64,000 bases of DNA from a bacterium (GTDB lineage: Bacteria; Vulcanimicrobiota; Vulcanimicrobiia; Vulcanimicrobiales; Vulcanimicrobiaceae). The stretch spans positions 1 through 64,000 of the forward strand of contig JAJZED010000003.1 of NCBI GenBank assembly GCA_021805775.1. The letters are read 5' to 3'. Under the pieces are notes generated by a model that did not search any database, had not been told where the DNA came from, and saw only the letters and a list, made by a program, of their open reading frames with translations. The position numbers were made by a program, and so were the translations under genes. Of the stretch, positions 1 through 64,000 are shown one piece after another. Within the stretch, counting starts at the first letter, position 1. Every line of letters starts with the position of its first letter.

Positions 1-95
1 ACATCGCCATCTGGTACAATCGTTTACGGACCCACTCGGCGCTCGGTTATCTGAGCCCCGAACGATACGAGTCGCAGCTGCCGATTGCAGTATAG
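1..95 (+). CDS. IS3-family transposase, C-terminal fragment
   Basis: Reading from base 3 gives about 30 codons ending in TAG at 93-95. The residues NRLRTHSALGYLSPERYE match the conserved C-terminal signature of the DDE integrase (OrfB) of IS3-family elements (N-R-x-R-x-H-S-A-L-G-Y-x-S-P). The catalytic core is upstream of the window. Whether the element is intact cannot be judged. The gene reads toward the HNH nuclease, so read-through transcription into that gene is possible. Confidence 0.85.
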   Translation, partial: IAIWYNRLRTHSALGYLSPERYESQLPIAV

Positions 96-99
96 TCAC

Positions 100-1008
100 A
101 TGTCCGGAAAATCGGTACAGGCTCAAGATGCATCAAAGTCGACGACATATAAGCCAGCCCTGCTGAAAGCTATGGCGCGGCTCGCACATCGCGACAGTGG
201 ACTGAGCGTACCGCTCACAAACCTCGGTGAAGAGTTCGTACGGCTCTACTGGGATCAGACGGTGGTCTATCACCTTCGGCAGGCCGCCGTTTTAAGCAAA
301 GAAGCGACTGTGGTCAAATTGATTCGTGAGACGGCAATCGCGAAAGGCGTGCGAAAACTCGGAGATTTGCCGACGAGCGACCGAGAGCACCTTATTACGA
401 AGATGGCCAAACTTCTCACTGTGAGTGTGCTAGCCGCTTTTCATTCAAGTAAACCCAGCACGATGAGCGCCCTCTACACCTGGGATAAAGCAGAAAAGCG
501 CGTCGTGTTCTCGCCGGGATCGCATGCATTCCTTCGCGACAACGTGCTCGCCGTCGAACTTATTGCAAATTACCATTGGGCGGCATACCTGGAAGGCTGC
601 AACCGACTGGCACCCCGAATCATCCAAAAAGTAAGCCGAGAGGCCGTCCGCAGATCGTCACTCGCTCGGTATATGGCGTTGTTGATGCGCGACGGTGAAT
701 TTGAGTGCTTTTATTGCGGGCGACGCGACCGCGACGAGCGCGGCATACAGGTTGACCACGTGATCCCTTGGAGCTTCCTTCTTGAAGACCCAAGCTGGGA
801 TCTCGTTCTTGCCTGCCGGGTTTGTAATGCCCGAAAGTCCGATTGGCTTCCCGCCTATGAGTATATTGAGAAACTCAAACGTCGAAACCACGCTTTTAAG
901 ATGATCTCCGGAAATGCAAGTCTACTCGTTACGGAACCCGATATAGACCGCTTCTATAACGCGGCGATCTCAGTTGAGTGGCCCGGCTTCTGGACACCGG
1001 GAGCATAG
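100..1008 (+). CDS. HNH endonuclease domain protein, 5' end at IS junction
   Basis: About 302 residues. The C-terminal third carries a zinc-supported HNH nuclease fold: CFYC, then VDHVIPWS with the metal-binding D-H pair, then CRVCNARKSD. The N-terminal part is helical and begins TYKPALLKA, an opening I associate with orphan HNH nucleases of restriction or defence type; the target is unknown. The first available ATG (100) lies at the IS3 end, and the next ~14 codons are encoded by the IS terminal repeat. The native start was therefore probably lost or replaced, though the recognisable family sequence is nearly complete. A defence role is an inference from the family and the mobile context. 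Confidence 0.7.
   Translation: MSGKSVQAQDASKSTTYKPALLKAMARLAHRDSGLSVPLTNLGEEFVRLYWDQTVVYHLRQAAVLSKEATVVKLIRETAIAKGVRKLGDLPTSDREHLITKMAKLLTVSVLAAFHSSKPSTMSALYTWDKAEKRVVFSPGSHAFLRDNVLAVELIANYHWAAYLEGCNRLAPRIIQKVSREAVRRSSLARYMALLMRDGEFECFYCGRRDRDERGIQVDHVIPWSFLLEDPSWDLVLACRVCNARKSDWLPAYEYIEKLKRRNHAFKMISGNASLLVTEPDIDRFYNAAISVEWPGFWTPGA
101..125 (+). repeat. Putative right terminal inverted repeat of the IS3 element
   Basis: Six bases after the transposase stop lies a 25-base stretch beginning TGTCCGG and ending GGCTCA, the form and position expected for an IS3 right inverted repeat. The partner repeat is off the window, so the assignment rests on position and resemblance only. Confidence 0.55.
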
Positions 1009-1523
1009 CTCCGTAACTGTCCCGCAATAGTGCGGCTAGTCGTTCGCTCACGGACCATTATAAACGCACCGCCTAACCTCGCACTCGGTTTCCCAGTTCG
1101 GGGTTCGCTAGGTTTCGGAACATTTCGCATCCGGGCAGCGATGATTTGCGATAATTGCATGAAGCGTACGTTATCGTGGGCGGCCTTCGCATCCCGAGCC
1201 AGCGCTATATCGTTTCGCTATTTACCGCAGTGGCTTTCCATAACTTACGCTTTTTATTACAGGCAATTCCCAACAATATTATGAATTCGATTCATGGAGT
1301 TTTTATATTCTAGGGAGTTATTCTGCACGATCGCGATGGAGGGCCTATGGCGTGCAGCGCGCCTCTCGCGGTAATACGCGATATACGCTCGCGGGAATTC
1401 TGGCGAAATCGAATATTTCAAGCGGCTTCCAAAGCAGTCACCGATTGCCTGGACGTAGGCGATGGGAACCTCGCTAAACCAAATTTCGAACTACGCGATG
1501 CTCGCAACCCCCCGCCCGCCGCC
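1009..1523. other. Non-coding stretch between HNH gene and aldo/keto reductase
   Basis: About 515 bases. Short open frames here show no recognisable protein and no convincing ribosome-binding site. Around 1250-1330 the composition becomes A/T-rich, unlike the rest of the window. I see no tRNA, strong terminator or repeat. With the neighbouring IS end, this may be remnant sequence from past insertions. Confidence 0.4.
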
Positions 1524-2626
<1,103 letters not shown>

Positions 2627-2651
2627 ATACCCTAAGCAGGGAGGTTCATCG

Positions 2652-2945
2652 ATGGCCATAGCGCGTGCGGCCCCGGGTAGCAAAGAGGTGCGGTTTAACG
2701 CTCGTTTGTCTGAGAAGCAGAAGGCTCTTCTCCAGAGAGCCGCCGATCTCAAAGGGATATCACTCTCCGATTTCATCCTTGGGACGGCCCAGGATGAAGC
2801 TCTTCGCGTCATCGAAGCTCACGAGATCGTTCGGCTTTCACGGCGTGACGGCGTTGCGTTTCTCCTTGCTTTAGAGAATCCGCCGACCGCACGAGCAGAC
2901 GTGGTGAAACGCTTTAGCAAAGCGAGAAAACACCGCGCTCGGTGA
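2652..2945 (+). CDS. TacA-like antitoxin, DUF1778 ribbon-helix-helix
   Basis: 97 residues. The N-terminal VRFNARLSEKQKALLQRAAD and ISLSDFILGTAQDEA are typical of DUF1778 antitoxins: a ribbon-helix-helix DNA-binding arm followed by a helix that wraps the toxin. The start at 2652 follows GGGAGG at 2639-2644. The last codons overlap the toxin start as GTGA. In TacAT systems the antitoxin neutralises the acetyltransferase, and the complex represses the promoter. The C-terminal FSKARKHRAR is strongly basic. Confidence 0.85.
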   Translation: MAIARAAPGSKEVRFNARLSEKQKALLQRAADLKGISLSDFILGTAQDEALRVIEAHEIVRLSRRDGVAFLLALENPPTARADVVKRFSKARKHRAR

Positions 2946-3481
2946 TCGATGATTTAATCTTCGAACCGCTCGGCGAATCTCACGTGCGAGCGGATTTCAC
3001 CTGCTCCGGTGGCGATGGAATACTATTACAAACCTACCTCCGGGACGACGCGCGGGCTTTACGCGAACATCGCAGGCACGTTGCAGCCGTTCACGTCATG
3101 GTTCGCGCTTCCAATCCAGGCCGAATTTGCGGCTACTTCACACTCGCCAGTGCCACACTGGAACTCGAGGAGCTCCCGAAAACCGTTCGGCGCACTCTGC
3201 CGCGCTATCGGCCGATGCCTGCGCTAAAGCTTGGGCGCATGGCCGTCTCCGACGATTTTCGCGGGCACGATTTCGGTACGATTCTTATTGAAGAGGCATT
3301 CAGGATTTGTGTCAGGCTGCGTGCGTCCATCGGTTTCGTCGCATTACTTGTTGATGCCAAAACCGACGAGCTCGTGAAATACTACGAACAACGTGGTTTC
3401 ATGCACTTTCCTGAACGTCAACGTAGCCTCTACATCATGCAGGCGACCATGGCGCAGATCGTCGGCGACATCGGCGCGTAG
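2942..3481 (+). CDS. GNAT-family toxin, TacT-like tRNA acetyltransferase
   Basis: 179 residues from a GTG start that overlaps the antitoxin stop by four bases. The acetyl-CoA loop is RGHDFG, preceded by LGRMAVSDDF; the fold ends with KYYEQRGFMHF, whose Tyr is the usual catalytic residue of TacT/AtaT-type toxins. Known relatives acetylate charged aminoacyl-tRNA and block translation. Length, motif order and linkage to a DUF1778 antitoxin all support this. The amino acid specificity cannot be predicted. Confidence 0.85.
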   Translation: MIDDLIFEPLGESHVRADFTCSGGDGILLQTYLRDDARALREHRRHVAAVHVMVRASNPGRICGYFTLASATLELEELPKTVRRTLPRYRPMPALKLGRMAVSDDFRGHDFGTILIEEAFRICVRLRASIGFVALLVDAKTDELVKYYEQRGFMHFPERQRSLYIMQATMAQIVGDIGA

Positions 3482-3634
3482 CCGACCTCGCTCGCTCGCC
3501 TCCCAAGCCACAGGCACAGCGCGCCTCGACGAAGTTTTTGCGGCACCCTAACGATCGTCGCCGCCATGCCGGCAACGGTGTTGCCCCCCTACCGTCGCCT
3601 GCCGCCCGTACTCGCGCGGCCGTTTGCCGCGCGC
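3482..3634. other. Intergenic, nothing recognised
   Basis: About 150 GC-rich bases between the convergent toxin and glyoxalase-like genes. No clear hairpin with a T-run, repeat or RNA gene was seen. Confidence 0.4.
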
Positions 3635-4024
3635 CTACCGCCGCTTCGCCAACACGGAGAGCTCCCAACGATATCCGTCGGGATCGTGAAACCAGAGCCC
3701 CATATTCGGCGAGCCCGGCGCTTCGGGGCCGATCTCATCGCCTGGATCTTCAACGCGCACGTTGTTTTCTTTGAGCCATGCAAGCGCGCGGCGCAACGCC
3801 GCCATCGAGGGTAGATGAAACGAGATATGCCCGATCGTTCCCGGATGCGGCACGCCCTCGCTCAATACGATGGTGACGTTCGCGTTGGTAAGGCCGACGT
3901 AATCGGCGCCCTCGAAAATACGCTGCAGATCGAAGATGCGCTCCCACCAACGTGCGCTCGTTTGCGGATCTCGCACCGCGAGCCCGAAGTGCCCGACCGT
4001 CCCCAGAGCTATGCGTGCTTCCAT
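3635..4024 (-). CDS. Glyoxalase/VOC superfamily protein
   Basis: 129 residues, one VOC unit made of two beta-alpha-beta-beta-beta modules. The first begins GHFGLAVRDPQTSARWW; the second has GHISFHLPS and ends GLWFHDPDGYRWEL, the typical C-terminal metal-site strand (D-P-D-G-x-x-x-E). The family includes glyoxalase I, extradiol dioxygenases and fosfomycin-type resistance enzymes, so the reaction is open. It lies 61 bases downstream of cobU on the same strand and may be read with the cobalamin operon, though no cobalamin role is known for it. Confidence 0.8.
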   Translation of the reverse strand: MEARIALGTVGHFGLAVRDPQTSARWWERIFDLQRIFEGADYVGLTNANVTIVLSEGVPHPGTIGHISFHLPSMAALRRALAWLKENNVRVEDPGDEIGPEAPGSPNMGLWFHDPDGYRWELSVLAKRR

Positions 4025-4085
4025 CCCGCCATCTCTGCGCTCTCATAGCGCGAAAGCCTCCCCCGCGAGCGACCGCAACCGGCGT

Positions 4086-4643
4086 TTACGGAGGGTTCGG
4101 CCCTATCGGAATGCCGCGTTTCAGATCGAGTGCGTAGCCGGAGACGGCGAGATAGGCGGCGTCGGCGGCGCGAGCGATTTCCGCGTTGAGTCTCCCGAGC
4201 GCGTCGCGAAACGTACGCGCCGATGCATACTCCGGCACGATACCCCACCCCGTCTCTTCGCTCACGACGATCGTCGAACAGCGAGCCCCTGCAAACGCAG
4301 CAACCAACGCGCGTCCGCGTTCGTCGATTTCGTCGCCGCTCGAACGTTGCAGTTCGTCGGCAAGCCACGTGCCGAGCGAATCGACGAGCAGCAGATCGCC
4401 TTCTTCGTACGCCGCCAATACATCGGCGAGCGCTCGTCGCGGTTCGCAGGCCGTTTCGATGGTCGGCCACTCCGCCGGGCGTTCGCAGCGGTGGCGCGCG
4501 ATCCGGTCGCACCACTCCATATCGTCGGGATAGAGCGCTGCGGTGGCAACAAACGTCACGCGTTTCCCCGATGCTTTTGCGAATTGTAGTGCAAGGCGCG
4601 ATTTTCCCGATCGCACCGGGCCGGTAATAAACGTTAGCGCCAC
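4086..4643 (-). CDS. cobU: Bifunctional adenosylcobinamide kinase / guanylyltransferase
   Basis: 185 residues. It phosphorylates adenosylcobinamide and then attaches GMP to give AdoCbi-GDP. A P-loop GPVRSGKS occupies residues 8-15; the guanylylated-His region is DRIARHRCERP (His51); VDSLGTWL and VSEETGWGIVPE are further family signatures. The start is GTG at 4643, set by the need to keep the P-loop strand, and it overlaps the end of cobS by ten bases, which suggests translational coupling. It is the last cobalamin gene of the operon. Length is normal for CobU. Confidence 0.93.
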   Translation of the reverse strand: MALTFITGPVRSGKSRLALQFAKASGKRVTFVATAALYPDDMEWCDRIARHRCERPAEWPTIETACEPRRALADVLAAYEEGDLLLVDSLGTWLADELQRSSGDEIDERGRALVAAFAGARCSTIVVSEETGWGIVPEYASARTFRDALGRLNAEIARAADAAYLAVSGYALDLKRGIPIGPNPP

Positions 4644-5383
4644 GGCAGCAACGCGATCGCCATCAGCAACGCGACCTCCACCAGCACGATCGCTGCACCG
4701 TACACGTCGCCGGTAACGAGACCATCGAGTCGGCGCGAGCACGCCCACGCAATTGCCGCCGATAAGACGAACGCCGCGGGTAGCAGCAACAGCGCCCACG
4801 GCGAGAGCATCGCCGCGAGCGATACGGCGCCGATCGCAAGAGCGATAAAGGCCGCCATCTCGGCCGGCGAATCGAAGCTGCGTGAAGTCGAGTCGGCGTA
4901 GGCGTAACGAAAGAGCCTCAACAACGGCACCGCTGCCAGGCGTGCGAGCGAACCGCTCAACGCCAGCGCTAAAAGGAGTTTCCCGGGGGCGATGCTCTGC
5001 AGCGCGGCAACCCAAAGGAGCGCGAGCAGCACCATCCCCACTACCGCGAAGGTTCCGTGCCGTGGGTCTTTGAGAATTTCGAGACGTCGCCGCGCCGGAA
5101 CGCTCGCCAACACGCCGTCGCAGCAATCGAGAAAACCGTCGATATGAATCGCGCCGCTCAACAGCACCATCGCCGCAAAAGCGACGAGCGCGGGCCAGGG
5201 CTCTGCCGTCCATCGCGCAACGATCGACCCGGCTACTCCGCTCGCCGCACCGATGCCGGCACCCACGAGCGGTAGCATGACGATCGCGAATCCATCGGGC
5301 GGTGCAGCATCGGCGCGGCCGAACGGAATCACGCTGAAGTAACGGAACGCGCTCGCCGTCGCCCGAGCGCTACGTTTTAGGAT
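4634..5383 (-). CDS. cobS: Adenosylcobinamide-GDP ribazoletransferase
   Basis: Integral membrane enzyme joining AdoCbi-GDP with alpha-ribazole to form adenosylcobalamin. The signatures are GAIHIDGFLDCCDGV, the Asp-rich cytoplasmic motif, and LEILKDPRHGTFAVVG; several hydrophobic helices follow. No ATG, GTG or TTG precedes the first helix. An ATC at 5383 lies seven bases after GAGGAGG, in frame, and gives 249 residues starting ILKRSARATASAFRYFS, the expected N-terminus. The first conventional start is GTG at 5332, which would cut into helix 1 and has no ribosome-binding site. Identity is certain; the AUC start is an inference. Confidence 0.9.
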   Translation of the reverse strand: MLKRSARATASAFRYFSVIPFGRADAAPPDGFAIVMLPLVGAGIGAASGVAGSIVARWTAEPWPALVAFAAMVLLSGAIHIDGFLDCCDGVLASVPARRRLEILKDPRHGTFAVVGMVLLALLWVAALQSIAPGKLLLALALSGSLARLAAVPLLRLFRYAYADSTSRSFDSPAEMAAFIALAIGAVSLAAMLSPWALLLLPAAFVLSAAIAWACSRRLDGLVTGDVYGAAIVLVEVALLMAIALLPWR

Positions 5384-6441
5384 AGCGCGGCCTCCTCGTG
5401 CGCCGTTGCAACCCCCGCTTCGGCGAAGGTCTTCATCTCGCGAATCATGCGCGCCGCAGCCTCGATCAACGGTAGCGCCAACGCCGCACCGCTTCCTTCG
5501 CCTAACCGCAAATCTAAATCGAGCAGCGGCCGCAAACCGAGCACCTCCAGCGCGACGGCATGTCCGCGCTCTCGCGAGCGATGCGCGGCGACAAAGTAGC
5601 CGGTAACGTTGGGCGCGATGCGCGCGGCGAGCAGTGCCGCCGCCGCGACGATAAATCCGTCTAACACCACCGGTATTCGCGCCTCGGCAGCGGCGAGCAT
5701 CGCCCCCGCCAACCCGAGAATCTCGAAACCGCCGACTTCGCGCGCGCAGGCGCGCCAGTCGTTTCGATCGCAACGCGCCGCGCCGGTCCGAACGGCTGCG
5801 AGTTTGCGCGCGTAGGTTGCATCGTCGATGCCGGTACCGCGCCCGACGATATCCTCGGCATCGGCACCGGTAAGCGCGCAGATCAACGCGGCCGCACTCG
5901 TCGTGTTTCCAATTCCCATCTCGCCGAGCGCGAGCGCATCGACGGATCCGCGTTCGCGCACGCGCATAAACGCCGTTACGCCGGCTTCGAGCGCGGCATC
6001 TGCTTGTTTATCGCTCATCGCCGGTTCGCGGACAAAGTTCCGCGTACCCTTTGCTACGCAGAGATCGAAGAGCCGCTCGTGCGTCGGTAGCGACGAAGCA
6101 ACGCCGAAGTTTGCCACGAAAAGTTCGGCATCGACGGCACGCGCGAAGGCATTGATCGCGGCCATCTCTGCAAGGAAAGCGCCAACCATCTGCGGCGTCA
6201 CCTCGCTTGGATACGCACTGACGCCCTCCGCCGTGACGCCGTGGTCGCCCGCCCCGATAAGTACCACGCGGCGCTCGTAGGTCCCCGAGAGCATGGGATC
6301 TCCGGCGATGGCAGCGAGCTGCTCTGCAAGTTCTTCGATACGCCCCAAACTGTGCAACGGTTTCGTGAGATTATCGATCCGCTCGCGTGCCAACTTCGCG
6401 GCTCGCGCATCGACTGAAGCGACGGAATATAACTGAGACAT
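5377..6441 (-). CDS. cobT: Nicotinate-nucleotide-dimethylbenzimidazole phosphoribosyltransferase
   Basis: 354 residues. It transfers phosphoribose from nicotinate mononucleotide to 5,6-dimethylbenzimidazole, making alpha-ribazole phosphate. Visible signatures are GAGDHGVTAEGVSAYP near residue 68, GEMGIGNTTSAAAL in the middle, and the C-terminal LGEGSGAALALPL with the catalytic Glu. Length matches the family. It begins 12 bases after bluB, whose product is its substrate base, and its last codons carry the ribosome-binding site of cobS. Confidence 0.96.
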   Translation of the reverse strand: MSQLYSVASVDARAAKLARERIDNLTKPLHSLGRIEELAEQLAAIAGDPMLSGTYERRVVLIGAGDHGVTAEGVSAYPSEVTPQMVGAFLAEMAAINAFARAVDAELFVANFGVASSLPTHERLFDLCVAKGTRNFVREPAMSDKQADAALEAGVTAFMRVRERGSVDALALGEMGIGNTTSAAALICALTGADAEDIVGRGTGIDDATYARKLAAVRTGAARCDRNDWRACAREVGGFEILGLAGAMLAAAEARIPVVLDGFIVAAAALLAARIAPNVTGYFVAAHRSRERGHAVALEVLGLRPLLDLDLRLGEGSGAALALPLIEAAARMIREMKTFAEAGVATAHEEAALS

Positions 6442-6453
6442 ATCAGGCCTTTC

Positions 6454-7095
6454 TTAACGAATCGTGAGTTCGGTGGAGCGAGCATCGAATTTTTCCCAAC
6501 CCGCACGCAACAGTTCGGGCGTTTTTTCGTATCCGGCCGGATACCCCAAGCAGAGATATGCGATAAAGCGCCAACCATCGGGAACGTCGAGCGCGCGTTC
6601 GACCTCGCGCGGATCGAGAATCGATACCCAGCCAAGGCCGATACCGCGCGCGCGCGCCGCGAGCCACAGCGTATAGATCGCCATCGTGGTCGAATAGGCG
6701 AGCGTCTCGGGCATCGTTTTGGAGCCCAGTCCCTTTCCGGTATCGGTGGCGGCATCGCAAAACACCGCAAGATGCACCGGCGCCTCGCGGAAACCGGCGA
6801 GTTTCAACTGCGCGTAGAGGGCGGCACGTTCGCCTTCGTAACTCGCTAATGCGTCGGCACTAGCGCGCTGAAACGAACCATGTATCGCTTCGCGTCGCTC
6901 GGCAGAATCCACCCGAACGAAGCGCCACGGCTGCGAAAAGCCGACCGAAGGGCTCAAGCGCGTTAGCGCCACCAACTCCGTTACGACGGTATCGGGCACC
7001 GGATCGGTCTTAAAATGGCGTACGTCGCGGCGCGATTCGAGAAGCTCGTGGAATTGCAGTTGAAACGATTCGTCAAAGACATCGGGTACGTTCAT
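6454..7095 (-). CDS. bluB: 5,6-dimethylbenzimidazole synthase
   Basis: 213 residues. A flavin-destructase of the nitroreductase fold that cuts reduced FMN with oxygen to make the lower ligand of vitamin B12. RRDVRHFKTDPV at the N-terminus, the SPSVGFSQPWRFVRV FMN-binding stretch and GLGWVSILDPREVERAL are characteristic of BluB rather than general nitroreductases. It sits directly upstream of cobT. Its presence means lower-ligand synthesis is oxygen-dependent in this organism. Confidence 0.93.
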   Translation of the reverse strand: MNVPDVFDESFQLQFHELLESRRDVRHFKTDPVPDTVVTELVALTRLSPSVGFSQPWRFVRVDSAERREAIHGSFQRASADALASYEGERAALYAQLKLAGFREAPVHLAVFCDAATDTGKGLGSKTMPETLAYSTTMAIYTLWLAARARGIGLGWVSILDPREVERALDVPDGWRFIAYLCLGYPAGYEKTPELLRAGWEKFDARSTELTIR

Positions 7096-7098
7096 GTG

Positions 7099-8214
7099 TT
7101 ATTCTCCCTTTTTCGATATCGAACGAAACGCTTGCACGATACGTTCGTTGTTTTTGCTTGTTTTAATGCCGACGCGCACGAAGTTACGATCGGCTAAACC
7201 GTCGTAGTCTCCACAATCGCGCACGACTATCCCCCACGATCGCACCAGGCGCTCGCAAACGAGTTCCCGCGCACCCCATGAGTCGGGTAATTCGAGCAAT
7301 AAAAAATTCGCCGCCGACGGCACCACGCGCACCCCAATCTCTCGAAGGCTCCGTACGAAGTCATTTTTCGATGCGGCATTACCCGCTAAGCTTTTTTTTT
7401 CAAATAACGGATCGGATATCGCCAGAACGGCTGCGTTGAGTGCGATGGTGCTAACGGGCCACGATGGCAACAACGCTTCGACGTTCCGTACTATCTGCGG
7501 CGTCGCCACCGCATAGCCGACGCGCATCGCCGGCATTCCATAAAATTTCGTCAGCGAGCGCAACACGATGAGGTTATCGAAGTTTACGGCTTCGGCGGCA
7601 AGCGACTCTCGCGGAGCGTAGTCTATAAACGCTTCGTCGAGCAGAAGCATACATTGCACGGCCGACGCGGCACGGACGATTTCGAGCAGCGGCTCGCGCT
7701 TGCAAAGCGCGCCCGATGGGTTGTGTGGGTTGGTGAGGATCAGCACGCCGGGGCGTACGCGAAGTAACTCGTCGATCGTTCGCCGCACGTCGAGGCGGAA
7801 ATCCTCCGCGCTTGCAAGTGCGATCGGCTTCCACGTATGCCCGCTCGCAACGATAGCGCGGCGGTACTCACTAAATGCCGGCACTGGAACGAGGCAACAG
7901 GTGGGCGCAAGGGAGCGCAACGCGGCATCGATCAATGCTGCGCTCCCGTTGGCGACGACGATCGCTCCGCGCGGTACGTTATACCGCTCGCTGAGGGCAC
8001 GTTTGAGAGGCGCGGCATCCCGATCGGGGTACGACGCGAGCGCGCGTGCGAGCGCGTCGCGGTCGGCGAGCAATTCGAGCACCGCCGGGGGAGCCCCGCA
8101 TGGGTTCACATTGACGCTGAAATCCAGCAGTTCCATCGCATTCACGCCATAACGCATCGCAATGCGCTCGATATCGCCGCCGTGCGCGGGAAAAGAAAAC
8201 TCAATGGAAGGCAT
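7099..8214 (-). CDS. cobD: L-threonine-O-3-phosphate decarboxylase, PLP-dependent
   Basis: 371 residues, class I/II aminotransferase fold. It makes (R)-1-aminopropan-2-ol phosphate, the linker attached by CbiB. The PLP motifs are LTNPHNPSG, LLLDEAFIDYAP and the Schiff-base Lys in RSLTKFYGMPAMRVGY. The protein resembles histidinol-phosphate aminotransferase, so sequence alone is ambiguous. Its position between cbiB and bluB, and the N-terminal PAHGGDIERIAMRYG typical of cobalamin-linked members, decide the call. It overlaps the end of cbiB by 14 bases. Confidence 0.9.
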   Translation of the reverse strand: MPSIEFSFPAHGGDIERIAMRYGVNAMELLDFSVNVNPCGAPPAVLELLADRDALARALASYPDRDAAPLKRALSERYNVPRGAIVVANGSAALIDAALRSLAPTCCLVPVPAFSEYRRAIVASGHTWKPIALASAEDFRLDVRRTIDELLRVRPGVLILTNPHNPSGALCKREPLLEIVRAASAVQCMLLLDEAFIDYAPRESLAAEAVNFDNLIVLRSLTKFYGMPAMRVGYAVATPQIVRNVEALLPSWPVSTIALNAAVLAISDPLFEKKSLAGNAASKNDFVRSLREIGVRVVPSAANFLLLELPDSWGARELVCERLVRSWGIVVRDCGDYDGLADRNFVRVGIKTSKNNERIVQAFRSISKKGE

Positions 8215-9172
8215 CGCGCGCTTTCAAAAGTGCCAGCGCAGTGCCGGCAATCAGGGCGGCAGCGAGACAGATGAGGTTGCGCGCACGCCGCACGTCCTGT
8301 GAATTCGGTACGCGAAATTCGGGGCCGAGGAACGGAGCCGTCACCTTCTCGCCGCCGTAGGTGTTGCTGCCTCCGAGCCGCACGCCTAACGCGCCCGCTA
8401 TCGCCGCCTCGGGCCACCCGGCGTTCGGGCTGCGATGCAGGCGCGAATCGCGCATGCAGATTTGTAGACTCTGGGACGACCTGCCGAGGGCGAGGCTCGA
8501 GGCAGCAATAATCGCAAGCGCGCTCAAGCGCGCGGGGACGAAGTTCGCTGCGTCGTCGAAACGCGCGGCGAACCAACCGAAGGCTCGATAGGGCGCTTCC
8601 TTGTGCCCGATCATTGAATCGAGCGTGTTCGTCGATTTGTATGCCAACGCTAGCGGAGCGCCGCCTACGATCAGGTAACAGAGCGGCGCAACGATGCCGT
8701 CGCAAAAGCTCTCCGCGAGTGTCTCGATCGTTGCGCGCGCGATCTCCGATTCGTTCAAGTTTTGGGTATCGCGCCCGACGATTCGCGCGAGCCGTTCGCG
8801 CGCTCGCGGCACATCGCCGACGACGAGCGAAAGCTCCACCGATGCCGCTTCGTCGATAAGGCTCCGCCACGCCAAAGCACTCGCCGCAAGGATCGTCTCC
8901 AGCGCCGTCCCTACTCTTCCCGTTTTTTGTACGAGCGCTCGAGTAATACCGTAGCTCGCACCAACGATGGTGACTGTCGTCACGACCCCTGCGATGCGCC
9001 CCCATACGGGATCTTCGCGAATGTTGCAGTCTCTCGAGATGCGATCGCAAGCCGTAACGGCCGCTCCGATCGCTCGGACCGGGTGCGGCAGCCATAACGG
9101 ATCGCCGATTGCGAAATCGAGGGCGAGCGCCGTAGCAAGAACGTTGGTGCGAATCACCACGCACGCGACCAC
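8201..9172 (-). CDS. cbiB: Adenosylcobinamide-phosphate synthase
   Basis: 323 residues, polytopic membrane protein that attaches aminopropanol (phosphate) to cobyric acid. The N-terminal ALDFAIGDPLWLPHPVRAIG and the central NLNESEIARATIETLAESFCDGIVAP region are CbiB signatures, with LAYKSTNTLDSMIGHK after them. The start is a GTG at 9172 inside the end of pduO (19-base overlap); nearby GTG codons are alternatives. Together with cobD it allows entry from cobyric acid as well as from cobinamide. No corrin-ring synthesis genes are in the window. Confidence 0.94.
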   Translation of the reverse strand: MVACVVIRTNVLATALALDFAIGDPLWLPHPVRAIGAAVTACDRISRDCNIREDPVWGRIAGVVTTVTIVGASYGITRALVQKTGRVGTALETILAASALAWRSLIDEAASVELSLVVGDVPRARERLARIVGRDTQNLNESEIARATIETLAESFCDGIVAPLCYLIVGGAPLALAYKSTNTLDSMIGHKEAPYRAFGWFAARFDDAANFVPARLSALAIIAASSLALGRSSQSLQICMRDSRLHRSPNAGWPEAAIAGALGVRLGGSNTYGGEKVTAPFLGPEFRVPNSQDVRRARNLICLAAALIAGTALALLKARDAFH

Positions 9173-9732
9173 GGCGGCCCGGGATGCGCGTCGTCGCGTA
9201 AACGCGCATCGATGCCGTTGCGCGCTTCAACCACACGGGCGCAGAGCCACAAAACGTCGCTCAACCGATTGAGATATTCGAGAACCGTGGGCTGCACCAC
9301 GCCGCCGTTTGAAACGTAGCGCACCGTTGCGCGCTCCGCACGTCGGCAGATCGCTCGCGCGGCGTCAAAGGCCGCAGATTCTCTATATTCGCCGGGAAGA
9401 GACCAATCGCGCAGGACGTTCGGTTCGGCCTCGAATCGCTCCACCAATGCATCGAGGCGATGCACCATCTCCTTGCCGATAGCGGGTAGCGTTTTTTTAG
9501 CGGTCGGCTTGGTCGAGATGGCGGAGCCGATTGGGAAAAGTTCGCGTTGAATCGCGCGGACGATCCCACGAATTTCTTCGTCGCTACAGAGCGAGCGCGC
9601 AAGACCAATTATGGTATTGAGTTCGTCGATCGCACCGTAGGCTTCGACGCGCGCATCGGCTTTCGATATCTTTTCGCCGCCGCCCACGCGCGTCACGCCG
9701 GCGTCGCCTTTTCGGGTCGAGATCGAACTCAC
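9154..9732 (-). CDS. pduO: Cob(I)alamin adenosyltransferase, PduO type
   Basis: 192 residues. It transfers the adenosyl group of ATP to cob(I)alamin or cobinamide to give the coenzyme form. The ATP-binding N-terminus is TRKGDAGVTRVGGGEKISK, with the later signatures RAICRRAERATV and LEYLNRLSDVLW. It is the first gene after the cobalamin riboswitch, about 70 bases downstream of it, and overlaps cbiB. Length is typical for the PduO/CobO-II family. Confidence 0.95.
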   Translation of the reverse strand: MSSISTRKGDAGVTRVGGGEKISKADARVEAYGAIDELNTIIGLARSLCSDEEIRGIVRAIQRELFPIGSAISTKPTAKKTLPAIGKEMVHRLDALVERFEAEPNVLRDWSLPGEYRESAAFDAARAICRRAERATVRYVSNGGVVQPTVLEYLNRLSDVLWLCARVVEARNGIDARLRDDAHPGPPWSRAW

Positions 9733-9804
9733 GATCTCGACATCGATCTTAAAACGAGGGAGAACAAACGCACCACCTTTGCGCGAGGTGTACAGTAGAA
9801 TGCG

Positions 9805-9955
9805 TTCGTTGCAGTATCCTGACTCGCGGATCGTTGCTTTCGCTCCAAACGCCTTCCCGCTGGTGCAGTGACGATGGAAGCTCCCCGCTTACAGTGGCGC
9901 GACCGTCTCGGATTTACACCGGGTTCCTGGCAGCGAACGCTTTGGGCTTAGCGCT
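9805..9955 (-). promoter_or_regulatory. Cobalamin riboswitch
   Basis: On the minus strand the RNA contains GGAACCCGGTGTAAATCCG, GACGGTCGC, the B12 box GCCACTG (9892-9898) followed by TAAGCGGGGAGC, then a second CACTG, GGGAAGGCG, and finally GAGTCAGGATACTGC. These elements appear in the order of the AdoCbl aptamer. The aptamer lies about 70 bases upstream of pduO, so adenosylcobalamin would switch off the whole salvage operon. The exact P1 edges are approximate. Confidence 0.93.
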
Positions 9956-10083
9956 TTGCTACAATCGCTCCTCTAAGTTGGCGGACCGTTATGCTCGCTG
10001 CAGCGCTTGCACCGAGTTCGTTCGCTCGGAGCGCTGCGCTAGGAAGCGGGTCTCGTCAGCGCCGATCGCGGCGAATTCCACCG
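9956..10083. other. Intergenic upstream of the riboswitch
   Basis: This should hold the minus-strand promoter of the cobalamin operon. I do not see a convincing -35/-10 pair. It also lies behind the stop of the CmtR-like gene, so read-through from that gene is possible. Confidence 0.35.
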
Positions 10084-10452
10084 CTAACCTATTCGCGTGC
10101 AAAATTCAACGTGCGCGGCGGCTCGCGCGACGATACCCGCAGCGAGTGCGACGATCTCGGCGATCCGTGGATCCCCGAGTTCGTAGATGACGTATTTACC
10201 GCTGCGCTGCGTGCGGACGTAGCCACACCACTTCAGGCACGAGAGGTGATTGCTCACCCGGCTCTGCGATATCCCCAACGCGGCGACCAGTTCGCCGACG
10301 CTCCTTGGCCCTTCGAGAAGCAGTCGCACGATGCGTAGCCGCGTCTGGTCGGCGAGGCCGGAGAAGAAGCGCGCATGGAGTGCGGAGCCGAGCTCGTCGG
10401 CCGGAGGAGGCGCGGGGGAGACTCGCTGCGGTGGAACCTGAGCGCCTGCCAT
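10084..10452 (-). CDS. ArsR/SmtB regulator with CmtR-like cysteine set
   Basis: 122 residues from the ATG at 10452. A winged helix-turn-helix is clear: SGLADQTRLRIVRLLL, then SVGELVAALGISQSRVSNHLSCLKWCG. Cys72 and Cys76 in the recognition helix plus Cys118 near the C-terminus reproduce the Cys57/Cys61/Cys102 arrangement that binds Cd(II) and Pb(II) in mycobacterial CmtR. It should repress by default and release DNA on metal binding. It is divergent from an M48 peptidase gene. The promoter places the mRNA start at or next to the ATG, so the message is probably leaderless. An upstream ATG at 10464 falls within the -10 and is rejected. Confidence 0.85.
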   Translation of the reverse strand: MAGAQVPPQRVSPAPPPADELGSALHARFFSGLADQTRLRIVRLLLEGPRSVGELVAALGISQSRVSNHLSCLKWCGYVRTQRSGKYVIYELGDPRIAEIVALAAGIVARAAAHVEFCTRIG

Positions 10453-10459
10453 CGCTCGT

Positions 10460-10487
10460 ATCATATCAGTTAGTCAGAATATGTCAA
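10460..10487 (-). promoter_or_regulatory. Promoter of the CmtR-like gene
   Basis: Minus-strand TTGACA (10487-10482), 16 bases, TATGAT (10465-10460). The -10 ends seven to eight bases before the ATG at 10452, so transcription should begin on or next to the start codon. ATAT-rich half-sites around the -35 and -10 could be the operator. Confidence 0.65.
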
Positions 10488-10536
10488 TATGTTAGCCCAA
10501 AAAGCTTTCCTGAGAGAGCGAGCCGAAGGTTGCACG

Positions 10537-11307
10537 ATGAAACGTTGGATAGGATCTTCGTTGCTCGCTGCGGCCATCGCGTTGTGCGCCGCTTTGCCTG
10601 CCGCCGCGCTGACCGAACATCAATGGGAGGCGCAGGCCGGCCAACAGGAATACCAGACGCTGCAAAAACAGGGAGTCATCCTCCACTCCTCACCATACTA
10701 TCGCATTCTCAACCCTATTGCCGCACGAATTGCGAAGGTAGCCGACCGGCAATACGATTTCCCGTTTCATTTTTATCTCGTTCACATGAAGCAGCCCAAC
10801 GCCTTCGCCGTGCCGGGCGGAAACGTGTACGTTACGGATTCGTTAATGACATTCGTGCAGAACCAACAAGAACTCGCCGGCGTGCTTTGCCATGAAACGT
10901 CGCACGATATCCACCACGACGTTTATAACCTCATGCAAAAAAATCAACGCCTGAACGTTATGGCGACGCTCGCCGATCTATTGTTTGGCGGAGGGAACAA
11001 TCGCGTTGTCAACACCGTACTTGGAATCGGAACGCAGCTCGAGAGTTTGCGTTTTTCGCGCGAAGTGGAACAGAACGCCGATCGAAAAGGCGCGTTTACC
11101 TGCGCTGCCGCCGGAATGAATCCGTGGGGCATGGTCTGGCTCTTCCGCCGTTTCGAAAACACGAATATGGCCAGCCCGCCCGAGTTTCTCTCCGATCACC
11201 CAGGCGACGCCGAGCGCATCACCGCGCTTGAGAACCTGTTCCGCGAGAACCCGACGGTCTTCGGCCGCTTCAATCCCAACGTCCGCTCGGCGACACCGTT
11301 GAAATAA
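10537..11307 (+). CDS. M48-family zinc metallopeptidase, exported
   Basis: 256 residues. A signal peptide (KRW, hydrophobic stretch, LPAAAL) is followed by a peptidase domain with the zinc motif HETSH at 119-123 and the third-ligand Glu in EVEQNADRKG (Glu178, E-x3-D). FAVPGGNVYVTDSLM is the conserved strand and helix before the motif. It lacks TPR repeats, so it resembles short LoiP/YcaL-like periplasmic proteases rather than BepA. It is probably active on misfolded outer-membrane proteins. The divergent metal sensor may control it. Confidence 0.88.
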   Translation: MKRWIGSSLLAAAIALCAALPAAALTEHQWEAQAGQQEYQTLQKQGVILHSSPYYRILNPIAARIAKVADRQYDFPFHFYLVHMKQPNAFAVPGGNVYVTDSLMTFVQNQQELAGVLCHETSHDIHHDVYNLMQKNQRLNVMATLADLLFGGGNNRVVNTVLGIGTQLESLRFSREVEQNADRKGAFTCAAAGMNPWGMVWLFRRFENTNMASPPEFLSDHPGDAERITALENLFRENPTVFGRFNPNVRSATPLK

Positions 11308-11376
11308 TCGGCAGAGCGAAGGAGTGGGCCGCCTCCAGGCGTAGCAACCATCGCTGCTATTTTTTTGGAGGTGCCT

Positions 11377-12621
11377 ATGCCTACAGCAACGATGCCGGTG
11401 AACATCGGCAATACCGGTTTCATGCTCCTTTGCGCGAGTCTCGTCATGTTAATGACACCGGGGCTCGCGTTTTTTTATGGCGGGCTCGTCGCGCGCAAAA
11501 ACGTGTTGAGCATTATGATTCAAAGCTTCATGTCGTTGGGGTGGACGACCGTTTTGTGGTTCGCCTTCGGTTATTCGATGAGCTTCGGCCCCGATTGGCA
11601 CGGCATTATCGGCAACCCATTCACCTATGCTTTTCTGCACGGAGTAACGCTGCAGACGATGTACACCGGCAATAACGCCGGCATTCCGCTCGTCGTGCAT
11701 GTCGCCTATCAGATGATGTTCGCGATTATCACGCCGGCGCTTATTACCGGCGCATTCGCCAATCGCGTGACGTTCAAAGCGTACTTCTGGTTTCTCACCG
11801 CCTGGCTCATTTTCGTCTATTTCCCGTTCGTGCATATGATCTGGAGCCCGCAAGGGTTGCTCGCGCAATGGGGCGTTCTCGATTTCGCCGGTGGCATCGT
11901 CGTCCACGCGTCGGCGGGATTCGCCGCGCTCGCATCGGTGCTCTATGTCGGTCGGCGCACGGTCATCGAAAACAAGCCGCATAACGTGCCGCTTATCGCC
12001 CTCGGTACCGGCTTGTTGTGGTTTGGCTGGTACGGCTTCAACGCCGGCTCCGAGTTGCGCGTCGATTCCGTTACCGCGACGGCGTTCCTCAACACCGACG
12101 TCGCCGCATCTTTCGCCGCCGTGGCCTGGCTGCTCATCGAGTGGGCGTACGGAAGACAACCGAAGTTTGTCGGTCTGCTCACCGGCGCGGTTGCCGGGCT
12201 CGCGACCATTACACCCGCTGCGGGCTATGTATCGCCGGTCACGGCAGTCATCATCGGGCTTGCGGCCGGATTTGTTTGCTACTACGCGGTAGCACTCAAG
12301 AACCGTCTCGGTTGGGACGATGCGCTCGATGTCTGGGGCGTCCACGGCGTCGGGGGATTCCTCGGCATCGTATTGCTCGGCGTTTTCGCATCGACGCAAT
12401 GGAACCCCAGCGGCGCTAACGGATTGTTGTTCGGCGGCGTTGCCTTCTTCGGCAAACAGGTGACCGCAGCGGTGCTTTGCAGCGCCTATGCGTTCGTATT
12501 TACGTTTGCGATGCTCTGGCTTATCAACCTCATCACGCCGGTAAAAGTACCGCCGGAGGGTGAGGAGCAGGGGCTCGATATCGCACTGCACGGCGAAGAG
12601 GCATACCCGCTCGGGCTCTAG
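11377..12621 (+). CDS. amt: Ammonium transporter, Amt family
   Basis: 414 residues, about eleven membrane helices. LMTPGLAFFYGGLVARKNVLS is the canonical first-helix signature, and GFNAGSELRVDS, DVWGVHGVGGFLGIVLLGVF carry the conserved twin-His pore region. ATG 11377 has GGAGG five bases upstream; a TTG at 11365 is out-competed. There is no signal-peptide extension and no glnK gene beside it, so PII control, if any, comes from elsewhere. It conducts ammonium or ammonia across the inner membrane. Confidence 0.95.
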   Translation: MPTATMPVNIGNTGFMLLCASLVMLMTPGLAFFYGGLVARKNVLSIMIQSFMSLGWTTVLWFAFGYSMSFGPDWHGIIGNPFTYAFLHGVTLQTMYTGNNAGIPLVVHVAYQMMFAIITPALITGAFANRVTFKAYFWFLTAWLIFVYFPFVHMIWSPQGLLAQWGVLDFAGGIVVHASAGFAALASVLYVGRRTVIENKPHNVPLIALGTGLLWFGWYGFNAGSELRVDSVTATAFLNTDVAASFAAVAWLLIEWAYGRQPKFVGLLTGAVAGLATITPAAGYVSPVTAVIIGLAAGFVCYYAVALKNRLGWDDALDVWGVHGVGGFLGIVLLGVFASTQWNPSGANGLLFGGVAFFGKQVTAAVLCSAYAFVFTFAMLWLINLITPVKVPPEGEEQGLDIALHGEEAYPLGL

Positions 12622-12651
12622 CCTTCGTTCGGATTCGGTACTCGGCGGAAG

Positions 12652-13260
12652 CTACGGGCTGACGCCGAGTACCGGGTGTAGCTCGACGCCGTTGCGCGCG
12701 ACGCCGTCCTGCTGGTGAATGCGATCGAAGAAACCGACGCCGGAGACCGTCACGGTTGGCGGCGTAGCACCGTGGTAATCGAGCCACCACCAAAAGCGCG
12801 TCGCGCGATGGTGCCCGATCCGATCGACCTCCGCTCGCAACGCGGCATACTGCGCGCCGCGCGTGGCAACGCACGACGGCATCGGTATCTCGCCGATCAT
12901 CGTCGCTCCGTTGCGCGGATCGCGCAGAACCAAGTGGTAATCGCCGTCGGCTTCAATACGATAACCGACGAGTTGCGCGCGCACGCTCCACACCGTCGTC
13001 TCGACCGGCTTGAGGCGACGAGTGACGAGATCGGGATCGCGCGGAGCCGGCTGTGCGGCGAGCCACGCGATGCTGGTTCCGTGGGGAGCAAAATCGACGT
13101 GCGACGCATCGCGGTCGCGCAGCGTCTTCATCGCCCAAAGTTCGGTGCCGCAACGAATCGGCTTAAAGCGTTCGTAGTGGTGGTAGGAGCGCGCCGAAAG
13201 CGCGCCGCCAGGCAGCGCTAGCGCGAAGAGGAGCGCGACGACAATTGCAGGACGAAGCAT
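12652..13260 (-). CDS. Secreted protein of unknown function with NGIELHPVL-type motif
   Basis: 202 residues after choosing the ATG that begins the signal peptide (LRPAIVVALLFALALPGGALS). It has no enzyme family I can name. Two features recur in other bacterial proteins of unknown function: WSVRAQLVGYRIEADGDYHL, a strand-rich core, and the C-terminal VSGVGFFDRIHQQDGVARNG followed by VELHPVLGV. The latter resembles a known but uncharacterised tail (GVGFFD...NGIELHPVL). Charged and aromatic residues in that tail suggest a binding or catalytic surface. A repeat array begins just upstream. Confidence 0.65.
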   Translation of the reverse strand: MLRPAIVVALLFALALPGGALSARSYHHYERFKPIRCGTELWAMKTLRDRDASHVDFAPHGTSIAWLAAQPAPRDPDLVTRRLKPVETTVWSVRAQLVGYRIEADGDYHLVLRDPRNGATMIGEIPMPSCVATRGAQYAALRAEVDRIGHHRATRFWWWLDYHGATPPTVTVSGVGFFDRIHQQDGVARNGVELHPVLGVSP

Positions 13261-13299
13261 CGTAGGGCTCTTCGCGCGAAACAACGCAACGCCCCTCAC

Positions 13300-13600
13300 G
13301 TCAGCCCGAGTAGGGCGCTGCAATGTCAGCCCGAGTAGGGGCCCCAGTGTCAGCCCGAGTAGGGGCCCCAGTGTCAGCCCGAGTAGGGCGCTGCAATGTC
13401 AGCCCGAGTAGGGCGCTACAATGTCAGCCCGAGTAGGGCGCTGCAATGTCAGCCCGAGTAGGGCGCGTTAGCGCCCGTATCGAGGGCAGCGGCGGCAACG
13501 GTGCCTCGATACGGCTGCTTCGCAGCCTACTCGGCGTGACAGCTCCGTACTCGGCGTGACCGCTCCGTACTCGGCGTGACCGCTCCGTACTCGGCGTGAC
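13300..13600. repeat. Palindromic repeat array A
   Basis: About seven copies of a 24-25-base unit (GTCAGCCCGAGTAGGG plus a variable tail) run from 13300 to 13466. Two inward-facing full palindromes follow: GAGTA-GGGCGC-GTTA-GCGCCC-GTATCGAG near 13455 and CTCGATAC-GGCTGC-TTC-GCAGCC-TACTCGG near 13507. Three half-units reading ACTCGGCGTGAC end the array at about 13600. It is non-coding and fills the space between two secreted-protein genes. Confidence 0.85.
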
Positions 13601-13616
13601 GGCGGTGTGCCGGTGG

Positions 13617-13967
13617 CTATTGCTTACCGATGCGCTCGTTTTCGCTATTGAGCAAGTAGATACGGTCGGCGTGACGTATGCCGAGCGCGCGCTGATCGTA
13701 GATTATGGCGACGTAGCGACCGGGCTTTACAGCTTTCATTTGGTACGTCGTTTTTCCGTCGTCGGAGAAGATTTGATCGAATTTCGGCAATATCTCGAAA
13801 CTGAGTATCTGCCCGGTGTGCGGATTGCGCACCTTGATGTTCGTAGTCGAAACGTGCAACGTGATCCCGTAGAACGTCGAAGTCTTCGCCGAGGCAATCG
13901 ACGGAACGGTGATGGCGGTGAATGCGAGCGCGAACGTCGCGAGTAGATTAAATAGACGGTTGTTCAT
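13617..13967 (-). CDS. Small exported protein of unknown function
   Basis: 116 residues. A signal peptide ends at SIASAKT; the mature part is about 90 residues and strand-rich (ITLHVSTTNIKVRNPHTGQI, KFDQIFSDDGKTTYQMKAVK, GRYVAIIYDQRALG). The pattern suggests a small beta-barrel of DUF5666/OB type, but no family is certain. It is flanked on both sides by palindromic repeat arrays, so it forms an isolated single-gene unit. Confidence 0.65.
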   Translation of the reverse strand: MNNRLFNLLATFALAFTAITVPSIASAKTSTFYGITLHVSTTNIKVRNPHTGQILSFEILPKFDQIFSDDGKTTYQMKAVKPGRYVAIIYDQRALGIRHADRIYLLNSENERIGKQ

Positions 13968-14071
13968 GCTCTGCTTTCCTCAATCGTACGTCGTGCGAAC
14001 ACGCACGTCGTCCTTTTTATATATCCGAATAGCGAGACACCCAAACGTCTAAAAGGTTTGCCGGGGATACG

Positions 14072-14590
14072 CCCCTCGATACGGCTGCTTCGCAGCCTAC
14101 TCGGGGTGACAGTAGCGCCGCAGCCGCCGTGTCAGCCCGAGTGGCGCCGCAGCCGCCGTGTCGGCCGCCGCGCCCCTCGATACGGCTGCTTCGCAGCCTA
14201 CTCGGGGTGACAGTAGCGCCGCAGCCGCCTTGTCGGCCGCCGCGCCCCTCGATACGGCTGCTTCGCAGCCTACTCGGGGTGACAGTAGCGCCGCAGCCGC
14301 CGTGTCAGCCCGAGTGGCGCCGAAGCCGCCTTGTCGGCCGCCGCGCCCCTCGATACGGCTGCTTCGCAGCCTACTCGGGGTGACAGCTGCGCCGCAGCCG
14401 CCGTGTCGGCCGCCGCGCCCCTCGATACGGCTGCTTCGCAGCCTACTCGGGGTGACAGTAGCGCCGCAGCCGCCTTGTCGGCCGCCGCCGCCCCTCGATA
14501 CGGCTGCTTCGCAGCCTACTCGGGGTGACAGTAGCGCCGCAGCCGCCGTGTCAGCCCGAGTAGCGCCGCAGCGCGTATCGAGGGCACCCC
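14072..14590. repeat. Palindromic repeat array B with higher-order period
   Basis: Six near-identical palindromes (CTCGATAC GGCTGC TTC GCAGCC TACTCGGGG) begin at 14072, 14173, 14245, 14346, 14418 and 14491. Their spacings are 101, 72, 101, 72 and 73 bases, so the array grew by duplication of a 173-base unit holding two palindromes. Spacers are GC-rich (GTAGCGCCGCAGCCGCC and relatives). All frames are open across much of it, but the encoded proteins are repeat artefacts. Confidence 0.9.
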
Positions 14591-14606
14591 GCTCTCCCGG
14601 TTTGCA

Positions 14607-14635
14607 TTGACAAGTTTCGATTCAGGGCGTAGCAT
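14607..14635 (+). promoter_or_regulatory. arsR promoter, leaderless
   Basis: TTGACA (14607-14612), 17 bases, TAGCAT (14630-14635). The A of the arsR ATG at 14642 is seven bases past the -10, so the transcript should start on or beside it. No ribosome-binding site is present. Confidence 0.65.
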
Positions 14636-14641
14636 CGATCG

Positions 14642-14974
14642 ATGTCGATGCAACGCTGCGCCCCCGAACCGATGCGCTTCGAGGGCGACCTGAGCGCGGA
14701 ATGCGCGCTCTTTCACGCCCTCGCCGACCCGGCACGCCTGCGCATTCTCGCGACGCTCGCTCGCTCGAGCGCCGAGGTCTGCGTCTGCGATCTTACCGCC
14801 GGGTTCGACCTCAACCAATCGACGATCTCCCACCACTTGAAGATCCTCAAAGATGCTGCGCTCGTGAGCGGGGAACGCCGCGGAACCTGGGGCTTCTACC
14901 GGCTCGCGCCGGGCGCGCGCGAACGGATCGACGGCGCGCTTTCAACCGTGCTTCCGCTCGCGCTGCACGTATGA
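14642..14974 (+). CDS. arsR: ArsR-family arsenic-responsive repressor
   Basis: 110 residues. A winged helix: FHALADPARLRILATLAR, then VCVCDLTAGFDLNQSTISHHLKILKDAALV. The Cys47-Val-Cys49-Asp pair at the start of the recognition region is the ELCVCDL-type arsenite site. Loss of DNA binding on As(III) would release the operon. The stop overlaps the acr3 start as ATGA. The promoter suggests a leaderless mRNA. Cys6 and Cys21 may add ligands. Confidence 0.92.
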   Translation: MSMQRCAPEPMRFEGDLSAECALFHALADPARLRILATLARSSAEVCVCDLTAGFDLNQSTISHHLKILKDAALVSGERRGTWGFYRLAPGARERIDGALSTVLPLALHV

Positions 14975-15981
14975 AACGGCTCGCTTTTCTCGACCGCTAT
15001 CTGACGCTCTGGATCCTCGCGGCGATGGCGGCCGGGGTTGCGCTCGGCGCCTTCGGCGCGCACCTCCCTGCGGTCGTCGTTCCCATCGGCCTCATCGTCA
15101 TGATGTATCCGCCGTTCGCGCGCGTGCGCTACGAAGCGCTCCCTGCCGTCTTGCGCAACTTGCGCCTTTTCGCGCTCTCGCTCGTGCAGAACTGGGCGAT
15201 CGGCCCGGTGCTTATGTTCGGGCTAGCGGCGCTTTTCTTACACGATAAGCCCGCGTTTTTCGCCGGACTCGTTATGGTCGGGCTCGCACGCTGCATTGCG
15301 ATGGTCATCGTTTGGAACGATCTCGCAGGCGGCGACCGCGAATATGCCGCAGCACTGGTCGCGTTTAATTCGCTCTTTCAAATATTCGGATACGCCGCGT
15401 ATGCGTGGCTCTTCATCACCGTGCTGCCGCCGCTAATCGGCATGCCTTCCCTCGCGGTGCATCTATCGTTCGTCGATGTCGTGAAGAACGTCGCACTCTA
15501 TCTGGGGCTGCCGTTTGCCGCCGGTGCGCTCACACGCGCGTTCGTGCGCCCGTGCATCGGCATCGAACGCTACGACGAGCGCTTCGTGCCGCGAATCGCA
15601 CCGCTGACATTAGTTGCGTTGCTCGTCACGATCGTCGCGATGTTCGCGTTACAGGGGCACCGCATCGTCGAACGTCCCGTCGACGTCGTGCAGATCGCCG
15701 TTCCGCTCGTCCTCTATTTCGTCGCGATGTTCTTCATCTCGTTTGCGACGAGCAAGCGCATGGGTGCGAGCTATGGTGCGAATACCGCGCTTTCGCTGAC
15801 CGCTGCAAGCAATAATTTCGAGTTGGCGATCGCCGTCTGCATCGCACTTTTCGGTATTACCTCGGGCGAAGCGTTTGCCGCCGTCATCGGCCCGCTCGTC
15901 GAAGTTCCCGTCATGCTTGCGCTCGTTAACGTCGCGCTGCGCATGAAGCACACCTATTCCCCGTTTCAGGAGAGCGTCTAA
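14971..15981 (+). CDS. acr3: Arsenite efflux permease, ACR3 family
   Basis: 336 residues, about ten membrane helices. It exports As(OH)3 or its anion across the inner membrane. The family's essential Cys sits in helix 4 as [16 protein letters not shown] (Cys108), followed by [51 protein letters not shown] regions near the C-terminus also match ACR3. The start is fixed by the ATGA overlap with arsR. Identity with ACR3 rather than ArsB is clear from these motifs. Confidence 0.93.
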
Positions 15982-15983
15982 CC

Positions 15984-16487
15984 GTGAATGTTCCAGCCGC
16001 CGATCGCGCCCGCGTGCTCTTTCTCTGCGTGCATAACAGCGCGCGCAGCCAGATGGCCGAAGCCTTCGCGAACGCACGTTTCTCCGACCGTCTGGTCGCA
16101 GAGAGCGCCGGGCTAGAAGCCGGCACGCTCAGCCCGCTCGCCGTCGAAGCGATGCGCAAACGGGGTATCGATATCTCGCAGAAGGAAACGCGCCGCGTCT
16201 TCGATCTTTTTACCGCAGGCAGGCTCTTCGATTACGTCATCACCGTCTGCGACGAAAGCAACGCGGAGCGCTGCCCGGTCTTCCCCGGCGTCACCAAACG
16301 GCTCCACTGGAGTCTCCCCGACCCCGCTTCGCTCGTCGGTACGCACGACGAGCGGCTCGCGCAGACGCGGAAGATCCGCGACGCAATCGAGAGACGCGTC
16401 ACCGAGTGGGGGGCAAGACTCGGCGCAGAAGCGATAGCCGCGGAGCCGGCGCTCGATACGGGCGCTAAAGCGCCCTACTCGGGCTGA
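15984..16487 (+). CDS. arsC: Arsenate reductase, low-molecular-weight phosphatase type
   Basis: 167 residues. The phosphatase loop CVHNSAR (Cys15 to Arg21) and the redox cysteines in [14 protein letters not shown] identify the thioredoxin-coupled ArsC that reduces arsenate to arsenite for Acr3. [11 protein letters not shown] carries the general-acid Asp. The start follows acr3 by two bases. The final residues ([11 protein letters not shown]) and the stop are encoded by a palindromic repeat, which has replaced or extended the original C-terminus. Confidence 0.92.
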
Positions 16488-16490
16488 CAG
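16451..16490. repeat. Single palindromic repeat covering the arsC stop
   Basis: CTCGATAC-GGGCGC-TAAA-GCGCCC-TACTCGGGCTGACAG. The arms match arrays A to C but the stem core differs (GGGCGC/GCGCCC). The TGA of arsC is at 16485-16487 within the right arm. It may double as a transcript-end hairpin. Confidence 0.8.
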
Positions 16491-16556
16491 AGAACCCTAC
16501 TCGATCCGGCGGCACGCGGGGAAGGCCGGGGCAGAGGCCCGGCGAACCCTTTCACG

Positions 16557-17030
16557 ATGCAATTTTGGCTCCGGGCGACGCTCGCGGTCGTCTTCCTCGC
16601 CGGGTGCGGCGGGGGAGGCTACTTGCCGTATGCGCCGCAGTCGTTGCCGCCGTCGAAGATCGACCAGCTCGCGGTCGCAGCAGCAAGCCGCGAAGGCATC
16701 TCGGCGCGACTGATTCGGGCGGTCATCCTCACGGAATCCGCCGGCGACCCGGGGGCGATCAGCCGAGTGGGGGCCGAAGGGCTCATGCAGCTCATGCCCG
16801 GAACCGCCGAAGATTGCGGCATCACCGATGCGTTCGACCCGCAGCAAAATGTTTCGTGCGGGGCGCATTATTTGCATGCCATGCTCGCGCGCTACCGCGG
16901 CGATACCGAGCTCGCCCTTGCCGCATATAACGCCGGCCCGGGCGCCGTCGACCGCTACCACGGCATTCCGCCCTACGCCGAAACGCAAGAGTACGTCGCG
17001 CGCGTCCTCGCCGCGTATCGCAACAATTAG
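16557..17030 (+). CDS. Lytic transglycosylase lipoprotein, SLT domain
   Basis: 157 residues. A lipobox, FLAGC (Cys17), marks outer-membrane or inner-membrane lipid anchoring. The SLT fold follows: the catalytic Glu60 in ILTESAGDPGAIS, then GAEGLMQLMPGTA, NVSCGAHYL and LAAYNAGPGAV. It cleaves peptidoglycan glycan strands with 1,6-anhydro product formation. It is a short, single-domain member. It precedes the LptF/G gene by 24 bases on the same strand. Confidence 0.92.
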   Translation: MQFWLRATLAVVFLAGCGGGGYLPYAPQSLPPSKIDQLAVAAASREGISARLIRAVILTESAGDPGAISRVGAEGLMQLMPGTAEDCGITDAFDPQQNVSCGAHYLHAMLARYRGDTELALAAYNAGPGAVDRYHGIPPYAETQEYVARVLAAYRNN

Positions 17031-17054
17031 CTCCGTTATCCGGCTGGGCGCGCG

Positions 17055-18206
17055 ATGGCTTCGCTAACCGCACAACGCCCGCTGCCTCGACACCTAGCGC
17101 TTCCGCGCCTTCCCATCCTCGACAGCTACGTGCTGCGGGAAATTTTAGGGCCGTTTGCGTTCGCGCTCTCCGCGTATCTCATTTTCTGGGCGCTCAACAT
17201 CTTTTTTCTCGCAGCGGATTACATCATCAACGAACACGCACCGTTTTTTTTGGTGCTCCGCTTCGTGGTCTTTCGCATCCCGCAGGCCGTGCCGATGGCA
17301 TTCCCATTCGCAACGCTCTTCGCAGGCTTGCTTGCGATGGGCCGCTTGATGGGAGACAACGAAGTTGTTGCGATGAGGACGTCGGGGATTTCGCTCCCGC
17401 GCATCGCGGCGATGCCGATGCTCTTTGGAATTGCGATGTTCGCGATTGCCTATCTAACGAATGAATACGTATCGCCGAAAGCGGTCGATCTTTCGACAAG
17501 AACGTTCTATCAGATCATCTATCACACCAACTCTCTTCCGGTCGAACCGCAGTTCTTCCGCAAAGATCCCGATACCGGAAACGTTTTTTACGTCACTCAG
17601 GTCGAACCCGATAACAAAACCATGCTCGACGTGCAAATTTTTAAGCCGGCGCACTTTGGCCCCTGGAACGAGACGCTGCAAGCAAAAACCGCGACGGTCG
17701 ACGGTTCGCTCCTGATCCTCCACGACGTTATCGATACCCGTTACAACCTCCAAGGCGACGTAACGAGCCAGCAGCACGTCAAAAGTATCGAGATCGGTTT
17801 ACCCCTGGGCGAGACTGCGGCACAGTTTCTCTCCAATATCAACAGCGATTCCTGGACCATGAACAGCAAAGCGCTGAGCACGCAGATCAATGCGCTCAAA
17901 TCGCAGGGCATCGGCGGCAGTACGCTTGGATCGCTTGAAATAAGCCTCGCCAACAAACTTGCCTGGCCGTTCGCCTGCGTGATCGGTATGGTGCTGGCGG
18001 TTCCGCTGGCGATTCGCTACGGCAAGCGCGGGCGAACGCTTGGAATTGCGATGGCAATTTTTTCGTTCTTTATCTACTTCTTGCTGATGTCGGCGGCCGC
18101 GGCATTCGGGCGAAACGGCGCTATGAACCCGACGCTGGCGGCGTGGATTCCAAACATTATCATGGGCGGCGTCGGCCTCGTCCTCTTCATTCTGGAAGAG
18201 CGTTAG
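17055..18206 (+). CDS. LptF/LptG-family permease
   Basis: 383 residues. The N-terminal helices read ILDSYVLREILGPFAFALSA and IPQAVPMAFPFATLFAGLLAMGRLMGDNE, the latter a strong LptF/G signature with the coupling region for the ATPase LptB. A periplasmic jellyroll (roughly 110-280) and three C-terminal helices follow. In the Lpt machine it extracts lipopolysaccharide or a related lipid from the inner membrane. Only one F/G gene is here, so its partner would be elsewhere or it acts as a homodimer. Confidence 0.9.
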   Translation: MASLTAQRPLPRHLALPRLPILDSYVLREILGPFAFALSAYLIFWALNIFFLAADYIINEHAPFFLVLRFVVFRIPQAVPMAFPFATLFAGLLAMGRLMGDNEVVAMRTSGISLPRIAAMPMLFGIAMFAIAYLTNEYVSPKAVDLSTRTFYQIIYHTNSLPVEPQFFRKDPDTGNVFYVTQVEPDNKTMLDVQIFKPAHFGPWNETLQAKTATVDGSLLILHDVIDTRYNLQGDVTSQQHVKSIEIGLPLGETAAQFLSNINSDSWTMNSKALSTQINALKSQGIGGSTLGSLEISLANKLAWPFACVIGMVLAVPLAIRYGKRGRTLGIAMAIFSFFIYFLLMSAAAAFGRNGAMNPTLAAWIPNIIMGGVGLVLFILEER

Positions 18207-18211
18207 CAGCC

Positions 18212-20650
18212 ATGCGAAAACAATCGCTCCGCACCGTCACGACGGTTGCCTGGATCCTTGCGTATGCGGCGAGTCTCGTCCCCGCGCGCGCGGCGGATAT
18301 CGGCCGCATCGACGAAACGCGCGCGCTTCAGTTGCTCAACGCCCAGAGCTGCGCACAGATCGTCGCCGCACGCTACGCGCCGCCGCGCAACCTGCTCGCC
18401 CAAGCGGCGGCATCGCCCGCGCCGAGCAGTTCGCCCGCAGCACGCACGACGCCGCCCCCTTTTCACTTGCCCTCGACGATTCCGACCCCGCCGGCGGTGC
18501 CGACCCCTACTCCGAATCCCTCCTCCCTCGGCGCGCCGGTCTTTCTCGTCCGCGGCGGCGAGACGCCGCCGCCGATTCCCCGCGCCGGGCACGCGCCTCC
18601 GACGCCCCAGCCGATACCCACGGGTGCGCCGACGCTCGCTCCAAATCAAATCGCGATCCTCGCCGACAAAGTGAGCGGAAACACGAACCTCGGCAATCCC
18701 GGGGACGCGACCGGGAACGTCCACATTTTCTTCGGCGAGGACGAGCTCGTCGGCGAGCACGCCCACTACGACGGCATCCGCACGATCACCGTTACCGGAA
18801 AACCGTATATCATCAACCACGCTCACGACTCGATTCTCAACGCGAAAACAATCGTCTTCGATACGATCGACCAAACGGCAAAGCTGATCGGCGGTAGCGG
18901 AGAAAGCTCCGAAGGCGTTCAGCATGGCCTCGTCTACTTCCGTTCGCCCGATCTTCACACCGATTCCAAAGGCATCGGGCACGGAACGAAAGCGTTCGTT
19001 ACGACCTGCGATAACCCGCGCGCCGGCTACCATATCACCGGCAAGACCATCACGTATTATCCGGGCAATAAACTCGTTATTGCCGATGCCATTCTATGGC
19101 TCGGTGCTGCCGCGGTGTTCTTTCTGCCACGCATCGTCATTCCGTTACGCCAGGTCGTAAACCAGACGCAACGCCCGAGCTATTTTCCGCAGGTCGGGTA
19201 CGATCAGTACGAAGGCGCGTGGGTGAAGACGCAGCTTGGTTTTGGGAAAAACCGCTATTACTATGGATATTATACGCTCAATTATTATACGAAGGTCGGC
19301 CTGGGTTTAGGCTACAACGCAACATTCGCCAAAAGGAACGGCCGACGCAATGGCACCGTTGCTTTTTATGAAATTCGAGACCGCCGTTCGCAGACATCAA
19401 CTTACAACTTACAGATGCAGGACACCGAAAATTTTTCACAGCGACTGCACGCGAACCTCGGCTATAGCTATCAGAGCGCGTTCGGGCCGCTCGTGAATGC
19501 TCCACCGAGCACATCCATGCAAATAGCTTTTGCCCACCAAGGCACGCATGCGCAGCAAAATTATTCGTTTTCACGTACGGCGGTCGGCTCGCAGTCATCC
19601 AGCAATGGCCTTACTTTTAACGATACGCGGCAAATCGACGCGCACCTAAGCAACATGTTCAGCTTTACTCAATCCTCGACGCAAACTTCATTTTCCGGGT
19701 CGAGTTCTTCGAACGTCAACGGACACGTCACCAATATCACGACCGTTAACGAAAATTCTTATAATTCGACGATCACCTTCGACCGTTCGTACACGCAGCA
19801 GCCGTCGGGATACTACAAATTGCCGGAAATTCAGATTCGCCCGAATCGGTTTTTCCCGCATTTTTTGGTACCGCTCTCGGCGCAATTTTATCTCGGCGAA
19901 TACTCCGAGCCCACCAATCACTTCGCCACCCAACGTGCCGATATGTCGTTCATTGCGGGGCCCGCACTATATAACATTTTCGGCAGTACGTTTTCGGCTA
20001 CGGTGAACGTGCAACAATACGCGTATGGCACCGGGGACCTTAAAGCACAAATTCAGCAGAACATGAGCTTGACGTCACCGATCGGCAAGCATATCGTCAA
20101 CGCAATTACCTACAACGAGTCAAATTTTAACGGCCCCGGCAACGTCCCGTTCCAGTTTCTCGACCAGTTTTCACCTTATAACAGCAAAGGCGCGCAGGAC
20201 GTTCTGCGATTGTTCAACGGCAATGTCTATACGTTGCAGTTAGGATTCTCGACGAACTTCAACGCGCTCGCGCAGCCGGTGAGCTACCAGTTCACATCGC
20301 AGCCGTCGCCGCGTTCGTACCTGCAGCTCGGCGGTTCGTTCGTTCCTGGAATCGGGCAAGGCTTCACCCCGACTCAAGTACAATTTTCAACCCCATTCGG
20401 GCGCGGTTCGAGCCTGCAATTCAGCGGTTTGCTCGATTGGAAAAACCACGCCCGCATCGAGGACAAAAGCATCTACTACAGCCACATCATCGGCAACTGC
20501 TACGAGCTGCGCGTGCAGTATCTAGAGCCGTCTCGTTCGGTCAACGTTTCGATCGATCTACTCGCGTTCCCGAGCCAAGCGGCAACCTTCGGTATCGGGC
20601 AGAACGGGCCGATCCTTCCGACGAGTTTTAACGCCATCTCGTCGCTTTAA
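18212..20650 (+). CDS. LptD/OstA-like outer-membrane assembly protein
   Basis: 812 residues. A signal peptide ends near VPARAAD. A Pro/Thr-rich linker covers about 60-150. An OstA-like jellyroll follows (IAILADKVSGNT, DATGNVHIFFGEDELVGEHA, YDGIRTITVTGKPY), and then a long beta-barrel rich in alternating aromatic strands up to the C-terminus. The ATG at 18212 follows the permease stop by a few bases. The domain order fits LptD, which inserts lipopolysaccharide in the outer leaflet. Barrel divergence is high, so the family is clear but orthology is inferred. Confidence 0.82.
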   Translation: MRKQSLRTVTTVAWILAYAASLVPARAADIGRIDETRALQLLNAQSCAQIVAARYAPPRNLLAQAAASPAPSSSPAARTTPPPFHLPSTIPTPPAVPTPTPNPSSLGAPVFLVRGGETPPPIPRAGHAPPTPQPIPTGAPTLAPNQIAILADKVSGNTNLGNPGDATGNVHIFFGEDELVGEHAHYDGIRTITVTGKPYIINHAHDSILNAKTIVFDTIDQTAKLIGGSGESSEGVQHGLVYFRSPDLHTDSKGIGHGTKAFVTTCDNPRAGYHITGKTITYYPGNKLVIADAILWLGAAAVFFLPRIVIPLRQVVNQTQRPSYFPQVGYDQYEGAWVKTQLGFGKNRYYYGYYTLNYYTKVGLGLGYNATFAKRNGRRNGTVAFYEIRDRRSQTSTYNLQMQDTENFSQRLHANLGYSYQSAFGPLVNAPPSTSMQIAFAHQGTHAQQNYSFSRTAVGSQSSSNGLTFNDTRQIDAHLSNMFSFTQSSTQTSFSGSSSSNVNGHVTNITTVNENSYNSTITFDRSYTQQPSGYYKLPEIQIRPNRFFPHFLVPLSAQFYLGEYSEPTNHFATQRADMSFIAGPALYNIFGSTFSATVNVQQYAYGTGDLKAQIQQNMSLTSPIGKHIVNAITYNESNFNGPGNVPFQFLDQFSPYNSKGAQDVLRLFNGNVYTLQLGFSTNFNALAQPVSYQFTSQPSPRSYLQLGGSFVPGIGQGFTPTQVQFSTPFGRGSSLQFSGLLDWKNHARIEDKSIYYSHIIGNCYELRVQYLEPSRSVNVSIDLLAFPSQAATFGIGQNGPILPTSFNAISSL

Positions 20651-20677
20651 GCCGTTTCTCCGAGCGAGGAGGAACCG

Positions 20678-21544
20678 TTACGGCGAGTTGGTGAGTTCGC
20701 CGCCGTAGATCTGCGCGAGCGGATTGCTCGCCTGCGTCGCACCGGCCGGTACGTTGACGGTGATATCGAAGGCCGTCGTCGTGTCGAGGACCGGCGAGGA
20801 GAACGATATATCTTGCGCGCCCCCCAATCCCAACGAATCGAGCGGATTGAGCGACGGATCGGTGGTGAAGAAATTGAAGAGCCAGGTGGGGCTCACGTTC
20901 CCCGGGCTCGGGCTCGCACTCGGCGAGGCACTCGGGCTCGCACTCGGCGAGGCACTTGGGCTCGCACTCGGCGAGGCACTCGGGCTCGCACTCGGCGAGG
21001 CACTCGGGCTCGCGCTCGGCGAGGCACTCGGGCTCGCGCTCGGCGAGGTCGAAGAGGCGGGTGTCGGGGTCGCGCCGGAGTATCCGCCGGCAAGCAAGCG
21101 CTGGAACTGTACGGTAAATTCCGTATTGAGGCCGTTACTGTCGGGGATAAACAGCAACTGCTGCGGTGTGAAGATGATCTGCAGCGGCTGCGGCGGCAAC
21201 GTCGTGCCGGGCTGCCGGTAGTACTGTACGAACTGCAACTGCGGCATTCCGCCGCCGGCGCTGCCGGCGCCGCCGCCGACGATGACGGCGAAGGAGTAGC
21301 CCTGAAAATTCGTCGTCGTGCCGTTCGGATACGGGGTTTTTCCGTCGCCGGCCGTATTAAAGATCATCACGTAGCGATAGTTCGTGAAGTCAAAGCCTGT
21401 CGTTACGCGAAATCTTACCTGCAAGTACCCCGAGGGAATGCCCGAACCTCCCCCACCCGAGCTGGGGTTCGGCGTTACTTGCCGCCCACACGATGAGACC
21501 ATGAACGCTGTTCCTGCCAGCAAAAAACTCGAACGACGGATCAT
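20678..21544 (-). CDS. Putative lipoprotein with Ser-Pro-Ser-Ala repeat linker
   Basis: 288 residues. A signal with FMVSSC lipobox starts it. The N-terminal domain is strand-rich (YLQVRFRVTTGFDFTNYRYV) without a known match. A linker of about eleven tandem Ser-Pro-Ser-Ala units follows, then a C-terminal domain (WLFNFFTTDPSLNP, FDITVNVPAGATQASNP). It probably displays a domain away from the membrane. Its first 44 bases overlap the start of lnt on the other strand, so the two promoters or starts interfere. Confidence 0.7.
   Translation of the reverse strand: MIRRSSFLLAGTAFMVSSCGRQVTPNPSSGGGGSGIPSGYLQVRFRVTTGFDFTNYRYVMIFNTAGDGKTPYPNGTTTNFQGYSFAVIVGGGAGSAGGGMPQLQFVQYYRQPGTTLPPQPLQIIFTPQQLLFIPDSNGLNTEFTVQFQRLLAGGYSGATPTPASSTSPSASPSASPSASPSASPSASPSASPSASPSASPSASPSASPSASPSPGNVSPTWLFNFFTTDPSLNPLDSLGLGGAQDISFSSPVLDTTTAFDITVNVPAGATQASNPLAQIYGGELTNSP
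20905..21049. repeat. 12/24-base minisatellite inside the lipoprotein gene
   Basis: About six copies of a 24-base unit (two near-identical 12-base halves, CTCGGGCTCGCA and CTCGGCGAGGCA) encode the Ser-Pro-Ser-Ala linker. Copies differ by single synonymous changes, so length is likely to vary by slippage without breaking the frame. Confidence 0.85.
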
Positions 21545-23057
21545 ACTTCTCTCAGCAGAGCGGTGGCGCGACCTATGCGTCGCAGTGATTGCCGGATCGG
21601 CGCTCGCGCTCGCCTTTCCGAAAGTCGGCGCTACGTGGCTCGCGCCGTTTGGTGCGGCTGCGATTTTCTGGATATGGCAGAGCCACGCCTCCTATCGCCG
21701 TGCGGCCGCGCTCGGCTTTCTCGCCGGTTTCATTTTTTTTGCAATCTCTTTCTCGTGGTTCGGCACGACCGTCGGCGCCTATCTCGGTAACTTTGCCTCG
21801 GCGGTCATCGTGCTGCCCGCCGCGCTCGAGGCGCTGGCATTTGTAGCCGCCGCGCTGCTCGCCGTCACCGCCTATCGCTTCGCTCCTCCGGCGCTCGCGC
21901 CGCTTGCTGCTGCGGCCGGGTTCGCGCTCGCCGAGTGGGGGCGCAGCGTCGGCGTCATGGGGGCTCCGTTCGGACAGATCGGCTACACCCAAGTCGATAC
22001 TCCGCTGCGCTCGCTCGGCGCGTATATCGGGAGTTACGGATTAACCTGGGTCGTTTGCGCGCTCGGTGCCTATCTCGCCGACGCCTTCATCGCACGCACG
22101 ACGAAACGCTTGCTCGGCTTTCTTGGAATACTGGTCGTAGCGCTCGCACCGGCATGGTGGTTTTGGCCCGCGCGCAGCTATCCCGCGCCGAGCGTTCGCG
22201 TCGCTGCGATTCAGGGAAATATCGCGCAATCGTTAAAATGGACGCCACAAGCGTTTACATATTCGCTCGATCGCTACGTAAAATTAACCCAAGAAGCGAC
22301 CACCGCGCACCCCGCGATCATCGCGTTGCCGGAAACGGCGATCGCAACGGCACTCAATGAGGCGCCCGATATCATTTCGACGTTCGCCCACATCTCCAAA
22401 AACGCGCACAGCACCATCATCGTCGGCAGCCTCGAAGCGCTCGGAACGCGCGCCTATAACGCACTCTATGTTTTTTCGCCCGAAGGCGGGCTTCAGGCCG
22501 TCTATCAAAAGCGCCAACTGGTCCCGTTCGCCGAGGCGATTCCCGGCGATGCCTTTCTCCACTGGGTTCCAAAGCTCGACGAACTTGCGAGCCATTTTTC
22601 CCACGGGCACGTTAATGCGGTCATTCCAACGCCCTCGCTTTCGTTCGCGCCGATTATTTGTTGGGAATCCGCGTTCGCCGATCTGGTCGACGCGCAGGTT
22701 CGTGGCGGCGCGCAACTGCTTATTATTAGCACGGACGACGCCTGGTTCGGCACGAGTGCGGGGCCCTACCAGCACGCACAGATCGCGCAAATGCGCGCGA
22801 TTGAAGAGGGAAGCTGGGTGTTACGTGCTGCGTCGACCGGGGTGAGCGGCATCATCGCACCAGACGGGCACTACACTCATCGCACCGATCTCGATCGCGA
22901 AGCCATCGTTATCGGCCGCGTCGGGCCGCCGGTCGGGTCGATCTTTGCGCGCATCGGACCGACGCGCATCGCGATGTTGCTCGCCGCCCTTTATGTCGCG
23001 GCTATCGGGCTGGGCGCCTTCCTACGCTTGCAGCGGCTTCGCCGTGGTGGTGCATGA
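21501..23057 (+). CDS. lnt: Apolipoprotein N-acyltransferase
   Basis: 518 residues. About six to seven N-terminal helices precede a nitrilase-like domain from about 230. The catalytic triad is visible: Glu in ALPETAIA, Lys in YQKRQLVPFAE and Cys in PIICWESAFAD. It adds the third acyl chain to lipoproteins at the periplasmic face of the inner membrane, which fits the many lipoproteins nearby. ATG 21501 is chosen since it opens directly on the first helices; upstream in-frame codons overlap the antisense lipoprotein. Confidence 0.93.
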   Translation: MNAVPASKKLERRIILLSAERWRDLCVAVIAGSALALAFPKVGATWLAPFGAAAIFWIWQSHASYRRAAALGFLAGFIFFAISFSWFGTTVGAYLGNFASAVIVLPAALEALAFVAAALLAVTAYRFAPPALAPLAAAAGFALAEWGRSVGVMGAPFGQIGYTQVDTPLRSLGAYIGSYGLTWVVCALGAYLADAFIARTTKRLLGFLGILVVALAPAWWFWPARSYPAPSVRVAAIQGNIAQSLKWTPQAFTYSLDRYVKLTQEATTAHPAIIALPETAIATALNEAPDIISTFAHISKNAHSTIIVGSLEALGTRAYNALYVFSPEGGLQAVYQKRQLVPFAEAIPGDAFLHWVPKLDELASHFSHGHVNAVIPTPSLSFAPIICWESAFADLVDAQVRGGAQLLIISTDDAWFGTSAGPYQHAQIAQMRAIEEGSWVLRAASTGVSGIIAPDGHYTHRTDLDREAIVIGRVGPPVGSIFARIGPTRIAMLLAALYVAAIGLGAFLRLQRLRRGGA

Positions 23058-23084
23058 GCGCGCCGACGGTAAACCGCATTGCGT

Positions 23085-23290
23085 TGTCGCGCCGAGTAGC
23101 GTTGTCGCGCCGAGTAGCGTTGTCACGCCGAGTAGCGTTGTCACGCCGAGTAGCTGCCGAAGGCAGCGTATCGAGGCGCGAGAAAGCGGAGCCCCTCGAT
23201 ACGGTTGCTTCGCAACCTACTCGGGGCGAGCGAGCGCAACCTACTCGGGGTGACAGAGCACAACCTACTCGGGGTGACAGAACGCAACGT
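23085..23290. repeat. Palindromic repeat array C
   Basis: Four half-units CGCCGAGTAGCGTTGTC, then an inverted palindrome (GAGTA-GCTGCC-GAA-GGCAGC-GTATCGAG, 23145-23176), then CTCGATAC-GGTTGC-TTC-GCAACC-TACTCGGGG (about 23202-23226), and two half-units ending ACTCGGGGTGACAG. The stem cores differ from those of arrays A and B but still pair. It fills the gap between lnt and the LptC-like gene. Confidence 0.85.
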
Positions 23291-23310
23291 TTCCGGGGCG
23301 AGCGAGCGCG

Positions 23311-23877
23311 ATGAAATTTCGCGGGAAACGCATCGGGAGGCGCGAGATTGCTATCGCCATCGGAATCGCGTTGGGGATTTGGCTCGTCGGTGGATTTATT
23401 ATCGCTGGGCTTGCTCCGGTTCCCGAACCTCCCGGCCTTGCGCCTATCGTTCTCAAAGGCGGCAAGGTTCGCGGCAATCGCATCGCAACGAAATCATGGA
23501 GTTTCGATTACAAGCGGGCTCGGCTCTCACCCGACGGCACGAACGGAAACATTCAGGGCGTTCGCCACGGCATCATCATGCGTAAAGGAAAGCCCTACGC
23601 CGAACTCTCGGCTGAGGATATCCAGGTCAACACGCAGACTCTCGATTTTACCGCTATCGGAAAAGTGCATATCGTTCGCTTAAACGATCCGCAAAAACGT
23701 TCTTTCGATACCGATTTTGCAAATTGGATTAACTCCATGCAGACCCTCACGATGCCGCACCCGAGTTATTTTCATACCGGCACTGCAACGCTGAAGGTTC
23801 AAAATATCACCATCGACTTTAAAACCGGCGCGGTGCACCTGGAGGGAATCAGCGGGAACATCGTCGTCGCCCATTGA
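23311..23877 (+). CDS. LptC-like envelope protein
   Basis: 188 residues with one N-terminal membrane anchor (IAIAIGIALGIWLVGGFIIA) and a periplasmic beta-jellyroll. KSWSFDYKRARLSPDG, KPYAELSAEDIQVNTQTLDF and TAIGKVHIVRL have the repeated strand pattern of LptC/OstA domains. It would hand lipid from the LptFG complex to a bridge protein. The gene lies apart from LptF/G and LptD by about 3-5 kb but in the same orientation. Assignment is by fold pattern, so moderate. Confidence 0.7.
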   Translation: MKFRGKRIGRREIAIAIGIALGIWLVGGFIIAGLAPVPEPPGLAPIVLKGGKVRGNRIATKSWSFDYKRARLSPDGTNGNIQGVRHGIIMRKGKPYAELSAEDIQVNTQTLDFTAIGKVHIVRLNDPQKRSFDTDFANWINSMQTLTMPHPSYFHTGTATLKVQNITIDFKTGAVHLEGISGNIVVAH

Positions 23878-23887
23878 AGGCGCGCGC

Positions 23888-24412
23888 GTGAACACATTGC
23901 CGCGTCGTTTGCTGCACCTCTCGCTTGGACTGGCGATTGCCGTGGCGGCTGCGGGCTGCTCCGATCGGCATGCGCCTTCGCCTTCTGCAACGTCCAGCGG
24001 GCCGCCGATGCTTCTTGACGAGCGCGGGACCATCATGTCGCCGGCAAAATTGCGGCGTAACGTCGATCTTCGCCCCTTCATACCCGTTCCGAACCCGCTC
24101 GCCTATGCGGCGTTACCCGGCCTCGGCGGCCCCGATACCCCTGCAAACCGCGGCGTCGGCATCGAATATGTCGCGCCGTCGGGAACGCGGATGATTCTCT
24201 CGGAATGGCCGAAGCAGAACTATCAATTGAATTTCATCAGCAAAGATCTCAGTACGACCCCATGCGTACCGGTGATATTTATGCACGAAAATGTCGCTTG
24301 GACGAGCAAGCGGGGGGCGATAATGACGCTGATCGCCGATGGTTCTGCTTCGCGAGGGGCCATCGAGCGCGAGGCGCGGCGGCTTCTCGCACGCGGCGCC
24401 TGCACTCGTTAG
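23888..24412 (+). CDS. Putative lipoprotein of unknown function
   Basis: 174 residues from a GTG start. The signal ends at AVAAAGCSD, a good lipobox. The mature protein has GIEYVAPSGTRMILSEWPKQ, a strand pattern seen in DUF4367-like or lipoprotein-carrier-like domains, and a C-terminal segment with two cysteines. It starts ten bases after the LptC-like gene and is probably co-transcribed with it, which suggests an envelope role. No family can be named with confidence. Confidence 0.6.
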   Translation: MNTLPRRLLHLSLGLAIAVAAAGCSDRHAPSPSATSSGPPMLLDERGTIMSPAKLRRNVDLRPFIPVPNPLAYAALPGLGGPDTPANRGVGIEYVAPSGTRMILSEWPKQNYQLNFISKDLSTTPCVPVIFMHENVAWTSKRGAIMTLIADGSASRGAIEREARRLLARGACTR

Positions 24413-24425
24413 AGGCCGGAGCGCC

Positions 24426-24686
24426 CTATTCGGGCTTGCTCTCGCGCGCTACCGTAGCGGTTTCCACCGCATCTCGGCGCGCCTTTGGAGTCTGTCCGCC
24501 CTTCTGTCCGATACTTTCGTAAAACGCGGCGCCGTATTTTTTCTTGGTCGATTGGCCGCCTTTGCGACCGATTGCCTCGTAGAACTCCGGGCCGTATTTT
24601 GCCTTCACGCGCTCGCCGCCACGGCGACCCGCTTCGCGAACGCTCATACCGCCGGAATCTTCTCGCGGTCTATCCGACTCAGCCAT
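24426..24686 (-). CDS. KGG-repeat stress protein, GsiB/Con-10-like
   Basis: 86 residues, highly hydrophilic. Two tandem repeats, AKYGPEFYEAIGRKGGQ and KKYGAAFYESIGQKGGQ, are the KGG motif of general-stress and conidiation-10 proteins, which respond to desiccation, glucose starvation and other stress. A start at 24686 has AAAGGAG about ten bases upstream; longer upstream reading is not supported. No catalytic residues are present. It is the last gene before a convergent lipoprotein. Confidence 0.88.
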   Translation of the reverse strand: MAESDRPREDSGGMSVREAGRRGGERVKAKYGPEFYEAIGRKGGQSTKKKYGAAFYESIGQKGGQTPKARRDAVETATVARESKPE

Positions 24687-24771
24687 GATGCTGGTCTCCT
24701 TTACTCGAATGTAGGTCTCCGTCGATGCTAATCCCATTTCGCTTCTTTCGTCATTCAGAAAGCCCTCAAAA
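24687..24771. other. Divergent spacer
   Basis: 85 bases between the KGG gene and the amidohydrolase. It must carry both promoters, but none is obvious. Confidence 0.3.
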
Positions 24772-26139
24772 TTGCTCAAAGTGATTTTCGAGAAGGCGAG
24801 CATTGTCGATGGGAGTGGGGGGAAGCGCTTTTCCACCGATCTCGCCCTCCTCGGAGAGCGGATCGCGAGGATCGGCGACTGCTCGAGTCTCGAAGCGCGA
24901 CAGCGGATCGACGCACGGGCGCTCGTTCTAGCGCCGGGTTTCATCGACGTGCACGCACATTCAGAGCAACGATGGTTCGAGCCGCGAAGTTCCGCCGGAT
25001 TCCTCGCCGCAGGGATCACAACGGCGATCGAAGGTGCCCGCAATTCCAGCCTGACCGCCGAGCAAGCAGGCGACCTGCGCGGCTCGTTACGGCTGAACCT
25101 CGCGTTCGTTGCATCGCCCAGACGCGAGGAGATCGAACGCGGTGCATGCGGCCTCAGCGTCCGCTTCGGCGACGCCCCGCCCTCGGAGGATGCGCTGCGC
25201 GTTGCCAAAGATGCAGGTATTCCGCTCGTCGTGCATCTTCGCAATCGCGAGCGCGAGTTACTCGCGTCGCTCGATGAGGCGCTCGCCCTCGCCCGCACCT
25301 ACGAAATGCCGTTGCATATCGCGCGTTTTTCCTATGCATACGGCGAGGATCGCGCGCTCGTTCACGTCGCGCTCGAGCGGCTCGATGCGCACCGCGCTCG
25401 TGGGTTGCCGGTGAGTTGCGATCTCTTTCCGTACATCGCCGACGAGTCGGCACTGGGAGCGCTCTTCCCGTCGACAACCCTCTCACGCGTGCGAAACGAC
25501 GATACGGCATTGGCGGCGATGCTCCACGCGCGCCTTCATTACGGCGATCGCTGGGGGCGCATTTCGCTGCGCGCCGTTCGCGACGAGCGAGCTCTTGCCG
25601 ACTTAGGTGCGAGCATCGAAGCGATCGCGGCGCGTCGACGCCTCTCGTGCGAACGAACCGCACTCGCCTTGCTCGACGAACTCGGTGCCGAGACACCGCT
25701 TTTACATCGCTCTCTAAACGAAGAAGATCTCGCGACGATACTCTCGGCGGAGTTTGCCTGCATCGGTACCGCCGACGCGAGTTATAGCTTCGATGAAGAT
25801 CCCTTCCGTTTGCGGCATCCGCGAGCGTACGGAAGCTTCCCGCGCCTCTTTTCGCGCTTCGTGCGCGTGCTGCACGCACTCGCGCTCGAAGAAGCGGTCC
25901 GTCGCTGCAGCGCGTTGCCGGCGCGCATTTTCGGCCTTCGCGACCGAGGAGAGATTCGCGAAGGAGCGTTCGCGGATCTCGTGCTTTTCGACGAACGAAC
26001 GATCGCCGACACCGCCACCTACGAAAGCCCGGTTCGGGCGCCGGTCGGTATTCGTGCCGTTTTCGTTAACGGCGCCGCGGTTTACGGCGCGCCGATGGGG
26101 GAAATTGCCTATCCGGGGCGCATTCTGGAACGGCAGTGA
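24772..26139 (+). CDS. N-acyl-D-amino-acid deacylase-like amidohydrolase
   Basis: 455 residues from TTG 24772 (GTG 24781 is a good alternative). The metal-barrel signatures are APGFIDVHAHSE, CDLFPYIADES and the C-terminal HPRAYGSFPRLFSRFVR, LPARIFGLRDRGEIREGAFADLVLFD, which are those of D-aminoacylases and related dihydroorotase-like enzymes. Family members hydrolyse N-acyl-D-amino acids. The usual central metal ligands are partly changed (HIARFSYA where an SHHK-type motif is expected), so substrate or even activity may differ. Confidence 0.82.
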   Translation: MLKVIFEKASIVDGSGGKRFSTDLALLGERIARIGDCSSLEARQRIDARALVLAPGFIDVHAHSEQRWFEPRSSAGFLAAGITTAIEGARNSSLTAEQAGDLRGSLRLNLAFVASPRREEIERGACGLSVRFGDAPPSEDALRVAKDAGIPLVVHLRNRERELLASLDEALALARTYEMPLHIARFSYAYGEDRALVHVALERLDAHRARGLPVSCDLFPYIADESALGALFPSTTLSRVRNDDTALAAMLHARLHYGDRWGRISLRAVRDERALADLGASIEAIAARRRLSCERTALALLDELGAETPLLHRSLNEEDLATILSAEFACIGTADASYSFDEDPFRLRHPRAYGSFPRLFSRFVRVLHALALEEAVRRCSALPARIFGLRDRGEIREGAFADLVLFDERTIADTATYESPVRAPVGIRAVFVNGAAVYGAPMGEIAYPGRILERQ

Positions 26140-26864
26140 TTCGCAAATTTCTCGCCCCAGTCGCCCTGCTCGCGCTCGTCGCAGCGGCACCGCAGCCGCC
26201 TCTTGAGCTCTCGTTACGTTTCGCGCGCACGAGTTTCGATCTTCTCGATCCGGTCGGCATTCAACTCATCGTCGATAACCCGGGCGATCGTCGACGCGTC
26301 GTCGCCTTTGCGACGCCGAATGAATACGCACTTGCGATCTATCGCGGTAGGAGCGAAATTTGGCATTCCGCCGCCGTTTCAACCGAAAGCTCCCCACCGC
26401 TCGGGAAAACCCACGTGCGCAATATCCCTCCGGGAGCATCGGTCTTCGTTACCTACGTTTGGAACGCGCTCGACGCTCGCAACACGAGCCCCGCACAAGG
26501 GCGCTACCGCGTTGTCGCAACGTTCGCCGGCGTCGGCACCCACTTGCGGGCGACGCGCATGCTGCGATTCATCGCGCCCCTACAACCAAACTCCGTCGCA
26601 CGCCTTCCCGTCGGTAGCGTGGCAACGATAGCCGGGAGGCTCGACCCCGACCGCGATTCCATTAGCTCCGCCGGATATTCCTTGCGCCTTTCGCGAATCG
26701 TGCGCGGTGTGGTGGCCGGGCGTTGCATCGTCGTTCGCGGACAGGTTACCGCGCTGCGCGGCGTGCGCGGTTTCGCCGTTAGCCGTTCGGCCCTACTACA
26801 AAACGATGGTAGAGTTCACGACTGCGATTCCGTAGTTGCTCGATATCACCATCGTTTTCGATAA
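26136..26864 (+). CDS. Exported BsuPI-like domain protein
   Basis: 242 residues from GTG 26136, which overlaps the amidohydrolase stop as GTGA. A signal peptide ends at LVAAAPQ. The next ~110 residues (LELSLRFARTSFDLLDPVG, VTYVWNALDARNTSPAQ, GRYRVVATF) fit the immunoglobulin-like BsuPI proteinase-inhibitor fold. The rest is unassigned. The 3' end overlaps coaE on the other strand by 86 bases, an unusually long tail-to-tail overlap. Confidence 0.65.
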   Translation: MIRKFLAPVALLALVAAAPQPPLELSLRFARTSFDLLDPVGIQLIVDNPGDRRRVVAFATPNEYALAIYRGRSEIWHSAAVSTESSPPLGKTHVRNIPPGASVFVTYVWNALDARNTSPAQGRYRVVATFAGVGTHLRATRMLRFIAPLQPNSVARLPVGSVATIAGRLDPDRDSISSAGYSLRLSRIVRGVVAGRCIVVRGQVTALRGVRGFAVSRSALLQNDGRVHDCDSVVARYHHRFR

Positions 26865-27369
26865 TTTCGTCGGCGAGCGCGCGCGCGCGTTCGGGCTCGA
26901 TCTGCGCGCGCATACGTGCGCGCACTGCATCCCGTTGGGCTCCGTCGCGAGTCATTACGCGTTCGATCCTTCGCTCCGGCGGTGCGACGACCAGCACCGT
27001 GCGGTCGACGAGCTTTGCGTAGTCGGTTTCGAAGAGCAACGGTACGACGTGTACGATCAGTTGCCCCGGCGCGGCTTCGCGCTCCCGTGCGAAGGCGATC
27101 CGTCGAATCTCCGGGTGCAGAATTCCGTTGAGTTTGAGGCGCTCGGCGTCGTCGTCGAATACCGCTTCGGCGAGCGCGGAGCGATCGAGTTTACCATCGA
27201 CGACGCTGCCGGGCCAGTGTCGGCCGATCGAAGCTAACGCGCTGCTTCCCGGCGCGACCGCCTCGCGCGCTACATCGTCGGTATCGATAACGAATGCGCC
27301 GCATCTTTCCAACTCGGCAGCCACCTCGCTCTTTCCGCTGCCGATTCCGCCGGTCAATCCTAATCGCAT
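26779..27369 (-). CDS. coaE: Dephospho-CoA kinase
   Basis: 196 residues. It phosphorylates dephospho-CoA in the last step of coenzyme A synthesis. The P-loop GLTGGIGSGKSEVA is at the N-terminus, DTDDVAREAV is the substrate site, and LHPEIRR and VPLLFE follow in family order. The gene lies downstream of S1 on the same strand, with a strong hairpin between them. Confidence 0.94.
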   Translation of the reverse strand: MRLGLTGGIGSGKSEVAAELERCGAFVIDTDDVAREAVAPGSSALASIGRHWPGSVVDGKLDRSALAEAVFDDDAERLKLNGILHPEIRRIAFAREREAAPGQLIVHVVPLLFETDYAKLVDRTVLVVAPPERRIERVMTRDGAQRDAVRARMRAQIEPERARALADEIIENDGDIEQLRNRSRELYHRFVVGPNG

Positions 27370-27384
27370 AGGCGCTTCATACGC

Positions 27385-27422
27385 AGAGAGGGGAACGCGT
27401 TCCCGCGTTCCCCTCTCTTTTT
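27385..27422 (+). terminator. Perfect 15-bp hairpin between S1 and coaE
   Basis: AGAGAGGGGAACGCG (27385-27399), a TTCC loop, then CGCGTTCCCCTCTCT (27404-27418) and a T-run to 27422. As an intrinsic terminator it reads on the plus strand, although flanking genes are on the minus strand. On the minus strand the hairpin has an A-run before and no U-run after it. It may stop antisense transcription from the BsuPI-like gene or protect an mRNA end. Confidence 0.6.
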
Positions 27423-27443
27423 ACCGGTGACCGGAGCTGTCGA

Positions 27444-28628
27444 CTACGGTGTTTCGCCCTCGGCGATCTCGGCTTCGGGCATCGCCGCCTCGGCGACCGG
27501 GAGAGCGACGTCGACATCTTCGTCGATAGCGATCGCTTCGATCTCTTCCAACGGAACGTCGGCGACGTGCTGGATCGAGGCCGTGATACGACGCGTTGCG
27601 TGGTTGACCGTGAGCAGCGTGACGCTGACATCCTGGCCCTGCGCGTAGTTGGCAGCGCCGTCGAACTCGCCTTTGGGCACCATCGCCAGAATTCCGGGAA
27701 CGATCTCCACGAGGAGATAATTCGGCGTAACTTTGACGATCTGTGCGGTGAGTTGGTTGGTCTCGTAGATCTTGTCCGCGTGCTGATCCCAGGGATCGGG
27801 CAGCGCGTGCTTGAGCGAGAGACTCACCTTCTTGGCATCTTGATCGAACTTCATGATCTCGACGCTGACGACATCGCCGATCTTCACGACTTCCGAAGGG
27901 TGCTTGATGCGAGCGTATGAGAGCTCGCTGTTGTGGATCAACCCGTCGATGCCGCCGAGATCGACGAACGCGCCGAAATCGGCGAGCCGCACGACGACGC
28001 CTTCGCGGATCTGCCCGACTTCGAGCATGCCGAGCAACTCTTGCTTCTTGGCCTGCATCTCTTCTTCAAGAACGAGGCGCTGCGAGAGAACGACGCGATG
28101 GCGCTTGTGGTCGAGGTCGATGACCTTCAGCCGCAATTGCTGACCGATCGTTTCTTCCAAATTGCCGACCGGCTGACGACGAATCTGCGATGCCGGAACG
28201 AATCCGCGCATGCCGAGGTCGACGAGAACGCCGCCCTTCACGACCTGCGTGACCGTCGCTTCGATCACTTCGTCGCGTTCGTGCGATTCGATAACTTTCT
28301 CCCACGTCTTGAGCGCGCGCGCGCGACGTTCGGAAAGGAAGAGGGTACCGTCGAGCTCGTCGATGCGATGGATCATCACTTCGAGCGAGTCCCCGACCTT
28401 GAGGCTCTTGGGATCGATCGCGAGCGACAATTCGCGGAAGGGCAATACGCCCTCCGATTTGCCGCCGACATCGACGAGAAACTCGTCTTTGTCTTTCTGC
28501 ACGATCATGCCGTTGAGAACTTGGCCTTCGTCGAGAACGCGCAGCGATTCTTCGTAGAGACGCTGCTCGAGCGCGAGCTGATCTTCTTCTTCGCCCTGCG
28601 GATGGGCGAGTTCGGTGGTAGAGATGAT
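27444..28628 (-). CDS. rpsA: Ribosomal protein S1-like, four S1 domains
   Basis: Up to 394 residues. Four S1 RNA-binding units start near GQVLNGMIVQ, ERDEVIEATVT, VGQIREGVVVRL and LTAQIVKVT; an acidic tail follows. It helps recruit mRNA to the 30S subunit. The first ATG (28508) would remove the first strand of S1 domain 1 and has no ribosome-binding site. Reading upstream gives STTELAHPQGEEEDQLALEQ and more, with no ATG, GTG or TTG. ATC codons at 28628 and 28625 follow AGGA by five and eight bases. I therefore place the start at AUC; ATG 28508 is the conventional alternative. Confidence 0.9.
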   Translation of the reverse strand: MISTTELAHPQGEEEDQLALEQRLYEESLRVLDEGQVLNGMIVQKDKDEFLVDVGGKSEGVLPFRELSLAIDPKSLKVGDSLEVMIHRIDELDGTLFLSERRARALKTWEKVIESHERDEVIEATVTQVVKGGVLVDLGMRGFVPASQIRRQPVGNLEETIGQQLRLKVIDLDHKRHRVVLSQRLVLEEEMQAKKQELLGMLEVGQIREGVVVRLADFGAFVDLGGIDGLIHNSELSYARIKHPSEVVKIGDVVSVEIMKFDQDAKKVSLSLKHALPDPWDQHADKIYETNQLTAQIVKVTPNYLLVEIVPGILAMVPKGEFDGAANYAQGQDVSVTLLTVNHATRRITASIQHVADVPLEEIEAIAIDEDVDVALPVAEAAMPEAEIAEGETP

Positions 28629-28664
28629 TGTTGTCCTGCCTTTAATTTTTTATTTTCGCGAAGA

Positions 28665-29477
28665 CTACCGTTGACATTGCCCGCACCACCAGGTGCCTCG
28701 ACCTGCGATAACCGTTCTCCGGATCGGCGTCCCGCAGCGCAGGCAGCCTTCCCCGAGTCGTCCGTAGACCGCAAGGGCGTTTTGAAAGCCGCCTTTGAGA
28801 CCCTCGGCGTCGACATAATCGTCGACGGTCGTTCCGCGCATCTCGATCGCTCGTTCGAGCACATCGATAATGGAGCGGCGCAAGCGCTCGCGCGCAGGCC
28901 CCCGCAGCGACCCTGCGGGGCGACTCGGCCGAATTCCGGCGAGCCAAAGCGACTCGCATGCATAGATATTCCCTATGCCTGCGACTCGCCGCTGATCGAG
29001 AAGCAAAGCCTTGATCGGCGTTCTTCGCTTCGCCAGGATAGCGCCAAAGCGCTCGCCTGTAAAGGCGCCATCGAGCGGCTCGGGGCCAATATCGGCATCC
29101 CATGCCTCGTTCGGCTCGATCAAGCGCATCCGGCCGAAGGTACGGGTGTCGGCGAAGGCGAGGCGCCGCCCGTCGGCAAGCGCGAGAACGACGTAAGTCG
29201 CAGGAAAATCGCGCTCGCTTGGGGCCTGGACGACCAGTCGCCCGGTCATACGCAGCGAGGTAAGCAGGCGCCGACCCGAGCCCAGCTCGATGACGACGTA
29301 CTTCGCGCGCCGCTCGACAGCCTCGATCCGCTCGCCTTGCAACGCCGCAGCGAAATCTATCCCTGCCGGGGCCTGCACCATCTTCTGTTTGCGGACTTCG
29401 ACGGCGCGGATCTGCGCTCCGACGACGGCGCCGCGCAGGCCGCGCGCGATCGTCTCGACTTCAGGGAGCTCGGGCAT
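28665..29477 (-). CDS. mutM: Formamidopyrimidine-DNA glycosylase
   Basis: 270 residues. It removes 8-oxoguanine and formamidopyrimidines and cuts the abasic site. PELPEVETIARGL gives the catalytic Pro2 and Glu3; KYVVIELGSG has the conserved Lys; RVAGIGNIYACESLW is the helix-two-turn-helix; the C-terminal zinc finger reads CLRCGTPI ... CGQC. Full length. It lies between DUF192 and S1 on the same strand. Confidence 0.96.
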   Translation of the reverse strand: MPELPEVETIARGLRGAVVGAQIRAVEVRKQKMVQAPAGIDFAAALQGERIEAVERRAKYVVIELGSGRRLLTSLRMTGRLVVQAPSERDFPATYVVLALADGRRLAFADTRTFGRMRLIEPNEAWDADIGPEPLDGAFTGERFGAILAKRRTPIKALLLDQRRVAGIGNIYACESLWLAGIRPSRPAGSLRGPARERLRRSIIDVLERAIEMRGTTVDDYVDAEGLKGGFQNALAVYGRLGEGCLRCGTPIRRTVIAGRGTWWCGQCQR

Positions 29478-29492
29478 CGCGCGGCGCTACCC

Positions 29493-29924
29493 CTACTTCG
29501 GCAGCGACGGAATCGTCAATTTCTCGCCGGCGACGATGCCGAGGCGCCGAGCCTCCCCGGCGCCGAGTTCCAGAACGTATTGCGCGCGCGCATGGATCAG
29601 CGGAATCGCGTTATCGGGGGTCCCCGGCGGAAGCACCGGCACGCGCGAAAACACGGCGCGCACCAAACCATCGTGCTCGATAAAAACCATATCGAGCGGC
29701 ATCAGCGTATCCTTCATCCAAAAATCGCGCTCGCTGTTGCGCCCGAACACGAAGATCATTCCCTGCGCCGGATCGAGGCGCGTCCGTTCCATGAGGCCGA
29801 GTTCGTGCGAGCGCTCGCTGCGCGCAACCCACAGATGCATCGCGGCTCGCGGCGCATTCATCGTTACTATCGGCAGCGAGGATTGCCCGGCGATCAAGAG
29901 CGCCGCGGCGAGAAGTTTAAGCAT
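29493..29924 (-). CDS. DUF192 family protein, exported
   Basis: 143 residues. A short hydrophobic N-terminus (LKLLAAALLIAGQSS) suggests export. The DUF192 core is complete: LWVARSERSHELGLMERTRL, GMIFVFGRNSERDFWMKDTL, PLDMVFIEHDG and YVLELGAGEARRLGI. The function of this widespread family is unknown. Its start overlaps the end of polA by eight bases, so it is translated with it. Confidence 0.88.
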   Translation of the reverse strand: MLKLLAAALLIAGQSSLPIVTMNAPRAAMHLWVARSERSHELGLMERTRLDPAQGMIFVFGRNSERDFWMKDTLMPLDMVFIEHDGLVRAVFSRVPVLPPGTPDNAIPLIHARAQYVLELGAGEARRLGIVAGEKLTIPSLPK

Positions 29925-32538
29925 CGAATCGCTCCGTTTCAGCCCAGTTCGCGCCCGCTTTGACGCTCACATCGAGCGGCACGGAGAGTTCCATTGCATG
30001 CTCCATCGCGTCGCGAACGACCGCGGCCACGCGGTCGCGCGCCGAAGCTGCCACATCGATGAGAAGTTCGTCGTGAATCTGCAACAGCATGACTGCATCC
30101 TCCCCGTACTCGCGCAACGCGCGGTCGACGCGAATCATCGCCAACTTCATCAGATCGGCGGCGCTGCCTTGAAGTGGCGCATTGGTCGCCTCTCGTTCGG
30201 CGGCGTTCCGAAGCATGGTATTGCTCGAGCTCAGCGCCGGCATGTAGCGGCGACGCCCGAGAATCGTGCTGACGTACCCATCTTCCCGCCCCCGTTCGAG
30301 CGTCTTCGCGATATAGGCGCGGACGCTGGGAAAGCGCGCAAAGTAGCGTTCGGTAATGCTGCGCGCGAGCGTACGATCGATCTCCAGGCGTGCGGCGAGC
30401 CCGAAATCCGACATGCCGTAGAGCAGCCCGAAATTTACGACCTTGGCCATGCGTCGCTGCTCGCTTTCGATCTGCGCGCCGGGCGCGAGGCCGAAGATCT
30501 CACGCGCCGTGAAATCGTGGATGTCGATTCCTTCGCGAAAAGCGCGCCGCATCGCCTCGTCTCCGGAGAGGTGCGCCATCAAGCGCAGTTCGATCTGGCT
30601 GTAGTCGGCGCTTAGCAAGAGTCTTCCCGGCGCGCTTGCAACGAAGGCGCGCCGAATACGCCGCCCGATCCCCGCACGCACCGGAATATTTTGCAAGTTG
30701 GGATTGGTCGAAGAGAGCCGTCCGGTCGCCGTAACCGTTTGGTTGAAGACCGTATGAATGCGTCCGTCCTGAGGGTCGCGCAGCCCCGGCAGCACGTCCA
30801 CGTAGGTGTTTTTGAGCTTCGTGAGCTCCCGCCATTCCAGAATATCGGCGCAAATTCGGTGATCGCGCGCGAGCGGTTGCAACACTTCGACTCCGGTCGC
30901 CCAGCCCGTTTTATTTTTTTTGCCGCCGGGAAGCGCCAGTTTTTCGAAGAGAATGCGCCCGAGTTGTTGCGGCGAGCCGATATTAAATGGTTCTCCGGCC
31001 GCTTCGACGATGCGTTCGGCGATGCTGGCGATGCTGGCGGTTAATTCGACCGAAAACTCTTGCAACGCTTGCGCGTCGATGGCGATGCCCGCCTCTTCCA
31101 TCCGCGCAAGAATCGGCGGCAACGGTAACTCGACGTCGCGATAGAGAGCGAGCTGTTCGCGCTCGGCAAGCAATGCGGTTCCGCGCTGCGCGACGCGTGC
31201 GGCGATATCGGCGAAGACGGCGGCATCGCGCACCGGCTCTTCGTCGAGTACCGCGAGGGCGGCCTCGGCGGGGTCGGTGCAACTGCGCGAAGGCTCCAGC
31301 AAATGCGCCGCCAGCATCGCATCGTCGGCGAAGGTTGGGAGAGCGACTCCGCGTTCGTCGAGCGCGCGAACCAGCCGCTTCGTATCGTATCCCACGACGG
31401 ATCCGGCACCGGTCAGCGCGCGTTCGAGCGCCGAACGAATCGCCTCGCCTCGCAGAGCGTCGAGTCGGAACGAGAGCCCTGCATGCGGCGCAGCGCTCAC
31501 GCCGATCGCGTCGCCTTCGATCGCGAGCGCGACGTACGGCGCGCTCGCCATCCGTTGCAATTCTTCTCCCAATTGCACGAAATCCGGCGGATCGACTGCG
31601 GCGACATAAGAACGAAATGCGCCGCCGGGCGCGCGCAGCGACGCCATGAGCGGCAAGTCGTCGGTCGGCGGCGGCTCCAACTTGCGCAGCAGCGTGCGAA
31701 ATTCCAGCTCGCGATAGAGTGCGTATTGACGCGCCGGGTCGGGCGGGCGCACGCGGGCCGCCTCCCAGTCCAGCACGACCGGTAGGTTGCGATCGACGCG
31801 CGAAACATCGCGACAGAGTCGCGCTTGCTCGCCGTGCTCGCGAACGAGGGCCTCCCAGCGCGGTTTGCCGGCGAGTGCGGGATCGGCGAGCAACGCATCG
31901 AGCGTACCGGCCGCCTGCATGAGCGCGATTGCGGTTTTTTCACCGATGCCTGGAATGCCGGGAAGATTATCCGACGGGTCGCCCTTGAGGCCGCGGTAAT
32001 CGGCGAGCTGCTCGGGGTCGAGCCCGTATCGTTCGCGAACGGCAGCACGATCGTAGCGCACGAGATCGGTGACGCTGCGCCGCGTAGCGAGCACCAACGT
32101 TGCGTCGTCGACGATCTGGAGGAGATCGTTATCTCCCGTCACCACCAACGTTTGCGCTCCGGCACGCTCTGCTTGCGCGGCAAGCGTTGCGATGATGTCA
32201 TCCGCTTCGTTTCCGTCGAGTTCGGCGATCGGAATTCCGAACACCTCAAGCACGCGCCGCACCAAGGCGAACTGGGAGCGCAACTCATCGGGCATCGCTT
32301 CGCGCTGCGCCTTATATTGCGGCATCATCTCCATCCGATGCGCCGGCAAGCCGCGATCGAACGCTGCAATCGCGTGGGTCGGGCGTTCGTTTTCGAGAAT
32401 TTTCACTAACGTCGTCGTAAAACCGTACGCCGCGTTGATCGGGACGCCGCCGACGGTCGTCAACGGCGGCAGCGCGAAAAACGCGCGATACACGAGGCCG
32501 TAGGTATCGAGTAAGAGCAGACGCCGATCGTCGGGCAT
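29917..32538 (-). CDS. polA: DNA polymerase I
   Basis: 873 residues. The 5'-3' exonuclease domain (1-290) has LLLLDTYGLVYRAFFAL and GDPSDNLPGIPGIGEKTA. The central 3'-5' exonuclease domain has lost the DxE motif (ALAIEGDAIG stands in its place), so proofreading is predicted absent. The polymerase domain has LLSADYSQIELRLMAHLSGD, the O-helix KVVNFGLLYG and LLQIHDELL. ATG 32538 is preferred over the upstream TTG; it overlaps the macroglobulin-like stop as TGATG. Confidence 0.96.
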   Translation of the reverse strand: MPDDRRLLLLDTYGLVYRAFFALPPLTTVGGVPINAAYGFTTTLVKILENERPTHAIAAFDRGLPAHRMEMMPQYKAQREAMPDELRSQFALVRRVLEVFGIPIAELDGNEADDIIATLAAQAERAGAQTLVVTGDNDLLQIVDDATLVLATRRSVTDLVRYDRAAVRERYGLDPEQLADYRGLKGDPSDNLPGIPGIGEKTAIALMQAAGTLDALLADPALAGKPRWEALVREHGEQARLCRDVSRVDRNLPVVLDWEAARVRPPDPARQYALYRELEFRTLLRKLEPPPTDDLPLMASLRAPGGAFRSYVAAVDPPDFVQLGEELQRMASAPYVALAIEGDAIGVSAAPHAGLSFRLDALRGEAIRSALERALTGAGSVVGYDTKRLVRALDERGVALPTFADDAMLAAHLLEPSRSCTDPAEAALAVLDEEPVRDAAVFADIAARVAQRGTALLAEREQLALYRDVELPLPPILARMEEAGIAIDAQALQEFSVELTASIASIAERIVEAAGEPFNIGSPQQLGRILFEKLALPGGKKNKTGWATGVEVLQPLARDHRICADILEWRELTKLKNTYVDVLPGLRDPQDGRIHTVFNQTVTATGRLSSTNPNLQNIPVRAGIGRRIRRAFVASAPGRLLLSADYSQIELRLMAHLSGDEAMRRAFREGIDIHDFTAREIFGLAPGAQIESEQRRMAKVVNFGLLYGMSDFGLAARLEIDRTLARSITERYFARFPSVRAYIAKTLERGREDGYVSTILGRRRYMPALSSSNTMLRNAAEREATNAPLQGSAADLMKLAMIRVDRALREYGEDAVMLLQIHDELLIDVAASARDRVAAVVRDAMEHAMELSVPLDVSVKAGANWAETERFDA

Positions 32539-34910
32539 CAATGCACCTCGAGCCGCATCGACCCGGCGACGACCCGCCCGTCGTCGCAGATTTTTAATAC
32601 CGAGAGCGTGTACCGCCCGGCATCTTCAGGAAGATGGAACGGAAGTATGTCGCTCGCCGACGGTTCGACGCTCCACGCCACCGTCGATGTATCCGATTGC
32701 GCGATGGTGAGGTTGCTCGGCGGCAACGCGACGCGCTCGAAGCCGAGAACCTCCGGATGTTTGCCGGTCGAGTCGACCCACGGGTGCCACGTCGTTTCGG
32801 GAGGAGCGCTGTTGAGCGTGAGCGTTGCGCCGACGGCGAGCAGGCCCGGTGCATCGTCGAAGAGCGCGCTCCCCGACGGAACGCCGCGACTGATGCGCAA
32901 CACGACGGTGCCGGCGCCGTCGGCAAAGGGGCCCATCGCGAGTTTTGCAAGCGATCCGGGGCGCCCGTCGTCGCCGATCGTTCGCAATCTTGCCTGCGCG
33001 GGGCGCCCCGGCGTATCGAGCGGAAGCGCGATCGTGTTCCAAGCGATCGCACCGGCGCGCACCATCGCCGCACCGATCGAAACCGTTCCCAACGCCGTAC
33101 GCGCGGTGAACGCTCCATGCGCGATTCCGTTCCCGTCGTCGGCGACATCGGATTCCACGCCCAACGCGCTCTCCAACGTAAAGAGCGTGTTGCCGCGCGC
33201 GCCGGGCGAACGCGCGGTAACGCCGATGCGCTCTCCCTGCGTGTAACGAGAGGCGGAGAGTGCGAGCGAGACCGCCGCGCTACCGATCTCGCCGGTATCT
33301 TGCGCTTGTGGAACGACGTCGATTTGGTCGGCGTCTTTCGCTTTTTGGCCGTCGCGATCGATCTCGGCGATAATGAGATTGGTGCCGAGATCGGGCGTGC
33401 TAAATGCTCCGCGAACGAAGCCGTTGCTGCCGAGCGTCAGCACTTGGCGTTGCACCGATGCACCGTGCGAGAGCGTGACGACGACCTTCGCCCCGCCAAG
33501 AGGCGCGAGCGTGTCGACATCGTTCGCGTAGATATCGAAGCCCAACGGCGTACCCAACGATTGTCGGCGATGAAACGGCCGCACGCGAATGGTAAAGGGT
33601 GCGGTGGGCACCGTGACGCGCGTCTCGGCGCTTGCCCCACCGGAGGAGATCGTCACGCCGTAGGTCGAGGCGAGCCCATCGGTCGGCATCGGGATGGAGA
33701 GGTCGGCCGCGCCGTTTGCATCGGTACGCACCGTCGTTTTCAACCACTTAGAGATCGCCCACGGCCGCCGTTTTTCTTCGAAACCGACGACGACGTGCGG
33801 CGAGCGAACGATCGTCACCGTAATCGGAAGATCGCCGACCGCGCGGCCGTCACGACGAGCTTCGATACGCAACGGAATATCGGCGTTTGCGGGGCAACGC
33901 CCGTTGCAAGCCGAGCGCACGTTGAGCGCGATGCCGTCGGCATCGGCGTCGACGTGCAAGGTCGCGCCCGCAATTCCCGAGAGGCCCTGCGCGAGCACCG
34001 CGTAATCGCCGCTGCGTGCATCGGCGGGAATCGCAACCGTCGTGGAAAATGCACCGGCGCGATCGAGCGGCACGCGCACGTCTGCAATCGAGATCGGCCC
34101 ATTACGCACGCTCAACGTGACGTCGCCGCGAGCCGGGCGGAGGAGTTCGCCGTCGCGCGTGCGCGCGAATCCGACGATGCGCACGCTCTCGCCGGCATGC
34201 ACGACCGCACTCTCCAATCGCACGCCGAGTATCTCCGGTGGAAGCGGTGCCTGCGGCAAGAGCGAAACGAATGCATAGCTGCCGCCCCACTGCCCGAGCG
34301 CAAAAACCGGCCACGGCGCACGATCCCAACGCACGATTCCGCGCGCATCGGTGTAGCGCACGACGAAACGGCTATTCACCACGAACATCACGCGCATGTG
34401 CGGCCGCGGTTTTCCGGTGCGCAGATCGGCGGCGTAGATCATCAGCCCGCCAGGCGTCTGTTTGGCGATCATACCGACATCGGTGCGATCGATCCAGACC
34501 TGTTCGCCGACGCCGCCGCGCCGAGCTTCGACGACGAAGAACCCCGCGCGCGATCCGAGCGGCACCTGCACGACGTTGGCTTGAAAACGATAGCCACCGG
34601 GCGGGGTAAAGTTCCAGCGGACGACCGCTTTTCGCCGACTCACATCGATCGCGCGCGGACGCGAGTTGCTCCCGGCGGTCAGCACGTCACCGGGGTCGAC
34701 GGCGTAGGCGGCAAAGCTCACCGGCGCGCTGGAATAGGTGTCGAGCCGCACCACCGTCGGTTGCCACGGCACGTCGCTATCGTGGGCAAAGAGTGCGAAA
34801 TATCCATCGAGCCGATGGAGATCGACGATGGGGCGGGCCGCCCCCACGGGGGCGAGCGAAAGGACGAGGAGAGCGCAGGCGAGCCCGAGCGCGCGAAAAC
34901 GACGTACCAT
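32538..34910 (-). CDS. Exported alpha-2-macroglobulin-like MG-domain protein
   Basis: 790 residues. A signal peptide ends at APVGAAR. Two macroglobulin-type units are recognisable: GGLMIYAADLRTGKPRPHM with VRYTDARGIVRWD, and VHAGESVRIVGFARTRDGEL with LSVRNGPI. More beta-sandwich units follow. There is no CxEQ thioester and no alpha-hairpin toroid, so it cannot trap proteases covalently as bacterial A2M does; it may be a structural or partner protein. It is tightly coupled to polA, an odd pairing. Confidence 0.72.
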   Translation of the reverse strand: MVRRFRALGLACALLVLSLAPVGAARPIVDLHRLDGYFALFAHDSDVPWQPTVVRLDTYSSAPVSFAAYAVDPGDVLTAGSNSRPRAIDVSRRKAVVRWNFTPPGGYRFQANVVQVPLGSRAGFFVVEARRGGVGEQVWIDRTDVGMIAKQTPGGLMIYAADLRTGKPRPHMRVMFVVNSRFVVRYTDARGIVRWDRAPWPVFALGQWGGSYAFVSLLPQAPLPPEILGVRLESAVVHAGESVRIVGFARTRDGELLRPARGDVTLSVRNGPISIADVRVPLDRAGAFSTTVAIPADARSGDYAVLAQGLSGIAGATLHVDADADGIALNVRSACNGRCPANADIPLRIEARRDGRAVGDLPITVTIVRSPHVVVGFEEKRRPWAISKWLKTTVRTDANGAADLSIPMPTDGLASTYGVTISSGGASAETRVTVPTAPFTIRVRPFHRRQSLGTPLGFDIYANDVDTLAPLGGAKVVVTLSHGASVQRQVLTLGSNGFVRGAFSTPDLGTNLIIAEIDRDGQKAKDADQIDVVPQAQDTGEIGSAAVSLALSASRYTQGERIGVTARSPGARGNTLFTLESALGVESDVADDGNGIAHGAFTARTALGTVSIGAAMVRAGAIAWNTIALPLDTPGRPAQARLRTIGDDGRPGSLAKLAMGPFADGAGTVVLRISRGVPSGSALFDDAPGLLAVGATLTLNSAPPETTWHPWVDSTGKHPEVLGFERVALPPSNLTIAQSDTSTVAWSVEPSASDILPFHLPEDAGRYTLSVLKICDDGRVVAGSMRLEVH

Positions 34911-34970
34911 GAGCAGAGCGCGCTTCGGAGGCGGAACCCCCAGCCCCTACGAATCGTTAACCCCACGCTC

Positions 34971-35477
34971 ATGAGAAAACTTTGCTATCCGTTCGCCGCC
35001 CTGCTTGCCGCCGCGATCCTCGGCCTGCCCTCCCTCGCGCCGATCGCTCGCGCGGCGACCGCGCATCCGCTGATGACGCCCCGCCCGCCCTCGGTGCCCT
35101 TGCATACCGAGTTCGTCGTCGAGGTGAATCGGCTCGGCCAAGTGGTGCGCGTCACGCAGAAGCACGGTTGTAAAGATCTCAACTTTAACGCGCATACGCT
35201 GGGGAACGTCCTCCAAGCGACGATCCGTCTCCCCAATGGAAAAGCAATCGTCGGTCTCTATCGCGTCACCTACGATTACAACCCACGCACGTATGGAATC
35301 TACCGCCATGCCACGCTCCTTCGCGCGGGCGGTAATTGGGCCAACAATCCCGGTGCCGCCAATCAGATTGTCGACGATGCGAAACGTCTCGAACAGGAGC
35401 ACGCGCACCCCAATCTTCCGAGTTTAAAGAAATTGCTCGTACCCACCCCGAAGCCGACGCACCACCCCGCCGGCTGA
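34971..35477 (+). CDS. Exported protein of unknown function
   Basis: 168 residues from ATG 34971. The signal peptide ends at PIARAAT. The mature protein has FVVEVNRLGQVVRVTQKHGC and LGNVLQATIRLPNGKAIVGL, which suggests a compact alpha/beta domain, then YNPRTYGIYRHATLL and a Lys/Pro/His-rich tail. The pattern recalls TonB-C-like or periplasmic sensor folds but is not enough for a family call. Divergent from the macroglobulin-like gene, with 60 bases between them. Confidence 0.62.
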   Translation: MRKLCYPFAALLAAAILGLPSLAPIARAATAHPLMTPRPPSVPLHTEFVVEVNRLGQVVRVTQKHGCKDLNFNAHTLGNVLQATIRLPNGKAIVGLYRVTYDYNPRTYGIYRHATLLRAGGNWANNPGAANQIVDDAKRLEQEHAHPNLPSLKKLLVPTPKPTHHPAG

Positions 35478-35483
35478 CGCCGC

Positions 35484-35657
35484 ATGGATCGACCGCGCAG
35501 CGAAGCCGACCGCGAGCGAAGTTGCGGCACGAAAGATACCTTTCACAGCGAGGCGGAGGCTCGCGCGCACATGCTGATGAACGGTACCGCGGCAATGCTA
35601 CGTACGTACGAATGCCGCTACTGCGGTTTTCTCCATCTCACCAGCCGTAAGGAGTAA
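35484..35657 (+). CDS. Small zinc-ribbon protein
   Basis: 57 residues. Reading from ATG 35484 gives RSCGTKDTFHSEAEARAHM, a helical middle and YECRYCGFLHLTSRKE. The single Cys near residue 14 and the later C-x2-C followed by HLT are typical of a small family of phage and bacterial zinc-ribbon proteins with unknown role. Its last codons contain AAGGAG, the ribosome-binding site of the next gene, which supports real translation and coupling. Confidence 0.7.
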   Translation: MDRPRSEADRERSCGTKDTFHSEAEARAHMLMNGTAAMLRTYECRYCGFLHLTSRKE

Positions 35658-35660
35658 TCC

Positions 35661-36506
35661 ATGCGGCTGATTTCCTATTTTGACGACGATGGAATGCTGC
35701 GGCCCGGCCTCGTGCAAGGCGCGCTCGTCGCCCCGATCGACGCCCCCGATATGCGTGCGTTCATCGAGCTGTCGCCGGAGAAACGCAAAGAACGGGTCGG
35801 CGTACCTCGGCTCGAGGCCGCGGCACTCGTCTACGGCCCGCCGGTGATTCCGCCGCGCAACGTCTTCTGCGTCGGTCGTAATTACCTCGAGCATGCGCTG
35901 GAAGGCGCTCGTGCGACCGGACGCGAGCTCAAATTGCCTGACGTCCCGACGTTTTTCACCAAGGCGACCACGGCGCTTCTCGGCCCCGACGCCGTCGCGC
36001 ATTTCGATGGCTCGATCTCGCGCGAGTACGATTTCGAAGCCGAACTCGCGGTCGTCATCGGAACGCGCTGTCGCGACGTCGACGAAAGCCGCGCCTTCGA
36101 AACGATCTTCGGCTATACGTGTTGCAACGATCTCACCGCGCGCGATCTCCAGCGCTCGCACGTTCAATGGATGAAAGGCAAGAGCCTCGACGAAAGTTGT
36201 CCGCTCGGCCCCGCTATTCTCACCCCCGATGAAATCGGCGATCCTCAAGCACTCGATATTGCGATGTACGTCAACGACGTTGAAAAACAACATAGTACGA
36301 CGGCCAAGATGATTTTTTCGATTCCGCGAATCATCGCCGAGCTTTCGCGCGGCATGACCTTGCTTCCGGGCGATGTCATCGCTACCGGGACGCCCGAAGG
36401 CGTGGGCTTCGCCCGAACGCCGCCCGAGTTTTTGCGCAACGGCGACCTGCTCGAAGTCCGAATCGAACGCATCGGTTCGCTGCGAACGCGCATCGCGTTG
36501 ACGTGA
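35661..36506 (+). CDS. Fumarylacetoacetate hydrolase family protein
   Basis: 281 residues. The metal site is the E-x-E-D set: YDFEAELAVVIGTRC, then GYTCCNDLTARDLQ, with KSLDESCPLGP and TGTPEGVGFARTPPEFL following in family order. Members hydrolyse C-C bonds of acylpyruvates or decarboxylate/isomerise homoprotocatechuate products. NVFCVGRNYLEHA opens the C-terminal domain. A clear AAGGAG precedes the start by six bases. The exact substrate is not determinable. Confidence 0.9.
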   Translation: MRLISYFDDDGMLRPGLVQGALVAPIDAPDMRAFIELSPEKRKERVGVPRLEAAALVYGPPVIPPRNVFCVGRNYLEHALEGARATGRELKLPDVPTFFTKATTALLGPDAVAHFDGSISREYDFEAELAVVIGTRCRDVDESRAFETIFGYTCCNDLTARDLQRSHVQWMKGKSLDESCPLGPAILTPDEIGDPQALDIAMYVNDVEKQHSTTAKMIFSIPRIIAELSRGMTLLPGDVIATGTPEGVGFARTPPEFLRNGDLLEVRIERIGSLRTRIALT

Positions 36507-36883
36507 TCGCCCCATCCCTCGGCATCTCGCTCTCACTGGTCGCGGCGTTCGTGCTGCTGGGAATCGGCGTGCTGGCGCTGCTCGACCCGGCGCGGCTCGC
36601 GGCGGCCTACGGGCTGCCGGTCAGCGGTGGACCTGCGCTCGGTTTTGTCCGAGCGACGGGAGCGCGTGACGCGATCCTCGCAGCGGCAATCGTTGCCACG
36701 GCCCTGCGGCACGACCGCGTCGAGCTTGCGATCTTCGCCGCGCTCGGTCTCCTGCTCTCCACCTTCGATCTTGCAATCGCATACGCGCATCGGCGCCGTC
36801 TACGCCGCGAGTTGCTCGCACATGTCGGGGGCATCATCGGCTTTTCGGCGATCCTTATTGTTCTAATGCTCGAATTGCGATAG
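36503..36883 (+). CDS. Four-helix membrane protein, DUF4267-like
   Basis: 126 residues from a GTG that overlaps the upstream stop as GTGA. Four hydrophobic segments cover most of it (LSLVAAFVLLGIGVLALLDP, ILAAAIVATAL, ELAIFAALGLLLSTFD, GIIGFSAILIVLMLEL). GFVRATGARDAIL between helices matches the DUF4267 pattern (G-x-R-D-x). No function is known. Co-translated with the hydrolase. Confidence 0.65.
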   Translation: MIAPSLGISLSLVAAFVLLGIGVLALLDPARLAAAYGLPVSGGPALGFVRATGARDAILAAAIVATALRHDRVELAIFAALGLLLSTFDLAIAYAHRRRLRRELLAHVGGIIGFSAILIVLMLELR

Positions 36884-36915
36884 GAGTCGCTGCACGGGAG
36901 CCGTATGCCCCGCAG

Positions 36916-38034
36916 ATGATACTTGCCGTACCGCGTGAGAGCGCCGAGCGCGAACGCCGTGTCGCGCTCGTTCCCGAAAGCGTCTCCAAATTTAAGAAAC
37001 TCGGGCTGGAAATTCACATACAGCGCGATGCAGGTCGCGCCGCTTCTTTTCCGGACTCCGCTTACGAATCGGCCGGGGCTCGCATCGTCGCCGATGAAAC
37101 AGAACTCCTTTCTTCCGCCGATGCCTTGCTCTGTGTCGGTCGTCCGACCGAAAATCACCTAGCGCGCCTCAAAAAGGGCGCGCTTCTCGTAGGTTTTCTC
37201 GATCCTCTCGGCGACCCGTCGTATGCCGAACGTCTCGCCTCGGCGGGAATCGAAGCGCTCGCGGTAGAGAAAATACCGCGCATAACGCGCGCGCAAAGCA
37301 TGGATGCGCTTTCATCGCAAAGCAATATCGCCGGCTACAAGGCGGTCTTGCTCGCGGCGAGTGCGCTGCCGAAATTCTTCCCGATGCTCACCACCGCTGC
37401 AGGGACGATCCCTCCGGCGAAAGCGCTCGTTCTCGGTGCCGGAGTAGCCGGGCTACAGGCGATCGCGACGGCGCGTCGTCTCGGCGCGGTCGTGAGCGGC
37501 TACGACGTTCGCGCCGTCGTTCGCGAACAGGTGCAGTCGCTCGGTGCGAAGTTCCTCGAATTCGATCTCGGCGAGAGCGCCGAGGGCTCCGGCGGCTACG
37601 CAAAAGAGCTCACGCCCGAACAGCAACAGCGACAACGCGAATGGATGGTCGAACAGATCGGTAAAAACGATGTGATCGTCACAACCGCTCTGGTTCCGGG
37701 GCGCCGAGCGCCCATACTCATTACCGAGGCGGCCGTCGCCGCGATGGCGCCGGGCAGCGTCATCGTCGATCTCGCCGCCGAAGCCGGCGGCAACTGCGCT
37801 CTCACAAAACCCGACGAAACCATCATCAGTGAGAACGGCGTGCAGATCGTCGGTACGACAAACCTACCTGCGACGATGCCCTACAACGCGAGCCAACTCT
37901 ACTCGCGTAATCTTTTCGCCTTACTCTCGCCGTTTGCGAAAGACGGTACGCTCGCCCTCGATTATCAAGACGACGTCATCGCGGGTGCATGTATCGTTCA
38001 CGACGGTAAATCTTTGATTGGAGCGACACAGTGA
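36916..38034 (+). CDS. pntAA: Proton-translocating NAD(P) transhydrogenase, alpha subunit part 1
   Basis: 372 residues, the soluble NAD(H)-binding domain I. RESAERERRVALVPESV at the start, DALSSQSNIAGYKAVLLAA, and the Rossmann loop VLGAGVAGLQAIATARRLGA are diagnostic. It is alone in its chain, as in the three-subunit enzymes of Rhodospirillum and many bacteria. With PntAB and PntB it uses the proton gradient to reduce NADP+ with NADH. The next gene overlaps by four bases. Confidence 0.95.
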   Translation: MILAVPRESAERERRVALVPESVSKFKKLGLEIHIQRDAGRAASFPDSAYESAGARIVADETELLSSADALLCVGRPTENHLARLKKGALLVGFLDPLGDPSYAERLASAGIEALAVEKIPRITRAQSMDALSSQSNIAGYKAVLLAASALPKFFPMLTTAAGTIPPAKALVLGAGVAGLQAIATARRLGAVVSGYDVRAVVREQVQSLGAKFLEFDLGESAEGSGGYAKELTPEQQQRQREWMVEQIGKNDVIVTTALVPGRRAPILITEAAVAAMAPGSVIVDLAAEAGGNCALTKPDETIISENGVQIVGTTNLPATMPYNASQLYSRNLFALLSPFAKDGTLALDYQDDVIAGACIVHDGKSLIGATQ

Positions 38035-38345
38035 ACGATATCGCCCACCTCATACAACTATTGACCGTCCTTTTGTTGGCGGTCTTCGTCGGGTTCGAGG
38101 TAATTTCAAAGGTGCCGACGACGCTGCACACGCCTTTGATGTCGGCGACGAACGCGATTCACGGTATCGTGTTTATCGGTGCGATCGTCGTCGTCGGAAC
38201 GCTCTTCGCGGGCCCCACATCCCCGATGCTGACCATCATTAGTGTGGCCGCCCTCACGCTTGGAGCGATTAACGTCTTCGGCGGGTTCGCGGTGACCGAA
38301 CGCATGTTACAAATGTTTAAGAAGAAAGAGGGGCCGCGTTCATGA
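38031..38345 (+). CDS. pntAB: NAD(P) transhydrogenase, alpha subunit part 2
   Basis: 104 residues, three membrane helices of domain II. LLAVFVGFEVISKVPTTLHT and PLMSATNAIHGIVFIGAIVV are conserved sequences of PntAB. The start is GTG overlapping the pntAA stop. The C-terminus ends GGFAVTERMLQMFKKK, also typical. It overlaps pntB by four bases, so three subunits are made in a coupled way. Confidence 0.95.
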   Translation: MNDIAHLIQLLTVLLLAVFVGFEVISKVPTTLHTPLMSATNAIHGIVFIGAIVVVGTLFAGPTSPMLTIISVAALTLGAINVFGGFAVTERMLQMFKKKEGPRS

Positions 38346-39733
38346 CCGTCGCTCTTAGCCTCGCAAACCTCGTCGCGGTCGCGCTCTTCATTTACGGTCT
38401 CCATCAACTCAATTCGCCGCCGACCGCGCGCGCCGGCAATCAACTCGCAATGGTCGGCATGGCGATTGCGTTAGTTTCCTCGCTCCTACAGACGCAAGGC
38501 GTCGGCTGGTGGGCGATTCTCGTCGGCGTTATTCTCGGCGGTACGATCGGTATCGTCGCAGCATTGCGCGTGAAGATGACGGCGATGCCGCAGATGGTCG
38601 CGCTCTACAACGGTGCCGGCGGCGCCGCTGCGGCGGCGATCTCGACGCTTGAATTCTTCGTCCTTGCAAACGGCAACGGCGAGAACGCCGTCGTTTCGGT
38701 ATCGCTTGTGCTTTCGGCGATCATCGGCTGCCTGAGCTTCGCCGGCTCCATCATCGCGTTCCTTAAACTCCAAGAACTCATGACCGGTCGACCGATCACC
38801 TACCCCGGCCAGCAGGTCGTCAACGGCCTAATCCTCTTGGCGATTCTTGGGCTCGCGGGGTGGTTCGTCGTCACGCTGGGAACGATGCCGGTGCTTGCGT
38901 TCGTCGGGCTGCTGATCTGCGCGCTCTTACTCGGCGTGCTCTTCGTCCTCCCGATCGGCGGCGCCGATATGCCCGTCGTCATCTCGCTGCTCAACTCGTT
39001 TACGGGTTTGGCGGTCGCCGTGACCGGCTTTGAAATTAATTCGACCCTGTTGATCATCTGCGGCGCCCTTGTCGGTGCGAGCGGAACGCTGTTGACCGTA
39101 ATGATGGGGAAGGCGATGAATCGCCCACTCACCAACGTGCTCTTCGGCGCCTTCGGTTCGGGCGGCGGTAGCGAGCCCGAAGCGGGGAGCGGTGGGCCGC
39201 AGCAGATTCGCAGCGCCGGTGCCGACGACGTCGCGATCATGTTGGCGTATGCATCGAAGGTGATCTTCGTGCCGGGTTACGGCATGGCCGTAGCGCAGGC
39301 ACAGCACTCCGTGAAAGCCCTCGCCGACCAACTTGAAAAACGCGGCGTTCAGGTTCTCTACGCGATCCATCCCGTCGCCGGCCGCATGCCGGGGCACATG
39401 AATGTCTTGCTTGCCGAATCGAACGTTCCGTACGAACAGTTGCTCGACATGGAAGACGCAAACCCGGAGTTCCCAACGACCGATGTCGCCCTGGTTATCG
39501 GTGCGAACGACGTCACGAATCCCGCGGCGCGCAACGTAAAGAGCTCCCCGATCTACGGCATGCCGATTCTCGACGTCGATAAAGCGGCGAACGTTATCGT
39601 GCTTAAACGCTCGATGCGCTCGGGTTTTGCCGGAATCGACAACCCGCTTTACGAAATGCCGAACACCTCGATGCTCTTCGGTGACGCAAAGGCAAGCGTC
39701 GACGCACTCACCTCTGCGGTGAAGGCGCTTTAG
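38342..39733 (+). CDS. pntB: NAD(P) transhydrogenase, beta subunit
   Basis: 463 residues. Nine or so membrane helices (domain II remainder) are followed by the NADP(H)-binding domain III. QMVALYNGAGGAAAA, GADMPVVISLLNSFTGLAVA and the domain III region IVPGYGMAVAQAQH-like (VIFVPGYGMAVAQAQHSV), HPVAGRMPGHMNVLLAE and VIGANDVTNPAA are all intact. Full length. Last gene of the pnt operon; GH92 follows after nine bases. Confidence 0.96.
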   Translation: MTVALSLANLVAVALFIYGLHQLNSPPTARAGNQLAMVGMAIALVSSLLQTQGVGWWAILVGVILGGTIGIVAALRVKMTAMPQMVALYNGAGGAAAAAISTLEFFVLANGNGENAVVSVSLVLSAIIGCLSFAGSIIAFLKLQELMTGRPITYPGQQVVNGLILLAILGLAGWFVVTLGTMPVLAFVGLLICALLLGVLFVLPIGGADMPVVISLLNSFTGLAVAVTGFEINSTLLIICGALVGASGTLLTVMMGKAMNRPLTNVLFGAFGSGGGSEPEAGSGGPQQIRSAGADDVAIMLAYASKVIFVPGYGMAVAQAQHSVKALADQLEKRGVQVLYAIHPVAGRMPGHMNVLLAESNVPYEQLLDMEDANPEFPTTDVALVIGANDVTNPAARNVKSSPIYGMPILDVDKAANVIVLKRSMRSGFAGIDNPLYEMPNTSMLFGDAKASVDALTSAVKAL

Positions 39734-39742
39734 GAGAAGCGA

Positions 39743-42700
39743 GTGCTACGGAACGTTTTGCGAGCATTCGTAGCACTCGCACTCTTCGGTACATCCGTCG
39801 CCGCCGGGGCGCGCGCGACCACGACGCCGGTCTCGTATGTCGATCCGTTCGTCGGAACATCGGGAACGCCGCTCGGCGGCCCCATCGACGATTTTCCCGG
39901 CGCCGACGTTCCGTTCGGCATGCTCCAGTGGAGCCCCGACACGCCGTCACAAAATGCCGGCGGCGGATACGAATTTAACGATTCGACGATCACGGGATTT
40001 AGCGTGACGCATCTGAGCGGCCCCGGTTGCAACGTCTTCGGGGATTTCGCGGTGCTGCCGCTGCTCGGTGCGCCGCCGACGAAGTTGCAGGGTATTTCGC
40101 AGCCGTTCTCTCATGTCAACGAAATCGCGGTGCCGGGTTATTACGCGGTAACGCTCGGAAAACCGGGAATTCGTAGCGAACTGACCGTGCGCTCTCGCAG
40201 TGGGTTGGGCCGCTTTACCTTCCCTCGTTCGCACGATGCACTGCTCGCCGTCAATCCCGCCTCCGACCAAGCCGGCGTCGGCAATGCGACCATTCGCATC
40301 ATCGGAACGAATGCGCTGGAAGCGAGCGCGCAGAGCGGACATTTTTGCGGCATGCCGGATCGCTTTACGATCTATATGGCGGCACGTTTCAACCGCCCCT
40401 TCGCCGCATCGGGGCTCTACGATAACGGCGCCGGGCGTACCGCCGGCGCGTGGCTCCGTTTTGACACGACGACGCATCGCAGCGTTCGCATGCAAGTAGC
40501 GATCTCGTTCGTCAGCGAGCGCGGCGCCTGGCGAAACCTTCGCGACTCGGCACGTTCTTGGAGTATCGTTGCGGTTCGCGATCGCGCGCTCGAACGCTGG
40601 AATCGCGTCCTCGTCCGCGTCCGCGTCTCCGGTGGCAGCACCGAGAACCTGCGCACGTTTTATAGCGCGCTCTATCACACGATGCTGCACCCCAATCTTT
40701 TTAGCGATGCCGACGGCCGCTATCGGGGTTTCGACGGGAAGGTGCATCGCGTCGCGGCGGGGCATGCGTTTTATGCGAATTTTTCGGACTGGGATATTTA
40801 TCGCACCGAAATTCCGTTGCTCGCGTTGCTCTTTCCGCATCGCACGAGCGATATGATGCAGTCGCTTGTCGATGCTGCAGGCCAGGATGGCTGGCTGCCG
40901 CGTTGGGCGCTTGCCAACGCGCCGACGAGCGTGATGGGTGGCGATTCGGTCGATCCGGTCATCGCCGGTGCATACGCCTTCGGCGCGAGAGATTTTTCGC
41001 TCCACCGCGCGTTAACCGCGATGGTGAAGGGCGCGAACGATACGAACGCTCCTCCGGCATTCGGCTGGTACCAAGAACGGCCCGCCGGCGGCGACTTCAA
41101 TCGCCTCGGCTATATCCCCAACGTCTATACGACCTCCGTCTCTCCGGTTCCAAACGGCGCGTCGGAGACGCTGGAATATAGTCTCGATGATTTTGCGATC
41201 TCCGCATTTGCGCGCGCGCTCGACGAACGCGCCATCGCCGGTGCATTCCTCAAGAAGAGCGCGAATTGGTCGCACCTCTTCGATCGTTCGCTCGGAGAGA
41301 TCGCGCCGCGTGGCCCCGGTGGCGCATTCGAACGCACGAAGATCGGAGAGAACGGGCAGAGCGGCTTTCAGGAAGGGAACGCCGCACAATATACCTGGAT
41401 GGTGCCGCAAGATCTCCGCGACCTCGTCCGAGGTATGGGCGGTCGCGCCGCGGCGCGGAAACGCCTCGATACGTTCTTTACCCATCTCAATGCCGGGCAG
41501 AGCGAACCATACGCGTGGCTCGGAAACGAACCGAGCATCGGCAGTCCGTGGGCGTATCTTTCTGCAGGCGCGCCGTGGCGCGAAGAGCGCGTCACCCGCG
41601 CGGCGATGACGCGTTTATGGGGCGATCGCCCCGATGGTCTCCCGGGTAACGACGATCTCGGAACGATGAGTGCGTGGTATGTGTGGAGCGCACTCGGGCT
41701 CTATCCGCAGAACCCGGCCGAACGCTATCTCGATCTCGGTGCGCCGCTCTTTACGCGTGCGGTCATCGCGCCCTCGCACGGCCCCGTTATCACCATCGAC
41801 GCACCGCAGGCCGCACCGAATATGCCCTACGTTCGGAGACTCGCGGTCAACGGGCATCCGTGGCGTCGCCCCTGGATCGCACTGCCGCAGAGCGGCGCGT
41901 TGCATCTCGCGTTTACGCTCGCAGCGCAGCCGAACCGCTCGTGGGGAAGCGCTCGCGCCGACGCCCCGCCTTCTTACGCACCTGCGCGAGTCCATTTCCC
42001 CGCATCGACGACGATGACGATTCTCCGCACTCCCGATGGATTCGCGGTCATCAATCCCGATTCGCGCGCGCATCGCGTTACCTGGAGCAGCGCGGTCGCC
42101 GCCCCCGCAAGCGTCTCGCCGGCGACCGGTTCGCTTCTCGTCCCCGCAAAGGGCCGCGCCGCCGTCGCGCTGACGCTCGCTAGCACCGGTGCGCCGGCGG
42201 GGCTCTACGCTATGCGCATCATGGCACGCGCGGGCAACGGCGCTCGCTTTCCCACGTTGCAGCTCTATCGCACCGCCGCGAACGGTGTCGATCCCGATAC
42301 CCTTGCGTGGATTGTCGATCGCGCGAAAGGAACGGTGATTCCCTACGACCTTCGCACGAAGGCACGCGGAGCGGCGATCGCTGTCGGCAGGCATCCGCTC
42401 GACGCCGTGCTCTCGCGCAATAATCGTCTGCTCTTCGTCGGCAACCGTGGCGGCGATAGCGTTAGCGTCATCGACACGCAAACTCGCCGCGTCGTCGCAA
42501 CGATTCCGGTGAAGAGCCCCGACGGACTCGCGCTCTCGGCGCACGGAAAGGGAATATGGGTTGCGAACTATCGTGCTGAGACGGTGGAGCGCATCGAGGT
42601 CGCAACGTTCGCGGTCGGGGCGCCGATCGCGGTGGGCAAAGCACCGCGCTGGATCGCGGTCGCTCCCGATGCTTCGCGTATCTACGTCACCGACCAGGGT

Positions 42701-43201
42701 GCCGATACCGTTACTCCCGTCGATCTAAAGACGCAGCGCGCGCTACCGGCGGTCGCCGTCGGCCGCGAACCGACGGGGATCGCGCTCTCACCCGACGGAC
42801 GCACGCTCTACGTCGCAAATAATCGCAGCGACGACGTTACGGTGCTGGACGCCGCAACGTTGCAAACGCTTGCGGTTCTTCCCGCAGGCGCGCAGGCACA
42901 GATGGTGGCGATAGCACCGAACGGCAAGCTCGCATACGTTCCGAATCTCGACGGTATCTCGGTAACGCCGATCGATCTCCCGGCGCGTCGCACGCTTCCC
43001 GACATCGTGGTCGGAGGCGCCCCGTTCGAGGCTGCCTTTACACCCGGCGGAGCGAGTGCGTACGTTATCGACATGCGCGATAATGCGTTGGTGCGCATCG
43101 ACGTTGCGAGCGCCACCGCCGGCGATCCGCTCCTCTACGTTCCCGGCATCATTACGATTGCGATGCCGCACGAATCATCGGCGCTTCTTCCCCTACCCTG
43201 A
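39743..43201 (+). CDS. GH92 alpha-mannosidase fused to a YVTN beta-propeller
   Basis: 1152 residues, exported (signal near 1-25). Residues about 30-720 form a GH92 enzyme: YVDPFVGTSG, DVPFGMLQWSPDT, GFSVTHLSGPGC, SETLEYSLDDFAI, NEPSIGSPWAY and GNDDLGTMSAWYVWSALGLY. GH92 members are calcium-dependent exo-alpha-mannosidases. From about 850 to the end, repeated units such as LFVGNRGGDSVSVID, IYVTDQGADTVTPVD and LYVANNRSDDVTVLD form a YVTN propeller. A linker of about 90 residues with a Ig-like pattern lies between. The start is only nine bases after pntB. Confidence 0.88.
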   Translation: MLRNVLRAFVALALFGTSVAAGARATTTPVSYVDPFVGTSGTPLGGPIDDFPGADVPFGMLQWSPDTPSQNAGGGYEFNDSTITGFSVTHLSGPGCNVFGDFAVLPLLGAPPTKLQGISQPFSHVNEIAVPGYYAVTLGKPGIRSELTVRSRSGLGRFTFPRSHDALLAVNPASDQAGVGNATIRIIGTNALEASAQSGHFCGMPDRFTIYMAARFNRPFAASGLYDNGAGRTAGAWLRFDTTTHRSVRMQVAISFVSERGAWRNLRDSARSWSIVAVRDRALERWNRVLVRVRVSGGSTENLRTFYSALYHTMLHPNLFSDADGRYRGFDGKVHRVAAGHAFYANFSDWDIYRTEIPLLALLFPHRTSDMMQSLVDAAGQDGWLPRWALANAPTSVMGGDSVDPVIAGAYAFGARDFSLHRALTAMVKGANDTNAPPAFGWYQERPAGGDFNRLGYIPNVYTTSVSPVPNGASETLEYSLDDFAISAFARALDERAIAGAFLKKSANWSHLFDRSLGEIAPRGPGGAFERTKIGENGQSGFQEGNAAQYTWMVPQDLRDLVRGMGGRAAARKRLDTFFTHLNAGQSEPYAWLGNEPSIGSPWAYLSAGAPWREERVTRAAMTRLWGDRPDGLPGNDDLGTMSAWYVWSALGLYPQNPAERYLDLGAPLFTRAVIAPSHGPVITIDAPQAAPNMPYVRRLAVNGHPWRRPWIALPQSGALHLAFTLAAQPNRSWGSARADAPPSYAPARVHFPASTTMTILRTPDGFAVINPDSRAHRVTWSSAVAAPASVSPATGSLLVPAKGRAAVALTLASTGAPAGLYAMRIMARAGNGARFPTLQLYRTAANGVDPDTLAWIVDRAKGTVIPYDLRTKARGAAIAVGRHPLDAVLSRNNRLLFVGNRGGDSVSVIDTQTRRVVATIPVKSPDGLALSAHGKGIWVANYRAETVERIEVATFAVGAPIAVGKAPRWIAVAPDASRIYVTDQGADTVTPVDLKTQRALPAVAVGREPTGIALSPDGRTLYVANNRSDDVTVLDAATLQTLAVLPAGAQAQMVAIAPNGKLAYVPNLDGISVTPIDLPARRTLPDIVVGGAPFEAAFTPGGASAYVIDMRDNALVRIDVASATAGDPLLYVPGIITIAMPHESSALLPLP

Positions 43202-43211
43202 TTTCACGGGG

Positions 43212-43229
43212 GAACGCCGTCCGGCGTTC
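43212..43229. terminator. Short hairpin between convergent genes
   Basis: GAACGCCG-TC-CGGCGTTC, an eight-base perfect stem between GH92 and the convergent membrane protein, whose stop it touches. No T-run follows on either strand, so a terminator role is tentative. Confidence 0.35.
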
Positions 43230-43740
43230 AGCGGCCGGCATCTCGAGCGGCAAAAGCAACCCAGGCGAGAATCAGCGGCATGATGATATCGTTGAGCCAC
43301 AGCATCATCCCGGCGTTGTTCGGCGCAAAATTATGTTTCGTCAGCATCAGCGCGATGTGTTGCGCGGCGGCTGCAAACGAGAAGACCACGATCGGAATCG
43401 TTAACGCGAGCCGATAACCGTAGTTCTGCCGCCGGGCAAAGAGCGCCGCAAGGCCGATGCCGATTTCGAACCAACCGAGTTCGTATTCAAAGGGGCTCGG
43501 CTGCCAGCCGATGCTGCGCGCAGCAATGCTCTGTTCGTACCCGTGAAAGAAGCCCGCCCAAATGAGGGTGAGCCCCCCGTACCAGAAAAGCAGCTCTCCC
43601 AAAAATACGAATGCACTGTCGAGCGCACGGTGCTCCGAGCGCGCCCTCCGCATCGTTCTCCACCAAACGATAACGGCGAGCGCGTAAAACAGGAGATAGA
43701 TGTGCGAGAGGGCGGCGCCGACGACGGCAGCAACGGACAT
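43228..43740 (-). CDS. DUF6790-like membrane protein
   Basis: 170 residues with about five membrane segments. GFFHGYEQSIAARSIGWQPS followed by PFEYELGWFEIGIGLAALFA and a late QHIALMLTKHNFAPNNAG match the pattern I associate with DUF6790 (H-x3-Q, IGW-x2-SPF, H-x6-N-x2-P-x-N-x-G). Function unknown. It follows the binding protein by three bases, so it likely belongs to the osmC operon. Confidence 0.68.
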   Translation of the reverse strand: MSVAAVVGAALSHIYLLFYALAVIVWWRTMRRARSEHRALDSAFVFLGELLFWYGGLTLIWAGFFHGYEQSIAARSIGWQPSPFEYELGWFEIGIGLAALFARRQNYGYRLALTIPIVVFSFAAAAQHIALMLTKHNFAPNNAGMMLWLNDIIMPLILAWVAFAARDAGR

Positions 43741-43743
43741 GCA

Positions 43744-45357
43744 TTACCTCCGAGAGAGGGCCGAACGTACGCGCCAGGCCCAAGCAGTAGCGGTCGGAAG
43801 GACGGGATTCGGCGCAAATCCCTCAAGCCTTTCATCGTACGCATAGAGATACGTTGCGTCGAAGAGCACGAGGAGCGGCACCTGGGAGGCGACGCGCGCT
43901 TCGATGCGCCCGTAGAGCCTCCGGCGCACGCGGCGCGAGCTCGTTTCGAGCACCCGACGCTCGAGACGATCGACAACCGGGTCGCACCAGTGCATGTAAT
44001 TCTCCGAAGCGCCGCACCGAAGGATCGACGAGTCGTCGGGATCGATCCCCATCGTCCAAGGAATATATGCGAGGTCGAATTGCCCGCGCGCCAAGGTGCC
44101 GTCTTTCGGCAGAAAGAGTTGCGCGTTGCTCACGCTCTTCAACGTTACGGCTATTCCGCGCGCTTCGAGCGCCTGCTGAACGAACGTTGCGACGAGAACG
44201 CCGGTCGTCGATTCGGGGAATTGTACGTAGAGGAGGTGCAGCGCTTTGCCGTTTTTCGCGCGCATGCCGTTGGGGCCGCGCCGCCAACCTGCGGCTCGCA
44301 GCAATGCATCGGCGCGCTTCGGATGGTACCCGGGAGCGCGCACCTTCCGATCGAGCGCCCACGAATAGCTCGGTTGTAGCGTTTCGGCGACGGGATAGAC
44401 GCCGAGCGTAATTTTGCGCGATATCGCGCGGCGGTCGATGCTTTCGGCGATCGCTCGTCGCACCCGTACGTCGCGAAGCGGGCCGTGCCCGAGATTCATT
44501 GCGATGCCGGCGATCACGCTCGTCGGGACGCGCATAATTCGAATCGATCCCGCGCCGCGAAGCGCCGCCTGTTGCGCGGGAGCGATGAGGTTCCAATCGA
44601 GCTCGCCGGTTCGCAGCAAGGTGAGGTTCGTTCCGGGGTCGGTGACGATGCGCGCGACGATACGCCGTATTTTCGGCGCTCCGCGCCAATAGAGCGGATT
44701 GGCACGGAAGGTCAACCGGTCGCCGCGCCGCCAGGAAACGAAGCGATACGGGCCGTCGCTGACGGTTGGGTCGCCGTTGAAGCGTGCGGTTCGCAAGGAA
44801 CGCACGCGGGCGAGCACGTGAGCGGGAACGACCGCATACGGTTCGATTCCATAAGAAAAGAATGTCGCGACGGCGGGGGCCCACGCCTTTTTCAAGTGCA
44901 GGACGACGGTATGTGCGTTCGGCGCTACGGCGCGGTCGATGAGTTTATATCCTTCGCGCGTTCGAACCGGGTTTTTCGGGTCGAGAATCGCGTGTAAGGT
45001 GAAGAGCACGTCGGCACTCGTTACCGGCCGCCCATCGCTCCAGCGAACTCCGCGACGCAGGTGATAGACGATCGTGCGCCCGTCGGCGGAGATGCCGCCG
45101 TTGCTCAGCGTGGGAACCTCGCGTAGCAACACCGGGACCAGCTTTCCGCGCGCATCGAGATCGACAAAGGGTTCGAAGAGCAGACGTGCGATCTGTTGAT
45201 CGACCGAAGCTGCATCGGGGGTAAGAAAGAGCGGATCGAGCGTCGTCGGGTCGGCGGCGATTGCAAAGCGTACGGTGCCCGGCGGTGCGTTTACTCGCGC
45301 CCCGTGCGAGCACGCTGCAACGAAGAGCAGAAGCGCTACCGCGGCATATCGTCGCAT
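43744..45357 (-). CDS. ABC-type oligopeptide-family substrate-binding lipoprotein
   Basis: 537 residues. The lipobox LFVAAC anchors it. The family-5 binding fold is complete: TLDPLFLTPDAASVDQQIAR, LRRGVRWSDGRPVTSADVLF, NPLYWRGAPKIRR and RRAIAESIDRRAIS. Substrates of this family are peptides, nickel or other small molecules. No permease or ATPase genes are adjacent, so it is an orphan subunit. ATG 45357 overlaps the osmC stop as TGATG; a longer upstream reading would run through osmC and is rejected. Confidence 0.9.
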   Translation of the reverse strand: MRRYAAVALLLFVAACSHGARVNAPPGTVRFAIAADPTTLDPLFLTPDAASVDQQIARLLFEPFVDLDARGKLVPVLLREVPTLSNGGISADGRTIVYHLRRGVRWSDGRPVTSADVLFTLHAILDPKNPVRTREGYKLIDRAVAPNAHTVVLHLKKAWAPAVATFFSYGIEPYAVVPAHVLARVRSLRTARFNGDPTVSDGPYRFVSWRRGDRLTFRANPLYWRGAPKIRRIVARIVTDPGTNLTLLRTGELDWNLIAPAQQAALRGAGSIRIMRVPTSVIAGIAMNLGHGPLRDVRVRRAIAESIDRRAISRKITLGVYPVAETLQPSYSWALDRKVRAPGYHPKRADALLRAAGWRRGPNGMRAKNGKALHLLYVQFPESTTGVLVATFVQQALEARGIAVTLKSVSNAQLFLPKDGTLARGQFDLAYIPWTMGIDPDDSSILRCGASENYMHWCDPVVDRLERRVLETSSRRVRRRLYGRIEARVASQVPLLVLFDATYLYAYDERLEGFAPNPVLPTATAWAWRVRSALSRR

Positions 45358-45842
45358 CACGATGCGCTCGGTTCGAATTCGACCGCCGGTTCGTGCGCGA
45401 CCGGGAAGTTGACCGAGCGCGCGATGAAGCACATTTTCGCCGCCTCATCGTGCATCGCGATTGCACGCTCGCGGCTCGAGCCACGGGCGATGGTGACCGC
45501 CGGGCGCAGGAGCACCGAGACGAACTCACCGCTTCCATCGTCGCGAACGACCATGCTGCTTTCCGCCCGATCTTCGTACGTCTGGACGACGACTCCGGCG
45601 TTCGCGCAGAGATGGAGATACCATAGTTGATGGCATGCGCTCAGCGAAGCAAGAAAAAGTTCTTCGGGATTCCACAAGGTTGGATCGCCGCGGTACTGTG
45701 CGTCGGCGGAGCCTCGCATCGTCGCCTTTCCGTTTACCGTTAATTCGTATTCGCGCCCGTAGCTTCGATAGGAGGTGGTTCCAACACCGTTGCTTCCCTT
45801 CCAGGTCATCTGCACGCGATAGTGATGCGTCGTATCGGCCAT
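45357..45842 (-). CDS. OsmC/Ohr-family peroxiredoxin
   Basis: 161 residues. Two reactive cysteines are present in family context: SLSACHQLWYLHLCANAGV and AAKMCFIARSVNFPV. Members reduce organic hydroperoxides through a Cys-Cys pair. NPEELFLASLSACH is the conserved first helix. It is first in a three-gene minus-strand unit with the binding lipoprotein and the DUF6790 protein. Confidence 0.9.
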   Translation of the reverse strand: MADTTHHYRVQMTWKGSNGVGTTSYRSYGREYELTVNGKATMRGSADAQYRGDPTLWNPEELFLASLSACHQLWYLHLCANAGVVVQTYEDRAESSMVVRDDGSGEFVSVLLRPAVTIARGSSRERAIAMHDEAAKMCFIARSVNFPVAHEPAVEFEPSAS

Positions 45843-45916
45843 ACCGTTCCTCGCTCGTCGCTCGTACCCGGCGCCTTTAGATGCGCGCGCACGGCTACCT
45901 TCAGAGCGCTGTGGAC

Positions 45917-46492
45917 TTATGGCTCTTGAATCCCGGTGCAGATTCGGAAGCGTTCCAGCGCTTCGAAATCATCGACATCTGCATAGGCGCCGATCTCGGC
46001 GATATCCAGCGCTCGGCGTCGCAACGTGGGGTCGTCGCGCAAACGTTGAATCGAGTCACCGCGCGGGAGGCTTGCGATTCGTTCGCGCGCGTGGGGCGAG
46101 AGATAGACCGGGTGGCCGCCGACGCCTTCGCCCTGCGGAAAACAAATATCGCTTCCACCCGCCTCCGCGAGGACCCGGTCGACCAGCTCGCGCGTCACAA
46201 GTGGCTTATCGCCGAGGAACACCAAGAGCGGAGCACCGGGCTCGGCCTCAACGTTGCCGAGAGCGAGCGAGTGCGACATTCCCAATTCCGGCTCGTCGTT
46301 CCCGATAAAACGAACGCCGCTGCGCTCCACGAACGAGCGCAGGCTCGCCGCTCCGACCACGAGCGTCGGGAGGTGCGCGCATGCAGCGAGCACGCGCGCG
46401 AGCATCGGAACGCCGCCGATTTCGAGCAACAACTTTTGCTCGCCCATGCGTCGCGCCTCACCCGCGGCGAGGACGACGGCATTCGCCTTCAC
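45917..46492 (-). CDS. MocA-like molybdenum cofactor cytidylyltransferase
   Basis: 191 residues from a GTG that overlaps the xdhC stop as GTGA. The nucleotide loop VLAAGEARRMGEQKLLLEI has LAAG rather than LAGG, which in this family points to CTP (MocA) rather than GTP (MobA). GDKPLVTRELVDRVL and GHPVYLSPHARERI follow. It would make the cytosine-dinucleotide form of molybdopterin needed by xanthine-oxidase-type enzymes such as the hydroxylase encoded next door. Confidence 0.85.
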   Translation of the reverse strand: MKANAVVLAAGEARRMGEQKLLLEIGGVPMLARVLAACAHLPTLVVGAASLRSFVERSGVRFIGNDEPELGMSHSLALGNVEAEPGAPLLVFLGDKPLVTRELVDRVLAEAGGSDICFPQGEGVGGHPVYLSPHARERIASLPRGDSIQRLRDDPTLRRRALDIAEIGAYADVDDFEALERFRICTGIQEP

Positions 46493-47550
46493 GCTCCGAC
46501 TCTTCCGCGAATCGCGCCGGTTGCGCGCGAGAGCCTTCCGCCCGAGCGTCCGCGTTCGACCGCGACGATTTCGGCGAGCACCGCAAGTGCGGTTTCTTCG
46601 GGCGTTCGCGCTCCGATATCGAGCCCGATCGGCGCGCAAATCCGCGAGAGCTCCGCCTCGGTCATTCCGGCTTCGCGGAGCGACTCGGTACGGCGAGCGT
46701 GCGTCGCGCGGCTGCCGACCGCTCCGACGTATCCGGCGCGAGAGCGCACCGCCGCAAGAAGCAACGGTACGTCGAATTTCTCGTCGTGCGCGAACGAGAC
46801 AATCGCGGTTCGTTCGTCGATCGGCGCTGCAGCTAGAAATTCGTGCGGCCACGCGACGACGATGCGATCTGCATTCGGAAAGCGTTCCTTCGTTGCAAAA
46901 GCCGAACGGGCGTCGCAGAGCGTCACCACATAACCAAGCGTGTGCGCAACCTCGATCGTCGCTGCGGCAAACTCAAGAGCGCCGAACACGTACATGTGCG
47001 GAGCGATGCGCTTCGGCGCGATAAATACGCTCGCTCCTTCAAGATCGGTCCGCACCGCTTCACGCAACGGACGATCGTGCACGTATCTCGCTACCGCGGC
47101 GTCGATTCCGCCTCCACCTAACGTTCCAAACCGGCTATCCGGATAGATCGCCATTCGCGCTCCGGCCCCGTCACCGTCGAGCCGAACCACATGGGCGACG
47201 AGCTCATCGCACGTTCGTTCTAACTCCGCGCAGTAGTTCGGGTCTAGGCGATCGAGAAAAATCGTTAACGCACCTCCGCATGCGAGCCCCACATCTTCCG
47301 CCTCGCGCTCCGAGAGTCCGTAGGAAACACTTCGCGCTTTTCGATCGCGCATGACCTCGCGCGCCTCATCGACGATCGCCGCCTCCACGCATCCGCCCCC
47401 GATTGCGCCGAGGAGCTCGCCATTACCACTGACGGCGAAGGTCGCGCCCGGGTCGCGCGCGGAGGAGCCGCGCACTTCTACCAGGGTCGCGATCGCGATC
47501 TCGCGCCCTTTGCCTTGCAGGTTCACGATGCGAGAAAGAATATCAAGCAT
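46489..47550 (-). CDS. xdhC: XdhC/CoxF-family molybdoenzyme maturation factor
   Basis: 353 residues. The N-terminal XdhC domain has VEVRGSSARDPGATFAVSG and GAIGGGCVEAAIV; the C-terminal Rossmann-like domain has MYVFGALEFAAATIEVAHTLGY and YVGAVGSRATHARR. XdhC binds the molybdenum cofactor, promotes its sulfuration and delivers it to the hydroxylase. It is divergent from the three subunit genes across 160 bases and in operon with the MocA-like gene. Confidence 0.92.
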   Translation of the reverse strand: MLDILSRIVNLQGKGREIAIATLVEVRGSSARDPGATFAVSGNGELLGAIGGGCVEAAIVDEAREVMRDRKARSVSYGLSEREAEDVGLACGGALTIFLDRLDPNYCAELERTCDELVAHVVRLDGDGAGARMAIYPDSRFGTLGGGGIDAAVARYVHDRPLREAVRTDLEGASVFIAPKRIAPHMYVFGALEFAAATIEVAHTLGYVVTLCDARSAFATKERFPNADRIVVAWPHEFLAAAPIDERTAIVSFAHDEKFDVPLLLAAVRSRAGYVGAVGSRATHARRTESLREAGMTEAELSRICAPIGLDIGARTPEETALAVLAEIVAVERGRSGGRLSRATGAIRGRVGA

Positions 47551-47711
47551 GGATTTGCTTTATGCTCGTCGATATTTTGTAATGAGGTGTAACTAATATT
47601 TTTCGCATTCTGCGTGGAAAGGAGTTACTCGGTTCCGGTAGCAACCCTTCCTTATATTTTCCAACGCGTGTTTTTGCGTCGCGCAGATCGCGCATGAGGT
47701 GAGGGACGCCC
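47551..47711. other. Divergent control region of the molybdoenzyme cluster
   Basis: About 160 bases, more A/T-rich than its surroundings near 47560-47610 (TTTTGTAATGAGG, TAATATTTTTCG). Both promoters must lie here; I cannot assign boxes with confidence. Confidence 0.4.
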
Positions 47712-48209
47712 GTGTCGACTTCTCCAACGAAAATGTTAGCGACCCTCCATGTGAATGGACGCGACGTAACGTTGGCGTTTCCCCCCAACGCAACATTGCT
47801 TGAGGTCTTGCGCGAAGAGTTACGCCTGACCGGCACCAAACACGGTTGCGAGCTCGGACAATGCGGCGCCTGCACCGTCATCGTCGATGGAACTCCCGTC
47901 CTTTCGTGCCTGACGCTCGCCGCCGATGCGATCGATCGTCCCATCGAGACGGTTGAGGGCCTTGCGACCGCAGGCACGCTGCACCCGGTACAGCGCGCAT
48001 TTCTCGAACTCGGCGCCGCGCAATGCGGATACTGTACTCCCGGCTTCCTCAACGCCGCCGCTCATTTGCTCGAGCACAATCCGGAGCCGAGCGAAGCCGA
48101 GATTCGCGAATCGCTCGCCGGACATCTCTGCCGATGCACCGGCTACACGAAGATCGTTGAAGCCGTCGCTCTCGCCGGCCGGCGCATGCGGGCTGCTGCC
48201 AATGGGTAA
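47712..48209 (+). CDS. hcrC: Molybdenum hydroxylase, [2Fe-2S] subunit
   Basis: 165 residues from GTG 47712. Two iron-sulfur sites are complete: a plant-ferredoxin type site CELGQCGACTVIVDGTPVLSC and a helical site QCGYCTPGFL ... HLCRCTGYTKI. It carries electrons from the molybdenum centre to flavin. It resembles HcrC, CoxS and XdhC-type small subunits; the name follows the FAD subunit, which has the special cluster site. Overlaps the large subunit start by eight bases. Confidence 0.88.
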   Translation: MSTSPTKMLATLHVNGRDVTLAFPPNATLLEVLREELRLTGTKHGCELGQCGACTVIVDGTPVLSCLTLAADAIDRPIETVEGLATAGTLHPVQRAFLELGAAQCGYCTPGFLNAAAHLLEHNPEPSEAEIRESLAGHLCRCTGYTKIVEAVALAGRRMRAAANG

Positions 48210-50556
48210 AAACGGCGCTGCACCCTCCCAAGCGCACGTCGTCGGCGCACCATTGCCACGCATCGACGGCTACGCGAAAGTAACCGGTGCCGCGATCTTC
48301 GCCGACGATATCGCGCTGCCGCGGATGCTCTTCGGAAAGTTGTTGCGTAGCCCGCACGCGCACGCACGCATCATCTCGATCAATTACGACCGCGCGCTCC
48401 GCATCCCCGGCGTCGTCGCGATCGCCGTCGGCGGCGATCTCCCGGTTCGCTACGGAATATTGCCTTCGGCACAAGACGAAACGGTCTTCGCCATCGACAA
48501 GGTGCGCTACGTCGGCGAACCGGTCGCGGGAATCGTCGCAGAGGACGAACTCACCGCGCAGAGGGCCGCAGCGCTCATCGAGGTTCGGTACGACGCTCTT
48601 CCTTCGGTGATGTCGATCGACGAGGCGCTGCTCGAAATCGATGGTAGCGGCGAGAAAATTCACCTCGACTCGCGTAAGGCCAACAACGTTCATAAAGAGG
48701 TTCATCTGACGTTCGGCGATCTCGATGCCGGCTTCGCCGACGCCGAGCGTATTTTTGATGACGAGTACTTCTTCGAAGGGAATACGCACGCGGCGTTGGA
48801 GGAACATTCGGCGGTCGCGAGTTTTGGCGCCGATGGAAAGCTTACGCTCTGGTCGTCGACCCAGACGCCGCATTACCTACATCGCGTCGCCTCTGCGGTG
48901 CTCGATCTACCGGCAAGTCGCATCCGCATTATTGCGCCTCCGGTCGGCGGAGGTTTCGGCGGGAAGACCGAGCCCGTCGCACACGAACTCGCCGCCGCTC
49001 ATTTTTCACGGAAGACCGGGCGTCCGGTAAAATTCACGTTATCGCGCGAGGAAGTTTTTTACACCCATCGCGGCCGCCACCCGGTTCGCATGCATCTTCA
49101 GACCGGTATTAGAAGCGACGGCAGCATCGCCGCATGTCGTTTGCAGACATGGCTCGACGGCGGAGCCTACGGCTCGTACGGAGTCGCGACGACGTACTAC
49201 ACCGGAGCGCTGCTTCCCGTCACCTATAAAATGGGAGCGTATGCCTTCGACGGCTGTCGCGTCTATACGAATAAACCCCCCTGCGGCCCCAAGCGAGGCC
49301 ACGGGACGACGCAACCACGTTATGCATTCGAATCGCAACTCGATGAAATTGCGAAAGAGCTCGGAGTCGATGCGGGAGCCTATCGTACGGCAATCGCCGT
49401 CGATCCCTATTCGCGTACGATCAATCACCTTCGCGTAACGAGTTGCGGGATGCGCGAAGCACTGAGCGCCGTCTCCGAACGCACCGGCTACAGCGAAAAG
49501 CACGGAAAGCTTGCGCCCGGTCGCGGCATCGGCCTTGCCGCGAGCGCGTATCTCTGCGGCGCCGGGCTGCCGATCTACTGGAACCCCATGCCCCATTCCG
49601 GCGCGATCGTGAAGGTCGATCGCGGCGGCGGCGTCACCGTATTCTGCGGCACGAGCGATTGCGGGCAAGGTTCGCAAAATATGCTCGCGGTCATCGTTGC
49701 CGAGACGCTCGGCATCGACATACTCGACGTCAGCGTCTGCGCCGGCGATACCGACCTGACGCCGGTCGATCTCGGTTCTTATTCCAGCCGCGTCACGTTT
49801 ATGGCCGGCAACGCGGCACGCAGCGCCGCGCTCGACGTGCGCGAACGTATCGCCTCTGCCGCCGGCGCGGAGCTCGACATCGCCGCCGAACGCTGCGTAT
49901 TCGAAGGCGGACGCGTTTTCGACCGAGACGAGCCCGAACGCGCGCTCTCGTTCGTCGATGCTGCACGCGCTGCAGAGGCGCGCTTCGGGACGCTCGCCGG
50001 GGTCGGCTCCTATACGCCGCCCGAAGACTTGCACGGTGATTTCAAGGGATCGGGCGTCGGCCCGTCGCCTGCATATTCGTATAGCGCCTGCGTTGCAGAG
50101 GTAGAGGTCGATTTCGAGACCGGTGAGGTGCGCGTCGAGCGCATCGTCCTCGCGCATGATTGCGGACGCGCGCTGAACCCTGCGATTGTCGAAGGGCAGA
50201 TCGAAGGTAGTGCATACATGGGAATGGGGGAGGCGCTGATGGAGGAGTCGGCGTTCCGCGACGATCTCCACCGCATTCCGAATTTGCTCGACTACAAAAC
50301 CCCGACGATTCTCGATACACCACGGATCGAGGCAATCGTCATTGAAACCGAGGAACTCGAAGGCCCGTACGGCGCGAAAGAGGCCGGCGAAGGTCCGCTC
50401 AACCCCGTCATTCCCGCAATCGCCAATGCGGTCGCCGATGCGATCGGGGCGCGCATCTATGCAACCCCGATAACGCCCGAACGCGTGCTGCAAGCGCTCG
50501 ACGGAACCACCGGCAAGTTGCGTCTGCGCGCTCCGATCGCGACGAGAACGGCGTAG
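48202..50556 (+). CDS. hcrA: Molybdenum hydroxylase large subunit, 4-hydroxybenzoyl-CoA reductase-like
   Basis: 784 residues. The molybdopterin motifs are PPVGGGFGGKTEP, CGPKRGHGTTQPRYAFE, CGQGSQNM, GSYSSRVTFMAGNAA and GPYGAKEAGEGPLNP, the last with the catalytic Glu. VYTNKPPCGPKRGHGT and the SYSSRVTFM stretch follow the HcrA pattern more closely than xanthine dehydrogenase as I recall them. 4-HBCR removes the phenolic hydroxyl of 4-hydroxybenzoyl-CoA. Related enzymes with other substrates exist, so function is tentative; the structure of the module is not. Confidence 0.83.
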   Translation: MGKNGAAPSQAHVVGAPLPRIDGYAKVTGAAIFADDIALPRMLFGKLLRSPHAHARIISINYDRALRIPGVVAIAVGGDLPVRYGILPSAQDETVFAIDKVRYVGEPVAGIVAEDELTAQRAAALIEVRYDALPSVMSIDEALLEIDGSGEKIHLDSRKANNVHKEVHLTFGDLDAGFADAERIFDDEYFFEGNTHAALEEHSAVASFGADGKLTLWSSTQTPHYLHRVASAVLDLPASRIRIIAPPVGGGFGGKTEPVAHELAAAHFSRKTGRPVKFTLSREEVFYTHRGRHPVRMHLQTGIRSDGSIAACRLQTWLDGGAYGSYGVATTYYTGALLPVTYKMGAYAFDGCRVYTNKPPCGPKRGHGTTQPRYAFESQLDEIAKELGVDAGAYRTAIAVDPYSRTINHLRVTSCGMREALSAVSERTGYSEKHGKLAPGRGIGLAASAYLCGAGLPIYWNPMPHSGAIVKVDRGGGVTVFCGTSDCGQGSQNMLAVIVAETLGIDILDVSVCAGDTDLTPVDLGSYSSRVTFMAGNAARSAALDVRERIASAAGAELDIAAERCVFEGGRVFDRDEPERALSFVDAARAAEARFGTLAGVGSYTPPEDLHGDFKGSGVGPSPAYSYSACVAEVEVDFETGEVRVERIVLAHDCGRALNPAIVEGQIEGSAYMGMGEALMEESAFRDDLHRIPNLLDYKTPTILDTPRIEAIVIETEELEGPYGAKEAGEGPLNPVIPAIANAVADAIGARIYATPITPERVLQALDGTTGKLRLRAPIATRTA

Positions 50557-50567
50557 GGAACTTCATC

Positions 50568-51563
50568 GTGTTACGTCTCCCTGCGTTTGATTTTCAGCCC
50601 GCTCGTTCGGTCGAACATGCGGTCGCGTTGCTCGCCGTGCACGGCAACGACGCTCTACCCGTAGCCGGCGGAACCGATCTCTATGCCAACATGAAACTCG
50701 GGCTCTTCGCCCCACGTCTCGTCGTCGGGTTGCGTTCGCTTGCAGAACTGCGACGCATCAGTTTCGACTCGCAGCACGGCCTACGCATCGGCGCGCTCTG
50801 TTCGCTCGATGCGGTCGCGCGCGACTCCGCGGTTATGTCGCACTACCCCGCGCTTGCACGCGCGGCCGAAATGGTCGGTACGCCGGAGATTCGCAACATG
50901 GGCACGATCGGCGGCAACCTTTGCTTGGAGACGCGCTGCAATTACTACAATCAAAGCGCCGAATGGCGTAAGGCGATGGGGCACTGTCTCAAGCGCGATG
51001 GCGATATCTGCCGCGTCGCGGTGCATAGCCCCACCTGCAAGGCGATCAATGCATCGGATACCGCGCCCGTGATGCACGCCTACGATGCTCGCATCGCGCT
51101 CGTCGGCCCGCAAGGCGAACGAAGCGTCGCCGTTCGTGATTTCTACAACAACGACGGCGCGCGGGCGAACGTCAAGCGCGCCGATGAGATTCTGACGGAG
51201 ATCGCTCTCCCCGCGCCAGCGAACGGGACGCGCAGCACCTACCGCAAACTCCGACTACGGAATGCATTCGATTTCCCGCTCGTGGGGGTCGCCGTCACGG
51301 TAGCGACCGACGCCGACGGTCTCTGCACGCAGGCCCGGGTCGTTCTCAATGCCGTCGGCTCCTCTCCATTGGTGGTCGATGCTGCGGGATCGCTGTTGCT
51401 TGGCACCCACCTCGGCGGGGAGATAACTGCCGACGCCGCGGAAGAGGTCTTCAAAGCCGGTAAGCCGCTCGAGAACGCCAATGCCGGCCTTCTCTACCGC
51501 AAGCGGATGTTGCGCGTGCTCGCCCAGCGCGCTCTGGAGGACGTCACTCGCCCCTTGCGCTGA
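50568..51563 (+). CDS. hcrB: Molybdenum hydroxylase FAD subunit with extra [4Fe-4S] loop
   Basis: 331 residues from GTG 50568. The FAD site is PVAGGTDLYANMKLG and GTIGGNLCLETRCN. An inserted loop after this has four cysteines (TRCNYY, GHCLKRDGD, ICRVAV, PTCKAI) with the spacing of the [4Fe-4S] loop unique to HcrB of 4-hydroxybenzoyl-CoA reductase. That loop allows the enzyme to work as a reductase with a low-potential donor. Last gene of the operon. Confidence 0.87.
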   Translation: MLRLPAFDFQPARSVEHAVALLAVHGNDALPVAGGTDLYANMKLGLFAPRLVVGLRSLAELRRISFDSQHGLRIGALCSLDAVARDSAVMSHYPALARAAEMVGTPEIRNMGTIGGNLCLETRCNYYNQSAEWRKAMGHCLKRDGDICRVAVHSPTCKAINASDTAPVMHAYDARIALVGPQGERSVAVRDFYNNDGARANVKRADEILTEIALPAPANGTRSTYRKLRLRNAFDFPLVGVAVTVATDADGLCTQARVVLNAVGSSPLVVDAAGSLLLGTHLGGEITADAAEEVFKAGKPLENANAGLLYRKRMLRVLAQRALEDVTRPLR

Positions 51564-51606
51564 ATGAATCGGCGGTGTTATAGTGATTGAGCCGAATAAT
51601 GTTCGG
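51555..51606 (+). promoter_or_regulatory. Promoter and operator-like palindrome of the Lrp gene
   Basis: TTGCGC (51555-51560), 18 bases, TATAGT (51579-51584). The predicted start, near 51591, sits at a 15-base palindrome CCGAA-TAATG-TTCGG (51592-51606), well placed for autorepression by the Lrp protein. Confidence 0.5.
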
Positions 51607-51619
51607 CCCAACCACCTAT

Positions 51620-52102
51620 ATGACCGTATCTCTTTCAATAGCCCAGGGTGAGCTCGACGAACTCGACGCCCGCCTCCTCGATGCCCTCCAGGAGAACGCC
51701 CGCTCGACCTACGCCGAGCTGGGGGCGCTCGTCGGGTTAAGCGCGCCCGCAGCCCACGAACGCGTTAAGCGCCTCGAGGGGCGCGGCTTCGTGCGCCGTT
51801 ATGCCGCGCAGCTCGATTCCAAGCGCGTCGGCCTCGGCTTGGTCGCGTTCATCAGCTGCTACACCACGCAAGATTGTAATTATGCCGCCTTCACCGACGC
51901 GCTCGGTGCGATTCCCGAGATCGTCGAAGTGCACAGCGTCGCGGGCGAAGAGTCATTCCTTTGCAAAGCGATGACGCGCTCGACCGATCACCTCGACGAT
52001 CTACTCACGCGCTTGAAAACCATGCCCGGCATGGCGCGCACGCGCACGACGATCGTACTCTCGACACCATTCGAACGCGGAGGCATCTCGCTCTTACCAT
52101 GA
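51620..52102 (+). CDS. Lrp/AsnC-family regulator
   Basis: 160 residues from ATG 51620 (ATG 51599 is an alternative). The helix-turn-helix is LDARLLDALQENARSTYAEL followed by GLSAPAAHERVKRLEGRGFV; a RAM ligand-binding domain follows (VEVHSVAGEESFLCKAMTRS). Its stop overlaps the kdd start as ATGA. Lrp-type proteins sense amino acids, so lysine or a lysine product is the likely effector for the downstream pathway genes. The leader has a palindrome that may be its own operator. Confidence 0.88.
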   Translation: MTVSLSIAQGELDELDARLLDALQENARSTYAELGALVGLSAPAAHERVKRLEGRGFVRRYAAQLDSKRVGLGLVAFISCYTTQDCNYAAFTDALGAIPEIVEVHSVAGEESFLCKAMTRSTDHLDDLLTRLKTMPGMARTRTTIVLSTPFERGGISLLP

Positions 52103-53160
52103 CGACCACTGTCGATAACACCCTGCATCCCCTCGGCACGCACCGCGTCCTCGAACCCGCGGGCGCGATGCCGCAGAGCGCGCTGCGCGTCGATAATACG
52201 CCGGTTGCGCGAGCGAACGAAATTCTCTGCGAGGTCGAGGTGCTCAACATCGATTCCGCCTCGTTCAAGCAGATCTCCGACGCCGAAGGCGGCGACGAAG
52301 AACGCATCGCCGCGCACGTTGCAAACATCGTCGCCACGCGCGGGAAGCAGCACAACCCCGTCACCGGCAGCGGCGGCATGTTTATCGGCCGCGTTGCCGA
52401 GATCGGCGAACGGCTCCGCGATTCAATTTCGCTGCACGTCGGCGACCGCATCGCTTCGCTCGTTTCGCTCACGCTCACGCCGCTGCACCTTCGCCGCATC
52501 ACGCGCGTCTGCACCAAGACCGGGCGCATCTGGATCGAGGGCAGCGCCATTCTTTTCGAGCGCAGTCTTTGGTCGAAGCTTCCCGAAGATATCGATGAAA
52601 ACGTCGCGCTCGCGGTGCTCGATGTCGCCGGCGCTCCGGCGCAGGTCGCGCGCCTCTGCAAACCCGGGCAGAGCGTCGTGGTCATCGGCGCCGACGGCAA
52701 GAGCGGCATGCTGTCGTGCGCTCGCGCCAAACGCGCAGTCGGCGCCGAGGGGCGCGTCATCGGCGTCGCTCCGAGTGCGGAGACCGAAGCCGCGCGTCTC
52801 TTGCAACGCGAGGGGTTCGTCGATGCATTCATCGTCGCCGACGCTCGCGATACGCTCGGCGTCAGCGCTCAGGTCGAGCGGCTCCTACCCGAGCTCGCCG
52901 ACGTCGTTATTAATTGCGTGAATGTCCCGGGTACCGAACTCGCGTCGATTCTCTGCACGAAGGACGACGGGACGCTTTACTTTTTTTCGATGTCCACCTC
53001 GTTTACGGCGGCGGCGCTCGGCGCCGAAGGTGCAGCGAAAGACATCACCATGATCGTCGGCAACGGGTACGCCCGTAACCATGCCGAGATCGCGTTGCAG
53101 ACGCTGCGCGATTTTCCGGCCATACGTTCCTATTTCGACGCGAAATACGCGCGTTCGTAA
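52099..53160 (+). CDS. kdd: L-erythro-3,5-diaminohexanoate dehydrogenase
   Basis: 353 residues. It deaminates 3,5-diaminohexanoate oxidatively to 5-amino-3-oxohexanoate with NAD+. It is of Zn-alcohol-dehydrogenase-like fold without the zinc set: GGMFIGRVAEIG, LTLTPLHLRRITRV and the dinucleotide site VVVIGADGKSGMLSCARAKR. LYFFSMSTSFTAAALGAEG and GNGYARNHAEIAL near the end are typical Kdd stretches. Its location between an Lrp gene and lysine 2,3-aminomutase confirms the pathway. No kamDE, kce or kal genes are in the window. Confidence 0.9.
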   Translation: MTTTVDNTLHPLGTHRVLEPAGAMPQSALRVDNTPVARANEILCEVEVLNIDSASFKQISDAEGGDEERIAAHVANIVATRGKQHNPVTGSGGMFIGRVAEIGERLRDSISLHVGDRIASLVSLTLTPLHLRRITRVCTKTGRIWIEGSAILFERSLWSKLPEDIDENVALAVLDVAGAPAQVARLCKPGQSVVVIGADGKSGMLSCARAKRAVGAEGRVIGVAPSAETEAARLLQREGFVDAFIVADARDTLGVSAQVERLLPELADVVINCVNVPGTELASILCTKDDGTLYFFSMSTSFTAAALGAEGAAKDITMIVGNGYARNHAEIALQTLRDFPAIRSYFDAKYARS

Positions 53161-53187
53161 TCCACCCATCTATCGGAGGCAGCGACC

Positions 53188-54561
53188 ATGAGCGAGATCG
53201 TCCATAAGAAACCGGCGGCGGAAGCATCGCAGTTTGCATATAAAAACCTCAAACAGGGGGAGTTCTGGCGTCACGTCCCCGCCTATCGCGAGGTCGACGA
53301 AGCGACGTTTCTCGATCACCTCTGGCAACAGAAGCATTCGATTAAGACGCCCGAAGAGCTCGTCGGCACGATCCGCGATCTCGCACCGCCGGAATTCGTC
53401 TCCGACATCGAAGCGGGCTTCGCCCATGCGCCGATGGCCGTGCGCGTCTCTCCGTATGCGCTCTCGCTCATCGACTGGAACGATCCGCATAACGATCCGA
53501 TCCGCCGCCAGTTCATTCCGATGGCAAGCTCGCTGCTTCCCGACCATCCGCGCCTCACGCTCGATTCGCTGCACGAACAGGACGATTCTCCGGTTCCGGG
53601 GCTCGTGCACCGTTATACCGATAAGGCACTCTTTCTTCCGCTCAACGTTTGCCCGGTCTACTGCCGCTTTTGCACGCGCAGCTACGCCATCGGCCCCGAT
53701 ACCGAGGAAGTCGACAAAGTTTCACTGGCAAAAACCCCGGCGCAGTGGCAGCAGGCATTTCAGTATATTAGCGAGCGCCCGGAGCTCGAAGATATCGTGA
53801 TCTCCGGCGGCGACACCTATCAATTGCCGCCGAAAAACATCGAACTGATCGGCAATGCGTTGCTCGATATCCCGCACGTGCGTCGGATGCGTTTTGCCAC
53901 CAAAGGCCCGGCGATTATGCCGATGAAAATCATCAGCCATACCGAGTGGCTCGACGCGATCGCTGCAATCGTCGAACGCGGCCGTAAACTCGGGAAGGAT
54001 GTCGTGTTGCACACGCACTTTAACGCACCCGAAGAGATCACGTGGATCACGCAAAAGGCGATGGGTATGCTCTTCGAGCGCGGCATCTTTACGCGCAACC
54101 AGTCGGTGTTGATCCGCGGCGTCAACGACACGCCCGAACGGATGGCGCTGTTGGTGAAGCGCCTGGGCCACGTCAACGTCCACCCGTACTACGTGTATAT
54201 GCACGACATGGTGAAGGGCGTCGAGGAACTCCGCACGACGATCCAAACTGCGACCGAGACGGAAAAATTCGTCCGCGGCAGCACCGCCGGTTTCAACACG
54301 CCGACCTTCGTTTGCGACGCTCCCGGCGGCGGCGGTAAACGCGACGTGCACTCGTACGAGTATTACGATCGGGAGAACGGTATCGCCGTTTACGCCGCTC
54401 CGAGCGTCAAACCGGGCAAAGCGTTCCTCTACTTCGACCCGATCGACAAGCTCTCGCCCGATGCACAAGCCCGCTGGATCGTGCCGGAGCTTCAAGAGCA
54501 GATGATCGCCGAAGCGCTGCGGAAAGCCGGAGCTCAGAACGAGCAACTCGTCCTCGCGTAG
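53188..54561 (+). CDS. kamA: Lysine 2,3-aminomutase
   Basis: 457 residues, radical SAM enzyme converting L-lysine to L-beta-lysine with PLP. The cluster motif is CPVYCRFC; SGGDTYQLPPKNIE and HPYYVYMHDMVKGVEELRTT are in the core; the PLP Lys is in PGGGGKRDVHSYEYYDREN. It begins the lysine fermentation route or beta-lysine synthesis. A good ribosome site (GGAGG) precedes it. Adjacent kdd favours catabolism. It can also make beta-lysine as an osmolyte, but kdd argues against that. Confidence 0.94.
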   Translation: MSEIVHKKPAAEASQFAYKNLKQGEFWRHVPAYREVDEATFLDHLWQQKHSIKTPEELVGTIRDLAPPEFVSDIEAGFAHAPMAVRVSPYALSLIDWNDPHNDPIRRQFIPMASSLLPDHPRLTLDSLHEQDDSPVPGLVHRYTDKALFLPLNVCPVYCRFCTRSYAIGPDTEEVDKVSLAKTPAQWQQAFQYISERPELEDIVISGGDTYQLPPKNIELIGNALLDIPHVRRMRFATKGPAIMPMKIISHTEWLDAIAAIVERGRKLGKDVVLHTHFNAPEEITWITQKAMGMLFERGIFTRNQSVLIRGVNDTPERMALLVKRLGHVNVHPYYVYMHDMVKGVEELRTTIQTATETEKFVRGSTAGFNTPTFVCDAPGGGGKRDVHSYEYYDRENGIAVYAAPSVKPGKAFLYFDPIDKLSPDAQARWIVPELQEQMIAEALRKAGAQNEQLVLA

Positions 54562-54577
54562 TCAATAACACACAGAG

Positions 54578-54615
54578 GCGTACTGCTTGAATGTAGTACG
54601 CTTTTGTGTTACGAT
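54578..54615 (+). promoter_or_regulatory. Promoter and inverted-repeat operator of the MazEF-like pair
   Basis: TTGAAT (54587-54592), 17 bases, TACGAT (54610-54615). An inverted repeat GCGTACT (54578-54584) / AGTACGC (54595-54601) brackets the -35. The ATG at 54625 is ten bases past the -10, so the leader is nearly absent. Confidence 0.6.
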
Positions 54616-54624
54616 GGGGTCACC

Positions 54625-54867
54625 ATGGCGGACACGCTGACGATCAGGCTCGATCCGAAGGACCGTGCGACCCTCCAAGAGCTCGCGCGGGCCCGCGGGC
54701 TGGGTGTAAGCGCGCTGGTTCGCGAACTTGCGGAGGCCGAAGCGCTACGCGCACGGCGTGCTGCGATTCGCACGGAGGGCGAGCGAATCGCCGAATATCT
54801 TGCCACGCATCCAAAGGCGCGCGAAGAACTCGAATCCTACGGCGTCCCAGCGGGAGAGCCGTCCTGA
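54625..54867 (+). CDS. Ribbon-helix-helix antitoxin
   Basis: 80 residues. DTLTIRLDPKDRATLQELAR is a ribbon-helix-helix strand and helix, continued by GLGVSALVRELAEAEAL. The C-terminal region (residues 45-80) is helical and acidic, fit for toxin binding. Its stop overlaps the toxin's CTG start by three bases. The promoter carries an inverted repeat that the dimer could bind. Confidence 0.78.
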   Translation: MADTLTIRLDPKDRATLQELARARGLGVSALVRELAEAEALRARRAAIRTEGERIAEYLATHPKAREELESYGVPAGEPS

Positions 54868-55214
54868 CTCCCGCCGCCGGCTCGATCGTTCTCGTCGATT
54901 GGCGAAGCGGCGCCCTGGCCCAAGAGCCCAATAAGCTACGTCCAGCCGTCGTCGTCAGTAATGCGGAATTATTTCCCGAGAGCTACCCGAATATTATCGT
55001 CGTGCCGCTAACCTCGGACCAAAATATCGCTCACCCTACGTTCTCGCAGCGCATCGATCCGACGTCGAGCAATGGCGCGACCCGCGTCTCGTGGACGCTC
55101 GCTCACCATATTACGAGCGTCGCAAAACAACGCATTACCACGACCTCATCGAAGATCGACGAGCGGCAGCTTCAGACAATTCGAGAGCAGGTTGCACTAG
55201 CGATCGGCACTTAA
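54864..55214 (+). CDS. MazF/PemK-family endoribonuclease toxin
   Basis: 116 residues when read from CTG 54864. AGSIVLVDWRSGALAQEPNK and LRPAVVVSNAELFPES give the PemK beta-barrel with its RPAVV motif; NIIVVPLTSD and GATRVSWTLAHHITSVAKQR complete it. The frame has no ATG, GTG or TTG before the first strand. CTG lies five bases after GGGAGAG and overlaps the antitoxin TGA, so CUG is the likely start. MazF toxins cut mRNA at short motifs. Confidence 0.85.
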   Translation: MTPAAGSIVLVDWRSGALAQEPNKLRPAVVVSNAELFPESYPNIIVVPLTSDQNIAHPTFSQRIDPTSSNGATRVSWTLAHHITSVAKQRITTTSSKIDERQLQTIREQVALAIGT

Positions 55215-55228
55215 CAACGCGTGACGCG

Positions 55229-57343
55229 CTACGTTCCCTTTTCAGCTCCGGCATAGAAGATCCACTTGAAGAAGAGCGCCGGCGTCGTCGTCAGCGCATT
55301 CGGATCGCCGTAAACGAGATAGAACTCGTTGTGCCCGTGGAGGTAATGGAACGCCGCGCTGAGGTTGTCGGCGAAGATCGGCGTGAAGGTCGGTGCGAAG
55401 TACGAGGTCGGCAGGCTCGTGCCGTTAATGCGCCGGGCGCCGAGCGACAACGATGCATCGCGCGAGAACTGCCAATTCACGCTCGCCGAATTCAACCATT
55501 GCTTGAACGACGGCTCCGTCGCGCGATTCGATGCATAGCTATTCTCGTTGAAGTTAAGCGAGAAGCTCAGGTTCCGCCGAATCGGCATGGTATCGAACAT
55601 TTGCATGTACGCAGCATGTCCGTGATAGTACGCGCCGGTAGAAAATAAGAAGCCGATTGGAAAATTCGAACTTAACTTGTATCCGAGAAAGGCACCATTG
55701 CCGGTGCTGAACGGCAAAAAGTTACCGTCGAACGTGCTTACAAATGTTGAATTTTGGAAAACATTAAACGACCAAAGATTCCGAAAGTTGAAACTGGCTT
55801 GCCAGTTAATCATGTTTTGGGCGGGCTTCGAAGCGTCGTTCCAAAAACGCGTATCGAAAGCACTGATCTGTACGTCGAGCAGCCTCGATTTCGGTGACAT
55901 GTGAAAAACATGTTGGCCGCCGGCCTCGTAACCGGCGGTGTTATTTTGCGCTACGTATGCATCGACCGGATTGAATTGCGATCCTATGAACTGGCGCGCT
56001 ATCCCGGCAAAGCTATTTGCGGTCTGATAGAACGCTCCGATCTCGCCATATCGCGCCGCAGATGAATCGGTCACGAACGTTCCACTCTCACGAGCAAAAT
56101 TTCCATAAACCCCTAAATGATTCCGATTATCGCTAAAAGCACCGCTTAACCAGTCTGTCGAATCGACAAAACTCGGCGTGGCAACCGTTACACCTTGCGC
56201 GTTTACGCCATACGTCTCTCGAAGATTTTGTACTCCGAAGTCCACGGCTTCGGCGGCATCGGTCCGCCGTGCTCCGACGGCATCGAAGCCGGAAAAGGAT
56301 AGTGGCCCTTGGGTTCCTTCGACGCCGTATCCCTGCCGAAAAGTTGGGATGGCAGGTGTGTAAAGCACGGACGGGCACGACAGTGCGCAGCCAGAGGTTC
56401 CAAACGTATTTGCGACTTGCGTAAAGAACGGACGAACTTCCTGATATTGTCGCGGAAATGCCGTCGGCGATATCGTTTGCTGATCCGTTTCGACATTCGA
56501 ATAATCGGGGTGAAAGGAGCCGACGAAGGATGCAGTCGGCGTGATCGGCACCGCCATATCCAAACCCATCTGCGAGGTTGAACCACCGGCGCTCCGAACT
56601 CCGAGAAGATAGGGCTGGAAGCGTGCCTTTGGTCGCGTCGCCTTTTTCTTCTCACTACCCCCGATCGCCACACCCGAGAGGGTGCCCGAATAGAGCGCCT
56701 CGGTCGGCGACGGGGCAGCGGGATCGTAGCTCCAAACCTGAAGGCTATTTGTTTTGAGGTCGAAGCGCACGAGTTGCGCCTTCCACGCATGCGAGCCACC
56801 GGAGCGAATAATGCTAAATGGAATGTGCATCGTAATCGTATAACCCCTACTGGTTATACGCCCCCGAGATATCCAATGCGGAGTATAGGCGCTGTTTTCG
56901 GTAGAACTTTGGTAATGCGCGCCGCGTGGATTTGCGGTGAACTGATAGCTGAAGCCTTGCACTCCCTGCGGCTCGAGGGAAACCTGAACGTTATCGTCAC
57001 CGAAAATCGCCGACCCGTTACTCACCGTTGACGCCGCGACGCTCCCGCGTTCGCGGACGACGAATGCAAAATCGAGGCCCATTGGGTCTTGAGCGACATA
57101 AACGACGGTTGGATGTACGACGCGACGGCGATTTGTGAAATCGTACTCCAAAACTACGCGGGCAGATCCCTTCCAAGTTTCGTCAATCCGCCCTTGCATC
57201 GACGGCATCTTTGCAAGCATCGGTACGTTCGAATGCGGCAATTCGGCGGCGTCGGCAGCCGAGGCTACAAATATACCGATGGAAACATATAATACGCTCG
57301 CAAAACAAGCGATAAGAATACGCCGCATGCGCGTATGCTTCAT
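55229..57343 (-). CDS. DUF5916-like outer-membrane protein, paralogue 1
   Basis: 704 residues from ATG 57343. The signal peptide ends at FVASAAD. A carbohydrate-binding-9-like domain follows (MLAKMPSMQGRIDETWKGSA, FAFVVRERGSVAASTV, ITMHIPFSIIRSGGSHAWKA), then a beta-barrel in the DUF5916 manner to the C-terminus. It probably sits in the outer membrane. Its last ~120 residues differ from paralogue 2 at only three positions, whereas its middle is much more different. Four bases separate it from paralogue 2. Confidence 0.75.
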   Translation of the reverse strand: MKHTRMRRILIACFASVLYVSIGIFVASAADAAELPHSNVPMLAKMPSMQGRIDETWKGSARVVLEYDFTNRRRVVHPTVVYVAQDPMGLDFAFVVRERGSVAASTVSNGSAIFGDDNVQVSLEPQGVQGFSYQFTANPRGAHYQSSTENSAYTPHWISRGRITSRGYTITMHIPFSIIRSGGSHAWKAQLVRFDLKTNSLQVWSYDPAAPSPTEALYSGTLSGVAIGGSEKKKATRPKARFQPYLLGVRSAGGSTSQMGLDMAVPITPTASFVGSFHPDYSNVETDQQTISPTAFPRQYQEVRPFFTQVANTFGTSGCALSCPSVLYTPAIPTFRQGYGVEGTQGPLSFSGFDAVGARRTDAAEAVDFGVQNLRETYGVNAQGVTVATPSFVDSTDWLSGAFSDNRNHLGVYGNFARESGTFVTDSSAARYGEIGAFYQTANSFAGIARQFIGSQFNPVDAYVAQNNTAGYEAGGQHVFHMSPKSRLLDVQISAFDTRFWNDASKPAQNMINWQASFNFRNLWSFNVFQNSTFVSTFDGNFLPFSTGNGAFLGYKLSSNFPIGFLFSTGAYYHGHAAYMQMFDTMPIRRNLSFSLNFNENSYASNRATEPSFKQWLNSASVNWQFSRDASLSLGARRINGTSLPTSYFAPTFTPIFADNLSAAFHYLHGHNEFYLVYGDPNALTTTPALFFKWIFYAGAEKGT

Positions 57344-57352
57344 TTTCAACTA

Positions 57353-59458
57353 TTACGTTCCTTTTTCGGCTCCGGCATAGAAGATCCACTTGAAGAAAAC
57401 GGCGGGCGTCGTCGTCAGCGCATTCGGATCGCCGTACACGAGATAGAACTCGTTATGCCCGTGGAGATAGTGGAACGCCGCGCTGAGGTTGTCGGCAAAG
57501 ATCGGCGTGAAGCTCGGTGCGAAGTACGAAGTTGGAAGACTCGTGCCGTTAATGCGCCGGGCGCCCAACGACAACGATGCATCGCGCGAGAACTGCCAAT
57601 TCACGCTCGCCGAATCCAGCCATTGCTTGAACGACGGCTCCGTCGCGCGATTCGAAGCATAGCTATTTTCGTTGAAGTTGAGCGAAAAGCTCAGGTTCCG
57701 CCGAATCGGCATGGTATCGAAAAACTGCCAATTCGCAGCATGGCCGTGATAGTACGGGCCCTCCCCGTACACGATCCCCTTGCCGTAGTTCGAATTCAAA
57801 TTGTAGCCGACGAACGCGCCGTTCCCGACGTTAAATGGAAGATACTCGCCATCGGAAGCTAGAACGAACGAGCTTTGTTGGTAGACGTGCACCATCCAGA
57901 GATTTTTGAAATCGATATTGATCTGATCCCCGGCGTTACTCTGCGCCGGCTGCGATAGGTGGTTCCAGAAGCGCGCATCGTTGAGCATGACCGAGAGATC
58001 GAGCAACTTCGACTTCGGAGAGAAATGGAAGGTCTGTTGGAAAAACGATAGATATCCACCGATATCGTTCTGCTGTTGGTAACCGTCGACCGGATTGAAT
58101 TGCGATCCGACGAACTGATGCGCCAAAACAAACACGGTATTTGCCGTTTTAAGGCCGGCTCCGAGCTCGCCATAATGCGCCTGGCTCGGGTCGGTAACGA
58201 ACGTGCCGTCTTCCCGCGCGTAATTTCCGTAGGCAAACCAGTGGCCGTGCGTGCTAAAATAGCCTCCGTTGAACGAACTCGTATTGTCGATGAGGTTCGG
58301 CGTATTCACGGTGACGCGTTGCATATCGATCTGTTCGATTCCACCGCTGGAAGAGTGTGCGTAATTCACGGCATCGGCGAGATCGGTTCGTTGCGTACCG
58401 ACGGCATCGAAGCCGGCAAACGTGAGCGGCCCTTGCGTTCCTTCGACGCCGTATCCCTGGCGAAAAGTGGGAATCGCCGGGGTGTAGAGCGTTTGCGGGC
58501 AGTTCTGGCAGCCCAGCGTCTCGTTGAACGCATTTCCGACCTGCGTGAAAAATGGGCGTACCTCTTGGTATTGCCGCGGGAACGCCGTCGGCGAGATCGT
58601 CTGCTGATCCGTTTCGACGTTGGAATAATCGGGATGAAACGAGCCGACGAACGAGGCGGTCGGCGTAATCGGCACCGCCATATCCAGACCGATTTGGGAC
58701 GTCGATCCGCCGGCGGCAGCGGAACGCCCGACGCCAAGCAAATAGGGCTGAAAGCGCGGCGCCGGGCGGCTCGATCCTTTTCCCTGAGTTCCGGAAGGGT
58801 TCACATCATCGAGCGTACCGTCGTAGAGAGTATCGAACGGACTCGTTGCATTGGGGTCGTAACTCCAAAGGTCGGTAGCGTTCGTACGAACGGAGAATCG
58901 CTGGAATTGCGCTTTCCATTCGTGCGAGCCCCCAGAGCGCAGAACGGAAAACGGGACGTGCATGGTAATGACGTAACCGGTTTTTGTAATTCGGCCCGCA
59001 GCCTTCCAATGCGGCGCGTAGGCGCTGTTCTCCGATGAGTTTTGAAAGCGTGCCCCGCGCGCGTTGGCAATAAATTGATAGGAAAAGCCCTGTAGGCCCT
59101 GTGGATTGAGCGAAAGTTGTACGTTATCGTCTCCAAATACCCCGGGGCCGTTGCTGAGCGTCGATGCGACGACCGGCGACCGCTGTGTGACGACAAATGC
59201 TACGTCGAGTCCACGAGCATCTTGGCCCACATATACAAGCGCTGGATGTGCGGCGCGCCGCCGGTTGGTGAAGTCGTAACGAAGTTTAATCCGCGCCGCC
59301 CCGCGCCACGATTCGTCAACCCGTCCGGCGATCGCCGGTTCGTGGGCGAGCGTCGGTACGCGTAGCGTGGGTAAGCCTGCAGCCCGAACGCCGGCGATAC
59401 TCCCGAGGAGAATGAGGCTCGAGAGTATTGCGATGGGCGTGGCTTTCGAGAAGAGCAT
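57353..59458 (-). CDS. DUF5916-like outer-membrane protein, paralogue 2
   Basis: 701 residues from ATG 59458; a TTG at 59494 would add twelve residues ahead of the signal peptide (SKATPIAILSSLILLGSIAG). Domains match paralogue 1: a CBM9-like N-terminus (LAHEPAIAGRVDESWRGAAR), a conserved block around DMAVPITPTASFVGSFHPDY and a barrel C-terminus. Two Cys in NETLGCQNCPQTL pair with a CALSCPS in the other copy. It is the upstream gene of the pair. Role unknown; family members are predicted outer-membrane receptors or porins. Confidence 0.75.
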   Translation of the reverse strand: MLFSKATPIAILSSLILLGSIAGVRAAGLPTLRVPTLAHEPAIAGRVDESWRGAARIKLRYDFTNRRRAAHPALVYVGQDARGLDVAFVVTQRSPVVASTLSNGPGVFGDDNVQLSLNPQGLQGFSYQFIANARGARFQNSSENSAYAPHWKAAGRITKTGYVITMHVPFSVLRSGGSHEWKAQFQRFSVRTNATDLWSYDPNATSPFDTLYDGTLDDVNPSGTQGKGSSRPAPRFQPYLLGVGRSAAAGGSTSQIGLDMAVPITPTASFVGSFHPDYSNVETDQQTISPTAFPRQYQEVRPFFTQVGNAFNETLGCQNCPQTLYTPAIPTFRQGYGVEGTQGPLTFAGFDAVGTQRTDLADAVNYAHSSSGGIEQIDMQRVTVNTPNLIDNTSSFNGGYFSTHGHWFAYGNYAREDGTFVTDPSQAHYGELGAGLKTANTVFVLAHQFVGSQFNPVDGYQQQNDIGGYLSFFQQTFHFSPKSKLLDLSVMLNDARFWNHLSQPAQSNAGDQINIDFKNLWMVHVYQQSSFVLASDGEYLPFNVGNGAFVGYNLNSNYGKGIVYGEGPYYHGHAANWQFFDTMPIRRNLSFSLNFNENSYASNRATEPSFKQWLDSASVNWQFSRDASLSLGARRINGTSLPTSYFAPSFTPIFADNLSAAFHYLHGHNEFYLVYGDPNALTTTPAVFFKWIFYAGAEKGT

Positions 59459-59548
59459 GCGGCTTATACGGAGCGCGTCTCGGCGAAGTTTCAAAATCCA
59501 CGAGCGACTTGCATCATTTATCTCTCAAAAGGCAACGCCGGCTCTCGT

Positions 59549-59887
59549 TTACCCGCCGGCAAGCTTCGCGCGTGTCCCTCGCGCGGCGAACCACGCGACG
59601 ATACGTTCGCGGTGATCGCCCTGAATTTCGATGGTGCCGTTTTTCACCGTGCCGCCGCTACCGCAGAGTTGCTTGAGCGCCTTCGCAGTGGGCACGAGCT
59701 CGGCTTCGGGGAGCCCGTAAATGACGCTCGCGCTACTCGCGCGCCGCCGCTCTCGCGTGATGCGAATGACCCCATCTTCGGGGAGCAGCGCAGGCCGGGG
59801 CTTTGCGCGGCTCGGGCGCTCGCTCACCGGGGGATCGATAGCCCCGCCCTCGCTTGAATAGACCAGCCGCCGGTTTTGGTCGCTCAC
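59549..59887 (-). CDS. YciH/SUI1-family translation initiation factor
   Basis: 112 residues from GTG 59887; a longer ATG reading from 59971 adds a low-complexity lead that relatives lack. RLVYSSEGG at the start and the eIF1-like core VIYGLPEAELVPTAKALKQL, GGTVKNGTIEIQGDHRERI with the C-terminal AARGTRAKLAGG are typical. Bacterial YciH is thought to reject aberrant initiation complexes, including non-AUG starts and leaderless messages. That is of interest in view of the unusual starts in this window. Confidence 0.88.
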   Translation of the reverse strand: MSDQNRRLVYSSEGGAIDPPVSERPSRAKPRPALLPEDGVIRITRERRRASSASVIYGLPEAELVPTAKALKQLCGSGGTVKNGTIEIQGDHRERIVAWFAARGTRAKLAGG

Positions 59888-60015
59888 CGGACGAAGGGTT
59901 CCAAAAGCGCTACCGGCGCTCCCCCCCACCGAGGAGCGATAGCTAGAACGGTCATTTTTACACAGTCCCATTTTCAGAGAACTGGTACGATCGAGGTTCG
60001 GAGGATTGTCCTATC

Positions 60016-61086
60016 ATGAAGTTCCCTGCTCGTATTGCCTTTGCTACCGCACTGCTCGTCGGATCGCTCGCTCTCGTCCCCGCTGCCGCTCAAAATGTTA
60101 CCGTGGTGGTGAATGGCCAAGTGATGTCCTTCGACCAGGCCCCCGTTATGGTAAACAATCGAGTCTTCGTGCCTATGCGCGCGATATTCGAACGCCTTGG
60201 ATCGACCGTTTCATATTCCAATGGGAATATCAACGCTCAGGGCAACGGAAGGTCGGTGCATCTTGCGATCGGCTCGCTCGATGCTTCGGTAAACGGGAAT
60301 CCGTTGACGATGGACGTCGCACCGTTCTTGGTGAACGGACGAACGGAGGTACCGCTTCGTTTCGTCGCCCAAGCCCTCGGCGCGAACGTAACCTGGAACG
60401 GCAACACTTCAACTGTTTATATTGGAACCTCGGGAAGCGGCAACGCCTCAACACCACAACCGTACGCAACCCAAACACCGAGTTATCAATCGTTCTATCT
60501 AAATAACGAGCATCCGGTGAACGGTGGCACGGTGAATACGACGCACCCGAAAATTCACGCGACTTTTAGCCAACCGGTCGATCTCAATTCCTTACATGTA
60601 AGCGTCGATGGAAACGACGTGACCTCTCTCGTTTATACCAATGCAAGCGGTTTCGACGTGACACCGGGCTTCGCGCTCGATCCAGGTAACCACAACGTTA
60701 CCGTAAGCGGAACCACCTCGAACGGCTCCCCTTTCAACACCGGATGGTCCTTCTATACCTCAAATACAGCGTCGGGGGCCGCACAAAACTATATCGTGAA
60801 CGTCTCGCCGGCGCCGAACACTCGCACCGGCAGTTCGTTTACGCTCAGCGGCCGCACGTTACCGAACTCGAAAATACACATCGTGGCGACCGGGACCAGT
60901 ACGATCGGCGGTCTCTTTCAGGTCGGAACGGGAACGTTCCAATCCGATGTTACGGCCGATTCAAATGGATACTTCAACGTTCCGATCTCCCTCAGCGTGC
61001 TCGGAGGCGGCCAGATCCGAGTCATTCTGACTTCGGTCTCACCCAATGGCGCATCGGTCGAAAACCAAGTGGTATACGGCGTCTAG
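60016..61086 (+). CDS. Exported copper amine oxidase-N domain protein
   Basis: 356 residues. A signal peptide ends at LVPAAAQN. Residues about 27-135 are the copper-amine-oxidase N-domain: VVVNGQVMSFDQAPVMVNNR, FVPMRAIFERLGSTVSY and PLRFVAQALGANVTWNG. A short Thr/Pro linker leads to two Ig-like sandwiches (HPVNGGTVNTTHPKIHATF; NVSPAPNTRTGSSFTLSG). It is probably a cell-surface or wall-binding protein with no catalytic part. GGAGG lies 11 bases before the ATG. Confidence 0.85.
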   Translation: MKFPARIAFATALLVGSLALVPAAAQNVTVVVNGQVMSFDQAPVMVNNRVFVPMRAIFERLGSTVSYSNGNINAQGNGRSVHLAIGSLDASVNGNPLTMDVAPFLVNGRTEVPLRFVAQALGANVTWNGNTSTVYIGTSGSGNASTPQPYATQTPSYQSFYLNNEHPVNGGTVNTTHPKIHATFSQPVDLNSLHVSVDGNDVTSLVYTNASGFDVTPGFALDPGNHNVTVSGTTSNGSPFNTGWSFYTSNTASGAAQNYIVNVSPAPNTRTGSSFTLSGRTLPNSKIHIVATGTSTIGGLFQVGTGTFQSDVTADSNGYFNVPISLSVLGGGQIRVILTSVSPNGASVENQVVYGV

Positions 61087-61140
61087 TCGTTCGCGCTTGC
61101 CAGGCCCCGCGTTCTCGAACGTACAACTCGTCGTTCTGCG

Positions 61141-61713
61141 ATGAAACGAATATGCGTCTTTTGCGGCTCGCGCTCCGGGCGCGGCGACACCTTCCTTGCT
61201 CTCGCCCGTAGTGTCGGCACCGAACTGGCCCAACGTGGTATCGGCATCGTGTACGGCGGCGGACGCGTGGGCTTGATGGGAGCGCTCGCCGACGCTGCCC
61301 TTGAAGCAGGCGGCGAAGTGATCGGCGTCATTCCCCACGCACTCGAGCGAGCGGAGATCGCGCATCAGGGGCTAACGGCGCTGCATGTCGTCATCTCGAT
61401 GCACGAGCGCAAGGCCATGATGGGAAATCTCAGCGATGCATTCCTCGCTCTTCCCGGCGGCTTCGGCACGATGGACGAACTCTTTGAAGCCCTGACGTGG
61501 CAACAACTCGGGTATCACGAAAAGCCCATCGCGTTACTCGATAACGGTGAGTTTTTCGCGCCGCTGTTGGGCCTGCTCCAGCGCATGCTCGACGACGATC
61601 TCCTGACGATTGAAAGCTACGGGCGCGTCCGGCTCGCCGCCTCGCTCGCCGACGCCCTCGCCGACCCGGCGATGGCGCGCGCGCTTACATCGTCACGCGA
61701 TGGCGGGCAATAA
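61141..61713 (+). CDS. LOG-family nucleoside monophosphate phosphoribohydrolase
   Basis: 190 residues. ICVFCGSRSG opens a Rossmann-like fold; VYGGGRVGLMGALADA and MHERKAMM lead to LPGGFGTMDELFEALTWQQL, the PGGxGTxxE signature. Members hydrolyse AMP or cytokinin ribotides to base and ribose 5-phosphate; many are annotated, wrongly, as lysine decarboxylases. Its 3' end overlaps the convergent glycosidase gene by 29 bases. Confidence 0.92.
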   Translation: MKRICVFCGSRSGRGDTFLALARSVGTELAQRGIGIVYGGGRVGLMGALADAALEAGGEVIGVIPHALERAEIAHQGLTALHVVISMHERKAMMGNLSDAFLALPGGFGTMDELFEALTWQQLGYHEKPIALLDNGEFFAPLLGLLQRMLDDDLLTIESYGRVRLAASLADALADPAMARALTSSRDGGQ

Positions 61714-63814
61714 TCTCTGCATACCGCGCACTCGCTTCGGTGGGTATGCGCTTCAACGCAGGGTCGTTATCGAGGTCGATGTGATAGAGCCCGAAATCGC
61801 TGTTATCGTCGAATGGTAATCCCCATTCGCGATTCGAGGTAATGCTCCAGCAGAGGTACGCTTCGACCGGTACTCCGGCGCCGATCGCACGGTCGACCTC
61901 GGCGATATGAGCGGCAAGGTACGCGGCGCGAGAGAAGCCATCGGCGCTGGTGACGCAGCCGTTCTCGATAACGACGATCGGCTTATCGGGAAACTGTTCG
62001 TGCGCTTGACGTAAGATACGTTCGAGCTCACCCGGCCAAACCGGCGCCTGCGCGTAGCGGCACTCCGCTGCGGCGCCGAGCCGCTGCAATTCTCCGGGCC
62101 AGATCGACGGAACGCCCCAATAATAATCGAGGCCGACAAAATCGAGCGTGCCGATGCATTCGCGCGGACAGAGAAACTCAGGGAGTTGCCCGAGCATCGC
62201 GAGGTTCCACCAATTCGTACCGACGAGCGTGCCGAACATCGCGAGCGTGCGACGCCACTTATCGAAAATTTGCAGCCAGGAACGCGTTGCCGTAAGGCGA
62301 TCGCTCTGACCGAGCACGACGAACTCGATATTCGGGGAATCGCTTTGCAACACTTCACGTGCGATCGCTTTTGCGAGATCGATCTCGAGGCCGCTATATC
62401 CCCCGCGGCCGTCGGCTTCGCAGAGCCCCGGCACGCCGGGATGAATACCGATGCGCATCCGCCCGCGTTTTCGGATCTGCACGACGGAGGCTCCGACTTC
62501 GCGCTTCGGGTCGGGCGGCGCCACGGTAGCGTTCCGCCCGACATGGCTCAGGGTCGCGCGCCCATGCGCGTGCGGCAAATCCGGGTGCTGCGAACGCAGC
62601 GTCGCCACGGCGCGGTCGACCGCGTCGAGGAGTGCGTGATGCCCGGGCGGCACGGCGACGGCGTAATGGCGTGCGTATCCCGGAAGCAGCGTCACCGTAA
62701 GCTCACCGTTTGCATGCGGAGCGACCAAGGCTTGGTCGCTGTAAAGCAGCGCGATAGTCCCCGCTCGAAGCGCTGCGAGCGCCGCGTTCATATCGGCGAA
62801 ATACAGCACGGTCGCGTCGGGGAAGCGCGCGCCGACGCTCTCCGAGGCCTCGGAGCTCTTCAACACACCGACCGTTACCTTCCAATTCGCAAGCGACGCG
62901 GGAATCGTCGTGGTTTTCACGTGCAGCGCGGCAGCGTGCGTCGCGAAATACGGCTCCGAGAAAAGCACCCGCTCCATACGTGCGTGCGTGATCGCAATTT
63001 GCGCGACCGAACAATCGACGCGTCCGTTTTCGACGATTCCGGCCTGCACGATGCGCGATGCATGCTTGCGTATCTCTTCGGGTGATTTGGCGTGCGTCGC
63101 GCTGCGATCGACCAGTTTCTGTAACCAACGCGGAAGCCCGAGAACCAGCGGGTTCGCGCCGACTTTTGCGGTGGGGACGATCGCGCGAATCGCCGCGCGC
63201 GTGCGGGAATGCGCGAGCAACAGGTTGGGAATGAGGCGCAACACCGCGTCCATCTGCTCCTCGGGAATCGTATCGGGCGGCTGCCCCGGCGGCATTGGGT
63301 AAGCACGCATCCAAAAGCCCTTGATAAATCCATAGACGAGTTGATTCGGCTCGTTGACGCTTACGTAGTAATCGATGAGATCGCCAAGCCGTCGCGCCAC
63401 CTGCTCTGCGTAGCGCGCCATACGATCGGGGAAGCCTTTGTCGAGCAATCCCGCGCCGCCGCCGGCCGCCTGCACGTGCAGCGGCCAGGTGTTGTGATGG
63501 ATCGTAACGACCGCTTGCATGCCGGCTGCGCGCAGATACTCCAGCAACTCGCGATAGTGCGCGAATGCCTCCTCGCTCCACACTCCGGGTTCGGGCTCGA
63601 GGCGCGCCCAGGAGAGCGAGAGGCGGAAGATCGTGCAACCGAGCCCTTTGGCGAGATCGATATCTTCGCGATAGCGATTCCAGAAATCGGTCGCTTTTCC
63701 GCGCTCGGTGAGCCCGCGCGAGCGCTCCCAGAGATCGCGAATATCGTCGTTGCCGTCGTAGGCCTCACATTGATGGTCGGCCGTCGCAACGCCGAAGTGC
63801 ATGATCTCGCTCAT
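61685..63814 (-). CDS. GH1 glycosidase with inserted, circularly permuted solute-binding domain
   Basis: 709 residues, no signal peptide. Residues 1-260 are the first half of a GH1 barrel: FGVATADHQCEAYD, FRLSLSWARLEPE and the acid/base Glu155 in VNEPN. Residues about 264-408 match the C-terminal part of type-3 solute-binding proteins (GRVDCSVAQIAI, ERVLFSEPYF, ALAALRAGTIALLYSD). A ~45-residue linker follows. Residues 453-514 match the N-terminal part of the same family (MRIGIHPGVPG, GYSGLEIDLAKAIAREV, SDRLTATRS). GH1 then resumes (FDKWRR, DFVGLDYYWG) with nucleophile Glu617 in VIENG. One uninterrupted frame joins all parts. Start ATG 63814; an upstream ATG at 63922 would run over the SDR promoter. 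Beta-glycosidase activity is expected; the substrate and the ligand of the inserted domain are unknown. Confidence 0.82.
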   Translation of the reverse strand: MSEIMHFGVATADHQCEAYDGNDDIRDLWERSRGLTERGKATDFWNRYREDIDLAKGLGCTIFRLSLSWARLEPEPGVWSEEAFAHYRELLEYLRAAGMQAVVTIHHNTWPLHVQAAGGGAGLLDKGFPDRMARYAEQVARRLGDLIDYYVSVNEPNQLVYGFIKGFWMRAYPMPPGQPPDTIPEEQMDAVLRLIPNLLLAHSRTRAAIRAIVPTAKVGANPLVLGLPRWLQKLVDRSATHAKSPEEIRKHASRIVQAGIVENGRVDCSVAQIAITHARMERVLFSEPYFATHAAALHVKTTTIPASLANWKVTVGVLKSSEASESVGARFPDATVLYFADMNAALAALRAGTIALLYSDQALVAPHANGELTVTLLPGYARHYAVAVPPGHHALLDAVDRAVATLRSQHPDLPHAHGRATLSHVGRNATVAPPDPKREVGASVVQIRKRGRMRIGIHPGVPGLCEADGRGGYSGLEIDLAKAIAREVLQSDSPNIEFVVLGQSDRLTATRSWLQIFDKWRRTLAMFGTLVGTNWWNLAMLGQLPEFLCPRECIGTLDFVGLDYYWGVPSIWPGELQRLGAAAECRYAQAPVWPGELERILRQAHEQFPDKPIVVIENGCVTSADGFSRAAYLAAHIAEVDRAIGAGVPVEAYLCWSITSNREWGLPFDDNSDFGLYHIDLDNDPALKRIPTEASARYAEIIARHRVTM

Positions 63815-63890
63815 GCGCGCACCTTCGCCGCAGGCGGGAGAGCTCCGCCGCCGTAGGCGCGAGGATGCGTCGAGCCGAAGCGAGCCCGGC

Positions 63891-64000
63891 ATGAGATTCA
63901 CCAATAAAACCTGCATCGTCACCGGTGGCGGCTCGGGAATCGGACTGGCCGCTTGCTTGCAATTCGCCCGCGAGGGCGCGCGCGTTGCGGTCGCCGATCT
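63891..64000 (+). CDS. Short-chain dehydrogenase/reductase, N-terminal part
   Basis: 36 codons before the window ends. NKTCIVTGGGSGIGLAACLQ has the TGxxxGIG dinucleotide-binding motif, and ARVAVADL ends the second strand with an Asp that favours NAD(H). The rest is outside. It is divergent from the glycosidase gene across 76 bases. Confidence 0.85.
   Translation, partial: MRFTNKTCIVTGGGSGIGLAACLQFAREGARVAVAD

Follow-up and report, generated by a model that had tools for sequence, protein, structure and literature searches.

Comparison of rpsA sequences across a bacterial order indicates that translation of this gene, which encodes ribosomal protein bS1, almost certainly starts at an AUH codon (AUC, AUU or AUA), the one matching positions 28625-28623 of the window (the 64 000-nucleotide stretch of contig JAJZED010000003.1 that was analysed). 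The overall explanation that we find probable from the sequences is that the AUH codon would direct initiation with fMet under repression by IF3; a regulatory role of this start through its sensitivity to IF3 is, by analogy, mildly favoured. With such a start, a gene caller that accepts only ATG, GTG and TTG would give this essential protein too short or too long an N-terminus throughout the order.

The rpsA frame in the window

The features of the region are collected in Table 1, where the names of the two neighbouring genes are our own assignments from sequence motifs. The preliminary description of this DNA had proposed that S1 starts at AUC, that the first ATG is at 28508, and that the frame stays open upstream of it with no ATG, GTG or TTG. 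These coordinates proved right: from the TAA at 28652-28650, which closes the frame, down to 28508, the sequence and an ORF scan gave none of the three codons. The AGGA said to precede two consecutive ATC codons by five and eight bases is indeed present at 28637-28634, 5 nt from the ATC at 28628-28626 and 8 nt from the ATC at 28625-28623. Once Met is removed, the protein would begin with STTELAHPQ if the second ATC is used and with ISTTELAHPQ if the first is. Truncation of S1 by a conventional gene caller was also correctly foreseen, the first canonical start codon of the frame being the ATG at 28508.

Table 1. Coordinates of rpsA, its start region and its neighbours in the window
Feature	Positions	Strand	Basis or remark
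rpsA coding sequence (bS1, 393 aa + stop)	27444..28625	minus	translation, S1 matches
Proposed start codon AUC (second ATC)	28623..28625	minus	aligned with the ATG column of the sister family
First ATC	28626..28628	minus	probably spacer or minor alternative start
Shine-Dalgarno (SD) AGGA, 8 nt before the second ATC	28634..28637	minus
A/U-rich leader cgcgaaaataaaaaattaaa	28641..28660	minus	putative S1/ribosome loading stretch
In-frame TAA, 8 codons upstream of the second ATC	28650..28652	minus	sequence and ORF scan
First in-frame ATG (354 aa, choice of a conventional gene caller)	28506..28508	minus	ORF list
mutM/fpg (presumed), 270 aa, ending 39 nt upstream of the second ATC	28665..29477	minus	ORF list
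coaE (presumed; dephospho-CoA kinase), downstream neighbour	26779..27369	minus	ORF list

The rpsA product matched the bS1 chains of ribosome structures, E. coli and mycobacterial ones included, with E-values of 1e-83 to 1e-89 (about 1e-84 for E. coli bS1). The Pfam S1 model matched three stretches (166.9 bits), i.e. repeated S1 domains are present. Scores against the NCBIfam S1 equivalogs, models made from other lineages and lengths, were below the curated cut-offs (e.g. 303.8 versus 368 for NF005208). The peptide stretch ahead of ATG 28508 includes DQLALEQRLYEESLRVLDEGQVL. This stretch had been described as S1-like and as the price of a start at that ATG, and both views stand: the part that would be missing (LYEESLRVLDEGQVL / LYEESLRVLDEGQVLNG) can be aligned with E. 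coli S1, beginning at residue 7 of the E. coli protein. In E. coli the N-terminal domain of S1 is needed for binding to S2 and to the ribosome (PMC3296737), and the rpsA product, judged by its sequence, carries an N-terminal segment of this S2-anchoring kind. ATG 28508 is thus not taken as the start, because a protein beginning there would lose its ribosome-anchoring stretch.

Two observations concern S1-like genes other than this one. A second S1-domain protein (L002, G000:C7:245559-246323) is without the ribosome-anchoring first domain and carries tandem PAPHLS/PAPQLS-like repeats at its N-terminus; comparable paralogs occur in many relatives. In one family member (G016, 99% complete) the S1 paralog was found and the main rpsA was not, which reflects either an assembly gap or a loss.

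The start codon in relatives

The genome of the window and 59 relatives were searched for rpsA. Three families are distinguished here: f1, with 26 genera possessing rpsA; f2, with four genomes of the same order; and the sister family f3, with 14 genomes of the same class. The order, Vulcanimicrobiales, was formerly called Eremiobacterota or WPS-2. Its cultured member, Vulcanimicrobium alpinum, belongs to the Vulcanimicrobiaceae (synonym Baltobacteraceae) (PMC10582173), and f1 is probably this family.

The codon matching 28625-28623 was tallied in 48 distinct f1 sequences: 34 have ATC, 13 ATT and one ATA; ATG, GTG and TTG are never found. None of the 48 has G as the third base of this codon 1, as against 14 of 48 at codon 3 and 13 of 48 at codon 4. 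At codon 2 every one of them encodes Ser or Thr, residues that fit the removal of a start Met. A regex scan found 37 of the 48 sequences to be free of ATG, GTG and TTG from the upstream in-frame stop to the ATH codon, and 27 to have that stop at most 10 codons away; the scan passed over a few loci and misread L007 and L009 (ATG inside mutM) and L015 (an earlier ATC). These three were read by eye, as were L020, which another scan had missed, and a few loci left unassigned; the codon tally (34/13/1) does not derive from the regex scan that gave the two counts. At the extreme, a single codon separates TAG from ATC (L101). In a genome assembled as a single contig (G017), the ATC follows GAAGGAAGTTACCTCAC and stands 9 codons from the upstream stop, without any canonical start in the interval.

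The preliminary description had suggested aligning the N-termini of orthologs and looking for ATG at this very codon; it occurs there in the sister family only. In f3, ATG occupies the same alignment column in 14 genomes out of 14, and the N-terminal tails are similar (MSDT, MADT or MTDT in f3, as against ISTT or ITTT). All four f2 genomes have ATC at the matching codon, the reading being ATC ACC ATT TTG or ATC GCC ATT TTG. The TTG that comes three codons after this ATC could be the start, which leaves f2 ambiguous, so the strict claim of an AUH start rests on f1. On an S1 tree built without the start codon, ATG and ATH are separated by one change; the branch on which it falls divides f3 from f1 + f2 and has full support. 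All codon states together need six changes, i.e. there were about five switches among ATC, ATT and ATA.

Other placements of the start can be weighed against these data. A sequencing or assembly error at 28623-28628, named in the preliminary description as a refutation, might be invoked since the assembly of the window is apparently MAG-derived (28 contigs). It is, for practical purposes, refuted by independent assemblies that carry ATH: the same codon is present in nine further genomes of the genus, and ATH is found in the 25 other f1 genera, the single-contig genome included. It is also very improbable that a canonical start is used and that the AUC is internal or untranslated, be it through ATG 28508 or through upstream entry by frameshifting or coupling to mutM. 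That ATG does exist, and mutM ends 39 nt before the second ATC, but in the relatives the next downstream ATG, GTG or TTG is found at unrelated positions, 3 to 100 codons past the ATH codon; the conserved N-terminal helix would go missing; and many relatives have an in-frame stop 1-10 codons ahead of the ATH codon. Nor do relatives begin at the residue matching ATG 28508, the other outcome that would have told against the AUC: it is non-Met in most of them, often Thr, Val or Leu.

We consider it unlikely that translation in this genus starts at the first ATC (28628) or at both ATCs. A spacing of 5 nt from the AGGA is acceptable and both codons are kept in the genus, but outside it the first is kept in one other genus only (L022), the position being occupied elsewhere by AAC, ACC, AAA, CAG, CGC, CAC and others. 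The second ATC is kept everywhere, and in most ATC genomes its spacing of 8 nt from an AGGA/AAGGTAGGA-like element is conserved; the start is for these reasons placed at 28625-28623. The AUC start first proposed is therefore backed by conservation, and the choice that had been left between two ATC codons is settled for the second.

Initiation signals and the rarity of AUH starts

A search for the 16S rRNA 3' end GGCTGGATCACCTCCTT, with the anti-SD CCTCCTT, gave matches in G007 (same genus), G014 and G017 and none in the window's own assembly. Most ATC genomes have A-rich leaders resembling that of the window. Folding of the window leader gave z-scores of -1.8 and -0.2, so that a strongly structured rpsA start region is not evident in the window, and Rfam gave no match to a known RNA leader near the gathering score at rpsA. 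A subgroup of ATT sequences (L028, L031-L034 and L036) has a G/C-rich leader upstream of rpsA in place of the A-rich one, with a conserved G/C-rich potential hairpin, such as GATGCGACCGGA...TCCGGCGCATC, directly before AAAGGGG.

In the genome of the window the anticodon arm of the initiator tRNA, CGGGCTCATAACCCG, has the normal CAU form, and exact matches to the initiator-arm pattern were obtained in 48 of the 60 genomes (this one and 47 others). Decoding of AUC by an initiator tRNA carrying a GAU anticodon was rejected, no GAT form being found in the 60 genomes and CAU being present. One initiator-like arm with TAT for CAT, CGGGCTTATAACCCG, accompanies a normal arm in another genome (G018:C4:36403-36417).

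IF3 is encoded, infC scoring over the cut-off. The infC gene of the window's genome (L089) reads GGAGTATCGCC ATA GCA CGA, and the interval from the in-frame stop to the ATA is free of canonical starts. Where infC starts were read, they were ATA (once ATC) in f1, ATC in f2 and ATT in f3. That rpsA and infC share the same kind of poor start suggests that they are throttled jointly.

General use of AUH starts in this genome was considered and rejected: the ribosomal protein and factor genes of the S10/spc/alpha region start with ATG, GTG or TTG, and a crude codon-usage screen, which covered about 524 kb of the genome and 416 gene models, yielded only rpsA and infC as models combining their own SD, a well-placed AUH and no nearby canonical start. 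For 24 models the screen gave no canonical start close to where coding begins; several of these (rplD, rpsC) have a real one just downstream. Its other SD-associated matches were CTG or ACG codons, or lay inside false upstream extensions. Coupled starts such as that of pth escape the SD criterion.

The pth gene, for peptidyl-tRNA hydrolase, lies at about 14846-15440 of L197, on the minus strand (near 84900-85450 of G000:C26), and was read in the relatives as L201-L230. In the genus of the window it has no ATG, GTG or TTG between the in-frame stop and the conserved GLGNPG motif, and an ATA overlaps the stop codon of rplY (ATAA). Elsewhere, ATA with an ATAG overlap is found in some other genera and in f2, the remaining starts being ATC, TTG, GTG, CTG or ATG. 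From its sequence, the pth start looks variable across relatives and coupled to rplY, whereas the rpsA codon is held within AUH behind an SD of its own. With at least this one further gene seemingly using a near-cognate start, infC and rpsA are not strictly alone in having one. A further frame, of a HAD-type hydrolase (L192:12143-12982), has no canonical start before YVAFDLDGTL; its candidate start, presumably coupled, is a CTG that overlaps a TGA.

Control of S1 synthesis and comparison with known systems

In the mechanism that we propose, the ordinary CAU initiator tRNA would read the AUC at 28625-28623 as fMet, and the AGGA 8 nt upstream would, together with the A/U-rich leader, guide initiation to it. 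IF3 destabilises the initiation complexes formed on AUH codons; because of this, S1 synthesis would be held low and would rise when 30S subunits are in excess over IF3, the same signal as for infC. As S1 is as a rule an abundant protein and E. coli initiates poorly at AUC, such a start would call for strong transcription or relaxed discrimination. Repression of non-canonical starts by IF3 is established, as illustrated by the infC feedback and by Streptomyces sigR (PMC5472188). A broader proposal, which we put forward tentatively, is that Vulcanimicrobiales have a small initiation-fidelity regulon in which rpsA joined infC under a shared AUH start and the production of both IF3 and S1 would be proportional to IF3-free 30S subunits, with pth as a possible third, coupled member. 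Both proteins act on the free 30S subunit.

The AUH start may be real and yet act as a constitutive throttle or be fixed for historical reasons, S1 levels being set by transcription and IF3 dosage having no regulatory effect. We hold this to be possible but doubtful. In favour of this reading, rpsA has a fairly good SD and, in the window, a leader without striking structure; against it, an AUH infC co-occurs in the same genomes, and the codon has a single origin followed by about five AUH-to-AUH changes and not one reversion to AUG. Such an origin, with AUH retained and no reversion, suggests selection for weakness. No better placed, though compatible with control by IF3, is autogenous control, in which free S1 would compete with the 30S subunit on the A/U-rich leader and the AUC would keep the 30S from winning. 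An A/U-rich leader at rpsA could supply the S1 sites, and a competition of this kind between free S1 and 30S, which needs a weak SD, operates in gamma-proteobacteria (PMC10931766); the G/C-rich, hairpin-like leader of the ATT subgroup speaks against it.

A close parallel to an IF3-repressed rpsA is infC, with its AUU, AUC or AUA start and its autoregulation by IF3: both are translation genes, have a conserved AUH codon behind their own SD and are found in the same genomes. They differ in that the product of infC is itself the repressor and AUH starts of infC occur in distant bacteria, whereas rpsA encodes bS1 and, in this analysis, showed an AUH start in this order only. Retention of a near-cognate start over the long term is known for few genes, and the IF3-controlled cases cited here are infC and sigR. 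The sigR gene of Streptomyces (PMC5472188) resembles rpsA in its lineage-wide non-canonical start, its good SD and its having been missed by gene callers; it differs in using GTC instead of AUH and in encoding a sigma factor. Control of another gene by IF3 was demonstrated experimentally there, which makes sigR a precedent and also sets it apart from rpsA. An AUC start of rpsA was not found reported in the literature consulted (the open-access subset), and it may have been noticed elsewhere. The cultured V. alpinum (PMC9758169) makes the AUH start of rpsA testable. If the proposal is true, weakness of a start codon can be recruited to control the mRNA-binding protein of the ribosome.

In E. 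coli, rpsA starts with AUG. The gamma-proteobacterial rpsA (PMC10931766) has in common with the gene described here an A/U-rich leader and an initiation region that looks deliberately weak, but the weakness is differently placed: a weak SD and a folded leader there, a good SD and a weak start codon in Vulcanimicrobiales. The weak or absent SD of the gamma-proteobacterial operator has no counterpart here, AGGA/AAGGTAGGA being present. A weak start in a gene for an abundant ribosomal protein has also been proposed to aid regulation in the case of rpsT (bS20), which starts with UUG in enteric bacteria (PMC10931766). UUG is, however, an accepted alternative start, outside the codons that IF3 rejects in the manner of infC, and in this the AUH of rpsA differs. 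The AUH codon would thus, if the proposal is true, provide a second route to the control of rpsA, beside the weak SD of the gamma-proteobacteria.
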